Below, in pieces: positions 1 through 50,050 of a stretch of 50,050 nucleotides of DNA. This stretch comes from Candidatus Cloacimonadota bacterium. GTDB lineage: Bacteria > Cloacimonadota > Cloacimonadia > Cloacimonadales > TCS61. Location: positions 1 to 50,050 of the forward strand of contig JAGLPW010000150.1 in NCBI GenBank assembly GCA_023137125.1, written 5' to 3'. Made by a program: the position numbers and the translations under genes. The notes under the pieces were generated by a model. The model had not been told where the DNA came from. It did no database searches and saw only the letters and a program-made list of their open reading frames with translations. Each line of letters begins with the position of its first letter. The stretch's first letter is position 1.

Positions 1-29
1 GTTTTCCAAATTTCGTTTAGAAGTCCCAT
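1..29 (-). CDS. Partial gene, first codons only (runs off left edge)
   Basis: Only the beginning is inside the window. On the minus strand an ATG at 29 follows a good ribosome-binding site (AAGAGGAAAA) and opens a frame reading MGLLNEIWK. It begins 12 bases after the stop of the Cys-rich gene at 42-422, so it is probably the next gene of the copper operon. The short start loosely resembles the N-terminus of the LDCC-type peptides found elsewhere in this regulon, but nine residues are too few to assign a family. Confidence 0.45.
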
Positions 30-41
30 TTTTCCTCTTAT

Positions 42-422
42 TTATAACTTATGACAGCCTTTTTGTTCTGCTTTTTGTCCACAGCCAGTAGGCTTACATC
101 CCTCTTCTTTTACTTCATTAGAACAATGATTTTTTAGTACAGCTAATTCACAAGTTTTATTTACATCATCAAGTTTACACTCATCTGTACAAACGTGATT
201 CTTAGCAATTTCACATTTTTCTGTACATACATGGTTTTTCCCTGCATTTTTCTCTGCACAACATGGCATCGTACAATCAGGTCCACATTCCTTTTTTACT
301 TCTTCGTGCTTACTTTCTGTAATACCAGCTTGGTCTTCAGTTTTTTCGCTTACAACTTCTCCGAATAGATTCATTGAGAATGCTATCACCATCATCATTA
401 TTACGATCATACTTTTTTTCAT
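42..422 (-). CDS. Secreted Cys-rich protein with NHVCxxxC repeats
   Basis: This is a 126-aa protein with an N-terminal hydrophobic signal peptide (about residues 1-21) and a hydrophilic mature part carrying 13 cysteines and several histidines. Motifs include ECGPDC, MPCC, NHVCTEKC, NHVCTDEC and NHC. The NHVCxxxC unit occurs twice here and once more at the C-terminus of the neighbouring DUF3347 protein. The ribosome-binding site is AAGGAGAGAG before the ATG at 422. It is the seventh recognisable gene behind the CsoR-controlled promoter at 7334-7362. I infer a periplasmic metal-binding role, most likely copper, from the Cys/His content and the operon. I do not recognise a named family, and other soft metals are possible. 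Confidence 0.75.
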   Translation of the reverse strand: MKKSMIVIMMMVIAFSMNLFGEVVSEKTEDQAGITESKHEEVKKECGPDCTMPCCAEKNAGKNHVCTEKCEIAKNHVCTDECKLDDVNKTCELAVLKNHCSNEVKEEGCKPTGCGQKAEQKGCHKL

Positions 423-525
423 TTTTTTCTCTCTCCTTTTTTTATTATTGCATCTTATATTTGGAGTTCATAATCGTATTACAATTTAGAATAACACGGT
501 TATGATTATTCCATGATACTTTTAA

Positions 526-1068
526 TTACATGTTAGGATAATCACAATTTTCATCGCAAACATGGTTTTCTGCAATTTCTGCACCCATCGAAACAATTTC
601 ACCGCACTTCAGCATACTCGCTCCGTAATACGGATTGCGAATTTCTTTTCCCATTTGTAACCATGAACCAGGATTCATCGAACAATAAGCAACATTAATT
701 CCTACGGGTTTCATCATTGTTGCCCACATTGCCATAGGTTTAGAAAGATCATTAAATGCCTTTCGCATTGATTTGATATTGCTGGCTTTGCTCAGATCTG
801 TTGCTGCATCTGATATATTAGTGGGAATACTATTAAAGTGATCTTTATGCTCTCCCATTACAGTACTTGTATCGAGTTTTTTTGTTAAGTACAATATTGC
901 TTTTGCAATATCATTTACGTTTTCAGTTTTGTCATTAACCAAAGTATCTTTTATCTTTATATACTCAACCGTGATCTTATTCATTGTGTCATCAAACGAA
1001 TCATCAGCAAATAATGATATTGATAAAACCATCATTGCCATTGTTAATACAATTATACTTCTTTTCAT
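526..1068 (-). CDS. DUF3347 domain protein, secreted, with NHVCxxxC tail
   Basis: This is a 180-aa secreted protein with a signal peptide at residues 1-20. The body matches the DUF3347 pattern: a helical region, then YCSMNPGSW near residue 126 and IRNPYYGASMLKCG near residue 145. That family is common beside Cus/Czc efflux genes and is thought to be periplasmic and metal-related. The last residues add NHVCDENC, the motif repeated in the Cys-rich protein encoded next. I chose the ATG at 1068 because GGAGGACA lies just upstream; an in-frame ATG at 1104 lacks a comparable site and would spoil the signal peptide. It lies between the LDCC-type peptide and the Cys-rich gene. The family call is firm, the copper role inferred. 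Confidence 0.8.
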   Translation of the reverse strand: MKRSIIVLTMAMMVLSISLFADDSFDDTMNKITVEYIKIKDTLVNDKTENVNDIAKAILYLTKKLDTSTVMGEHKDHFNSIPTNISDAATDLSKASNIKSMRKAFNDLSKPMAMWATMMKPVGINVAYCSMNPGSWLQMGKEIRNPYYGASMLKCGEIVSMGAEIAENHVCDENCDYPNM

Positions 1069-1093
1069 TTTGTCCTCCATTTTGTTATTCTTT

Positions 1094-1219
1094 TTACATT
1101 TCATTACGTGGTTTATTCAATTCGCAGCAATTAGCACGTTTACTGCCAAATTGCACTTGGTTTTCTTTGGCAAGCCTTATCAAAAAGGCATTCCATGATT
1201 TTTTTATTTTCCTATACAT
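1094..1219 (-). CDS. 41-aa LDCC-type putative metal-binding peptide (copy 1)
   Basis: This short frame encodes 41 residues with a basic, amphipathic N-terminal half (KIKKSWNAFLIRLAKEN) and the C-terminal core CCELNK. It matches the LDCC-motif family of very small putative metal-binding proteins, here with the variant ANCCELNK. It is clearly paralogous, at both DNA and protein level, to the peptide at 10175-10306 in the second copper operon; that conservation is the main support for its being a gene. It lies 48 bases after the cusA stop and its end is 25 bases before the DUF3347 start. Its ribosome-binding site (AAAGAGAAATT) is modest. A copper-handling role is inferred. Confidence 0.75.
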   Translation of the reverse strand: MYRKIKKSWNAFLIRLAKENQVQFGSKRANCCELNKPRNEM

Positions 1220-1267
1220 AATTTCTCTTTATTGTATAAATCCATAACTAATTTTAGTTCCCTTCTG

Positions 1268-4200
1268 TTATTTCTCTTTTAAAAGTAAGTGTCTTTTCCA
1301 TAAATAATAGATCGTGGGCAGTAAAATCAACGTCATTATTGCTGATGAGATCAACCCTCCAACCATCGGAGCTGCAATTCTTTTCATCACACGGATCCCT
1401 GTGGAAGTTCCAAACATAATAGGCATAAGTCCGATAACATCAGTTGCAACTGTCATTAATATCGGTCTTACACGTTCGGCAGAACCTTCCATAATTGCTC
1501 TTTTCAGATCGCTGAGAGTGTTAAGCTTTCCTTTAGATTTCCATCGGTTAAACGCTTCATCAAGATATACTAGAAGAACTACTCCGTTTTCGGCTGCAAG
1601 ACCTGCTAGAGCGATAAATCCCACTCCAACTGCTACAGAAAAATTGTAGCCTGCAAAAAACATCAGCCAAATTCCACCAACCAAAGCAAAGGGAACAGTA
1701 ATCATCATAATCAGGCTTTCGGTGACATTTCTGAAGTTCATAATTAAAATTAAAAAGATGAGAGCCAGTGTGATTGGAACGACTATTCTCAAACGCTTTG
1801 CCGCTCTCTGCATATATTCAAATTGACCTGACCAAACAATAGAAACCCCATCGGGAATTTTTACATTATTGCTGATAAGTTCTTTAGCATTTTTCACAAA
1901 ACCACCAACATCGGATGTTTTCAAATCCACGTAGATCCAGGCTGTTCTTCTGGCGTTTTCACTTTTTATCATTGGTGGTCCTTTCACTATCTTGATGTCT
2001 GCAACCTGTCCCAAAGGTACAGCATAACCTTGCGGACTTGTAATGGTCAGTCTCTCTAATTTTTCGATACTATTTCTCAATTCTCTAGGAAAACGCACGT
2101 TAATCGGATACCTTTCTAGTCCTTCCACAACCCAACTAACATTCATTCCACCGACAGCGCTTTTTATAACGTCCTGGATATCTCCAACGAGCAACCCTTC
2201 ACGAGCTGCTCTTTCTCTATCGATATCTATATCGATAAAATTTCCGCCTGTAACACGTTCTGAATATGCTGAAAGGACATCCGGCAACGGACGCAGAAGT
2301 GCTTCAATTTGTTCACCGATTTCAGAAAGTTGCTTCAGATCTTCACCCATCAGTTTTATTCCCACCGGAGTTTTAATTCCGGTAGCCAACATATCTATTC
2401 GTGTCTTTATGGGCATTGTCCAACTGTTCGTAAGCCCAGGGAATTGCACCATTTCATCCAATTCTTTAATGATATCTTCAATGGTTTTTCCTTTAGGCCA
2501 TTCCTTTTTATCAGTTAAAGTGATTGTGGTTTCAATCATCGATAGTGGAGCCGGATCTGTAGAAGTATCTGCTCTTCCAATTTTACCCAAAGTATGTGCA
2601 ACCTGCGGATGAGATGCTATAAGTTTATCTGTCTGCTGCAAAAGTTCTTTGGCTTTTGTAATGCTTATTCCCGGTGGTGTTGTGGGCATATACAATAGGT
2701 CACCTTCGTTCAGAGCCGGCATAAATTCCGAACCAAGCTGAACAAAAGGAATAAGAGTTGTAAACAATATAACAGCAGCTAAAATCAAAACAAGGACTGG
2801 GAAACGTAGAACGAATCGGATAATGGGTTTGTAGATTTTAATGAAGAAAGCAGCGATCGGGTTATCCTTTTCTTTGCGAATCTTTCCCTTTACAAAATAG
2901 AACATCAACACAGGGATAATGGTTATTGCCAAAATCGCAGAAGCACCCATTGCGAATGTTTTGGTTAAGGCAAGTGGTGTGAATAATCTTCCTTCCTGCT
3001 GCTGAAGTGTGAATACCGGTAAAAAACTAATGGTAACGATGAGGAGTGAAAAGAAAAGTGCAGGACCAACTTCCTTAGCAGCTTTCAACACAAGTTCCGG
3101 ATGCGAAGTGTCGGAGAAACGTTCTCGCTGTTTATGAAGATTTTCCACCATCACAATAGAAGCATCAACCATCACCCCGATAGCAATAGCAATTCCTCCC
3201 AGGCTCATAATATTTGCTGAAATCCCAAATATATGCATAATAATAAAACTGATAAGAATTCCTACAGGCAAAGAGAAAATAGCTACAAAAGCAGAACGGA
3301 AATGCAACAGGAAAAGAATCGAAACCAACGCTACTGCCAGCATTTGCAACAAAAGTGTGCTCTTTAGTGTGTTGATGGAACGTTGAATCAAACTAGATCG
3401 ATCGTAAGATGTATGGATTTCTACACCTTCCGGTAAACCACTTTTCAATTCTTCCAGTTTTGCTTTTACATCTTTTATCACAGCCATTGCATTTTCACCG
3501 TAACGCATAACAATAATTCCCGAAACCGCTTCACCTTCACCATTCATTTCGATGATCCCTCGGCGTAATTCTGGTCCGATATGAATATCTGCCACTTGCG
3601 AAAGCAGGATAGGAATTTTTGCTTGATTATCATATCCGATAGGAATGCTTTTCAAATCTTCAATTGACGATATATATCCTTTGGCACGGATCATATATTC
3701 CGTTTCGCCCATTTCAATAAGTTTACCACCGACATCGTTATTGGAACGTTTAATAGCCATATTTACTTTCTGCAAACTTATTCCGTAAGCTCGCAATTTT
3801 TCGGGATCTACTTCCACCTGGTATTGTTTCACATATCCACCGGCACTTGCTACTTCCGATACTCCAGGAACAGACATTAACTCATACCTAAGATACCAAT
3901 CTTGAATGGATCGGAGCTCTTGCAGATCGTGTCTGCCTGATGTTAGTGAATACATATATACCCAGCCTACTCCTGTTGCGTCGGGACCAAGCTGAACATT
4001 TACATCTTTCGGTAATTTCCCCTGTGCTACGTTCAAATATTCCAACACACGAGATCTTGCCCAATAAATATCTGTTCCATCTTCGAAGATCACATATACC
4101 ATCGAAAAACCGAAGAAAGAATATCCTCTTACACTTTTAGCAAACGGAACCGAAAGCATTGCAGAAGTAAGTGGATAAGTAACTTGCTCTTCTACAACTT

Positions 4201-4375
4201 GTGGTCCTTGACCAGGAAATTTACTGAAAATAATAACCTGTACATCAGAGAGATCGGGGATCGCATCAACTGCTGTATTGTTCATAGACCAAATACCGAT
4301 TCCTATAATTACAACCGTAAAAATAATGATAAAGACCCTATTTTTGACGGAAAATTCTATAATTTTATTCAACAT
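1268..4375 (-). CDS. cusA: CusA-type heavy-metal efflux RND transporter
   Basis: This is a 1035-aa inner-membrane pump of the resistance-nodulation-division superfamily, full length for the CusA/CzcA branch. The first transmembrane helix lies near residues 10-30. The proton-relay helix reads VMVDASIVMVENLHK near residue 404. The CusA-like segment IDMLATGIKTPVGIK is near residue 660. These features favour monovalent-metal (Cu/Ag) export over the CzcA type. With the adaptor and TolC-type genes just upstream it would form a tripartite pump carrying Cu(I) out across both membranes. It starts 10 bases after the adaptor stop, in the CsoR-controlled operon. The family is certain; copper specificity rests on motif and regulator. 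Confidence 0.93.
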   Translation of the reverse strand: MLNKIIEFSVKNRVFIIIFTVVIIGIGIWSMNNTAVDAIPDLSDVQVIIFSKFPGQGPQVVEEQVTYPLTSAMLSVPFAKSVRGYSFFGFSMVYVIFEDGTDIYWARSRVLEYLNVAQGKLPKDVNVQLGPDATGVGWVYMYSLTSGRHDLQELRSIQDWYLRYELMSVPGVSEVASAGGYVKQYQVEVDPEKLRAYGISLQKVNMAIKRSNNDVGGKLIEMGETEYMIRAKGYISSIEDLKSIPIGYDNQAKIPILLSQVADIHIGPELRRGIIEMNGEGEAVSGIIVMRYGENAMAVIKDVKAKLEELKSGLPEGVEIHTSYDRSSLIQRSINTLKSTLLLQMLAVALVSILFLLHFRSAFVAIFSLPVGILISFIIMHIFGISANIMSLGGIAIAIGVMVDASIVMVENLHKQRERFSDTSHPELVLKAAKEVGPALFFSLLIVTISFLPVFTLQQQEGRLFTPLALTKTFAMGASAILAITIIPVLMFYFVKGKIRKEKDNPIAAFFIKIYKPIIRFVLRFPVLVLILAAVILFTTLIPFVQLGSEFMPALNEGDLLYMPTTPPGISITKAKELLQQTDKLIASHPQVAHTLGKIGRADTSTDPAPLSMIETTITLTDKKEWPKGKTIEDIIKELDEMVQFPGLTNSWTMPIKTRIDMLATGIKTPVGIKLMGEDLKQLSEIGEQIEALLRPLPDVLSAYSERVTGGNFIDIDIDRERAAREGLLVGDIQDVIKSAVGGMNVSWVVEGLERYPINVRFPRELRNSIEKLERLTITSPQGYAVPLGQVADIKIVKGPPMIKSENARRTAWIYVDLKTSDVGGFVKNAKELISNNVKIPDGVSIVWSGQFEYMQRAAKRLRIVVPITLALIFLILIMNFRNVTESLIMMITVPFALVGGIWLMFFAGYNFSVAVGVGFIALAGLAAENGVVLLVYLDEAFNRWKSKGKLNTLSDLKRAIMEGSAERVRPILMTVATDVIGLMPIMFGTSTGIRVMKRIAAPMVGGLISSAIMTLILLPTIYYLWKRHLLLKEK

Positions 4376-4385
4376 AACAGGTAAC

Positions 4386-5744
4386 TTACTGCTCTTTCTC
4401 TATCAAGTCCATTCCGCAAATCGGACAGTCACCGGCTTCGTCCTGAACAATCGTCGGATGCATAGGACAAGTAAAATAAGTACTACCGGAATGGTCGTGA
4501 TCATCAACTGATCCGGAATTTAAAGTTGATTTAAATTTTGCATCCAGAAGTTTTTGAACTGCTTCCTGTAATTGGCTTTCGGAATCCATAAGAAATTGTC
4601 CTGAAACGACTACAATTTCATTTTCCTCCAATCCGGAAATTACTTCGGAATAGTAATTCGAATCATCAGCTAAACCTGTTTGGATTTCACGAGGTTCAAA
4701 TTTACCGTTTCCTCTACTGATGAATACTATTTTTCTTTCTCCGGTATTAATTATTGCTTCTGTGGGAACAGTAAGAACGTTTTTCGCACGTTCAGATTCA
4801 ATCCTTACAGTTGCAAACATTCCGGGTTTCATTGTCAGATCGGGGTTTTTCAGTTCTATCCTGATCTTTTGAGTTCGTGTTTTGGGATTCAAAGTAGGAT
4901 AGATAAATGAGATATGACTTGTTTGGATTTTGCCTGGTAAGTTTGTAAATTCTAATGTAACTTGCTGACCGGGTTTCACAGATATAGAATCGAATTCATA
5001 TAGATCTGCAATTATCCAAATGTTATCTAAATTTCCGATATGATAAAGATCGGCTCCAGCCTTTACTTTAGAACCTTCTTTGATATTTTTATGAAGGATA
5101 TGTCCCGAAAAAGGTGATATTAAAATTACATTTTGTTGAGCATTATTTTCAGAAATTATCTTATCCAAATGTTTCTGCGGGATATTCCACAAACGCAATC
5201 TTTTTTGGGCAGCTTTAGCAATGTTATTGTCTTTTCCATAAGTATTTACGGCGAGTAAATATTCTTCTTGTGCAGATATAAGTTCGGGTGAGTAAATTTC
5301 AAAAAGTTTTTCACCCCTTCTTATTTCCTGTCCGACCTTATCTGCAAATATTTTCTCTATCCAACCCGAAAACCGCAGATTTACGGAATAACTTTTATTA
5401 TCTGCAATTTCAACTTTTCCGATAGTTCGAATAGTGTGAGAAATATCTCTGTAACTTACATGTTTTACACGAACTCCCATATTTTGCACAATTGTAGGAT
5501 CAATGGTGATAGAACCTGTTGTTTTTTTGTTTTCGCTTTTATCTCCTTTTTCCAAAACCAGATCCATTCCGCAGATCGGGCAGTCACCCTCTTCATCCTG
5601 AACAACCGTAGGATGCATCGGGCATGTGTAATATTCGGTATCTGAATGATTATGTTCTGTAGTTTGTTTTGATGTGCAACTTGCAAGAATAAAAACAATT
5701 ATTAGCAGAACAGAACTGATTATATATAGATTTCTGTTTTTCAT
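4386..5744 (-). CDS. cusB: CusB-type periplasmic adaptor with two heavy-metal-binding domains
   Basis: This is a 452-aa membrane-fusion protein of an RND efflux system. A signal sequence ends in the lipobox LASC, so Cys23 is probably lipidated. A YHS-like heavy-metal-binding domain follows at about residues 38-66 (TCPMHP then CPICGMDL). The central part has the usual lipoyl/hairpin and beta-barrel adaptor regions. A second, nearly identical metal-binding domain lies at the extreme C-terminus. Having the domain at both ends is less common than a single copy. The start has a strong site (GGAGAAAAATT) and overlaps the TolC stop by 4 bases (ATGA). It should couple the TolC channel to CusA and may pass metal to the pump. 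Confidence 0.9.
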   Translation of the reverse strand: MKNRNLYIISSVLLIIVFILASCTSKQTTEHNHSDTEYYTCPMHPTVVQDEEGDCPICGMDLVLEKGDKSENKKTTGSITIDPTIVQNMGVRVKHVSYRDISHTIRTIGKVEIADNKSYSVNLRFSGWIEKIFADKVGQEIRRGEKLFEIYSPELISAQEEYLLAVNTYGKDNNIAKAAQKRLRLWNIPQKHLDKIISENNAQQNVILISPFSGHILHKNIKEGSKVKAGADLYHIGNLDNIWIIADLYEFDSISVKPGQQVTLEFTNLPGKIQTSHISFIYPTLNPKTRTQKIRIELKNPDLTMKPGMFATVRIESERAKNVLTVPTEAIINTGERKIVFISRGNGKFEPREIQTGLADDSNYYSEVISGLEENEIVVVSGQFLMDSESQLQEAVQKLLDAKFKSTLNSGSVDDHDHSGSTYFTCPMHPTIVQDEAGDCPICGMDLIEKEQ

Positions 5745-7000
5745 AATTTTTCTCCGATTAAAGTTTCGATTGTTGTTTCATACATTTTAAATTTATATTT
5801 TGATTTCAACAAGATTTTCTCAAATTGAATAAGTTGAAGTTGAGCTTGATAGAGGTCTGCAAAATTTGCTCTACCTGTTTCGTAAGACTTAAGCTCAGAA
5901 TGAAAGACTTTTTCCGCATCCGGATTAAGGTTATTGTTGTAGTTAATGATCTTATTTTTTTGCCGTTCCAAACCTGACGTTGCCATTATAAGCATTTCAG
6001 AGATTTTATTCAGAACATTTTTATAGCTCTCATCTACCGCTTTCTCCATAAATAATGCATTATTCAATTTTGCTTTTGTTCTGCCTTTTATATCTAAAGG
6101 AATAGGGAAAGAGAAACCTACAGAGGCAAAATCCACATTTCCCATTGTTCCAATATCCTTTCTGATTCGATAACCTGCCCACAAAGTGATATCAGGTAAT
6201 CGCTCACTTTGAGCCGATAAAAAGATAAGTCTCTTCATATTAGAAGTTTCTTCGATCTTCTTTAGAAGAGGTCGGTTTTGGATCGCTGTTTGCAAAAGAG
6301 GATCAAGATCAAGGTCGAGATCGAGGTTAAGGTCAAGGTTTTCAGTGTTAATAAATGTATTTACATCACGATTCAGAACAGAATTAATTGTTGCTTGTAT
6401 TTCACTTTCTTTTTGCTCGAAATCATCTAGATCATCAAGAAGTTTTTCTTTCATTAACGTCATTCTAAGGATATCTGACTGAGCAGATTTTCCAATTTCA
6501 TATTTATTGATCATTGTTTCGATAAGATCTTCTAAAAGCGAAATGTGTTTTAAAGAAATTGCCTTCAATTCTCTGTTCAAAACCAATTGGTAATAAGCTT
6601 TCTTTACTTTATCTTTCAATTGAATCTTTAGTTCTGCAAGTTCATAACTTTTTACCTGACCTTCAGATTCAGCTATTGCTTTTCGTTTTCTGTTCTTGCC
6701 TGGGAACGGAATCGTTTGCATTAGTTTTAACTGAATTCCTGACATCGGATTTTCATCTAATTTCCAAGTATCATATGGAACATTGCTATATTCAACAGCA
6801 AACATCGGATCCATTAGTTTTTGCACAAATATTTCTTTCTCATTTAATGCCTCGATCTGAAATTCAATAGATGAAATCTCAGGATTGGCAACCATGGCTT
6901 TGTTTATCAATATTTCAAGATCATTATCTGCAAAAAGAGAAAATGAAACAACTGTAAGCAAGATAAAGAGCAAGAGTTTTTTGTATTCCATAATATTCAT
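5741..7000 (-). CDS. TolC-family outer membrane channel (CusC-like)
   Basis: This is a 419-aa outer-membrane factor with a signal peptide (residues 1-24) and two long alpha-helical repeats typical of TolC/CusC. It would be the exit duct for the CusA/CusB pump. The ATG at 7000 overlaps the csoR stop by one base, and GAGGAAATA just upstream serves as ribosome-binding site. An oddity is a run of alternating Leu and Asp/Asn (about residues 220-234) encoded by a hexamer-like DNA repeat at 6301-6340, between the two halves of the protein. Length and order fit the family; substrate is inferred from the operon. Confidence 0.88.
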   Translation of the reverse strand: MNIMEYKKLLLFILLTVVSFSLFADNDLEILINKAMVANPEISSIEFQIEALNEKEIFVQKLMDPMFAVEYSNVPYDTWKLDENPMSGIQLKLMQTIPFPGKNRKRKAIAESEGQVKSYELAELKIQLKDKVKKAYYQLVLNRELKAISLKHISLLEDLIETMINKYEIGKSAQSDILRMTLMKEKLLDDLDDFEQKESEIQATINSVLNRDVNTFINTENLDLNLDLDLDLDPLLQTAIQNRPLLKKIEETSNMKRLIFLSAQSERLPDITLWAGYRIRKDIGTMGNVDFASVGFSFPIPLDIKGRTKAKLNNALFMEKAVDESYKNVLNKISEMLIMATSGLERQKNKIINYNNNLNPDAEKVFHSELKSYETGRANFADLYQAQLQLIQFEKILLKSKYKFKMYETTIETLIGEKL

Positions 7001-7308
7001 TATTTCCTCATCAATTTGTTTATGGTTATCATAACTTCCTCAATCACTTCTGTTTTCCCTTCTTGTATCTGTTCAACAACGCAACTTTTCATATGAGCTT
7101 CCAAAAGTAATTTAGAGACAGATGTTAATGCAGATTGAACAGCAGAGATCTGGTTCAAAACATCATCACAATAAACATCTTCACTTATCATCCGATTAAT
7201 TCCGCGAATTTGTCCTTCAATCCTATTAAGCCTATTCTTGAAATCCTTCTTCGCCTCTTCGGAATGGTGTGCATGCCTAATATTACAATGTTCGCAACGT
7301 TCATTCAT
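7000..7308 (-). CDS. csoR: Cu(I)-sensing repressor CsoR
   Basis: This is a 102-aa CsoR/RcnR (DUF156) family repressor. Counting from the ATG at 7308, Cys47, His72 and Cys76 reproduce the Cys-x24-His-x3-Cys ligand spacing of Cu(I)-sensing CsoR. The RIEGQIRG helix is also present. The N-terminus has an extra Cys/His cluster (CEHCNIRHAHH). I chose 7308 because AGGAGGAACT lies directly upstream; the longer frame from 7401 would read through the promoter and operator. The gene sits first in the operon behind a 17-bp GC-rich palindrome, so it very likely autoregulates. Known members release DNA on binding Cu(I), which would switch on this operon and the one ending in copA. Confidence 0.93.
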   Translation of the reverse strand: MNERCEHCNIRHAHHSEEAKKDFKNRLNRIEGQIRGINRMISEDVYCDDVLNQISAVQSALTSVSKLLLEAHMKSCVVEQIQEGKTEVIEEVMITINKLMRK

Positions 7309-7318
7309 AGTTCCTCCT

Positions 7319-7335
7319 ATACCCTCGGGGGGTAT
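7319..7335. promoter_or_regulatory. CsoR operator 1
   Basis: The 17-bp pseudo-palindrome ATACCCTCGGGGGGTAT has half-sites ATACCC and GGGTAT separated by 5 bases. It lies between the csoR ribosome-binding site and the -10 element, in otherwise AT-rich DNA. It matches the G/C-rich centre plus AT flanks known for CsoR operators, and its half-sites are identical to those of the site at 10907-10923. Confidence 0.85.
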
Positions 7336-7362
7336 CTGATTAAATGACCTTTTTTCTGTCAA
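7334..7362 (-). promoter_or_regulatory. Promoter of the csoR-cus operon
   Basis: On the minus strand a perfect -35 box TTGACA (7362-7357) is followed after 17 bases by TCAGAT (7339-7334) as a plausible -10. The -10 overlaps the CsoR operator by two bases, so bound CsoR would block RNA polymerase. Confidence 0.6.
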
Positions 7363-7404
7363 GTACAAATTTAAAAAGTGAGATTTATTTTTTGTTCTCA
7401 ATTG

Positions 7405-9621
7405 TTATAATTTTACTTTTCTTAATAAATTTGCATTGGTTACAACGGTTATAGAACTTATTGCCATTGCTATTTCTGCAATTATCGGGTGTAATAAACC
7501 TAATAGAGCAATTGGGATAGATATAATATTATAAGCAAAAGCCCAGAAAAGATTTTGTTTTATCTTCTTAAAAGTTGCTCGTGAAAGTTTTATAGCAGTT
7601 ATCACAGCAGATAAATTCCCCAGTATCAAAGTTATGTCTGCAGATTCAATAGCAATATCTGTTCCTGTTCCGATAGCGATACCAATATTTGCCTGTTTCA
7701 GAGCAGGAGCATCATTTATGCCGTCTCCAACCATAGCAACAATTCCAAATTTATCTTGTAATTTGATAATTTCGGCAACTTTTCTTTCTGGCAAAATATC
7801 CGAAACAAAATAATCTATACCAACTTTTTTCGCTATTGCATTTGCGGTAATTTCATTATCTCCGGTTAACATTACAGTTTGAACACCCATTTTATGCATT
7901 TTGGAAATAGCAGAGATCGAATCATCCTTTAGAGAATCGGCAACTGCTATTAAACCAATAATCTTATTGTCATAACCAATAATCATTACAGTTTTTGCTT
8001 GATCCTCAAGGAACTTAATTTTCTCTTCAATTTTGTTAGTATTTATCTCTTCCTCAGTGAACATTTTCCTATTACCGATTAAGATAAACTTATCCTGGAT
8101 TTTCCCTGAAATTCCTTTTCCGGAATTTGCTTGAAAATCTTCTACGGGAAATAACTCCAGTTTTTCTATTTTAGCTTTTTCTACAATTGCAGAAGCCAGA
8201 GGGTGTTCCGAGCCTGCTTCGATACTGGCAGCATATTGGAGAAGAGCATTTTTTGAAATATTAAATGGTATAATATCTGTAACTTCAGGTTTTCCTTTGG
8301 TAATTGTTCCGGTTTTATCAAAAACAATAACTTTTACTTGCTTCATAGTTTGGATCGCTTCACCTTTGCGGATCAGGATCCCTCGCTGAGCTCCCATTCC
8401 GCTTCCAACCATTAAGGCAGTTGGTGTTGCTAAACCCAAAGCGCAAGGACATGCAATAACCAAGACAGCAACAGTAGCAAAAACAGCTTGAGTAATTACA
8501 CTCAATTCAGGATTTACCCAAGGCAGGAAATTACTTGCCCAGATCACAACCTGTTGAAGCTGTTGATTGAAGACCAGCCAGGAAATAAATGTTAGAATAG
8601 CTAAGAGAATTACGACAGGAACAAAAATTCCAGTAACTTTATCAGCAAATTCCTGAATCGGAACTTTTGAACCTTGAGTTTCTTCAACCATTTTTATGAT
8701 CTGCGAAAGGAATGTATCTTTTCCGATTTTGGTTGCTTTTACCTTGATTAAACCACTTTGATTTATGGTTGCTCCAATAACTTTATCTCCAATCCTTTTC
8801 TTAATCGGCATCGATTCACCTGTTGCCATGGATTCATCTATCGTTGTTTTTCCTACAATGATCTCACCATCTGTAGGTATCTTGGAACCGGGTTTAATGA
8901 GCATTATATCACCGATGATTACTTCTTCGATGGGAATTTCCAGCTCTGAATTACTTCTTATTACAATTGCGGTTTTAGCACCCAATTCTAAGAGTTTACG
9001 GATTGCCTGCGAAGCTTTGCCTTTTGCTTTTGACTCAATGTATCTACCTGTAAGATGGAATGACATTATCATTGCAGAAACCCCGGCAAAACTAGCAATT
9101 GGAAGAAAAAATCGTAATAGACCTGTGAAAAAAGCAGCTCCTGTTCCCAATGCTATCAACACATCCATATTCGCAGAGCCGTGAGTAATAGATCTGAAGG
9201 CTGATATGTAGGTTTTTCTTCCAATAATAAATAATACTGGAATTGCCAGAAAGATCATTCCCAAATGAAATACTGTTTCACTGGGAAACATTCTGTTAAA
9301 AAACATTTCTGGGATCATCCATAAAGCAATTGGAATAGTAAATAACCAGGCTCCAATCATCTTTTTTCGTGCTTGATCATATGCTGTTAGCTCTTTATCT
9401 TTCTCCTGTTCTTCTACAACCTCATAACCTGAATTATGAACAGCTTCTAAAAGTTGATTATAGTTTGCCTGATCAGGATCGAATTTTACAGTTGCTTTCT
9501 CTGTTGCCAGGTTCACATTGGCAAAACTTACTCCATCCACTTTTTTCAAAGCTTTTTCCACTGAAGCTGAGCAACTTGCACAGGTCATTCCACCAATTTT
9601 CATAGTTTCTATCTTAATCAT
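7405..9621 (-). CDS. copA: Copper-translocating P1B-type ATPase CopA
   Basis: This is a 738-aa inner-membrane ATPase that exports Cu(I) from the cytoplasm. One N-terminal heavy-metal-associated domain carries GGMTCASC (residues 11-18). The transmembrane metal site is CPC near residue 390, within ACPCALGLATPTAL. The phosphorylation motif DKTGT is near residue 433, then TGD and GDGINDAP. The length is normal for a one-HMA CopA. The ATG at 9621 follows AGAGGTTATT. It is the last gene of the operon from the promoter at 10923-10951, and its stop lies 43 bases upstream of the csoR operon -35 box. It complements the Cus-type pump, which acts on periplasmic copper. Specificity follows from CPC and CsoR control. 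Confidence 0.93.
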   Translation of the reverse strand: MIKIETMKIGGMTCASCSASVEKALKKVDGVSFANVNLATEKATVKFDPDQANYNQLLEAVHNSGYEVVEEQEKDKELTAYDQARKKMIGAWLFTIPIALWMIPEMFFNRMFPSETVFHLGMIFLAIPVLFIIGRKTYISAFRSITHGSANMDVLIALGTGAAFFTGLLRFFLPIASFAGVSAMIMSFHLTGRYIESKAKGKASQAIRKLLELGAKTAIVIRSNSELEIPIEEVIIGDIMLIKPGSKIPTDGEIIVGKTTIDESMATGESMPIKKRIGDKVIGATINQSGLIKVKATKIGKDTFLSQIIKMVEETQGSKVPIQEFADKVTGIFVPVVILLAILTFISWLVFNQQLQQVVIWASNFLPWVNPELSVITQAVFATVAVLVIACPCALGLATPTALMVGSGMGAQRGILIRKGEAIQTMKQVKVIVFDKTGTITKGKPEVTDIIPFNISKNALLQYAASIEAGSEHPLASAIVEKAKIEKLELFPVEDFQANSGKGISGKIQDKFILIGNRKMFTEEEINTNKIEEKIKFLEDQAKTVMIIGYDNKIIGLIAVADSLKDDSISAISKMHKMGVQTVMLTGDNEITANAIAKKVGIDYFVSDILPERKVAEIIKLQDKFGIVAMVGDGINDAPALKQANIGIAIGTGTDIAIESADITLILGNLSAVITAIKLSRATFKKIKQNLFWAFAYNIISIPIALLGLLHPIIAEIAMAISSITVVTNANLLRKVKL

Positions 9622-9696
9622 AATAACCTCTTTATTCAGATATTCCAGACCAAATTATTAATTCGCTCACAGGTTTTCCCGATTCCACAAGGCTCA

Positions 9697-9879
9697 TCAT
9701 TGTTTCGATGGACAAGGAACGCTTCCGTAAGAACAAAAAACACAACACTCACCCGGTTTTGGGCTTAGTTTAGCCTTGCATTTTAAGCATTCATAAAATA
9801 TCAGGCAGGAATTTACTGGCATTATTTCTTCTTTTTCATAACCGCATTCAGGACATTTGATTACAGATTTCAGTTTCAT
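9697..9879 (-). CDS. 60-aa GDCCVxC-type small Cys-rich protein
   Basis: This small cytoplasmic-looking protein has nine cysteines in 60 residues. A zinc-ribbon-like CPEC (9-12), Cys25 and CLKC (31-34) are followed by GECCVFC (43-49) and VPCP. It matches the GDCCVxC family of small proteins often found beside mercury or copper resistance genes, with Glu in place of the family's usual Asp. Its start overlaps the stop of the SHOCT membrane protein by 4 bases, so the two are translationally coupled. Copper binding or delivery to CopA is an inference. No UGA-encoded selenocysteine is needed to explain this copy. Confidence 0.82.
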   Translation of the reverse strand: MKLKSVIKCPECGYEKEEIMPVNSCLIFYECLKCKAKLSPKPGECCVFCSYGSVPCPSKQ

Positions 9880-10178
9880 AATTCTGCCTTTTCAAGAATG
9901 TTCTTCATCTCTTTAAAATCTTCTTTAGAAATTTCTCCTTTTACATAACGGGTCTTCAATATTTCAATAGCATCCGGATTTTTTCTCTCTGATTTAGAGA
10001 AAGCCTTAATGAAGAGTATAACCAATAATAAAAGAAAGGGTATTACAATCCACCAATAAAGGTTATGACCACTCCAATCACCCATCATATGCCCACCGCC
10101 ATTTATTTCGTTTCCATGAGCATTTAATACTATAGGTATTATCGATATCATCATGATAATCCAAATTAAGCGTCTCAT
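9876..10178 (-). CDS. SHOCT-domain membrane protein, 100 aa
   Basis: This protein has an N-terminal signal or first membrane helix (1-20), a His/Met/Gly-rich segment (HGNEINGGGHMMGDWSGH, about 21-38), a transmembrane helix (about 41-60) and a C-terminal SHOCT motif (residues 68-97). The His/Met segment would face the periplasm and could bind Cu(I). The start overlaps the LDCC-peptide stop by 4 bases, and GAGGAGGT lies inside that peptide's last codons. SHOCT proteins of this shape are common in metal-resistance clusters, but their job is not established. Confidence 0.82.
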   Translation of the reverse strand: MRRLIWIIMMISIIPIVLNAHGNEINGGGHMMGDWSGHNLYWWIVIPFLLLLVILFIKAFSKSERKNPDAIEILKTRYVKGEISKEDFKEMKNILEKAEL

Positions 10179-10306
10179 TTTTGACCTCCTCTATGTGGTT
10201 TATTCAAATCGCAGCAATCAGCACGTTTATTGCCGAACTGCTCTAGGTTTTCTTTGGCAAGTCTTACTAAAAAATCATTCCATGATTTTTTTATTTTATT
10301 AAACAT
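10175..10306 (-). CDS. 43-aa LDCC-type putative metal-binding peptide (copy 2)
   Basis: This 43-residue peptide has the same layout as the one at 1094-1219: a basic helix (KIKKSWNDFLVRLAKEN) then ADCCDLNK and a short basic tail. It fits the LDCC-motif putative metal-binding family. A strong ribosome-binding site (ATGGAGGTTATC) precedes the ATG at 10306. The stop overlaps the next start (ATGA). The vicinal cysteines suggest a soft-metal ligand. Having one paralog in each CsoR-controlled operon supports a role in copper handling, which is inference. Confidence 0.82.
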   Translation of the reverse strand: MFNKIKKSWNDFLVRLAKENLEQFGNKRADCCDLNKPHRGGQK

Positions 10307-10321
10307 GATAACCTCCATTTG

Positions 10322-10489
10322 TTAAATTAGGTTTTGTTTCATTTCATCAAATTCAATTTTAGATATTTCACCTTTCGCATAACGAATCCTTAAAATGTCT
10401 TCAGGTGACTTTTCCTTTTTGTTTATATCTATTTTATCTTTAAAAATAAAATAAATTACAACAAGTATTATTAATGGTCCTAAAAACAT
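10322..10489 (-). CDS. 55-aa SHOCT-domain peptide with one membrane helix
   Basis: This small gene fills the gap between the DUF302 gene and the LDCC-type peptide. It encodes one N-terminal membrane helix (about residues 2-16) followed by a SHOCT motif (SPEDILRIRYAKGEISKIEF, residues 28-47). The SHOCT core is very like that of the 100-aa protein encoded two genes downstream (DAIEILKTRYVKGEISKEDF). A strong site, AAGGAGGAACG, precedes the ATG at 10489 and overlaps the end of the DUF302 gene. Function unknown; perhaps a membrane partner of the longer SHOCT protein. Confidence 0.82.
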   Translation of the reverse strand: MFLGPLIILVVIYFIFKDKIDINKKEKSPEDILRIRYAKGEISKIEFDEMKQNLI

Positions 10490-10498
10490 CGTTCCTCC

Positions 10499-10888
10499 TT
10501 ATTCGATAGAATCGAATATTTTTTTTAATCTTTCTTCTACTTTTCGTGAAATTGATTCCAGTTTTTCATTTTCGATCATCGACATAGCAATAGTTGGTTT
10601 TATGATACTAACAACAGTTTTATCATCTTTTTCAAAAACGACCATATTACAGGGAAGCATCAAACCAATACTTTGTTCTGTTTGGATTGATTTTATGGCA
10701 CTGGCAGGATCACATAGACCGAGAATCGTATATTCTTTAAATTCAATTCCCAACTTTTCTTTAAATTTTTCTTTCATATCTATTTGTGAAACAATCCCGA
10801 AACCTTGATCCTTTACTTTTTCAGGAAGTTGTTTCAAGATTTCTCCAAAAGAAACATTTAGCTCTTTGTAAAATCCATAGTTAATCAT
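10499..10888 (-). CDS. DUF302 domain protein
   Basis: This 129-aa protein has no signal peptide and matches the DUF302 fold (a small alpha/beta domain), with the segment GLCDPASA and then LMLPCNMVVFEKDD in the conserved region. The ATG at 10888 follows AAGGAGGAAATT. The longer frame from 10915 begins inside the CsoR operator and is rejected. It is the first gene of the second copper operon. DUF302 proteins recur in sulfur and metal stress loci; their biochemical role is not settled. The two cysteines (LCDP, LPCN) are candidate ligands. Confidence 0.82.
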   Translation of the reverse strand: MINYGFYKELNVSFGEILKQLPEKVKDQGFGIVSQIDMKEKFKEKLGIEFKEYTILGLCDPASAIKSIQTEQSIGLMLPCNMVVFEKDDKTVVSIIKPTIAMSMIENEKLESISRKVEERLKKIFDSIE

Positions 10889-10906
10889 AATTTCCTCCTT
10901 TTCAAG

Positions 10907-10923
10907 ATACCCCATGGGGGTAT
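10907..10923. promoter_or_regulatory. CsoR operator 2
   Basis: ATACCCCATGGGGGTAT is a 17-bp palindrome with the same half-sites (ATACCC, GGGTAT) and the same 5-base centre length as operator 1. It lies 18 bases upstream of the DUF302 start and touches the -10 box, which is how CsoR would repress the operon that ends with copA. Confidence 0.85.
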
Positions 10924-10951
10924 ATGAATTAAGATAATGTTTTTGTGTTAA
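10923..10951 (-). promoter_or_regulatory. Promoter of the DUF302-copA operon
   Basis: On the minus strand TTAACA (10951-10946) and TTCATA (10928-10923) are separated by 17 bases. The arrangement relative to the operator mirrors that of the csoR promoter. Box quality is moderate. Confidence 0.5.
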
Positions 10952-10986
10952 GAGGCAAATTTTTTATTTTAATTTTATAAATTGTC

Positions 10987-11643
10987 TTATAATTTTAGTT
11001 TGTTTAATATTTCTTTAAAGTTATCAGCATAATAGTCAGCTTCATTTCGAATCGCATTTACTTCATGTGTATCATTATCATCAAAAATAGCAAATGCATC
11101 CATCCCACCATTATGAGCAGCAAGTACACCATGCAGAGTATCCTCTATCACCAGACAGTCTCCCGGAGTCACATTTATTTCTTCAGCTGCTTTCAAGAAA
11201 ATATCGGGGAAAGGTTTACCTTTAATATCTTCACATCCTGCTACGATTGAATCAAAAAAATTCAAAACACCATTGGCACGTAAAACTGTTTCAGTGAGAT
11301 ATTTTGTATTGCTGGTTCCTATGGCTATTTTCACATTGTTCATGCTCAAATATTTAATTAATTCTTTAGCATTCGGCTTAAGTTTTACATCTGATTTATA
11401 ATGTTTTTCCACCATACCAGTCCATTCTGCTCCTATTTCTTCAATAGAATCAGGTAGATTAAATTTATCTTTAAAATACTGGCAGATTTCCTTAAAGCTG
11501 TTACCTGTTTCCACATCTTTAAAGAGATCATCCGGTACGGGGATATTACGCATTTCCAAATATTCTTTATCTATCTGGATCCATATACCCATCGAATCAA
11601 TAAGTGTTCCATCCAGATCAAATATTATAGCCTTGTATTTCAT
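10987..11643 (-). CDS. HAD-superfamily phosphatase (beta-phosphoglucomutase-like subfamily)
   Basis: This is a 218-aa cytoplasmic hydrolase. The nucleophile motif is DLDGTLIDS (residues 9-17); the cap domain follows, then GTSN (motif II), K of KGKPFPD (motif III) and VIEDTLHG (motif IV). It is a typical subfamily IA phosphatase or phosphomutase. It starts 30 bases after the phnE-like gene with a good site (AAGGGGAACA), so it is probably the last gene of the PhnDCE operon. A role on the imported phosphorus compound is possible but unproven. It is not recognisably phosphonoacetaldehyde hydrolase. Confidence 0.85.
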   Translation of the reverse strand: MKYKAIIFDLDGTLIDSMGIWIQIDKEYLEMRNIPVPDDLFKDVETGNSFKEICQYFKDKFNLPDSIEEIGAEWTGMVEKHYKSDVKLKPNAKELIKYLSMNNVKIAIGTSNTKYLTETVLRANGVLNFFDSIVAGCEDIKGKPFPDIFLKAAEEINVTPGDCLVIEDTLHGVLAAHNGGMDAFAIFDDNDTHEVNAIRNEADYYADNFKEILNKLKL

Positions 11644-11673
11644 TGTTCCCCTTATATCCTATGATAATCTTTT

Positions 11674-12681
11674 TTACATTCCTTGCAATTTCTCACGCAC
11701 TTTTGCACTTACCATATCCATTATCCAGACAACTGCAGCAATCAACCAGATGATCATTCCAACATTATGCCAACGTAGGAGTTGCTGTTGTTGAAGAAGA
11801 AGAAGTCCGATACCACCACCACCAACAAAACCTACGATCGTAGCCATGCGTACGTTTATATCCCACCTGTAAATTGTAAAGGCTAGAAACGGTGAGATGA
11901 TCTGTGGAACGACTCCAAAAACCCAAATCTGAAGCGTATTTGCTCCAGTTGCTTTTATCGCTTCCACCGGACCAGAATCAATATTTTCTATCTGCTCGGA
12001 ATATAACTTGGTTAGTGCAGCAATAGAATGAATCATTAGTGCCAACATGCCGGCAAAAGGACCTATCCCCACCCACACACTGAAAATGATAGCCCATACG
12101 ATAGCTTCTATTGAGCGAAAAACAGTTGCAAAGGTACGAATGATAATATAAACTGTGTTTCCTATTAAGGTCTTTGGCATCAGGTTGCGTGCGGCAAAAA
12201 AGCTGAGAAGAAATGCAAATGGTATGGCAAATATTGTAGCAAGCAAAGCAAGATAGATCGTTTCTGCCAAAGCTGTTAAACTCACTATTAAAAGATCAAG
12301 ATTCGGGTCAAAGATACCGGACATAATTCCACCGGCATTCTTGAATTTCGTGAAGAATTTGTAAGGGTTGACCTCCACTAATATCCAACCAACTATAAAT
12401 GTAATAAGTAATATCAATACAATTGACCATCCCCAGAAAGTCTTATACCATTTATTATTTGTTCTTTTTGTGGGAAGAAATACTTTTCTGCCAATGGAAA
12501 TCCCACAAGTCATTACAATTACACTTACAACTACCCCGTAGATCACGATGTGTAAACCTGGTATTGCTACATTAAACCAACGATTTAGTAAAAATGAAAT
12601 ACAACCAGTAATATATATCCATATAAGCAGATCGGTGAGAATTGCCTGAAGATTCAGTTTGAGCATATTTTTCTTTTTCAT
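11674..12681 (-). CDS. phnE: PhnE-type ABC transporter permease
   Basis: This is a 335-aa inner-membrane permease of the phosphonate/phosphite importer family. Hydrophobic stretches give about six membrane helices after a slightly longer N-terminal region. The cytoplasmic EAA-like loop reads EAIKATGANTLQIWVFG (about residues 225-241). It overlaps the ATPase gene by 4 bases, which indicates translational coupling. Together with PhnC and PhnD it should import a phosphonate, phosphite or similar oxyanion. Confidence 0.88.
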   Translation of the reverse strand: MKKKNMLKLNLQAILTDLLIWIYITGCISFLLNRWFNVAIPGLHIVIYGVVVSVIVMTCGISIGRKVFLPTKRTNNKWYKTFWGWSIVLILLITFIVGWILVEVNPYKFFTKFKNAGGIMSGIFDPNLDLLIVSLTALAETIYLALLATIFAIPFAFLLSFFAARNLMPKTLIGNTVYIIIRTFATVFRSIEAIVWAIIFSVWVGIGPFAGMLALMIHSIAALTKLYSEQIENIDSGPVEAIKATGANTLQIWVFGVVPQIISPFLAFTIYRWDINVRMATIVGFVGGGGIGLLLLQQQQLLRWHNVGMIIWLIAAVVWIMDMVSAKVREKLQGM

Positions 12682-13445
12682 CTGATCTCAACCTCCTCAG
12701 CATCTTCCCCGTAAATCTCTTTAAATCTCTTTTTATCGATCTCCCTGGGAGTTCCATCAAAAACAATTTCACCATCTTTCAAACCAACTACTCGTGTACC
12801 ATATTTCCTTGCCAGGCTAAGAAAATGAAGTGAACAGATAATTGTGATCTTATCATTTTTATTTAATTCTCCCAGGTATTTCATCACTGAATCTGCTGTG
12901 GCTGGATCAAGACTGGCAACAGGTTCATCTGCTAGAATAACTTTAGGCTTCTGCATCAATGTACGGGCAATTGCTACACGTTGCTGCTGTCCCCCGCTCA
13001 GGTTCTTGATCTTGTTTTCATCAAAATCTTTCAAACCTACTCGCTGAAGGTTTTCCAGGGCTATTTCCACATCCTTCTTATTTTTAGAAAATGCAAGTGA
13101 ATTCAGCAAAGAAGTATATCCTAATTTTCCAGTAAGAACATTTGTAAGTGAACTCATGTTCTTTATCAAATTGAATTGTTGAAATATCATACCGATCTTT
13201 CGCCGAATTAAACGAAGTTTTTGTCCTTTGGCTGCAATAATATCTTCACCATCAATTTGAATTTTTCCGGATGTGGGTTCGATAAGTCTATTCAGACAGC
13301 GAAGGAGTGTAGTTTTACCGGAACCGGAAAGACCTAGAAGAATGCAGAATTCACCTTCTTTCACATTTAAATTAATACCTTTTAGAGCATGTGTTCCACC
13401 AGTATAAACTTTATGCAGGTTATTAATTTCAATGATATTTTTCAT
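12678..13445 (-). CDS. phnC: PhnC-type ABC transporter ATP-binding protein
   Basis: This 255-aa ATPase has Walker [10 protein letters not shown] (about 38-46), signature [12 protein letters not shown] (about 144-155) and Walker [14 protein letters not shown]. The closest family by pattern and context is the phosphonate importer ATPase. It lies between the substrate-binding protein gene (72-base gap) and the permease gene (4-base overlap). Confidence 0.9.
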
Positions 13446-13517
13446 ATTTATCCTACAACTATATTGAATTTCTCATTTCGAGGAATCCATTTTTTTTTGT
13501 AATACTAATTCGCCAAT

Positions 13518-14405
13518 TTAGAAATTATCTTTCCCAATTGCTTTCATTGCTTCGCGTACGCTGTCATAATCTTTATCAGATGCTCGAATGAAGTTATCTA
13601 TTTCTAATAAACTTTTTAAAGTTTCTCGATTTTCATCATCGTTTGCAAATTCCATTAAAGCATTAATAATTCTTTCTTTCATTTCAGGTGGAAAATCCTT
13701 ACGGAAAGTTACTGTAGAATTTGGGATCCACTCTGTAAAACCAATAATTTTGATCTTTTCCATAACATCCGGATGTGTTTCAATAACTGTGCTTCGTGCG
13801 TCATGAGCATCTACTTCATTAACAGGTGTCCAAAAAGCACAACCTACGTCAGCCTTTCCACTATAAACAGCAAGAACCGCTTGTGGATGACCACCTGCAA
13901 AAAAATATTTCTCCGGTTGGATACCTTTCTCGATAAGCAGAGCAGAAGGATATATATATCCAGAAGTAGAAGCAGCGTCTGTATATGCAATTATTTTCCC
14001 GTTAATATCCTCTAAAGTATTAATATTGCTGTCCGCTCGAGCAATAAATTGCCCTCTGTATTTATCAAATCCTTTCCGAACAACAGTAAGAGCCACTTCT
14101 GCATCAAATTTTTTATTTGCCAGGATGTATGCGAAAGTTGCTAACCAGGCAACATCTGTTTCTTTAGTTCCCATTGCTTCAATAACAGAAGCATAGCTGG
14201 TGGGAACGGCAACATGGAAATGATAACCTGTTTTTTCTCTGATGATTTCTGCAACCTCTTCTCCACTGGTAATTATTTTATCTGCTTCAATAGAAGGAAC
14301 GAAATACATTTTTATCGGGTTTTTTTTAGTTCCCAGTTCTGCCTGTTGTTCACAGCCAAATATGACCAGGATAGAAATAAGTAAAATAATCTTATTAAAT
14401 TTCAT
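13518..14405 (-). CDS. phnD: PhnD-type substrate-binding lipoprotein
   Basis: This solute-binding protein has a lipoprotein signal ending in FGC, so it is likely anchored by Cys18. The mature domain matches the PhnD family (phosphate, phosphite or phosphonate binding), including the ligand-pocket segment YTDAASTSGYIYPS and WIPNSTVTFRKDFP. The coordinates use the ATG at 14405. A TTG codon at 14414, 7 bases after GGGAGG, is in frame and better spaced. That site lies in the 3' arm of a terminator hairpin. The ligand is not predictable; no phosphonate-degradation genes are in the window. Confidence 0.87.
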   Translation of the reverse strand: MKFNKIILLISILVIFGCEQQAELGTKKNPIKMYFVPSIEADKIITSGEEVAEIIREKTGYHFHVAVPTSYASVIEAMGTKETDVAWLATFAYILANKKFDAEVALTVVRKGFDKYRGQFIARADSNINTLEDINGKIIAYTDAASTSGYIYPSALLIEKGIQPEKYFFAGGHPQAVLAVYSGKADVGCAFWTPVNEVDAHDARSTVIETHPDVMEKIKIIGFTEWIPNSTVTFRKDFPPEMKERIINALMEFANDDENRETLKSLLEIDNFIRASDKDYDSVREAMKAIGKDNF

Positions 14406-14412
14406 TGAATTC

Positions 14413-14441
14413 AAAAAAACGCCTCCCTAACGAGAGGCGTT
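14413..14441 (-). terminator. Rho-independent terminator after the symporter, overlapping the phnD leader
   Basis: Read on the minus strand, AACGCCTC pairs with GAGGCGTT across an 8-base loop and is followed by a run of seven T residues. The hairpin starts 15 bases after the symporter stop. Its 3' arm contains GGGAGG, the only good ribosome-binding site for phnD. Confidence 0.85.
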
Positions 14442-14456
14442 CAGTATTATTCTCAA

Positions 14457-16364
14457 TTAGAATATCTTTTCCAATGTGATCGGTCTATCTTTTAACATCA
14501 TTGCTTTTTCAAATGTTTCTAAAGACATTTTAACATCATCATTATCATCATGTGGTGTATAAGCTTTCACATGATCAGAACGAAGTCCACCCAGATACCA
14601 GCGTGAATCTTCCATATAAATAAGATCTTCCACATTAGCTTTCATACGTGCCATAATAGCATTTGAAAGAGATATTTTCCCAGAAGGAATTGATTCATCA
14701 ATAAAAACAGGAAGTCTTCTGATCTTTTCACCTTTCACATGATTTGGTTTTCCACCTTTATATTTTTCCATTGCATAATCAAGTGTATCGATAGTAAGTC
14801 CGTTGATCTTCTCAGCATGATCTGGAGCCTCTTTAGTTAGTAGTGTTATAGATATTCCCACTACTGCAGTAAGCAACATTCCAAAAAGAGCTCTAGTATA
14901 AATGAAAATTCCATTTTGCGGTGCAGAAACAAATGATGCAAGAGGATTGATCATATCGGGAATGAACACTGTAAGAATTGTAAATCCAGATCCAACAAGC
15001 ATAGAAATATTCGCAGCCTTTGCAGTAAATCTTCTCCAGAAAGCTCCCAAGAAAATAGTAGTAACAATAGATGGAATTATTATCATAATACCTTTGTAAT
15101 GGATAGACATCAAACTGCCTTTCATATTTGAGAACAGATAAACAAGTAATAAACCAAGCAACGCTGTTCCACCAGAAACCCAACGAGCTGCTTTCAAATA
15201 ATGCTTATCACTTGCTTTAGGTTTGAATAATGGTTTATAAATATCATATATACCAATTGCAGAACAAGCATTTATCAATGTATCAACTGTTGACATCAAA
15301 GCAGCTGTGAGTGCAGCTATAACAAAACCAAAGATAATTGTATTATGCCGTAAGGTTTCCCAGGCGACAACAATAAATGTATGGAAATGATTTGCAATAT
15401 GAATCGGATCAAGACCTTCCAAAGCTCCGCCCATAGCAGTTTGCTTAGCAATAAGAGATTTTGCTATCCAACCTACAGCACCAACAATGATAGCTGAGAA
15501 CGGCAGTGTGAAAAGGACATTGAAAATTGCAGCCTTTCTACCGTCATTCACACTTTTTAGTGCCAGGTATCTCATTATGAAACCCTGGTTCATAAATGTG
15601 AAAGCGATACTTCCAGCTAGGGCTTCTCCCCAGAAAAGACCAGCAGTATTAAATTTTGGATCATTCAAAAGATCTACAAATGGCAATCTGTGAGTTACCG
15701 GCAGCCAAGACCAGAATTCTCCAAAACCACCTAGTGCAACTATACCGGCAACAATGGCAATTCCGCCGGCTAGATAAAGCATGATACCCTGAAAAAGGTC
15801 TGTGAAAATAACTGCCGTCTGCCCTCCAAAAGTAACATAACCTCCCAGCAAAATTGTTGCTATTGGTACGGTAATTATTAGTGGAACACCAAGTAATCCT
15901 TCCATTGCAATACCAATTGTAAACAGATTATATCCAATATAAAATAACATATACGCCATAATTATTACAAGAGAAATATAACGTGATGTCCTATTAAATC
16001 TACGTTCAAAATATTCGGGAATAGATTTGATCTTTGAAAAATAGATGATCGGCAGCCATCCGAACATGAAGAATGGTATGATAAACCAGTCATTCGTGTA
16101 AGTCATCGAGCTGCTCATACCTGTTTCAAATCCTTGTTGAGAATACTTAAGATAACTGTAGGAACCAATTCCGGTAGCTATCATACTTGCGGCACCCAAC
16201 CACCAGGCAAACCTTTGCCCACTATAAAAATAATCATTTATATTCTTACTAAATCTAGAGAAATACCCACCAAAAGCTGCTATCATCAAAGAATATAATA
16301 TAACAACTGTACCAATTGTCCAATATGCACTTGGATCTAAATTAAGCTGACTCAGATGTTCCAT
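14457..16364 (-). CDS. Sodium:solute symporter (SSS family)
   Basis: This is a 635-aa multi-pass inner-membrane transporter with about 13-14 helices. The N-terminal part has the SSS-like FYSGQRFAWWLGAASMIATGIGS region, and the helix with STVDTLINACSAIGIYDIY matches the conserved Na+-site helix. A roughly 110-residue hydrophilic C-terminal extension follows. The start has a strong site (AAGGAGGAGTGTAG). The small membrane protein gene directly upstream ends next to this start. Substrate unknown; sugars, nucleosides and carboxylates are all possible for the family. Confidence 0.88.
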   Translation of the reverse strand: MEHLSQLNLDPSAYWTIGTVVILYSLMIAAFGGYFSRFSKNINDYFYSGQRFAWWLGAASMIATGIGSYSYLKYSQQGFETGMSSSMTYTNDWFIIPFFMFGWLPIIYFSKIKSIPEYFERRFNRTSRYISLVIIMAYMLFYIGYNLFTIGIAMEGLLGVPLIITVPIATILLGGYVTFGGQTAVIFTDLFQGIMLYLAGGIAIVAGIVALGGFGEFWSWLPVTHRLPFVDLLNDPKFNTAGLFWGEALAGSIAFTFMNQGFIMRYLALKSVNDGRKAAIFNVLFTLPFSAIIVGAVGWIAKSLIAKQTAMGGALEGLDPIHIANHFHTFIVVAWETLRHNTIIFGFVIAALTAALMSTVDTLINACSAIGIYDIYKPLFKPKASDKHYLKAARWVSGGTALLGLLLVYLFSNMKGSLMSIHYKGIMIIIPSIVTTIFLGAFWRRFTAKAANISMLVGSGFTILTVFIPDMINPLASFVSAPQNGIFIYTRALFGMLLTAVVGISITLLTKEAPDHAEKINGLTIDTLDYAMEKYKGGKPNHVKGEKIRRLPVFIDESIPSGKISLSNAIMARMKANVEDLIYMEDSRWYLGGLRSDHVKAYTPHDDNDDVKMSLETFEKAMMLKDRPITLEKIF

Positions 16365-16691
16365 CTACACTCCTCCTTTCACAGGCATGTATAATGCTAA
16401 TAATATCCAAACTGCATGAGTAATTGCAAAGAGGAAAAATCCTACAATTATCCATTTGAACCAGAAAGTATCATTTCCTCGTCCAAGTTTGCAGGAACCT
16501 GTTTTAAGGATCAGGAAGATGCCGATACAAAATGTGACTGCACCAAATCCATATTGATAAAGATAACACGTCCATGGATCGCTTGGTCCCCATGCAGAGA
16601 TAAGAATCCGTGGAAAAACATAAGTAAATGCAAGAACAGCGATTATGAATAAAATTAAAGGAAGGCTGCTCTTCTTTTGGGTTGTGTTCAT
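16365..16691 (-). CDS. Small membrane protein paired with the symporter
   Basis: This 108-aa protein has three predicted membrane helices (about 11-30, 45-63 and 78-100) and a short polar loop KTGSCKLGRGNDTFWFKW. AAGGAGAAAAAT precedes its ATG. The symporter start is directly adjacent, so the two are co-transcribed and probably coupled. I recognise no named family. By analogy with small subunits beside some secondary transporters it may be a stabilising or regulatory partner, but that is inference. Confidence 0.75.
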   Translation of the reverse strand: MNTTQKKSSLPLILFIIAVLAFTYVFPRILISAWGPSDPWTCYLYQYGFGAVTFCIGIFLILKTGSCKLGRGNDTFWFKWIIVGFFLFAITHAVWILLALYMPVKGGV

Positions 16692-16775
16692 ATTTTTCTC
16701 CTTATAATGAAATGTGATTTTGTATTGGTAAGAACTAAATCCTCTTCTAAATCACAATCTCACTCCTTTTTATAA

Positions 16776-17456
16776 CTATATTAATATTGATCTCAACTCT
16801 TTAAGATCACTAATTTCGAAGGCGGGAATAACACCACTTTCATTGATACGTTTATTTGGATTGAACCAACATGTGTCAATTCCAAAATCATTTCCACCCA
16901 TTATATCTGAAACTAAATTATCACCAATAATAATTGCAGATTCTTTATGAGGAAGCTTTCTGAATATATGTTCGAAAAATTCAGGATTAGGTTTTGGATG
17001 TCCGATCTCTTCAGAAATAAATATATGCTGGAAATATTTTGCCAGATCTGAACCTGCAAAACGGGGATTTTGTACATCGGCAAGTCCATTTGTGGCAAGT
17101 GCAAGTTCACACTTCCCAAATAGGAAGCTGATTATTTCTTTAGCTCCCTGCAGGAGATGAGTTCCTTCAGAAAGATATCTCAGATAGATCGGGCTGATAA
17201 CTTTGGGATCTAGATCTAAATTTTCTTTAACAAAAAATCTTCGAAAACGTTCTGTTCTTAATTCTCTTGAAGTTATTTTCTTTTGCTCAAAATCTCGCCA
17301 GATAGCCTTGTTAATAATTTCATACTCTTTGTGCAGTAGTTCCAGGTTTTCATTAATTCCAAATTGTTTAAATGTTTTTTCAAATGCTTGCTTTTCTGCT
17401 GTATCAAAATCAAAGAGTGTGCCGTCAGCATCGAATAAAACTAATTTATACCTCAT
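16776..17456 (-). CDS. yjjG: YjjG-family nucleotidase (HAD superfamily)
   Basis: This 226-aa HAD hydrolase has nucleophile motif DADGTLFDFD (residues 9-18), the cap region with RTERFRRFF, ATNGLADVQ (motif II), GHPKPNPEFFE (motif III lysine) and IIGDNLVSDIMGG (motif IV). This matches the YjjG noncanonical pyrimidine nucleotidase group, which removes phosphate from nucleoside monophosphates. It starts 10 bases after the T9SS-tailed gene upstream, apparently in the same operon, but no functional link is obvious. Confidence 0.85.
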   Translation of the reverse strand: MRYKLVLFDADGTLFDFDTAEKQAFEKTFKQFGINENLELLHKEYEIINKAIWRDFEQKKITSRELRTERFRRFFVKENLDLDPKVISPIYLRYLSEGTHLLQGAKEIISFLFGKCELALATNGLADVQNPRFAGSDLAKYFQHIFISEEIGHPKPNPEFFEHIFRKLPHKESAIIIGDNLVSDIMGGNDFGIDTCWFNPNKRINESGVIPAFEISDLKELRSILI

Positions 17457-17466
17457 TAAATCTCAT

Positions 17467-18870
17467 TTATTTTAAAAGCATCATTTTGTTCTTTGCAGCT
17501 ACTTTTCCATCAATTACTAATTGATAGAAATAGATTCCACTTGAAACAGGTTTACCCGTTTGATCTGAACCATCCCATATAATTGAAGATTGATTATTGA
17601 ATATTGAATATTGCCGGATTTTCTGACCTTTTAAGTTGTAAATCTTTAACTCCGTATTCTTCATGATCTCAGTGGTTAACGAAAACGAGATCGTTGTAGT
17701 TGGATTGAATGGATTGGGATAATTTGAAAGACTGTATTCACCTTGTGGAATTACATCGTTTTCTAGACCTACAACATAAATATGAACATTTACCGTATCC
17801 GTGGGAAGTGATTCTCCAGAATCATATACTGCTGAGATAAAATAGCTGTAATATCCATTTATCAAATCGAGATCAAAATATTCTTCAGTTAGAATGCTTT
17901 GCAAAATAATTCCATTACGATAAACGTTATAAGCAAGCAGCTCTTCGTCTGGAAGTTCAGGTTCTTCCCATGTGAGATGAACATTACTCCCATCATAAAC
18001 AGAGGCTTGAGGATTTTGTGGAGATGGTGGAGTATTAGGATCAGGTTCAAGTTCACAAAGTACATATGTAGTGTCATCTTCTGTGACTATTATGTTTATC
18101 TGCAGAAATGGAATATACCCGAGTGCATTTATCGTGATCTCTTGATTACCTGTTGGAATATCATTTAAAATAAAATACCCTTCATCATCTGACATCGTAT
18201 TCCCATATTGGTTCATTATCGGAGCGAAGGTGATTGGTTCACCATTATCTTCATTGATCACATTTCCTTCGATAGCACCATAAATAACCGGATTACCGGT
18301 GACGGTGAGGTTATCAATATTCCAGCCGCTGTATTGCCATGATCCATCTGTAGTTCCAATTGAAAATCGTATGCGAACATCACTATTAAGATCTGCTATT
18401 TCGGAAATATCAAAATAGGTAATACTCCACGAATTATCTGTTACTTGTGAGGTATTCGTCCAGACCTCGATCCAGGTTGTTCCATCATCATTACTAACAC
18501 TTATGTAGGCATGATCGTATGCCGGTTGTTCAACATTCAACCATTTCATAAAGTTTAATCCTACTCCAACAAACTCGCTACAATCAATAGCAGGTGATAT
18601 GGCAAAATATTCATGAGCACCCAGATCACTTTCGTAATCACCCAAGCTTGCACCAAGTCCTGTAAGATCTACACCCAGAACATTACTTCCAGCATAAGCC
18701 GAAGTTGGATCAGGATTTCCATACTCTCCACCTAATCCTTGAGGAGAATCTATTTGAAATTCACCATTCAATACCCAGCCGGTTAATTCTTCAAAACCAT
18801 CTTCCCAGATATTTACAGCAAGAATTAATGTGACGGAAAAAATGAATAAAATAATTAAGAATATTTTCAT
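17467..18870 (-). CDS. Secreted surface protein with T9SS C-terminal sorting domain
   Basis: This 467-aa protein has a signal peptide (1-18). An N-terminal beta-sandwich (about 20-190) resembles choice-of-anchor/MAM-like domains, with SGWNIDNLTVTG at its end. A carboxypeptidase-regulatory-like domain (about 198-270) and a fibronectin type III-like domain (about 280-370) follow. The C-terminal sorting domain contains NYPNPFNPTTTISF and ends in NKMMLLK. It should be exported, sorted by a type IX system and attached to the surface. GGAGATATA precedes the start, 12 bases after the large upstream gene, so both are one operon. No catalytic motif is visible. Confidence 0.82.
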   Translation of the reverse strand: MKIFLIILFIFSVTLILAVNIWEDGFEELTGWVLNGEFQIDSPQGLGGEYGNPDPTSAYAGSNVLGVDLTGLGASLGDYESDLGAHEYFAISPAIDCSEFVGVGLNFMKWLNVEQPAYDHAYISVSNDDGTTWIEVWTNTSQVTDNSWSITYFDISEIADLNSDVRIRFSIGTTDGSWQYSGWNIDNLTVTGNPVIYGAIEGNVINEDNGEPITFAPIMNQYGNTMSDDEGYFILNDIPTGNQEITINALGYIPFLQINIIVTEDDTTYVLCELEPDPNTPPSPQNPQASVYDGSNVHLTWEEPELPDEELLAYNVYRNGIILQSILTEEYFDLDLINGYYSYFISAVYDSGESLPTDTVNVHIYVVGLENDVIPQGEYSLSNYPNPFNPTTTISFSLTTEIMKNTELKIYNLKGQKIRQYSIFNNQSSIIWDGSDQTGKPVSSGIYFYQLVIDGKVAAKNKMMLLK

Positions 18871-18882
18871 TATATCTCCAAT

Positions 18883-21800
18883 TTATTTCAACAACAGCAT
18901 TTTATTGATCAGCAATTTGGAATCATTAATTTCTAATTTATAGAAGTAGACACCAGAAGCAACATGCTTATTCTGTTTATTTGTTCCATTCCAAACAACT
19001 GTATGTTCCCCACTAACTTGAGTCTCATTTACCAGTGTTTTAACTTTTTGACCCTTGATGTTATAAATGCTCAATTCAACTTTTCCCTCTTCGGGGATAC
19101 TGTAATTTATGTTCGTTTCCGGGTTAAATGGATTTGGATAGTTTTGCAAGCTGAATGTATTTGTAGCTATTATGTCATCCACATTGGAATAATCCTGATC
19201 TGTTATTAGAATTGTGATCTCAAGAAGTGTGTCAGCCGGAACGTATTCCACAAAACCATTTTCCGGAATTTCCAGATATCTTTCCGGCATTTCTATAAAT
19301 ATTCTGGCATTTTCTGGTAGTTCAAAAGAATTTGCATTAAAGAATAAAGGCTGCAGACCAGCGAGTTGAAGTTCTGCATTCCAAGAGTAGATGTATGTTA
19401 TCGTTTCATCGAGCGGCGAGGTAATAGATTGGTGCAGCTTCTGTGTTACTTCGTCAATTTCCATTGGAATACTGAATGTGATAACATCCTCGAATGGTTT
19501 TGCAAGTGGTTTAAGAAGATCATAATTTGCATTATACAGAGAATCTGCAACATTAGAAGTTCCAACAATAACAGATGAAATATCGTTGTTTTCCTGCTCT
19601 ACATTTATCCTCGTTTTCCAATTAAATTCATACTCAGGTGAAAACTCGTTAGAATAATATGGAATGAATTTCAAAATAACATTATCTTCATAACAATATA
19701 AATAATAAGCATTGGCAGAAGCAAGTTCATAAACCGGATCAAAGCTATTATCAAACTCAAATACAGCTGGTTCGATCAATCTGTTCTGCACGGCTTGATA
19801 ATATTCGTAATCAACATTATTAACAGAGAAAACTAACTGATCAAGATCATAATGTGCTCTATGCGGATTTGGGATAATATTCCATCCAGAACTCATTTGC
19901 ATACTGTATGCGGTTTTTTGCATTGTCACATTACTCAAGGCAAAATAATTATCCTGTGGAGCATAGTTCCAGTAAGGATTTAAGAATTCCGGTTCATCCA
20001 CTAAATTAAATTCATTATCTATAAATTCATAAAACTCTACATTCTCACCAAATATCTCTTCGGTGGAATACTGATTTGTATTGAAATTTTTGGTCATCAG
20101 GTTCCAACCCTGATACGTTTCCACAATATTTTGTGGAGAGATGATCCCAAAACTGTAAGGTGAAAAATGATGCAATGTGTCACCTTCATCCATAACCAGA
20201 TCTATCCTACAACTCAGGTCTTCAAATAATAGCTGTGGAACAACCCATTCAACACTGGAGATTGTTGGATACAGTTCAGTTTCAATTGGAATTGTTATCT
20301 CATCATTTTCTGCATAAATATTTATATGATCTATAGTAGTACTCAAATTTAACGACCAGCTAATTTCAAGAATTTCATTTGGATAAAATAGCTGATTGGG
20401 AATATCATCGAAATCTAGAGATGGCGTTAAGTTTCCATAATATAATGTGAAGGTATAATAATTTGCAGTTGAAGGTGTGAATATATAGTTGCTGGTGGAA
20501 AGATCAATATATTGACCACTTGCATAAAGATAGAATCTTTCGGCATTTCTATCCAGATTTGCAATACCTATCTCAACCGGCAAATTCAATTGATTTGTTC
20601 GTACTCGATAAATCCAGCTCTTTAGTTGTTCTTCTGTATTGTATGCTCCATAGATTTCCTGCTCATAATTATTTGGAACATTGTTCCAATATTGTTCATA
20701 GAACTGACAGAAAAAATAATCTCCAATTAAAGAATCATCAGCTGCAATTTCAAAATTGGCGTCATAGCCATTGGAAGCAAATTCATTGTATCCGAAATAA
20801 CAAGTATCACTAAATGTTCCGGTTAATTGCGCTGCATAAATTTCATATATTTTTTGTGAAACCGCAGAAGGTTCATCACCAAATACATATTCTAGATCGT
20901 TGTATTCAAAACATAATTTATAAGTATATATTTGTCCATTTTCAACATCAGTATCGATATAGAAATATGGTACATTATTTCCTATTATACCAACCAGTTC
21001 AGGATTAATAAGCCAAGTATCTAATACTTCATATTCACTCTCAGAAGTTTTCTTGTAAATATTGAATCCAGAATATCCTCCAGCGGCAGATGCTTCCCAT
21101 TCCAAATTGATGTATTCATCTCTTCCATAACAAATAAAGTCATCAATTACAGCCGGACCGGCTATTCCTAATACTTCATTGGATAAGGTGGATTCATTCC
21201 CATTTTTATCCAGAATTCTAACAGCAAAATAGTAATGATCTCCGGGAGACAGACCACTTAAAGTGTAACTGTCTTGAGCCAGACATGCCAGTCTTCCATA
21301 ATTACTTTTATCTCTTATGGAATACCCGCCATTCGATATTGGTTCGGTAGAATAGAGGATCTGGTAAGTATTCATATCAAAGCAGTCTCCAGGTTCCCAT
21401 TGGATAGTTATATAATCAGCACATTCCGTTACCACCTGAAGCTCAGTTGGGGCAACCGGCATTTCATTATCATCCATTTGATATACTGCGGGAAGAACCT
21501 CTGCCAGCGCATCTATCCAAGGAGAATAATAGGTGATAGTATTATTAAATCTTTGGTCCATATCCCAGGTTTGTGTAACCGGATCCCAACCATGAAACCA
21601 ATAATAATTAGTTGATGTTTGTGAATAAACATTGGGAAGTTCATCCATTTCCAGATGCAGGAATCTTTCAATATTATCATAGTTACTTATTCCGGAATTT
21701 GTATAAACAATCTGGCGATTAGTGCTGTATCCCCATAGATCAGTATTTGTGTTTACAGCAAAAGTGGTGTCATTATTAGAATAATTAAAATCATATTCAC

Positions 21801-22776
21801 TGCAATGAAAACCATAAAATTCATTCATATTCACAGGAGCATGCAATCCAACTGTATTTGCAGGAATAACTACCGGATCAAGTACATTAACAATATCGTT
21901 TCCCATTGATGAGTGATCCCTTATTGGAAGATCAGGTGAACCAATATGATAACTAGCAGAGATCTGCACATTTGGATATCCCCAATGCCTGTTCCCCCAA
22001 TCATAACTATGAATCTGCAAACTAAATTCATGTCTATCAAATTCATCCCGGATAAGATCACAGAATTTTTGATAGCTAACATTGAAAACATGATCCTCCC
22101 TTCTGGAAGGATCACAAAGTGATTTTCCATTATCATAATTACCAACATTCGTCCAAACAACTTCTCTTCCGCAACCGGAGATAAGTAGAAATTTTGAACT
22201 GATATCAATAAATGCTTTATGGGCTGTTGGAACTGTAATGTAATCATCATTGGGATGCGGAGCTGTGACTATGTGTGGAAATTCTCCATCGGGATAAAAA
22301 ATATACAACCCCCATCCATAATCAAATGCACCAAATTCATCATCTCCGGGGTCTTCTGTCTGGTTATCATCATAATGTGAATCATTGGGAATTTCACGCA
22401 GCATGTAAAATGTTCTGTCTGTATCGGTATCATTAAAAATGACAACTTCATAAGGGAAGGATGTTGTATCGATCATATTCTGTGCTTCATCCAGATTTTC
22501 CAGTAGGAATTCATCAATTATAAGTCCCCAAGAGTTAAGATCACCTTCGGTTGGAATAATATAATCACCAAAGCCATCGGATTGAACATCCCAGGGTGCA
22601 TAAAGATTATATCCCGGATCAGCAATTCCTTCGGCAATATGACTCATCCAATTATCATATTCGCTTGTTGGAGCTTCTCCATAAATAAAGTTCTGTAACG
22701 ATTCAGTTTCTTCGATCACTGAAAAAAGGGCAGTAGTAAAAATTAAAAAAATTATAATAAGATCTATCTTTCTCAT
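18883..22776 (-). CDS. Large secreted T9SS-tailed protein with unassigned N-terminal domain
   Basis: This is a 1297-aa protein with a signal peptide (1-19). The N-terminal 420 residues form a distinctive domain with conserved-looking polar motifs: TAPHPNDDY, ISGCGREVVWTN, CDPSRREDHVFN and QIHSYDW. These suggest a metal-dependent hydrolase active site, perhaps distantly like N-formylglutamate amidohydrolase or an M14 peptidase, but I cannot assign it. Fibronectin type III-like domains follow (about 440-650), then long beta-rich regions. The C-terminal sorting domain has NYPNPFNPETNINY and ends NKMLLLK. It is the first gene of an operon continuing into the 467-aa surface protein and the YjjG-type nucleotidase. 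Confidence 0.8.
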   Translation of the reverse strand: MRKIDLIIIFLIFTTALFSVIEETESLQNFIYGEAPTSEYDNWMSHIAEGIADPGYNLYAPWDVQSDGFGDYIIPTEGDLNSWGLIIDEFLLENLDEAQNMIDTTSFPYEVVIFNDTDTDRTFYMLREIPNDSHYDDNQTEDPGDDEFGAFDYGWGLYIFYPDGEFPHIVTAPHPNDDYITVPTAHKAFIDISSKFLLISGCGREVVWTNVGNYDNGKSLCDPSRREDHVFNVSYQKFCDLIRDEFDRHEFSLQIHSYDWGNRHWGYPNVQISASYHIGSPDLPIRDHSSMGNDIVNVLDPVVIPANTVGLHAPVNMNEFYGFHCSEYDFNYSNNDTTFAVNTNTDLWGYSTNRQIVYTNSGISNYDNIERFLHLEMDELPNVYSQTSTNYYWFHGWDPVTQTWDMDQRFNNTITYYSPWIDALAEVLPAVYQMDDNEMPVAPTELQVVTECADYITIQWEPGDCFDMNTYQILYSTEPISNGGYSIRDKSNYGRLACLAQDSYTLSGLSPGDHYYFAVRILDKNGNESTLSNEVLGIAGPAVIDDFICYGRDEYINLEWEASAAGGYSGFNIYKKTSESEYEVLDTWLINPELVGIIGNNVPYFYIDTDVENGQIYTYKLCFEYNDLEYVFGDEPSAVSQKIYEIYAAQLTGTFSDTCYFGYNEFASNGYDANFEIAADDSLIGDYFFCQFYEQYWNNVPNNYEQEIYGAYNTEEQLKSWIYRVRTNQLNLPVEIGIANLDRNAERFYLYASGQYIDLSTSNYIFTPSTANYYTFTLYYGNLTPSLDFDDIPNQLFYPNEILEISWSLNLSTTIDHINIYAENDEITIPIETELYPTISSVEWVVPQLLFEDLSCRIDLVMDEGDTLHHFSPYSFGIISPQNIVETYQGWNLMTKNFNTNQYSTEEIFGENVEFYEFIDNEFNLVDEPEFLNPYWNYAPQDNYFALSNVTMQKTAYSMQMSSGWNIIPNPHRAHYDLDQLVFSVNNVDYEYYQAVQNRLIEPAVFEFDNSFDPVYELASANAYYLYCYEDNVILKFIPYYSNEFSPEYEFNWKTRINVEQENNDISSVIVGTSNVADSLYNANYDLLKPLAKPFEDVITFSIPMEIDEVTQKLHQSITSPLDETITYIYSWNAELQLAGLQPLFFNANSFELPENARIFIEMPERYLEIPENGFVEYVPADTLLEITILITDQDYSNVDDIIATNTFSLQNYPNPFNPETNINYSIPEEGKVELSIYNIKGQKVKTLVNETQVSGEHTVVWNGTNKQNKHVASGVYFYKLEINDSKLLINKMLLLK

Positions 22777-22939
22777 ATAAATAATTTATCTCCTAATTAT
22801 TTAAAATTGGATTTTTACGATCTAATAAATTTTGTCTAATAATTTCTCTTTTTATTTTTTCTATATTCTCTTTTAATTTTTATTTGACTAAATATCTCAT
22901 TAAATTGCTAATTCCCGCATAATTGAATATGAGGAAAAA

Positions 22940-24004
22940 ATGTATTATTTTAGAGAAGATATAAAACACAAAAAACCGGTGAACATCAATGTTCCAGATA
23001 TGAAAATTAAAATGGGACTTAATGAAAGTTCGCTAAATCCATTTGAAGTTGTAAAAGATGAATTCCTAAAGAAAATGAAAAATGTTCAACTCAATAGATA
23101 TTTTAATGACATTACAAAAACCTTGAGAAAGCAACTTTCTGATTATGCAAATGTTGCACCTGAATGTTTAGCTTTTGGCAACGGTGCTGATGAAATGCTT
23201 TATTATCTTTTCAATGCTGTTAGGAACAATGATAATTCTTTTGCTGTCTCGCTTGCTCCCACTTACTTCGACTATAAAAGCTATTCGGGAGCAGTTGGAT
23301 TGGGAATAAAATTCCTTTCGCTAAATGCAGATCTAGATTTTTCAGTTGAAGAATATCTTAAACTTTGTGAAGACGAGAACTGCAAATTAGCAATTTTATG
23401 TAATCCTAATAATCCAACCGGAAATCTACTAAAAGAAAGTAAAATTATAGAGATATTGGAAAGAAGTAAACGAATGGTTCTTATTGACGAAACATATTTT
23501 GAGTTTTCTGGAAAAACCTTTGTGGATAAGATATATGAATATCCAAATCTTGTTATTGTGCGTTCATTCTCCAAATCATTTTCTGCTGCTGGACTCAGGT
23601 TTGGTTATATAATTTCTCACCCAGATAACATTAAAGAGTTGGAAAAAGTTATGACCATATTCAATCTGAATTTAATGACGCAAACCATGATATCAACCAT
23701 GTTGGATAACAATGAGGTATTTCTAAAACATAACAGAGAGATCATTGAGAATAAGAAAGTTGTTTTCAATCAACTATCAGCAATTAATGGAGTATCTGTA
23801 CATCCATCAGCAACAAATTTCCTCACATTCTCTGCCGGAGACAAAACAGAAGATCTGTTTAATTTCCTGATCCAAAATGATATTGCTATCCGTCCTGTCT
23901 GGCATCATCCCATATTAGCAAAACACGTTAGAGTTACAATAAGTAATGCAGGACATAATGCTACCTTCATTGCAAATGTGAAAAAGTTTATGGGAGAAAA
24001 ATAA
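22940..24004 (+). CDS. hisC: HisC-like PLP-dependent aminotransferase
   Basis: This 354-aa class I/II fold aminotransferase matches histidinol-phosphate aminotransferase. The N-terminal LNESSLNPF, GNGADEML, CNPNNPTGN and LIDETYFEFSG segments are in order. The PLP lysine lies in RSFSKSFSAAGLRFGY. The ATG follows GAGGAAAAA. No other histidine genes are near, so the true substrate may differ (aromatic or threonine-phosphate relatives share these motifs). It is followed 3 bases later by a membrane protein gene. Confidence 0.8.
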   Translation: MYYFREDIKHKKPVNINVPDMKIKMGLNESSLNPFEVVKDEFLKKMKNVQLNRYFNDITKTLRKQLSDYANVAPECLAFGNGADEMLYYLFNAVRNNDNSFAVSLAPTYFDYKSYSGAVGLGIKFLSLNADLDFSVEEYLKLCEDENCKLAILCNPNNPTGNLLKESKIIEILERSKRMVLIDETYFEFSGKTFVDKIYEYPNLVIVRSFSKSFSAAGLRFGYIISHPDNIKELEKVMTIFNLNLMTQTMISTMLDNNEVFLKHNREIIENKKVVFNQLSAINGVSVHPSATNFLTFSAGDKTEDLFNFLIQNDIAIRPVWHHPILAKHVRVTISNAGHNATFIANVKKFMGEK

Positions 24005-24007
24005 ACT

Positions 24008-24376
24008 ATGTTTGGTAAAATAATTATTTCACTTGTTTTCATACCAATAAATGCAATAATTCTATGGATGGCAAGCAGTATTGGATCAGAACGCCAAAGT
24101 TACAATAAAGCTCTCATTGCTACCTCGTTGATATTCGTAATTTCCTTATCAAGATTTATTTCATTTCAAGGATTCTACGGTTCAATGGTTAGTAATTATT
24201 TAAGTGGTGGTTTCATTCAAGTACTTACATTTTTTATTTTATGGTGGTTATATAAATATGACTTCTGGTCTTTAATAATGATGTGGGGAATTTGGAATAT
24301 TCTTCAAATACCATTCAATATACTTCAGAATAAAATATTAACTTTACCCTGGGATTCGATGATGCAGGCTTTTTAA
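24008..24376 (+). CDS. Small integral membrane protein, unknown
   Basis: This 122-aa protein is mostly hydrophobic, with about four membrane helices (near 5-25, 37-52, 66-86 and 88-108). It starts 3 bases after the aminotransferase stop, so it is probably co-transcribed. I recognise no family. Its end faces the convergent psuG gene with only 17 bases between, and no clear terminator is visible there. Confidence 0.65.
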   Translation: MFGKIIISLVFIPINAIILWMASSIGSERQSYNKALIATSLIFVISLSRFISFQGFYGSMVSNYLSGGFIQVLTFFILWWLYKYDFWSLIMMWGIWNILQIPFNILQNKILTLPWDSMMQAF

Positions 24377-24393
24377 AATTATTAAGTTTTTTA

Positions 24394-25293
24394 TTAAAAC
24401 TCTTTAGCAATTCTACAGGCTAAAGCCACATTATTTTCTACAAGTCTTATATTTGTTTCCAATGATGAACCCTTTGTTATTTTCACAATTTCAGCCAGCA
24501 GAAAAGGTGTTAATCCTCTTCCTGTAACACTATTTCTTTTTGCTCTATCCAAAGCAATTTTAATGTGTTCATCTATCTCAGAAAATGGTATCTCATATTT
24601 TTTAGGAATTGGATTTCCCACTAATATTCCACTTTTGAAGCCAAGTTGCATATTTGTTTTATAAATATCAGCGATCTCTTTTTCAGAATCTATCCTGTCA
24701 ATGCGAATATTACTCTCAGCGGAATAAAAAGCCGGGAAGAAATCAGTTTGAAATCCATAAACAGGAACGCCAAAAGTTTCTAAAATTTCTAAAGTTTTTG
24801 AGAGATCTAAAATCGCCTTTGCACCGGCAGAAATAACAATAACCGGAGTCTGAGCAAATTCTTTTAGATCTGCAGAAATATCAAATGAATCTTCTGCTCC
24901 ACGATGAACACCTCCAACTCCGCCGGTTGCAAAAACTTTTATTCCTGCCAGATGTGCAGCTATCATTGTGGCAGCAACGGTTGTAGCACCAATTTTCTTA
25001 GAAGCTAATACACGGCTGAAATCCCTGCGTGAAACCTTAGCTACATCTTTACTGATTGCTAGTATCTCCAGTTCATCATCATTAAGCCCGATCTTTATTT
25101 TGCCATTCATCAAACAGATAGTAGCTGGAACAACCCCGGCATCCTTTGCAATTTTTTCCAAATCTTTTGCTACTTGGATATTCTGGGGATACGGCATTCC
25201 ATGCGAAATTATTGTAGATTCTAATGCAATAACTGGTTTATTATTTTCTAAAGCTTGTTTTACTTTTTTGCTTATTTCCAGGAATTTTATCAT
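24394..25293 (-). CDS. psuG: Pseudouridine-5'-phosphate glycosidase
   Basis: This 299-aa enzyme would split pseudouridine 5'-phosphate to uracil and ribose 5-phosphate. The family motifs are clear: ALESTIISHGMPYPQN (catalytic Glu region, 23-38), SRRDFSRVLASKKIGATTV, FATGGVGGVHRGAEDSFDIS and VISAGAKAILD (catalytic Lys region). Its ATG shares one base with the stop of the RlpA-like gene (TAATG), so translation is coupled. No psuK kinase is adjacent; pseudouridine phosphate may arise by a kinase elsewhere. Confidence 0.93.
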   Translation of the reverse strand: MIKFLEISKKVKQALENNKPVIALESTIISHGMPYPQNIQVAKDLEKIAKDAGVVPATICLMNGKIKIGLNDDELEILAISKDVAKVSRRDFSRVLASKKIGATTVAATMIAAHLAGIKVFATGGVGGVHRGAEDSFDISADLKEFAQTPVIVISAGAKAILDLSKTLEILETFGVPVYGFQTDFFPAFYSAESNIRIDRIDSEKEIADIYKTNMQLGFKSGILVGNPIPKKYEIPFSEIDEHIKIALDRAKRNSVTGRGLTPFLLAEIVKITKGSSLETNIRLVENNVALACRIAKEF

Positions 25294-25736
25294 TATTCTT
25301 CTAAAATCCTGATCTTCAATTTTTTAACACCATATGGTATCAATCCAATCTCTTGTGCTGCAGCTTGTGATAGGTCAAGATCTCTGCCCTTAATAAAAGG
25401 TCCCCGATCATTTACACGCACAATTACAGATTTCCCGTTATCTTCATTTGTAACTTCTAATTTAGTATTGAAGGGAAGTGTCTTATGAGCGCAGGTTAGC
25501 TTATTCATGTCAAATATCTCACCATTAGCGGTTTGACGTCCGTGGAATTTCTTTCCATAATAGGAACAAACAAAATAGAATTCATCACCTTTTTTAACCT
25601 TTGTTTCATATACTTCTGACTTCCCGTATCTTCGATTAAGATGATTTTTAGAAGCTCCTTTGGTTTTAAATTGTGCATTTGAACTGCATCCAAAAATTAT
25701 CGATATTAATAACGATATCCAGATGATTCTATTCAA
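25293..25736 (-). CDS. rlpA: RlpA-like double-psi beta-barrel lipoprotein
   Basis: This small lipoprotein has a signal ending in IFGC and a C-terminal RlpA/double-psi beta-barrel domain: SYYGKKFHGRQTANGEIFD, then CAHKTLPFNTKLEV and VRVNDRGPFIKGRDLDLS with the likely catalytic Asp. Family members are septal lytic transglycosylases acting on naked glycan strands. I set the start at a TTG (25736) five bases after GGAGG; the longer frame from 25748 would begin inside that ribosome-binding site. There is no SPOR domain, so septal targeting is uncertain. Confidence 0.85.
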   Translation of the reverse strand: MNRIIWISLLISIIFGCSSNAQFKTKGASKNHLNRRYGKSEVYETKVKKGDEFYFVCSYYGKKFHGRQTANGEIFDMNKLTCAHKTLPFNTKLEVTNEDNGKSVIVRVNDRGPFIKGRDLDLSQAAAQEIGLIPYGVKKLKIRILEE

Positions 25737-25860
25737 AATTTCCTCCAACTAACTTTCTATGCATCAAATAATGCAGTAATAAAGAATTTGTCTATCAATT
25801 TTTCCTGTTGACAGAAAAAGCTCTCCCTTCAAGTTTCATTTAAAAAAATAAGGATATTTA

Positions 25861-26985
25861 ATGAAAGAAACACTTGTAGATTATTTTATTTCACTCATCA
25901 AGATAGATAGTGAATCTAAAAATGAGAAAGCTGTGGCTTTAAAAATAGCGGAAGATCTACGTTACCTGGGAGCAAAAGTTACTTTTGATAATGCTCATGA
26001 AAAAACCGGTGGAAATATCGGAAACCTTTATGGTTACTTTAGTGGTAATATAGATAAAAAAACCATACTTTTCTGTGCGCACATGGATACAGTTGTTCCT
26101 GGAAACGGTATCAAGCCGCTGATCAAAGATGATAGGATTGTTTCCGATGGCTCAACAATTCTCGGTGCTGATGATAAATCGGGAATTGCTGAAATAATTT
26201 GGGCGATAAAGGAAATATTAGAATCTGGTGAAGATCATGCTCCAATAGAAGTACTGTTTACCATTTCGGAAGAGATCGGACTTCTGGGTGCAAAACTTTT
26301 TGATCTATCAAATATTAAATCTGAATTTGGATATGTTCTTGATTCGCATGAAATAGGCAACTTGGTTTCAGGAGCACCCGCTGCGAATAGAATGAAATAC
26401 ATAATTCACGGAAAAGAATCCCATGCCGGTGTAGCTCCGGAACTTGGAGTAAGTGCAATTCAAATAGCATCAGAAGCAATTTCCAAAATGACGTTAGGAA
26501 GAATTGATGAAGAAACAACGTGCAGCGTGGGAACCATTAAGGGTGGAACTGCAACCAATATTATTCCTAAAGAAGTAGTTTTAAAGGCTGAAGTAAGAAG
26601 TCACAACGAAGATAAATTACAAAAAATAACTAATCATATTACCCAAGTATTAATTAATACTGCAGCGAAATACAAACTTGGTGATTTCCAGGCTTCAGTT
26701 GAATCAGTGATCCAAAAGGAATACCCGGCTTTTGTTCTAAACAATGATAATCAATCGATGCTCCTTGCTAAAAAAGCTACCAGCAATTTGGGAATACCTT
26801 TTAAAAGTGAAATTGGCGGTGGTGGTAGTGACGCGAATATATTTAATTTCAATGGATTAGAAATGGCTGTTGTAGGTAGTGGAATGGCAAATGTTCATAC
26901 AGTGAATGAATATATAAAACTTGTTGATCTGGAAAATGGCACTAAATGGGTTAAAGAAATTATCAGAGAGTATTCAAAAGGATAG
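25861..26985 (+). CDS. M20-family metallopeptidase (peptidase T-like)
   Basis: This is a 374-aa cytoplasmic zinc peptidase of the M20/M25/M40 group. Metal and catalytic residues are visible in FCAHMDTVVPG, LGADDKSGIAEI, TISEEIGLLGAK, VLDSHEIG and the C-terminal NVHTVNEYI. The dimerisation lid is present (HAGVAPELGVSAIQIAS). It is closest to peptidase T-like proteins; tripeptidase or dipeptidase activity is likely but not provable from sequence. It is followed by a long imperfect inverted repeat before dapB. Confidence 0.88.
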   Translation: MKETLVDYFISLIKIDSESKNEKAVALKIAEDLRYLGAKVTFDNAHEKTGGNIGNLYGYFSGNIDKKTILFCAHMDTVVPGNGIKPLIKDDRIVSDGSTILGADDKSGIAEIIWAIKEILESGEDHAPIEVLFTISEEIGLLGAKLFDLSNIKSEFGYVLDSHEIGNLVSGAPAANRMKYIIHGKESHAGVAPELGVSAIQIASEAISKMTLGRIDEETTCSVGTIKGGTATNIIPKEVVLKAEVRSHNEDKLQKITNHITQVLINTAAKYKLGDFQASVESVIQKEYPAFVLNNDNQSMLLAKKATSNLGIPFKSEIGGGGSDANIFNFNGLEMAVVGSGMANVHTVNEYIKLVDLENGTKWVKEIIREYSKG

Positions 26986-26988
26986 AAG

Positions 26989-27081
26989 TGTTAACAGCGA
27001 ACAAAAACCAACAAGAATAAACAACGGAATTGATTTGTATTCTTTAGTTCGTGTTTGTTCGTTATAGTTAGTTGTTTAACA
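26989..27081. repeat. Imperfect long inverted repeat between pepT-like gene and dapB
   Basis: The ends read TGTTAACAGCGAAC on the left, with TTTAACA closing the right. The inner arms (26997-27021 and 27034-27062) pair imperfectly: GCGAACAAAAACCAAC against the complement of GTTCGTGTTTGTTCGT. The right arm has about 11 extra bases. It has no U-tract on either strand and codes for nothing. It may be a MITE-like or other extragenic palindromic element, or an mRNA-stabilising hairpin. Confidence 0.5.
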
Positions 27082-27103
27082 AAGTCGTAAAAAAGGATAA
27101 AAT

Positions 27104-27841
27104 ATGTTAAAAATTGCTTTAATCGGTTATGGTCAGATGGGTAAACTCATCGAGCAACTTGCTCTACAAAACAATTGTGAAATTGTAGCTATTATCGATC
27201 CGCTATTGGGTAATGAGATAACAGCTGTTACAGTTGCAGATGCTGATGTGTGCATTGAATTCTCAACACCTGATGCTGCCTTTGGCAATTTAACCAAATT
27301 AATTGAGTTGGGTAAGAACGTTGTTACAGGCACTACCGGCTGGTACGATGAACTCGATAAGATAAGATTGTTAGTAGAAAAGAAAAGTACAGGATTTATT
27401 TATGGTACAAATTTTTCTGTTGGAATGAACCTGTTCTTCTCGATAATTGAGAATGCTGCCAAACTGATGAACAGGGCCGAAGATTATGATCTTTTCGGAT
27501 TGGAAATGCATCATAATAAAAAGAAGGACAGCCCTTCCGGAACTGCAAAAGTTCTTTCTGATATCATTTTGAAAAATATTGATAGAAAAACAAAGAGCCA
27601 ATATGAAAAACTTGATAGACAAATTGAGAAAAATGAATTCCATTTTACCAGTGTTCGCAGTGGTGATATACCGGGAATGCACTCTATCAGCTTTGATTCG
27701 GAAACTGACACAATTGAGCTAAAACACACTGCACGTAACAGAAACGGACTTGCTCTGGGCGCAGTAAAAGCAGCAAAATGGATCAATAATAAAACCGGAT
27801 TTTATAATTTTACTGACAAATTAAACGATATAATAGGTTGA
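27104..27841 (+). CDS. dapB: 4-hydroxy-tetrahydrodipicolinate reductase
   Basis: This 245-aa NAD(P)H-dependent reductase acts in lysine and diaminopimelate synthesis. The nucleotide-binding loop is IGYGQMGKL (7-15), followed by the TGTTGW segment. The catalytic EMHHNKKKDSPSGTA has the conserved His pair and Lys. The C-terminal HTARNRNGLALGAVKAA is also typical. AAGGATAAAAT precedes the start. It is followed 6 bases later by dapF, so two steps of the same pathway are in one transcript. Confidence 0.95.
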   Translation: MLKIALIGYGQMGKLIEQLALQNNCEIVAIIDPLLGNEITAVTVADADVCIEFSTPDAAFGNLTKLIELGKNVVTGTTGWYDELDKIRLLVEKKSTGFIYGTNFSVGMNLFFSIIENAAKLMNRAEDYDLFGLEMHHNKKKDSPSGTAKVLSDIILKNIDRKTKSQYEKLDRQIEKNEFHFTSVRSGDIPGMHSISFDSETDTIELKHTARNRNGLALGAVKAAKWINNKTGFYNFTDKLNDIIG

Positions 27842-27847
27842 TATTAT

Positions 27848-28630
27848 ATGAAATTAGATTTCTTTAAAATGCACGCTCAAGGAAACGATTATATCTATTT
27901 CGACTTTATCGATAAACCTTTTCCTGATATTGTTCTTTCGAAACTGGCAATAAAGCTTTCAGAAAGAAATTATAGTATTGGCTCAGATGGGATCGTTCTA
28001 ATTCTAAATTCCAAAACTTGCGATGCAAAAATGAGAATGTTCAATGCAGACGGCTCAGAAGCGAAGATGTGCGGTTCTGCCCTACGTTGTGTTTCATATT
28101 TTCTTTCGCAGAGATCTGGTAAAGATGAAGTAACAGTAGAAACTCTTGTCGGCAATAAAACCGGATCGATCAAAGATAAGGTAGAAAGACTTGTAACAAC
28201 TGACCTTGGTGTTCCAGTATTTATTCAGGATGATAAAATTATTATAAATGACCTTGAAGGAAATTTGATCTCTGTTGGGAATCCGCATTTTGTTACTTTC
28301 ATGAAATCCCTTTCTGATAATATTGCCAAATATCAAGGACCAATAATTGATAACCCTGCCTTCTTCCCCGATGGGATCAATGTGGAATTCGTTAAGAAAA
28401 TAAGCAAAAATGAAATTGAAATAAAAGTTTGGGAACGTGGAAGTGGAGCAACTCTTGCCTGTGGAACCGGAGCTTGTGCTGCAAGCTTTTGTGGAATACA
28501 AAAGGGGCTTCTTTCATCTCCTGTAATTGTACAAATGCCTGGTGGAAGTGTAACTGTAGAACTAAAGAAAAGCAACATTTTCTTAACCGGGAAAGTGGAG
28601 TATGTGTTTGAGGGTAGTGTAGAAATATGA
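27848..28630 (+). CDS. dapF: Diaminopimelate epimerase
   Basis: This 260-aa enzyme interconverts LL- and meso-diaminopimelate for peptidoglycan and lysine. Both catalytic cysteines are visible, in AKMCGSALRC (first half) and LACGTGACAAS (second half). The N-terminal KMHAQGNDYIYFD is the family signature. It overlaps the next gene by 4 bases (ATGA) and follows dapB closely. Confidence 0.95.
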   Translation: MKLDFFKMHAQGNDYIYFDFIDKPFPDIVLSKLAIKLSERNYSIGSDGIVLILNSKTCDAKMRMFNADGSEAKMCGSALRCVSYFLSQRSGKDEVTVETLVGNKTGSIKDKVERLVTTDLGVPVFIQDDKIIINDLEGNLISVGNPHFVTFMKSLSDNIAKYQGPIIDNPAFFPDGINVEFVKKISKNEIEIKVWERGSGATLACGTGACAASFCGIQKGLLSSPVIVQMPGGSVTVELKKSNIFLTGKVEYVFEGSVEI

Positions 28631-28950
28631 AAAAATATTTATTCATTATTATCATAATGTTGTTGATCGTTTCCCTACAAGCGAAAAGTAAATGGATGGG
28701 GGAAGATAAAATTCTGCATTTTACGGGAAGTGCTTTTCTTACTTACTGGAATTATGGAATGAGTAAAGATATTCTAGGATATTCCTCCGAAAAAAGTGTT
28801 TATTTTGCAGTTTCGTTCACACTTGCTTTAGGAACGGCAAAAGAGTATAGTGATAAAAAATTAAAGAATACCGGTTTCAGCTGGTATGATTTGGCTTATG
28901 ATGCTGCCGGTGTAATTGCCGGACTCGTACTTTTAAATAATTTGAGGTAA
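28627..28950 (+). CDS. YfiM/DUF2279-like small membrane-associated protein
   Basis: This 107-aa protein has an N-terminal signal or membrane helix (1-19) and a body resembling YfiM/DUF2279 proteins: GEDKILHFTGSAFLTY, SFTLALGTAKEYSDKK and SWYDLAYDAAGVIAGLVL. It overlaps dapF by 4 bases and is followed 4 bases later by the RodZ-like gene. There is no lipobox cysteine, unlike the enterobacterial lipoprotein. Function unknown; the context suggests envelope work. Confidence 0.72.
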   Translation: MKKYLFIIIIMLLIVSLQAKSKWMGEDKILHFTGSAFLTYWNYGMSKDILGYSSEKSVYFAVSFTLALGTAKEYSDKKLKNTGFSWYDLAYDAAGVIAGLVLLNNLR

Positions 28951-28954
28951 AACT

Positions 28955-29599
28955 ATGGAAAATTCTGTAGAGAGCACTACTATTGGCGAATATTTATATT
29001 CGATAAGAGAAAACAAGAATCTAACACTTGAAAATATTGCTGAAATCACAAAAATTAATGTACGGCTTTTAAAAAAACTTGAAAGCAACCTCTTTGATGA
29101 TTTGGGCGGAATTGGCTATGCAAAAGCTATGATAATAACTTATGCTAAGGCTCTCGGAATAACTGAAGATCAAATTCATGAACTTCTACAAGATCAATTT
29201 AACACAACAATACAATATGTTCCCAAAAGCCACTCTACTCAACCCAGAAAGTTTTTGCTTCCCACAAAAATATTTTCTGTAATGTTGCTTATCATCGTTA
29301 TTGCACTTCTTTCATATTTTGTAATTAATTTATATAAAGACGGCGTTCTTACCTGGCCTCCATTTAAAAAAGCAGATGCAGGGATGCAGATAATACCCAA
29401 AGAGAAAACGGAAAAACCAACGGAAAAACCATTGGAAACTGAAAGTAAAAGAGTTGTTCCTGAAGTAGAAGAAGATGATGAAATGGTTTTGCTGGAACAG
29501 ATAGAAAAACCTGAAGTAAACGCAATTGATGATTCTACTGATTATCTTGATGAATTGCTATTCAAAGATAAGGAAAGCCCATTTAATTACGACGAATAA
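28955..29599 (+). CDS. RodZ-like helix-turn-helix membrane protein
   Basis: This 214-aa protein has an N-terminal Xre-type helix-turn-helix (about 10-80; ENIAEITKINVRLLKKLE and GIGYAKAMIITYAKALG). A basic linker, one membrane helix (about 104-127) and a proline/glutamate-rich acidic tail follow. This is the RodZ layout, in which the cytoplasmic helix-turn-helix binds MreB, but the C-terminal beta domain of full RodZ is missing. It lies in a tight operon with dapF upstream and the radical SAM gene 2 bases downstream. Confidence 0.8.
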   Translation: MENSVESTTIGEYLYSIRENKNLTLENIAEITKINVRLLKKLESNLFDDLGGIGYAKAMIITYAKALGITEDQIHELLQDQFNTTIQYVPKSHSTQPRKFLLPTKIFSVMLLIIVIALLSYFVINLYKDGVLTWPPFKKADAGMQIIPKEKTEKPTEKPLETESKRVVPEVEEDDEMVLLEQIEKPEVNAIDDSTDYLDELLFKDKESPFNYDE

Positions 29600-29601
29600 A
29601 A

Positions 29602-32040
29602 ATGAATAAAGTAAAATACGAACACCTCCTGGCGTCCGTTCTCAAACCCGCACGTTATATAAATAATGAATTAAACAGTTACGGGAAAACACCTACTAGA
29701 GATAGTGTGAATTTCTGTCTTGCCTTCCCCGATGTATATGAAATCGGCTTTTCACATCTTGGGATCAAAATCCTTTATACAATTCTCAATAATGAGAAAG
29801 ATGCTGTTGCAGATCGTGTTTATGCACCATGGCCGGATTTCGGGGAACTACTCTTAAAGGAAAATATTCATCTTTTTGGAATCGAAAGTTCAATTGCCTG
29901 TTCAGATTTCGATGTAATTGGTTTTACACTACAATCTGAGCTTACATTCACCAACATTCTATATATGCTAGAGCTGGCAAATATTCCACTTATGAATACA
30001 GATAGAAAAGAAGATGATCCGATAATATTGGGTGGTGGTCCTGCCGGAGCAAATCCAATGCCACTCTCAATTTTCTTTGATGCTATTCTTATTGGTGATG
30101 GAGAAGATGCTATACTGGAGATCAAGGAAGCATTAAAGGAAACAAAACAAAAAAAACGGGTAGAAAAACTTGCAGCACTTGCCAATATAAAAGGAGTTTA
30201 CGTTCCAACTTTGCACAAAGAGAAAATAATAAAGGCACGTAAATTCATGGATTTCAACAATCTTGATAAAACGCATAAAAATCAGCTCATCCCCTGGATC
30301 CAACCAACTCATTACCGTTACGTTGCCGAGATCATGCGGGGATGTTCAAAAGGTTGCAGATTCTGTTTTGCAGGCATGTTCTACCGTCCTGTTCGTGAAC
30401 GCAATCCAAAGGTTATTCTCGAACAATTGGTAAAAGAAATTGGAAATTACGGTTGGAGTGAAGCTGCGCTTACATCACTTTCTTCCAGTGACTATTCCTG
30501 TATAAAACCTCTGTTGCTGGATATTTACAATAATATAGACAAATCCAGTTTATCTCTGCCTTCAATGAGAGTAGACAGCATAGATGACGACCTCACAAAA
30601 TTGATGAGCGCCATGCGGCAAACCGGACTCACACTAGCACCGGAAGCAGGGAGCCAGAGATTACGAGATATAATTAATAAGAATATTACTGAAGATGATA
30701 TTTTTAAGAGTATTCAAATTGCATTAAATAATGGCTGGCAATTAGTAAAATTGTATTTTATGATCGGGCTTCCATTTGAGAATGATGATGATATTTTGGG
30801 AATTATTAAACTTATTGAAGACATTATTAAAATTTCTGGAAAAAAACTACAGATCAATGTTGCCATTTCACCTTTTGTACCCAAACCTTTCACACCATTT
30901 CAATGGGCAAAGATGGATGATAAAGAAACATTACTTTCCAAAATCTATAAGATCCGTAACGGACTGAAAAAATATAAATTTGTTAGAGTAAAATATCATG
31001 AAGTTGATAATTCTGTGTTGGAATGCATTATCGGACGCGGTGATAAAACTGTTGGAAAGCTGATTCTTAAAGCTTATGAATATGGTGCAAAATTTGATGG
31101 TTGGAACGAGCATTTCAATTATCGATATTGGCAAACTGTAATTGATGATCTTGGATTAGACATAACAAATTACACTGATGCAATAGAAACTGATGAGAAA
31201 CTCTCCTGGGATCAAATAGATATTGGCATAACAAAGAAATTCTTAGCAGAGGATTGGGAAAGAGCAAAAAAGGTGCAACTAACAGAAGATTGCCGCGATG
31301 GGACCTGCACATATTGTGGTATTTGCGATAAAGAAATTCAACCACAATATGTTCCACAAAAGAAAACACCAGCTTTTGAAATTGCAGTGGATGAACAATC
31401 TAATATCCCAAACATCCATTACCGTGTTTTCTTCAGTAAGCTAAACAGATTACGATTTGTCGCTCATCTTGATACAATGCGAATGATCCACAATATTTTG
31501 CGAGCTGTAGACTTGCCGGTTGTGTTTTCTCATGGCTACAATGTTCATCCCAAAGCTGCGCTGGGAGCGCCCTTACCACTTGGTGTACAGGGTGAGAATG
31601 AATATTTTGATTTTGTTCTGAAAGAAGAAACTTCAACCGAATTCATATTTGAACAATTTGATAAAGTTATGCCAAAACAACTTAAACTAAAGAAAGTGAT
31701 CCCAATAGAAAACAAACAAATGCGCGCTATGAATTATTATGAATTTGAAAAGATCTCAGTTATCCCACCTGATGGATATGCTAAAAATTTCCAACAAAAG
31801 ACGACTGAATTTAATGAAGTGGAAGAATGGCCATTTATCCGCATTCGCAAAGGTAAAGCAAAAACAGGTAACCTTAAAAGTATCATCTATGAAATAAGTT
31901 GGGATAATGTTGTACTTACAGTAATTAAGAAAACCGTTGGTGCCAGTATTTTCGATTGTTTACAACACATCTATGAAATTGAAAGAGATAACACAAACGA
32001 TTTTGAGATCATCCGTCGTGAATTGATACATAAAGTTTAA
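29602..32040 (+). CDS. TIGR03960-type radical SAM protein fused to a TIGR03936 domain
   Basis: This 812-aa protein has an N-terminal B12-binding-like region (about 1-200), then a radical SAM core with the [4Fe-4S] motif CSKGCRFC (about 249-256). A second Cys cluster, CRDGTCTYCGIC, lies near residue 570. The C-terminal TIGR03936 domain (about 605-812) carries RLRFVAHLDTMRM and SHGYNVHPKAALGAPLPLG. In many bacteria the two parts are adjacent and lie before RNase E/G; here they are one polypeptide. The reaction is unknown; RNA or ribosome-related modification has been suggested from neighbourhoods. Confidence 0.9.
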   Translation: MNKVKYEHLLASVLKPARYINNELNSYGKTPTRDSVNFCLAFPDVYEIGFSHLGIKILYTILNNEKDAVADRVYAPWPDFGELLLKENIHLFGIESSIACSDFDVIGFTLQSELTFTNILYMLELANIPLMNTDRKEDDPIILGGGPAGANPMPLSIFFDAILIGDGEDAILEIKEALKETKQKKRVEKLAALANIKGVYVPTLHKEKIIKARKFMDFNNLDKTHKNQLIPWIQPTHYRYVAEIMRGCSKGCRFCFAGMFYRPVRERNPKVILEQLVKEIGNYGWSEAALTSLSSSDYSCIKPLLLDIYNNIDKSSLSLPSMRVDSIDDDLTKLMSAMRQTGLTLAPEAGSQRLRDIINKNITEDDIFKSIQIALNNGWQLVKLYFMIGLPFENDDDILGIIKLIEDIIKISGKKLQINVAISPFVPKPFTPFQWAKMDDKETLLSKIYKIRNGLKKYKFVRVKYHEVDNSVLECIIGRGDKTVGKLILKAYEYGAKFDGWNEHFNYRYWQTVIDDLGLDITNYTDAIETDEKLSWDQIDIGITKKFLAEDWERAKKVQLTEDCRDGTCTYCGICDKEIQPQYVPQKKTPAFEIAVDEQSNIPNIHYRVFFSKLNRLRFVAHLDTMRMIHNILRAVDLPVVFSHGYNVHPKAALGAPLPLGVQGENEYFDFVLKEETSTEFIFEQFDKVMPKQLKLKKVIPIENKQMRAMNYYEFEKISVIPPDGYAKNFQQKTTEFNEVEEWPFIRIRKGKAKTGNLKSIIYEISWDNVVLTVIKKTVGASIFDCLQHIYEIERDNTNDFEIIRRELIHKV

Positions 32041-32052
32041 AAAAATAAATCT

Positions 32053-32081
32053 TTGACATTTTTTTGATAGAGTTAGAAATA
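32053..32081 (+). promoter_or_regulatory. Possible promoter of the TolB/CsgG-like gene
   Basis: A perfect -35 box TTGACA (32053-32058) is followed after 17 bases by GAAATA. The -10 match is weak. The site lies 22 bases before the start codon, which leaves room for the leader with GGAGGAAAA. Confidence 0.4.
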
Positions 32082-32103
32082 AGCGTATCTTTTTGGAGGA
32101 AAA

Positions 32104-33045
32104 ATGAAAAAAACACTAAGTATAATATTATTAGTTGTAATTATGAATTTAATTCTTGTTCAGGTTAGCAACCTATCAGCAGAGACAATTGCAGTTCTTC
32201 CCTTTTATTCTTTGGGAATTGAGGAGATTTCAATTCAAACTGCAGAAAGTATATTGAAAAATGAAATGCAAAAGTTGAGCTCTATGCAGATAATACCACG
32301 GGATAAAACTATTGCAGCACTTGCAGGAAAGCAATGTACAGAAACTATGTGTGCAGTTGAAATCGGTAAAGAACTTGAGACTGATCTTGTTCTTATTACC
32401 AATCTGAGTAAATTAGGTGATAAAATAATAATTCAGTACAACCTAATCGATGTAAATATAGGTCAATCCGCTCTTGTGGACAATACAACATCACTCACAA
32501 TAGAAGATCTTGAAGTTGTGATGAAACGTATTGCTATAAGTATCGTAAGTAAAAAGCCGTTGGAAGAAACAGCTGAAGTGGGTGTAATAATGGAAAATGA
32601 AGGAGATATCCCAAGACGGAGAAGTGCCCGTAGAACTTGGGGAGTATCTTTTGGTTACCTTTATCCCCAAAATGGTTACGAAAGTGTAAATGATAGATCT
32701 TTCACTATTGATTTCCGTTCGTCTTACGAAGTAAAAAATATAGCAGTTGGTTTACAACTTGCTTCTCGTTATGGCTTTGCATCTAACATATTTGCTTCCT
32801 ACCTATTTTCTAAGAATGATATTTGCCCATATGCCGGTGGTGCTTTGGGATTCCACTGGGTAGCTCATAATGAATCATTTTTGAATGGAACTATGCGTGG
32901 TGATGGTATAGAATTTATTGTAAATGCCGGTATCAGAGCATTTCGAACATATAATTTCCAGATACTCATAAATATTGATTACGCAATCACTTTTAATGAT
33001 TATGATGATCGAGCTTTAATATTTACGATTGGTTTATTAAAGTAG
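32104..33045 (+). CDS. Secreted TolB-N/CsgG-like protein with barrel-like C-terminus
   Basis: This 313-aa protein has a signal peptide (1-27). The N-terminal domain (about 28-150) is TolB-N/CsgG-like: IAVLPFYSLGIEE, then CTETMCAVEIGKELETDLVLITNLSKLGD. The pair of cysteines five residues apart recurs in this type of domain. After a basic linker (RRRSARR) the C-terminal part (about 175-313) alternates like an outer-membrane beta-barrel. GGAGGAAAA precedes the start. The role is unknown; location at the outer membrane is inferred. Confidence 0.7.
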   Translation: MKKTLSIILLVVIMNLILVQVSNLSAETIAVLPFYSLGIEEISIQTAESILKNEMQKLSSMQIIPRDKTIAALAGKQCTETMCAVEIGKELETDLVLITNLSKLGDKIIIQYNLIDVNIGQSALVDNTTSLTIEDLEVVMKRIAISIVSKKPLEETAEVGVIMENEGDIPRRRSARRTWGVSFGYLYPQNGYESVNDRSFTIDFRSSYEVKNIAVGLQLASRYGFASNIFASYLFSKNDICPYAGGALGFHWVAHNESFLNGTMRGDGIEFIVNAGIRAFRTYNFQILINIDYAITFNDYDDRALIFTIGLLK

Positions 33046-33362
33046 AAAGTGGATTTACATTTTTAACTGGAATAATATAGATTTTGTTTTTGTTCTGAAT
33101 TATAAACTTAATAATACTTACATTGTGCGTAAAATTGGGAATAAAAAGAGATTATTTCATCAAATTCGGTTTTGCATTTGTCACATATCTCGAAAATGAA
33201 AAAGAATATTAAAGAAGTTGAAATAGAGTTATTGCGAACCAAAAAGTTGGAGTTATTGCGAACTTTTATAATAACTATAGGTTAGTTATGCGAACTTTTA
33301 GGTAGTTCGTAGCATACATATGTTATAGGAAATTTTAAATAAAAAAAAGGAGATTAACTAAG
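33046..33362. other. 317-base intergenic stretch with short direct repeats
   Basis: No gene is evident. It holds two copies of GAGTTATTGCGAAC (33226-33239 and 33250-33263) and a degenerate third (TAGTTATGCGAACTTTTA, 33283-33300). A hairpin-forming segment follows (33287-33317, TATGCGAAC against GTTCGTAGCATA). TATAAT at 33267-33272 could be a -10 box with only a weak -35 (AAGTTG) 17 bases upstream. A 29-codon frame (33196-33285) spans the repeats but has no ribosome-binding site. Confidence 0.5.
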
Positions 33363-34157
33363 ATGAAAAAAAGTTTGATTTTACTAATTCTAACTGTGTT
33401 AACATTAACAGGGTGCTTAGCACCTTATTACACTGGAGTGGATTTTGTCAGAAACATCCAAAAAGAGAATCCTAAACAACCTTATTTTAAAGAAAGTGAT
33501 GTGATTTATTTTTCAAATTTAACTCCCAGTTCTGTCATCTATTTTGATAAAGATCATATTTTAGATGCAAACAAAGAAGAGGATCTGGAATCCTATCAAA
33601 GAATGATTGATTATTGGAATTTGGAAGAGAAAAATAACTACGGTTACGATACCCCATCCCTTTTCCTATCATCTGAATATAACATTAACATGTCCGAAAA
33701 ATTTAATGTCAAACCCGACAGCAGTTTTTCTTCTACAACATTACCTATTAAACTAGAATTATTTTCATTGGAAAGTTTTGATATAAGCAACTTCAAGATG
33801 AATGTAAAAAAGACAAATGAAAGCCAAATGGAAATCGCGGTAATCGAGCCAAAGAATGTTGCAGATTTTTCTGAGCTATTTTCCCAAATGCATCCAGATG
33901 CTACTCACGTGATATTAGCTAATAGTATGATAATTACATGTGATGCATTAACTTACTCGGTTTCTTATAATGCCCAGAATGTAAAATTTGCGGGAACAAT
34001 TTTAGTAAGTAAATCAATTATAGATTTGGATAAAAAGGAGATTGTAGGCTACGACCTAAACCAAACTCCTATCTTCTACAGCTATTTTGAAAAGATCAAT
34101 ACTGGGTTGAGAAAAGGCTTTGGTTTAGAAGGCACTCGACTAAGAAAATACTTCTAA
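33363..34157 (+). CDS. Hypothetical lipoprotein, 264 aa
   Basis: The N-terminus is a lipoprotein signal ending in LTGC (Cys18). The mature part is hydrophilic and mixed alpha/beta, with segments such as SDVIYFSNLTPSSVIYFDKDH and HVILANSMIITCDALTYSVSYNAQ, but I recognise no family. AAAGGAGATTAACTAAG precedes the ATG. It lies 12 bases before the next gene, which encodes a small barrel-like protein, so the pair may work together at the outer membrane. An attC-like hairpin follows the pair. Confidence 0.65.
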   Translation: MKKSLILLILTVLTLTGCLAPYYTGVDFVRNIQKENPKQPYFKESDVIYFSNLTPSSVIYFDKDHILDANKEEDLESYQRMIDYWNLEEKNNYGYDTPSLFLSSEYNINMSEKFNVKPDSSFSSTTLPIKLELFSLESFDISNFKMNVKKTNESQMEIAVIEPKNVADFSELFSQMHPDATHVILANSMIITCDALTYSVSYNAQNVKFAGTILVSKSIIDLDKKEIVGYDLNQTPIFYSYFEKINTGLRKGFGLEGTRLRKYF

Positions 34158-34169
34158 GGAGTCACTTAT

Positions 34170-34904
34170 ATGAAAAAAATACTAATTTTACTATTATTAA
34201 TTGGTGGTACTCTTTTTGCAGGTGAAACCAATCCTTTCGATAAGGTTTCTGAAAAAGAAAAAGAAGAAATTAAAAACACTACTGAAGAAGAGAGAATATA
34301 CGAAATTCATGAGATTATGATTCTTAGCTTTAACTACGGATTTAGTAATATGGCAAAGATGACTGGAAGTAATCTTATTATAGATGAGGCTAATTTTGCT
34401 GAAAATTTAGCTTCAGGTTCCATATTTGGGATTGAACTTCATCGTTATAAAAAAAGTAATTTGGGCTTTGGATTAATATTCAACTACTACTCCAGTAAAG
34501 CATCAATTGAAGTTATGGATGAAAATGGTCAAATAGCTACGTTAACAGATAAGGTTAAAATTCCTGCCTTAAGTCTGGCAGTTGGTTTCAAGCGAGCCAA
34601 TGTTGCAAAACGAATTATGTATGGGGCTGATGTAAGAGTAGGCGGGGCTATTTATCAGGAAGAATTGTCTGTGTTTAATGGTAAGGTAAATTATAATTGT
34701 CCTACAGGGATATTCGGGGCAAATTTATTTATTGAATATCTTATGAACAAAAACACTGGTATTGGATTTAGCTGTACTTATACTTCAGGCTCAATTTCAG
34801 AGTTATATATAGAAGGTGGTGGTAATTTTGAGTTAGAGGAGCCTTTAAGTTTAAATAGAATTGACATTCTTTTGAGTCTTAAATTCCATTTTGATAAAGA
34901 GTAA
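34170..34904 (+). CDS. Hypothetical outer-membrane barrel-like protein, 244 aa
   Basis: A signal peptide (1-17) is followed by a charged segment (about 20-48), then alternating amphipathic strands (FNYGFSNMAKM, LGFGLIFNYYSS, IMYGADVRVGGAIY, TGIGFSCTYTSGS). The end, ILLSLKFHF followed by DKE, fits a small outer-membrane beta-barrel. The stop is 32 bases before an attC-like hairpin, where the recombination site of a gene cassette would lie. No family recognised. Confidence 0.65.
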   Translation: MKKILILLLLIGGTLFAGETNPFDKVSEKEKEEIKNTTEEERIYEIHEIMILSFNYGFSNMAKMTGSNLIIDEANFAENLASGSIFGIELHRYKKSNLGFGLIFNYYSSKASIEVMDENGQIATLTDKVKIPALSLAVGFKRANVAKRIMYGADVRVGGAIYQEELSVFNGKVNYNCPTGIFGANLFIEYLMNKNTGIGFSCTYTSGSISELYIEGGGNFELEEPLSLNRIDILLSLKFHFDKE

Positions 34905-34936
34905 TATGTTGATCGAAAGTGCTAAATGAAATATCC

Positions 34937-34982
34937 TATAACAAGCGTGTCTGTTAAGTTTCACAGCACACGCCGCCGTTAG
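34937..34982 (+). other. attC-like hairpin (possible integron cassette recombination site)
   Basis: TATAACAA (34937-34944) opens the element and GTTAG (34978-34982) closes it. Inside, GCGTGT pairs with ACACGC and CTGT with ACAG, leaving one unpaired C (34967) and the loop TAAGTTTC. Outer TAAC and GTTA also pair, separated from the inner stem by AA and CGCC. This reproduces the R''-spacer-L''-loop-L'-spacer-R' plan with an extrahelical base of attC sites. There is no U-tract, so it is not an ordinary terminator. The R' box is imperfect against GTTRRRY. Confidence 0.5.
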
Positions 34983-37900
34983 TGTATAAGCATTACTTTC
35001 TTTGTTAAAATTATATTACCGCTTTTAACTTTTATAAAATACAATCCGGATGAAACTCTTTTATTGTTTTCATCTTTCAAAAACCAGTAGACCATATTGT
35101 CTTGGTTATTTCCTCCATCGATCTCTTTTACAAATTGACCTTTAATGTTGTATATCCTTACTGAAAAATCAGGTTGGTTAGAAGCCGAAAAAGCAATATT
35201 TAATATCTCACCCGAATACACAGGATTGGGAAAAGCATACAAAACTCCAGGTTCGAACTCTGGTTCGTCATCTACCTGAGTTCCCTCACCTAAAGAAAAA
35301 TCATCGATAAATACACCGATCTCGCTCATAGAACCATACTGATTGAAGTTAATTATCTCTTCTGCATAATTGAATTTTAGCTTAAAGGTCATCACTGTTC
35401 CAATCTCAAGTTCATCAAGCATCAACTCATCAAGATCAAGATTGTATTCAACCCAATCTCCCTCTATATAAATTTCCGGTGTTCGTAGACGTCCGTTATC
35501 GTTTGGAAGTGCCCCACCTGCACCGAGGAATATCAGAGTATCAACGACGTCGTTATATTCCAAGATAAAGAAAACACCATCATTTCCGTACATCGGCATT
35601 TTGAATTTGTAATTGAAAGAAAGCTCCAAATCTTGGGTATATACAAAAGACGGTGCAATTGCTGTGTAGGTTCCCGTTTCACTAGGACGGCAGGAAAAAG
35701 ATGATTCTCCGTTGTAAGCATAGGTTTGAACGATTTGCCATTCTGTGGGACAATCCCAATTCAAGCCTTCTTCAAAATCATCTGACCAGGAAAGAATTCC
35801 AATAGGTAAAATGATTTCTTCAGAAAACGTAAATTCATAAGTTCCCCAATTAATGCATACCTGAAACTCAATTGTATAACTTCCCACGTAATCTGTTGGA
35901 GTATCTTCGGAAACGGTAATAATCCAATTTTCCAGAGCTACCGTTTCTCCGGTCATTATCGGATATTCAAACATAGCTTCTGTTTCTTCAAAAGTAAAAT
36001 ACTCACTACCGGACACGAAATTTATATTCAGATAATCTAATGTGAAATCACCGGAATTGATAAATTCATAATTTAACAGTGCATTGCTTCCGGGAGAAAT
36101 ATTTTCCGGATTCACTACAAAATTTAAAGAAACATCAGGAGCAAGGATCGTGAATATTAAAGTGCTTTCGGTTACTAACTCAAGGTTCTCATTATAGATG
36201 TTTTGAGTTACCGTGATCTCTTTTCCTTTTTCCATCTGATATGATTCGTCGATCAGAAGAATATGACCGGTAATAGAATTTAAATCTATGTTTGAATTTG
36301 CTTCTATACTCGATGTGTATGAAGTATTTGAAATTGAAATTTCATCCTCATCGAATTCATACTCTACCAAAAAATTGAAATTTTCATTTGTAGGATTGTG
36401 TAATACAGAGCTAATCCAAAATGTCTGTCCTTGTGAAACTAAAGTATTTCCAGAAATATCTCCAATGAACGGTGTCGGTTGATATTCACTTAAATTTATT
36501 TCTACAGTCTTGTAGCCGTATTTGTACAAATATGCTGTTTCGTCCGAGTTTAGAATTATTGTTTCTCCGTTAGCATTTGTAATCGATTGATCTTCACCAA
36601 CAGTTATTATTACATCTTCTATGGGAATTCCGTTAGAAGTTACAACGAAATGCAGATCCTCAGAAATCTCTATGTTATAGTCTAATTCTTTCGGGTTTTC
36701 ATTAATCAAATTGAAGTATGAATCACCAACCTCATTCAATTGATAAGCAACCCATTTGTAAACAGAAGTTCCACCGAAATAGGGAATGAAAGGCAACTTT
36801 TGCAGCGCATTTGTTTCTGAAATGATGGAAATATCGTTCCAAAAAATCTGCTTGAAAAATTCTTTTTGGAAGAATTCGGAAAAGCCAAATCCGGAAGCTG
36901 CCGGAGCTCCCCAACCGTACCTGGAATTTCCGATATAAGCCAGTTGACCTTTATCTTCCTTCATTACCAGAGCTTCTCCAATTGAACCGTAATCTAAAGC
37001 TGCAGACCAGCAACCAATAGAATAGAATATACCGCCGTACTCGTTTTCCAGATTATACAGGTTAGTTGTTCTGATAGAGCCGTCCTCCAATGACAGCGCT
37101 GTTTTCCCCGCATGACCGGTATGTTGAACAATGTTCATATTTTGGTTCAGCAAAGCATAGGCATTTTCCATTGTATTTTCGTCATCGTATAAAAATGTAA
37201 TGTCATAATATTCAGGAAAATATTGCTCATAAATAAATTGTTGGCAAACTTCACTGTCAGATCCTTGCCAAAGTTCCATCGATAATCCACCAGCTTTGGT
37301 GTAATCTTCGTGCTCACCTTTTTCGTAAGCTATAAGGCGTGAAATATAATCTATAACTCCGTCTGCAGTATTTGCAGAAATTCTACCCACAAAAACTTCA
37401 GGGAAAAAATCAACTTCGTCTTCTTCCTCACCGTAGATTTCATCTCCGTCGGCATTCCAATTACCGTTCAAACAAGAATAATACATATCTGCTCTGAGAT
37501 CGTTTTCATCGTCATACAAACCATATTCACAATCGAAGGCAAAAGCAGTTCTGCTGGGAATTGCATCTGTATCTGCCCCTAGTGTAACAAAGGAGATCGA
37601 GAGTTCATTGTACTTACTGATTATGCAGTTTCTTATTTTTTCCTGCAGATCGATCCCTTGAAAATTTTGTTCTATGTTTTCTACGGTTTCAATAAAAGTT
37701 TCCACTCCTTGAATTCTGCGAAAATCTAAAAGTGTTTCGTATTCATCAACAAAACTTTCGGGGGTAATAAGTAAATATTTGATATCCGTTGTTCTGGAAT
37801 TGCTCGGGATATTAAGCGATTTGAGAACCTGTTTAGAAGTGTAATTACTACGATAAATTTCATTTACCGGATCATTTTCAAATTCAATATCAAACGTAAT

Positions 37901-38383
37901 TTCTTCATAATATGTAAATTCATTCTGGGTTGGTTTGTAAGTTCCGGTAAAAAAAGAAATGTAACCTAAATTTGTATTCCCGCATCTTCCCGAGCCGAAG
38001 TTATGAATTAAATTTTCAGGAAAAACACCACCTCGACCTTGACCTTGTTCTCGATACTCAGCGATAAATGGTACTTCCCCTTTATAACTAAACGGAACGT
38101 TTCTTTGAACAGGAGTTAGTAGTGAATTTAAGATAATATGATTTTCATTCCTTCCTTCAAAATTTACATTTAATATTTTTTTATCTACAGGGATTTCAAA
38201 GAATATTGAACTTACAGGAACGGCAGGTTCACCTTCATTCTGCGGGAAAAAAGAATCTTCAGAGGAAACTGTCGTAAAACCTCTATCTACAGAAATTTCA
38301 GGAGCAGAATTACTTGTCGTGATTTCCAAACCGAATAATAACGTGCACAGCAAAAGACAACAAACAAACAAGATCTTTTTCAT
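34979..38383 (-). CDS. Gingipain-like C25 cysteine protease with T9SS sorting domain
   Basis: This is a secreted protein of about 1134 aa with a signal peptide (1-20) and a propeptide-like N-terminal region. A C25 peptidase domain (about 190-520) includes KYLLITPESFVDEY, the catalytic His region VQHTGHAGKT (near 420) and the catalytic Cys in SIGCWSAALDYG (near 457). Immunoglobulin-like and MAM-like beta domains follow. The C-terminal sorting domain has AFPNPVYSGEILNIAF and ends TKKVMLIH. I set the start at 38383, after GAGGAAGAT; the frame from 38422 adds a poor N-terminus. The stop codon TAA overlaps the last bases of the attC-like element. Likely a surface or secreted endopeptidase. Confidence 0.86.
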   Translation of the reverse strand: MKKILFVCCLLLCTLLFGLEITTSNSAPEISVDRGFTTVSSEDSFFPQNEGEPAVPVSSIFFEIPVDKKILNVNFEGRNENHIILNSLLTPVQRNVPFSYKGEVPFIAEYREQGQGRGGVFPENLIHNFGSGRCGNTNLGYISFFTGTYKPTQNEFTYYEEITFDIEFENDPVNEIYRSNYTSKQVLKSLNIPSNSRTTDIKYLLITPESFVDEYETLLDFRRIQGVETFIETVENIEQNFQGIDLQEKIRNCIISKYNELSISFVTLGADTDAIPSRTAFAFDCEYGLYDDENDLRADMYYSCLNGNWNADGDEIYGEEEDEVDFFPEVFVGRISANTADGVIDYISRLIAYEKGEHEDYTKAGGLSMELWQGSDSEVCQQFIYEQYFPEYYDITFLYDDENTMENAYALLNQNMNIVQHTGHAGKTALSLEDGSIRTTNLYNLENEYGGIFYSIGCWSAALDYGSIGEALVMKEDKGQLAYIGNSRYGWGAPAASGFGFSEFFQKEFFKQIFWNDISIISETNALQKLPFIPYFGGTSVYKWVAYQLNEVGDSYFNLINENPKELDYNIEISEDLHFVVTSNGIPIEDVIITVGEDQSITNANGETIILNSDETAYLYKYGYKTVEINLSEYQPTPFIGDISGNTLVSQGQTFWISSVLHNPTNENFNFLVEYEFDEDEISISNTSYTSSIEANSNIDLNSITGHILLIDESYQMEKGKEITVTQNIYNENLELVTESTLIFTILAPDVSLNFVVNPENISPGSNALLNYEFINSGDFTLDYLNINFVSGSEYFTFEETEAMFEYPIMTGETVALENWIITVSEDTPTDYVGSYTIEFQVCINWGTYEFTFSEEIILPIGILSWSDDFEEGLNWDCPTEWQIVQTYAYNGESSFSCRPSETGTYTAIAPSFVYTQDLELSFNYKFKMPMYGNDGVFFILEYNDVVDTLIFLGAGGALPNDNGRLRTPEIYIEGDWVEYNLDLDELMLDELEIGTVMTFKLKFNYAEEIINFNQYGSMSEIGVFIDDFSLGEGTQVDDEPEFEPGVLYAFPNPVYSGEILNIAFSASNQPDFSVRIYNIKGQFVKEIDGGNNQDNMVYWFLKDENNKRVSSGLYFIKVKSGNIILTKKVMLIH

Positions 38384-38652
38384 ATCTTCCTCTCTTCTCC
38401 ATAAATTTGTTCGGAAAATCATAAGTCAAGATTTAACAGGTTTTTTTCTGTTTGTGATTGAAATAAAGCTTTAATTTCTTTTTGATCTTTGTCTCTTTGC
38501 TTCTTTGTATCTTCTTCCTCACCTCTAATTTATTTCTTGACCTAATTCATAGAGTATTCATATGAAATATTATTGGAGAAAATAGAAATGATAAAGAGAT
38601 TTACAAAGAAATTGGAAAAGAATAATGAGTAAAGAAAGTATGGAGGGATAAT
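38384..38652. other. Divergent intergenic region with a possible promoter
   Basis: This 269-base region separates the C25 protease (leftward) from the propeller lipoprotein (rightward). A possible plus-strand promoter is TTGACC (38537-38542) and TATGAA (38561-38566) with an 18-base spacer. Nothing else beyond AT-rich sequence and a 14-codon chance frame at 38588 is seen. Confidence 0.4.
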
Positions 38653-39678
38653 ATGAATAAGATATTTATAATTTCTATAGTTATCAGCATTTTATCTATC
38701 AACGGCTGCAAGACAAATAATACTTCGGAATGGATTATTTATAACACAGAAAATTCAGGTTTACCAAATAATAGACTTACTTGTATAGCAATAGAGGAAA
38801 ACGGAACAAAATGGATAGGAACGCGATATGGAGGTTTTGCTGAATTCGATAACCATGAATGGACTGTTTACGATACTACTAATTCAGAACTAAATGACAA
38901 TTTTATTTGGGATATAATAATTGATAATTATAACAATAAATGGATAATTACAAAAGATCATGCTGAAAAAGGAGAATTGATCTGTATTAGAGGTAATATT
39001 TGGACAAACTACAATGATATTTATGATTTAAATGATTTTCAGATGAGATCAGTAGCAATTGATATTGATAACACTATCTGGATAGTAACAAGATTTAATG
39101 GTATAGTCCATATTGATGGTGAAAATGTTATTATTTACGATGATGATGAATTGGGTATTACAGTAAACTATTATTTTTATATTACTATTGATTCCAATGG
39201 TATAAAATGGATTGGAACTTCAAGCGGATTAGTAAAATATGATAATAGCGATTGGACAATATTTAATACTGAAAATTCAGATATTCCTGACAATAAAGTT
39301 ACTAAAATCTTGATTGATAATTACGGAACTAAATGGATAACCTGCAATGGTATGACTGTTTATAATGAATTAAGCTGGATCAATTATACTACCGAAAATT
39401 CAGAATTACCTGAAATGAATGTAAACACAATATGTATTGATGAAAATGGTATAAAATGGATTGGAACCGATGATTTTATTGATTACGATTATCATGGAGG
39501 ATTAATTAAATACGATGGTTCAATCTGGTCAATTTATAGAACCGAAAATTCAGAACTACCTGATAATAATGTATTTGATATCATCATAGATGAATACAAT
39601 ACAAAATGGATATGTACAGATAATGGATTGGCTGCTTTTTATGAGCATTATATTACAACTTCAAATATTGTTGAATAA
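38653..39678 (+). CDS. Seven-repeat beta-propeller lipoprotein
   Basis: A lipoprotein signal ends in SINGC (Cys19). The rest consists of seven tandem repeats of about 43-48 residues of the type W-x-I/V-Y-x-T-E-N-S-x-L-P-D-N ... ID-x-N-G-x-KWIGT-x-x-GL. This is the two-component-regulator-propeller repeat pattern, and seven copies would close a seven-bladed propeller. Repeats 2 and 3 are the most diverged. No signalling domain is fused, so it is probably a surface binding protein rather than a sensor kinase. The start follows ATGGAGGGATAAT. Confidence 0.8.
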   Translation: MNKIFIISIVISILSINGCKTNNTSEWIIYNTENSGLPNNRLTCIAIEENGTKWIGTRYGGFAEFDNHEWTVYDTTNSELNDNFIWDIIIDNYNNKWIITKDHAEKGELICIRGNIWTNYNDIYDLNDFQMRSVAIDIDNTIWIVTRFNGIVHIDGENVIIYDDDELGITVNYYFYITIDSNGIKWIGTSSGLVKYDNSDWTIFNTENSDIPDNKVTKILIDNYGTKWITCNGMTVYNELSWINYTTENSELPEMNVNTICIDENGIKWIGTDDFIDYDYHGGLIKYDGSIWSIYRTENSELPDNNVFDIIIDEYNTKWICTDNGLAAFYEHYITTSNIVE

Positions 39679-39708
39679 AAAGAAGATTAAAATTTGGAGA
39701 CAATAATA

Positions 39709-40767
39709 ATGATAAAGAGAAGAAAAACCAGAATAATTCAGGTTGGAAATGTTGCTATCGGTGGTGATAATCCCATTTCTATACAATCAATGACTACCAC
39801 AAAAACAGCAGACATAAAAGCGACTGTACAACAGATAAAAGAGCTGGCAATTGCCGGATGTGATATTGTACGTATTGCTGTTCCCGATATGCTTTCAGCC
39901 GAAGCGATAAAACAGATAAAGCAGCAGATTTCAATTCCTATAATCGCAGATATTCACTTTGATTATAAACTTGCAATTGCCTCGATCAAAGCCGGTGTGG
40001 ATGGATTGCGTTTGAATCCTGGTAATATTGGCAGCGAGCAAAATGTATTAAAAGTTGTTGATGCAGTCAGAGAAAAGAAAATTCCCATTCGTATTGGTGT
40101 AAATACTGGTTCTCTTTCCAAAGAAATCTTGCAGAAATATGGAATTTCGGCACGAGGTATTGTAGAAAGTGCTCTGGAACATGTTGCAATTCTGGAGAAA
40201 GCAAATTATCATGAGATCAAGATCTCAGTAAAAGCATCTTCAGTACCATTAACTATCGAATCTTATAAATTACTTTCTTCTAAAACAGATTATCCGCTGC
40301 ATCTGGGAGTTACAGAAGCTGGAACAGAATTTATTGGAACCATAAAATCTTCCATTGGTATCGGCTCGTTACTGGCTGAAGGGATTGGAGATACTCTCCG
40401 TGTTTCATTAACTGCAGATCCTGTAAAAGAGATCGTGGTTGGAAAAGAGATCCTCAAAGCACTTCATCTTCGTAAGGGTTTAGAAATTATCTCCTGCCCC
40501 ACTTGTGGCAGAACGGATATTGATATTATCTCACTGGCAAAAAAGGTTGAAAAAGCATTAGAAAAATATGCCGATACAGATCTTTCAGTTGCTGTTATGG
40601 GCTGTATTGTGAATGGTCCGGGAGAAGCACGAGTCGCAGATTTTGGTATTGCCGGCGGGAAACATGAGGGACTACTATTTATGAAAGGTGAGATATTACG
40701 CAAAGTTAAGGAAGAGGAATTAGTTCCACAGCTTATCAAACTCATTGAAAAGAATGTTGAAATTTAA
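39709..40767 (+). CDS. ispG: 4-hydroxy-3-methylbut-2-enyl-diphosphate synthase
   Basis: This is a 352-aa iron-sulfur enzyme of the MEP isoprenoid pathway. The N-terminal VGNVAIGGDNPISIQSMTTT is typical. The [4Fe-4S] ligands are in ISCPTCGRTD and AVMGCIVNGPGEA. I prefer the ATG at 39709 behind TTGGAG over the TTG at 39694, which is itself part of that site. The Omp85-like gene starts inside its last codons. Confidence 0.94.
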   Translation: MIKRRKTRIIQVGNVAIGGDNPISIQSMTTTKTADIKATVQQIKELAIAGCDIVRIAVPDMLSAEAIKQIKQQISIPIIADIHFDYKLAIASIKAGVDGLRLNPGNIGSEQNVLKVVDAVREKKIPIRIGVNTGSLSKEILQKYGISARGIVESALEHVAILEKANYHEIKISVKASSVPLTIESYKLLSSKTDYPLHLGVTEAGTEFIGTIKSSIGIGSLLAEGIGDTLRVSLTADPVKEIVVGKEILKALHLRKGLEIISCPTCGRTDIDIISLAKKVEKALEKYADTDLSVAVMGCIVNGPGEARVADFGIAGGKHEGLLFMKGEILRKVKEEELVPQLIKLIEKNVEI

Positions 40768-42418
40768 ACTTTTTTGGATATTTCTTTTATTCTGTGTTTT
40801 TTTAAATGCCGAACTCAGGATCGGTGAGATAAAATTCGAAGGCAATAAACTTATCTCAGATAAAGATCTTAGCACAAGCGTCTCTTCCAGCACCGGCAGT
40901 ATATTCAACCAAGCTCTATTAAACAAAGATGCAAAACATATTTCAGATTATTATTCCAGAAAAGGATTATATAATATCAAAGTTCACGCTCCTCAAATAA
41001 TCACCAACTCACCCACTCGTATCGACGTAATCTTCCAAATAGAAGAATTGAGTGAAATTTTAATAACAAATATAAGTTTTATGGGAAATAGTTACATCAC
41101 TGATTCTAAATTATTATCAATACTTCCGAAACGGGATCTAACTTTATTGGAACTTGCCGGATCGCTTAAAACCTTAGCCGAATTCTATGCTGATAACGGT
41201 TTTCTTTTTGCCGATGTGAAACTTGATAGTTTATTGAATAATAACGAGCAGATCACTGCCTTTATCAAAATTGATGAAGGCAAATTCTGCCAGTTCACAG
41301 AATATAAATTCAAAGGTAATAAAACCACTCGCAATGAAACTCTGATAAGGATTTCACGGTTAGCTAGTATAAAGAATATCACGCCTGCAACCTTACAGCA
41401 GGCTGCAAATAATATACGACAGAAAAGATATATTAAAAACTGTGAACTTATACCATTGGACCATAATAAATTACTTTTTCAGGTGGAAGAAGATCGCATG
41501 AGCTTGATCTCCGGTATATTGGGTTATGATAATTCAAAAGATGGTAATAACAGGATTACCGGGTGGATCGATCTTGAGTTCATGAACCTGTATGGAACTG
41601 ATCGCTCTCTTGCACTTAACTGGCAGCATCTTTCTGCAGATATTAGTTCTATAGAACTCAAATATCATGAATCCGGTTTTTTACGTTATCCGATTAATGC
41701 AGATCTGTTAGTTTACCGTCAGGAAGTTGATTCCACTTACATAAGATCTAAATTTGAAAGTGAAATATACTACTATGATCTCTACAATCGTTATGGATTA
41801 TTTTTTGGGATGGAGGACATTTTCCCCGGTAGTAGAAAATCTGCGATTATAGAAAGATCAACTTTTAATAAACTGGGTGTTTTATGGGATATGACAGCTC
41901 TGGATAATATTCTCAATCCATCTTCGGGAACTCAAAGTTATTTAAAGTATTACTACATTTTTAATTCTGTTGATGAAGAAAATATTAGTAAACAAGCGGT
42001 TGAGATCAAATGGGCAAAATATTTTGATGTTGGAAAACAATTCGTTCTGGGATTTGGCGTAAATGCTAATGTGATCGAGAATAAACAGCTTACAGAATTT
42101 GAAGTTTATGAACTGGGTGGTGCAAAAAGCCTGCGTGGTTTCAATGAGAATGTTTTCTCAGGTTACCGTGTTGGTTGGTCAGATTTAGAATTAAGATATT
42201 TATTCGGACGGAATTCCAGGCTTTTTGCTTTTGGTGCTTACGGTTATGTAGAAAACTTGATCTATAAATACAGCGATCTTTTTAGTTTTGGGTTTGGACT
42301 TCGTACTCAAACAAAGATAGGTTTGCTGGGAATCGATTACGGATTGGGAATACAGAATGGTGAAATGAGAAATCCTCTTGACGGAATTATTCATATTGGT
42401 ATAGAAACGGGACTGTAG
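40754..42418 (+). CDS. Omp85-family outer membrane protein (BamA/TamA-like)
   Basis: A signal peptide (1-18) is followed by three POTRA domains (about 19-80, 85-160 and 170-245). Each has the beta-alpha-alpha-beta pattern, with the typical phrases EGNKLI, MGNSYI and KGNKTT. A C-terminal 16-strand-type barrel follows, with the conserved SLRGF motif (GGAKSLRGFNEN) and a terminal barrel strand. At 554 aa with three POTRAs it is shorter than BamA and nearer TamA or FhaC-type relatives. Likely job: insertion or export of outer-membrane proteins. It overlaps ispG by 14 bases; a TTG at 40745 is an alternative start. Confidence 0.85.
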   Translation: MLKFKLFWIFLLFCVFLNAELRIGEIKFEGNKLISDKDLSTSVSSSTGSIFNQALLNKDAKHISDYYSRKGLYNIKVHAPQIITNSPTRIDVIFQIEELSEILITNISFMGNSYITDSKLLSILPKRDLTLLELAGSLKTLAEFYADNGFLFADVKLDSLLNNNEQITAFIKIDEGKFCQFTEYKFKGNKTTRNETLIRISRLASIKNITPATLQQAANNIRQKRYIKNCELIPLDHNKLLFQVEEDRMSLISGILGYDNSKDGNNRITGWIDLEFMNLYGTDRSLALNWQHLSADISSIELKYHESGFLRYPINADLLVYRQEVDSTYIRSKFESEIYYYDLYNRYGLFFGMEDIFPGSRKSAIIERSTFNKLGVLWDMTALDNILNPSSGTQSYLKYYYIFNSVDEENISKQAVEIKWAKYFDVGKQFVLGFGVNANVIENKQLTEFEVYELGGAKSLRGFNENVFSGYRVGWSDLELRYLFGRNSRLFAFGAYGYVENLIYKYSDLFSFGFGLRTQTKIGLLGIDYGLGIQNGEMRNPLDGIIHIGIETGL

Positions 42419-42500
42419 ATAAAATTAGGAATGTGAGATTTAAAATGTGAAGTCTTTTTATTATTGTTTTAAAATTTGTAATATTATTTAAGGGGGTGTT

Positions 42501-43316
42501 ATGGAACAAAGTGGTCTTATTAAAGTTGGTGTATATGTTGATGTTTCCAACATAGCACAAAATGGCGGATACGGGATGCAGTACGATATATTAAGAACTT
42601 TCGCCTGCAGGAATAATGGTGTAGCAATGCGTTTAAATGCCTATGTTGCCTATGATGAAGAGATGGCAGATAAAAACCCGGAATATAAGAAAAAATCTGA
42701 AAATTTTCATTCAATTTTACGTGATTTTGGTTATAAAGTAATAGTTAAAATAGTTAAATGGTATATAGACGAACATGGTGTGCGTTATGGGAAATCTAAT
42801 GCTGATCTGGATATGGCGGTTGATGCATTGCGTCAGTCAGAAAGGTTAGATTATGTATTATTAGTTACAGGCGATGGCGATTTTGTACAGGTTGTACGAG
42901 CACTGCAAAGCAAAGGTTGCAGAGTGGAAGTTTTGGCCTTTAAAAACATTTCCAATGATCTAATTAATGAAGCTGATGTTTTCACATCGGGATATATGAT
43001 CCCCGATCTTTCTCCTATTGAAATGCATAAAGGAAATAATAATGGAGCACGCATCGTAAGAGGAGTATGTTATTCCTTCTTCCCAGAAAAAGGATTTGGC
43101 TTTATGCGCTTCATGAAAAATATTAGCGGTTCTCTGTGGATACGTGATACACGAAAAGAAGAATCTCCTTATGGAACAGCTTTTGTTCATAGTTCACAAT
43201 TTCCAGAAGATATTGATGTAAAGATGCTTCCAAATAGAAACATGATCTTTGAATTTGAATTAAAAGAGATCAAAGATAAAGGTCTGCAGGCTGAGAATAT
43301 CAAGTTGCTAGATTAA
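42501..43316 (+). CDS. NYN-domain (PIN-like) nuclease fused to a cold-shock-like domain
   Basis: This 271-aa protein starts with a LabA/NYN domain (about 7-165). The acidic residues lie in VYVDVSNIA, NADLDMAVDAL and LVTGDGDFVQVVRAL, the metal-binding set of PIN-like ribonucleases. The C-terminal part (about 185-270) looks like a cold-shock OB fold: KGFGFMRF, AFVHSSQF and FELKEIKDKGLQAENI. That gives a nuclease tied to an RNA-binding module. AAGGGGGTGTT precedes the ATG. An RNA-processing or decay role is inferred; the target is unknown. Confidence 0.85.
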   Translation: MEQSGLIKVGVYVDVSNIAQNGGYGMQYDILRTFACRNNGVAMRLNAYVAYDEEMADKNPEYKKKSENFHSILRDFGYKVIVKIVKWYIDEHGVRYGKSNADLDMAVDALRQSERLDYVLLVTGDGDFVQVVRALQSKGCRVEVLAFKNISNDLINEADVFTSGYMIPDLSPIEMHKGNNNGARIVRGVCYSFFPEKGFGFMRFMKNISGSLWIRDTRKEESPYGTAFVHSSQFPEDIDVKMLPNRNMIFEFELKEIKDKGLQAENIKLLD

Positions 43317-43335
43317 AGAAGGCAGGTTGTAAAAA

Positions 43336-44145
43336 ATGAAAGATATCAAATTGAAACACCAGAGAGGAAAACCTTTAGAAATTAGTATTAAAGGTCAAAA
43401 GATCGGACATGGACATTATACTATGATCTCTGGTCCATGCACAATTGAGAATTATGAAGATCTGTATGCCGTAGCAATGGAATTAAAGAAGATGGGTATC
43501 CATTTTTTCCGTGGTGGAGCTTATAAAATGCGTACATCTCCCTATAATTTTCAAGGACTTGGAAAAAAGGGATTGGAGTACATGAAAAAAGTCGCAGATG
43601 AAACAAGTATGATCTCTGTTTCGGAAGTTGTTGCAGTTGAAGATATTGAAATGATCAGAGAATATGTAGACATTCTGCAAGTTGGAACTCGTAATATGTC
43701 AAATTACCGGTTACTATTCAATTTGGGAAAAGTAAAGAATCCCATAATTCTGAAGCGCGGTTTCAGCAGTACGATAGAAGAATGGTTGCTGGCTGCAGAA
43801 CACATAATTGAAGCTGGAAATCCGAATGTGATACTTTGTGAAAGAGGCATAAGAACCTTTGAAACTTACACACGTTACACTCTTGATATTTCTGCAATTC
43901 CTGCTATAAAAGATTTGAGCAACTTACCAATAATAGTTGATCCATCGCATAGTTCGGGAAGACGTGAAATGATAAAATCATTAAGCTGGGCAGCTATTGC
44001 CGCAGGTGCCGATGGATTGTTAATTGAGACTCATTTCTCACCGGATAAAGCGATTTGTGATAGTAAACAAACCATCGACCTGGAGATATTAAAAGATATC
44101 ATCAATGGTAATAAGAAATTATTGAAGTTATGGAATAGAGATTAA
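43336..44145 (+). CDS. aroF: 3-deoxy-7-phosphoheptulonate synthase (type I-beta)
   Basis: This 269-aa enzyme catalyses the first step of the shikimate pathway from phosphoenolpyruvate and erythrose 4-phosphate. Motifs include SGPCTIEN, RGGAYKMRTSPYNFQGLG, LKRGFSSTIEEWL and VDPSHSSGRREM. It lacks the N-terminal ACT-like regulatory domain of longer relatives. The usual KPRTSP loop reads KMRTSP here. It starts 19 bases after the NYN gene and ends before a bidirectional terminator. Confidence 0.92.
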   Translation: MKDIKLKHQRGKPLEISIKGQKIGHGHYTMISGPCTIENYEDLYAVAMELKKMGIHFFRGGAYKMRTSPYNFQGLGKKGLEYMKKVADETSMISVSEVVAVEDIEMIREYVDILQVGTRNMSNYRLLFNLGKVKNPIILKRGFSSTIEEWLLAAEHIIEAGNPNVILCERGIRTFETYTRYTLDISAIPAIKDLSNLPIIVDPSHSSGRREMIKSLSWAAIAAGADGLLIETHFSPDKAICDSKQTIDLEILKDIINGNKKLLKLWNRD

Positions 44146-44170
44146 AATTATTTAGATTGAATATAATAAA

Positions 44171-44207
44171 AAGAACCTTGGAAAATTATATCTCAAGGTT
44201 CTTTTTT
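44171..44207. terminator. Bidirectional rho-independent terminator
   Basis: AAGAACCTTG (44171-44180) pairs with CAAGGTTCTT (44194-44203) across a 13-base loop. T residues follow on the plus strand and A residues precede it (T on the minus strand). It separates aroF from the convergent lipoprotein gene and can serve both. Confidence 0.9.
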
Positions 44208-44224
44208 ATATTTTCTTTTATTTC

Positions 44225-45049
44225 TTATTTGAATTTTATTACAACTTCCTCATTCATATCTGCTTTGAATCCAGGATAATTCTGCATAGACATCTTCATC
44301 TCTTCGTCAGTTGAGTCTTTACTCCCGGCTAATGCTTTAAATGCTTTCTCGTTTTCCATAATTACATCGAAATCCATTTCTGTGAGTGTTATTACATTCC
44401 CATCTTTATGAGTTGCATTTGTTTGAACAATCTTTCCATCAACAATCACTTTTACAGATATCTTCATGCCGGTATACATAGCCTTCATCATCTTAATATC
44501 CTGATCACTAACGGCAGAATTACTTTCCGGTTCTTCTTCATATTCTACCTCTTCATACTCATCACGATCGTCCCCTTGTGGGAAAATAATTGTTAGTTCA
44601 GAAATTTTTCCTTTATTAAATTTGAAATACATGTCTTCTTTATCTTCACCCATTCCGGAAGAACTCATCATATTATCTGCTGGATTTTCATCGATTCTGA
44701 TTGTTGTTATATCATCAAAACTGTAGATTACATAGTATCCAAGTTTGCCATCTTTTTCCATGGATTTGCTGGAAACATACTTAACGCCCTCACCCATTTT
44801 TAATGCATCCTTTTTTAAGTCTTCAACATTGTGATATTCAGATTCATCCTTTTTCTCTTCGATCTCTCCACCACCAAAACTTGCTGCCATCTGTTTCATC
44901 TGATTAATAAATTCCTGTGACATCAACACAGTTTCTTCAATAGTTCCGCTACCATTCTTATTTACATGGATAACACGTTCTATTTGGAAACAACCTGATA
45001 AAAATAACAAAAGAAAAATTCCAATTGTTATTAACTTGATCTTTTTCAT
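44225..45049 (-). CDS. Hypothetical lipoprotein, 274 aa
   Basis: A lipoprotein signal ends in LSGC (Cys20). The mature part begins FQIERVIHVNKNGSGTIEETV, a start often seen in bacterial lipoproteins of unknown function. An acidic central stretch (EYEEVEYEEEPES, about 165-180) and a C-terminal segment rich in Met and Glu follow. AAGGAGAAGAGAT precedes the ATG. No assigned family. It stands alone between a terminator and the divergent gltX promoter region. Confidence 0.75.
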   Translation of the reverse strand: MKKIKLITIGIFLLLFLSGCFQIERVIHVNKNGSGTIEETVLMSQEFINQMKQMAASFGGGEIEEKKDESEYHNVEDLKKDALKMGEGVKYVSSKSMEKDGKLGYYVIYSFDDITTIRIDENPADNMMSSSGMGEDKEDMYFKFNKGKISELTIIFPQGDDRDEYEEVEYEEEPESNSAVSDQDIKMMKAMYTGMKISVKVIVDGKIVQTNATHKDGNVITLTEMDFDVIMENEKAFKALAGSKDSTDEEMKMSMQNYPGFKADMNEEVVIKFK

Positions 45050-45221
45050 ATCTCTTCTCCTTAATTTGATATTGAGAATTTCTGTCCTATTAATTTTCTG
45101 TCAATTTAATTAGTGTTCTAATTCTACTTTCCGATTGACATCAAATTAAACTTATTATTATTAGATTGTATTAATAATGTTAAATAATATTTAAATATAA
45201 TATCATTTTAGAGGAGTTTAC

Positions 45222-46655
45222 ATGAGCAATGAGATCAGAGTTCGTTTTGCACCGAGCCCAACTGGAAACCTGCATGTAGGAAGTTTAAGAACTGCATTAT
45301 ACAATTATCTTTACGCAAAAAAAGTTGGTGGGAAATTCATACTTAGAATAGAAGATACAGATCAAACACGTTATGTGGATGGAGCAGTTGAAAACCTTTT
45401 CACCACCCTTAAAGCGATGGGTTTAGAATATGATGAAGGTCCGGAAAAAGGTGGAGAATACGGTCCATATTATCAGTCAAAAAGAACAGATATCTATAAT
45501 AAATATGTTCAGGAATTATTGGATAAAGGAAAAGCTTACAGATGTTTCTGCACTCCCGAAGATTTAGATATAATGCGCGAGGAGCGTAAAACAAAAGGAC
45601 TTGATACAAGATATGATGGTCGCTGCAGAAATTTAACTGAACATAAAATAAATGAACATTTAGAAAATAATGACAAATTTGTAATCCGTTTAAAAATCCC
45701 TCAAGAGGGAGAGATCACTTTTTATGATGTAGTTAGGGAAAAGGTAACATTTCCTTGGAATATGGTTGATGATCAAGTCTTGGTCAAATCGGATGGATTA
45801 CCAACCTATCATCTGGCGAATGTTGTAGATGACCATTTGATGGAAATCTCGCATGTGATCCGTGGTGAAGAATGGCTTTCAAGTGTTCCAAAACATCTCT
45901 ATCTCTATGAAGCATTTGGCTGGAAACCTCCTAAGATGTGTCATTTGCCTCTACTGCTAAATTCCGACAAAAGCAAATTGAGTAAAAGACAGGGTGATGT
46001 TGCGGTGGAAGATTTTCTAAATAAAGGCTATTTACCTGAAACATTATTGAATTTCGTTGCATTATTGGGCTGGCATGCACCCAACAATGAAGAATTCTAT
46101 ACACTATCAGAATTGGAAAAAGCATTTTCCCTCAAACGTATAAATAAATCCGGGTCTGTTTTTGATGTAGAAAAACTCAACTGGATGAATGGTCAGTATC
46201 TCCGTAACACTGACCTAAAAGTAATTGGTGAATACGCTAGAAAATACTTTGAAAAAGCCGGATATCATATTCCAAACGAGAAGCATTATCTTGAACTTGT
46301 AGATATTGCCAGAAGCAGAATTCATAAACTGGATGAAGTAACGGAATTTGCCAAGCCATTCTTTAGTGAACTTGAATTCACGGATGATGATAAAGAAATA
46401 TTAAAAACTGAAAGTTCACAAATTCTTTTCAAATTCTGGATTGATAACATAATAGATTCTCCTGAATTAAATGAAGAACTAATAAATGAATTACTAAAAC
46501 GCTCTGCACAAGAATTAGAGATAAAAGGAAAAAACCTCTATCCTCCTCTTAGACTCGCACTATACGGCAGTGCACATGGTCCTGAGCTTCCCACAATTAT
46601 GGATATCCTGGAAAAAGAGAAAGTTGTTGAAAGATTTAAGAATGCTCTCAAGTGA
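45222..46655 (+). CDS. gltX: Glutamyl-tRNA synthetase
   Basis: This 477-aa class I aminoacyl-tRNA synthetase has the HIGH-type motif in PSPTGNLHVGSLRTA (residues 9-23) and the KMSKS-type motif SKLSKRQGD near residue 250. A C-terminal anticodon-binding helical domain completes a full-length bacterial GluRS. GAGGAG precedes the ATG. It heads a plus-strand run that also holds a GNAT gene, holB and glnS. Confidence 0.96.
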   Translation: MSNEIRVRFAPSPTGNLHVGSLRTALYNYLYAKKVGGKFILRIEDTDQTRYVDGAVENLFTTLKAMGLEYDEGPEKGGEYGPYYQSKRTDIYNKYVQELLDKGKAYRCFCTPEDLDIMREERKTKGLDTRYDGRCRNLTEHKINEHLENNDKFVIRLKIPQEGEITFYDVVREKVTFPWNMVDDQVLVKSDGLPTYHLANVVDDHLMEISHVIRGEEWLSSVPKHLYLYEAFGWKPPKMCHLPLLLNSDKSKLSKRQGDVAVEDFLNKGYLPETLLNFVALLGWHAPNNEEFYTLSELEKAFSLKRINKSGSVFDVEKLNWMNGQYLRNTDLKVIGEYARKYFEKAGYHIPNEKHYLELVDIARSRIHKLDEVTEFAKPFFSELEFTDDDKEILKTESSQILFKFWIDNIIDSPELNEELINELLKRSAQELEIKGKNLYPPLRLALYGSAHGPELPTIMDILEKEKVVERFKNALK

Positions 46656-46661
46656 GAAATT

Positions 46662-47228
46662 ATGAAATATTATAAAAAACTCGTTGGAAAGAAATGTTAC
46701 CTTTCACCTATAAACGTTGAAGATGGAGATCAGTATTGCATTTGGCTCAATGATTTGGAAGTTTCTTATAATTTACTCATTTTCAATCAACAATTGAGTT
46801 TAGAAAGAGAAAAGATGATCCTGCAGGATATGATAAAGAATAATGCACAGATTTTTGCTATAGTCGATGCTGATAGTGATAATTTAATTGGGAATTGCAG
46901 CATATTCCGTATTAATGAACGTAATCGTAAAGCTGAAGTTGGTATCTTTATAGGTGATAAGAATTACTGGAACAAAGGATATGGCTCGGAAGCTCTCTCA
47001 CTGCTTATCGATTACGGATTTAATATTCTAAATTTGAACAACATTATGCTGGAAGTATTCAGCTACAATAAGCGAGCTATCAATTCATATAAGAAAGTAG
47101 GATTTAAAGAGATTGGTCGAAGAAGGGAAGCTATAATCTTTGCCGGTGAGAAACATGATGAGATTTACATGGATATTCTTGCAAATGAATTTGAAAGTAT
47201 TTATATTAAGAAATTTAAGGGCAAATGA
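46662..47228 (+). CDS. GNAT-family N-acetyltransferase (RimJ/RimL type)
   Basis: This 188-aa protein has the GNAT fold, with the acetyl-CoA-binding segment YWNKGYGSEALSLLIDYGFNILNLNNIMLEV. The C-terminal SYNKRAINSYKKVGFKEIGRRREA is the classic RimJ/RimL ending. It starts 6 bases after gltX. The target could be a ribosomal protein N-terminus, an antibiotic or an amino sugar; sequence alone does not decide. Confidence 0.85.
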   Translation: MKYYKKLVGKKCYLSPINVEDGDQYCIWLNDLEVSYNLLIFNQQLSLEREKMILQDMIKNNAQIFAIVDADSDNLIGNCSIFRINERNRKAEVGIFIGDKNYWNKGYGSEALSLLIDYGFNILNLNNIMLEVFSYNKRAINSYKKVGFKEIGRRREAIIFAGEKHDEIYMDILANEFESIYIKKFKGK

Positions 47229-47237
47229 AAAAAAAAT

Positions 47238-48359
47238 ATGTTCAGGAAAATTAAAGGACAAGATAGAGCAATAGACATTATACAAAGAGCTTTAAGGCAG
47301 AACAAAGTAGCTAACAGCTATCTATTCTACGGACCGGAAGGTGTTGGCAAATTTACTACCGCCTTATATCTGGGGATGGCTATGAATTGTCATTCTACCA
47401 TGGATAAACGTCCTTGTGGTGTATGCCCATCCTGTAAAAAGTTTCTATCATTCTCACATCCTGACCTTATTTATGTCTTCCCTTTTCCAAAGGAAGCAGG
47501 AAAATCTGATGTAACTGTTGATGGTGAGATCCGCTCCGATAAAACTCTTCAGGAATATGAAGATTATATTGAGAACAAAATAAAAACCCCGTGGAAAGAA
47601 TATTTTTTCACAAAGAATATTGGGGTCCGTATTGCCAGCATCCGTATGCTTGAGCACAGGATACAGCTTTCTCCAAACGAAGGAAATTATAAGATATGCA
47701 TAATAGAACATGCAGACACATTGACCATTCAAGCAGCTAACGCCTTCCTAAAGACACTAGAAGAACCACCTGAAGATACAATAATAATTCTTACAACTTC
47801 AAAGCCAAACTCACTGTTGCCAACTATAATTTCACGTTGTCAACAACTTCAATTCTATCCCGTTCCAAAAGGCAAGATAGAAGAAGAATTATTAGGTTAT
47901 GAAGCTCTGGAAATATTTGAAGCGAAAATGTTAGCTCGAATTTCTAATGGAAATATGGAAAAAGCTTTGAGGTTAATGGAAGGTGGAAAAATAGAAATAA
48001 GGGAACAAACTCTGCAGTTTTTAACATTTGTGATAAACAACAGTGATTTGAAATTCATTGAGTTATCAAATCAATTCAGAACTTCAAAAAATCTCACAAA
48101 ATTGCAGGAGATGATCTCGCAACTAATTATCTGGTTAAGTGATATTGCATATTTTAAACATCAGCAATCTGAAATCACAAACCTAGATAAAACTGAAATT
48201 CTGGAGATCCTTTATGAACGAAACCCTAATGTAGAAGATTATGCACCGGAATTAATAAACTTTATGGAAGAGATGTTACAAAGACTTAGCGGTCATGTTA
48301 ATCCGCAACTGGTAATAATTGAAATATATAATAGATTTACAGATATATTTAGTGTGTAG
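47238..48359 (+). CDS. holB: DNA polymerase III delta' subunit
   Basis: This 373-aa clamp-loader subunit has a P-loop-like [15 protein letters not shown] (about 31-45), four zinc-binding cysteines in CGVCPSCKK plus the earlier NCHS region, an SRC motif ([11 protein letters not shown]) and an AAA+ lid. Compared with DnaX it has the arrangement of delta'. It lies between the GNAT and glnS genes with small gaps. The ribosome-binding site is weak (AAGGGC), so read-through coupling from the GNAT gene is likely. Confidence 0.85.
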
Positions 48360-48367
48360 GAGTATTA

Positions 48368-50047
48368 ATGGAAGAAAAGATGAGATCAAAAAGTAATTTT
48401 ATTCGCGATATAATCGATAGGGACCTTCTGGATGGGAAAAATAATGGTAGAGTCCATACAAGATTTCCACCAGAACCTAATGGTCATCTGCATATTGGTC
48501 ATGCAAAAGCTATTTTGGTTAATTATAGCATTGCCCAGGATTATAATGGAAAATTTAATCTTCGGTTTGACGATACAAATCCGATAAAAGAAGATGAAGA
48601 ATATGTAAATGCAATAATTAATGATATCAAATGGCTGGGTGCTGATTGGGAAGATCGTCTGTTTTATGCATCAGATTATTTTGAACAAATGTATGAATAT
48701 GCAGTGCAGCTTATCAAAGCAGGAAAAGCATTTGTAGATAGCCAGTCAGCAGAAGAGATCCGCACAAATCGTGGAACAGTTACTTCACCAGGAGTAAACA
48801 GTCCTTTCCGAGAAAGATCAATAGAAGAAAATCTCGAGCTTTTTTCAGCTATGAAAAATGGAGATTTTGGAGATGGTTCTCATGTATTACGTGCAAAGAT
48901 AGACATGGGATCTCCTAATATGCTAATGCGTGATCCGCTCATGTACCGTATACGGCATGCTTCCCATCATCGTACAGGAAACAAATGGTGTATATACCCA
49001 ATGTACGACTGGGCACACGGGCTGGAAGATTCACTCGAAGGAATTACTCATTCTCTCTGTTCTTTGGAATTCCAGGCACACCGTCCACTTTACGATTGGT
49101 TCCTTATCGAATTGGGAGTTCATAAACCTCAGCAGATCGAGTTTGCGAGATTGAACTTGAATTACACGGTAATGAGCAAACGGAAACTTTTGGAACTTGT
49201 AGAAGAAAATCTTGTAAACGGTTGGGATGATCCCCGACTTCCTACATTATCAGGTTTACGACGAAGAGGTTTCACACCGGAAGCAATCCAGAATTTCATA
49301 TACAAAGTGGGTGTAGCTAAAGCTCATAGTGTGGTTGATTATGCTTTGCTGGAACACTCCATTCGCGAAGTGTTGAATAAACAAGCTCCACGTGTGATGT
49401 CTGTGCTTAATCCTTTGAAAGTAGTTATCACAAATTATCCTGTAGATCAGGTTGAAGAGATAGATGCAATTAATAACCCGGAAGATCCGGAAGCAGGAAC
49501 TAGAAAAGTTCCATTCTCAAAAGAACTATATATTGAGCGTGAAGATTTCATGGAAGATCCTCCAAAAAAATTCTTCCGCCTGGCTCCCGGACGTGAAGTT
49601 CGTTTCCGTTATGCCTATTTCATCACTTGTAATGAAGTGATCAAAGATGAAAATGGAGAGATCTTAGAACTGCAATGTACATACGATCCTGCTTCTAAAG
49701 GTGGTAAATCTCCTGATGGACGCAAAGTAAAGGCAACTCTGCATTGGATTTCAGTAGCTCATGCTATCGATGCTGAAGTAAGGTTATATGACCGATTGAT
49801 CACTGTGCCTGATACGAACAATTTGGAAGAAGGAAAAACATTTATGGATTTCATCAATCCGGATGCACTAAAGGTACTGCATAATTGTAAATTGGAAGCT
49901 CATTTAGCAAAAGCTGAGGTTGGTTATCGCTGTCAATTTGAACGTCTTGGCTACTTTTGTGTTGATCCGGATTCAACACAGCAAAAACCTGTTTTCAATA
50001 GAACCGTTACTTTAAGAGATGTTTGGGCAAAATTGCAGAAAAAATAG
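48368..50047 (+). CDS. glnS: Glutaminyl-tRNA synthetase
   Basis: This 559-aa class I synthetase has HIGH in [15 protein letters not shown] (about 35-49), the VMSKRKLL signature near residue 270 and the two C-terminal anticodon-binding beta-barrels ([20 protein letters not shown]). It is full length and ends three bases before the right edge. GGAGTATTA precedes the start. With a GlnRS the cell need not rely on the GatCAB route for Gln-tRNA(Gln). Confidence 0.96.
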
Positions 50048-50050
50048 AGG

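Follow-up and report, generated by a model that had tools for sequence, protein, structure and literature searches.

A repeated HVCx3C unit in two neighbouring proteins of a Cloacimonadota copper-export operon, a candidate extracytoplasmic metal-binding module

Results

A copper-export operon at a contig edge

The window, by which we mean the whole stretch of 50,050 nt analysed here (contig JAGLPW010000150.1 of a Candidatus Cloacimonadota bacterium, genome G000), begins within an operon on the minus strand that reads, in the order of transcription, CopA, CsoR, CusC, CusB, CusA, a DUF3347 protein, a Cys-rich protein and the start of an SO_0444-CopZ permease. Its genes and the repeated units that they contain are as follows:

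7405–9621, minus strand: CopA-type P1B ATPase (CPC motif and Cu-type TM7/TM8 signatures, by eye)
7000–7401, minus strand: CsoR-type metal-sensing repressor (PF02583; CsoR-like Cys-His-Cys by eye)
5741–7000, minus strand: TolC/CusC-type outer membrane channel (PF02321)
4386–5744, minus strand: CusB-type adaptor with two HMBD domains (PF16576; PF19335 in two stretches)
1268–4375, minus strand: CusA/CzcA heavy-metal RND pump (TIGR00914, 1189.7 bits, cutoff 701)
526–1068, minus strand: secreted DUF3347 protein with core YCxM...NPYYGxxMLxCG and an HVCx3C C-terminal tail (PF11827, alignment)
544–567, minus strand: NHVCDENC unit in the C-terminal tail of the DUF3347 protein (pattern scan)
42–422, minus strand: small secreted Cys-rich protein, 126 aa with 13 Cys (open reading frame and sister copy; secretion judged by eye)
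213–236, minus strand: NHVCTEKC unit in the Cys-rich protein (pattern scan)
177–200, minus strand: NHVCTDEC unit in the Cys-rich protein (pattern scan)
1–29, minus strand: first nine codons (MGLLNEIWK) of an SO_0444-family Cu/Zn efflux permease with a CopZ-type HMA domain (assigned from the homologue in the sister genome G008)

CopA copies that are 79–88% identical adjoin DUF3347 genes in G008 and G009. For the CsoR-type repressor, RicR was the best NCBIfam match, under its cutoff; the protein carries a Cys/His-rich N-terminal extension (ERCEHCNIRHAHH) that is kept in G018 and altered in G008 and G015. The CusB-type adaptor has an HMBD domain at both its N- and its C-terminus, with a CxMHP motif at each end of the translation.

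The left edge of the window is a contig break inside the operon. In G008, the SO_0444-HMA homologue lies directly downstream of the Cys-rich gene (NF033936, 378.7 bits, cutoff 300), and contig C159 of the host genome holds, at positions 20933–22084, a permease fragment that is 86% identical to residues 32–415 of this homologue. The fragment runs to the final base of its contig (22084), so the assembly has most likely divided the operon between two contigs, and the permease start in the window and the C159 fragment most likely represent one gene. SO_0444 is required for growth of Shewanella under Zn or Cu stress (PMC3219624) and is induced by copper and cadmium in Nitratiruptor (PMC10092412). 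The link between motif and metal that had been drawn from the letters alone is thus supported in part, by a host setting that comprises CopA, CsoR, CusCBA and SO_0444-HMA.

Three units in two adjacent proteins

NHVC-x3-C occurs three times in the window against 0.01 expected, and none of 100 dinucleotide-preserving shuffles of the window reached three matches. Throughout the 2.93 Mb host genome the pattern is confined to these three sites, and the reversed control pattern gave one match. Of seven H-x-C-x3-C matches in the six frames of the window, only the three units combine HVC with a position in a real gene. Shuffles and genome count together rule out a chance origin. The original prediction of a motif present three times in two adjacent proteins is therefore confirmed, as is its statement that no named domain carries this motif, judged by Pfam and NCBIfam searches with the window protein and five distant representatives. 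Literature searches for the HVCx3C motif and for LIC11441 were unproductive, and a search of solved structures gave no useful match.

The Cys-rich protein has a hydrophobic N-terminus, judged by eye to be a signal peptide, followed by one CGPxCxxPCC-like unit and the two NHVCx3C units. Membership in a named family was rejected, with no Pfam or NCBIfam family matching at E<=1. A search of 99 genomes recovered the gene from just two, the host and the sister G008 (65% identity); in the latter the gene order is CsoR, Cys-rich protein, SO_0444-HMA permease. Between the two copies, 12 of 13 Cys are kept compared to 52 of 92 other mature residues (Fisher p 0.014), and dN is 0.18 at a dS of 0.61 (dN/dS about 0.3); the preferential retention of Cys and the excess of dS over dN show that the gene is under purifying selection. 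A spurious reading frame is ruled out by the same observations and by the existence of the G008 copy. Individual units do change: the G008 protein has HVCTAEC at the place of AGITESK in the host, and it has lost the second Cys of one unit (CTEKG), which indicates that single units are not essential. Searches of plasmids by tblastn, with the Cys-rich protein and a Bacteroidota repeat protein as queries, and of viral contigs gave nothing useful.

The DUF3347 protein matches PF11827 with an E value of 5e-15 (56.6 bits, above the gathering cutoff of 25.5) and NCBIfam NF047615, the LIC13259/LIC11441 family, with 45.1 bits, below the cutoff of 100. Its longest open reading frame starts at 1104; the best start is, as had been proposed, the ATG at 1068, which follows GGAGG. 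A single-sequence AlphaFold prediction (pLDDT 44) was unusable except for a hint of helices. The core CxM...NPYxGxxMLxCG is also present in Bacteroidota plasmid proteins, which by reading have an extra N-terminal CxxC HMA-like domain or Met/His-rich stretches and whose genes are often adjoined by efflux or copper ATPase genes. On the Ornithobacterium plasmid pOR1 (L166, 5527–6402), the DUF3347 protein has an apparent N-terminal HMA-like domain, by eye. A literature search on DUF3347 returned one paper, which, judged by title and abstract, does not deal with copper.

The tails of full-length close relatives vary in their number of HVCx3C units: one each in G000 and G008, three in G018, in which the Cys-rich gene was not detected, and none in the sister G015, whose tail is Met/His-rich. 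This shift of unit number between the two proteins favours, in part, the earlier suggestion of a transferable module.

A transferable unit could also serve a delivery chain, in which it acts as a docking or transfer motif that hands Cu(I) from the Cys-rich protein to the DUF3347 protein and on to CusB, in the manner of CusF and CusB. Identical unit types in adjacent genes of one operon would fit such a chain, as would the HMBD domains at both ends of CusB, but these domains use a different motif. The G018 tail, with the pattern C...CxM.xCAxK...HVCTxKC of the Cys-rich protein, looks as a fusion would, but its similarity to the Cys-rich protein at fixed Cys/His positions (z 2.5–3.3) is no better than that of proteins from unrelated phyla. 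Mobile units that lack a conserved partner face resemble a sponge more than a docking site, and we consider delivery unlikely.

Similar repeats in distant phyla

We scanned for two HVCx3C units 15–45 bases apart and obtained at least 116 loci, at least about 35 of which encode convincing small exported proteins (export by eye), nearly all from Bacteroidota and Neomarinimicrobiota. Five distant representatives gave no match above a curated cutoff in Pfam and NCBIfam. By its two KNHVCTxxC units and its export, judged by eye, the Cys-rich protein of the window is itself an HVCTxxC repeat protein. A short-spacer pattern run on the hit genomes found no match even where known units fit by eye, a negative that is unreliable. 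Among 125 genomes of the host phylum, one had the strict unit. A sample of 148 genomes centred on Bacteroidota also had one carrier, the query genome itself; absence from the 147 further genomes marks the unit as sporadic and not general.

Whether the window protein and the distant proteins share descent bears on how much the latter can tell about the former. Convergence, in which several phyla came upon the low-complexity HVCx3C solution independently and the distant proteins are uninformative here, has somewhat less than an even chance in our estimate and is compatible with the explanation that we prefer. It draws on the sporadic occurrence of the strict unit and on z scores of only 2.4–3.4 (up to 3.6 for the G008 copy) with Cys/His positions held fixed. 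These same scores are suggestive of common descent, not proof. Against convergence speak preferences at non-ligand positions: among 98 distant H-x-C-x3-C units in the matches listed, K stands at position −2 in 78 and T or D follows the first Cys in 75, neither being imposed by the search pattern. A second unit type, Cx2[DN]CxxxCC, is likewise common to the window protein and some distant ones.

The neighbours of the distant genes vary and include two-component regulators with a spondin-domain protein, ECF sigma/anti-sigma pairs with DUF6789, and purine genes, the last flanking the Neomarinimicrobiota copies. In a Sphingobacteriales genome (G136), an HVCTxxC lipoprotein (L174, 1423–1734, minus strand) is part of a mercury-resistance-type operon with the order ArsR-type regulator, MerTP fusion (284 bits, cutoff 180), HVCTxxC lipoprotein, MerP-like HMA protein and MerA-like reductase. 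With L159 and L082, where a MerTP-type gene is close by, mercury-resistance genes lie at or beside three distant repeat loci among the matches listed. The idea of a transferable module gains support to the extent that small exported proteins of other phyla have comparable repeats, one of them inside a mer operon.

A DUF6789 membrane-type protein adjoins HVCTxxC proteins at L074, L082, L099, L148 and L159, with an ECF sigma/anti-sigma pair at some of these loci.

The predicted clustering of motif hits with metal genes was examined within the stored stretch around each locus. The first context test, based on Cus/Cop references only, showed no enrichment among the matches listed (2 of 37 loci vs 3 of 79). 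With an enlarged reference set, to which Mer and other families had been added from the hits after these had been seen, a metal-related or DUF6789 gene was nearby in 7 of 35 distant loci vs 3 of 81 others (p 0.008, among the matches listed). Three of the seven positive loci have a DUF6789 match only, and leaving those out reduces the count to 4 of 35 (p 0.20). In the remaining 28 of 35 distant loci, again among the matches listed, neither kind of neighbour is found. Clustering therefore holds for a minority of loci and with references picked post hoc, and most hits are scattered in the way that the original prediction had named as counting against it.

The same neighbourhoods bear on a redox role, in which the Cys pairs serve outside the cytoplasm as a thiol/disulphide relay or as a sink for oxidants and not as a metal site. 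Such a role would agree with the ECF sigma/anti-sigma pairs near some Bacteroidota copies and with DsbD or thioredoxin-like genes among the neighbours, but the host operon is one of metal export, members in mer operons exist, the unit lacks a CxxC redox motif, and a His placed two residues ahead of Cys typifies metal ligands. We regard it as improbable, the least favoured of the readings considered here.

Discussion

We propose that K-x-H-V-C-(T/D)-x2-C is a short, repeatable extracytoplasmic Cys/His unit that may bind metal and that, in this operon, would act as a periplasmic buffer for Cu(I) or another soft metal, a reading to which we assign a probability of roughly 60%. Two proteins, predicted to be exported, carry the units, one as a free, metallothionein-like Cys-rich protein and the other as a C-terminal tail on DUF3347, whose core has conserved Cys and Met residues of its own. 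Cu(I), or another soft metal, would be trapped in the periplasm and kept exchangeable for the Cus pump, while the SO_0444/CopZ permease and CopA would expel metal from the cytoplasm alongside. We infer export, metal binding, the choice of Cu(I) and buffering rather than delivery.

Among the roles weighed, a periplasmic Cu(I) buffer appears most likely because the Cx3C spacing of the Cys pairs suits Cu(I) and because the exporters of the operon act on both cytoplasm and periplasm. A preference of Cu(I) for CXXXC motifs is known from Csp3 (PMC5519932). Some observations count against a buffer: for 28 of 35 distant repeat proteins, among the matches listed, no neighbour is metal-related or a DUF6789 gene, the Cys-rich gene occurs in only 2 of 99 genomes, host included, and one unit of the G008 protein has lost its second Cys. 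It also counts against a buffer that reduced thiols outside the cytoplasm require a reducing setting or bound metal.

The recurrence of the unit in variable copy number in distant exported proteins, sometimes in mer operons, makes it look like an unnamed reusable unit for catching metal. More tentatively, and at somewhat less than even odds, HVCTxxC may be a mobile repeat, not previously described, that binds metal outside the cytoplasm in Bacteroidota and related phyla; copper export in the host and mercury resistance in Sphingobacteriales would have recruited it independently, either as a free, metallothionein-like secreted protein or as a tail on metal proteins such as DUF3347. Few bacterial extracytoplasmic Cys-rich metal buffers have been described, and if the unit is recurrent in copper and mercury operons, it would make many small hypothetical proteins easier to annotate. 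The copper operon ties SO_0444 permeases to a secreted Cys-rich partner, and the recurrence of units suggests that DUF3347 is a copper-handling domain that receives various metal-binding segments.

Comparison with known systems

The protein at 526–1068 belongs to the DUF3347 family and shares its core with Bacteroidota plasmid members near efflux or copper ATPase genes, but the Bacteroidota examples read lack its HVCx3C tail. The gene that follows the Cys-rich gene is provisionally assigned to the SO_0444 family (NF033936) through the G008 copy; it differs in its C-terminal fusion to a CopZ-type HMA domain and in its position behind the Cys-rich gene in two species. Csp1–Csp3, which carry the DUF326 signature, resemble the Cys-rich protein in being Cys-rich, in having Cx3C pairs suited to Cu(I) and in having exported versions. 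Csps, however, are four-helix bundles, whereas the Cys-rich protein consists of short irregular repeats with a His two residues before Cys, and it matched no Pfam family, the Csp/DUF326 profile included, at E<=1. Metallothioneins are likewise small, Cys-dense and built from repeats, but the Cys-rich protein is predicted to be exported, contains His in its HxCx3C units and gave no match to metallothionein profiles of Pfam or NCBIfam at E<=1. The HVCTxxC proteins and lipoproteins of Bacteroidota and Neomarinimicrobiota resemble the Cys-rich protein in their predicted export and in their repeated K-x-HVCT-x2-C units; they differ from it in usually having an HVYAHGEKGH linker or a CDHS spacer and in lying mostly outside copper operons.
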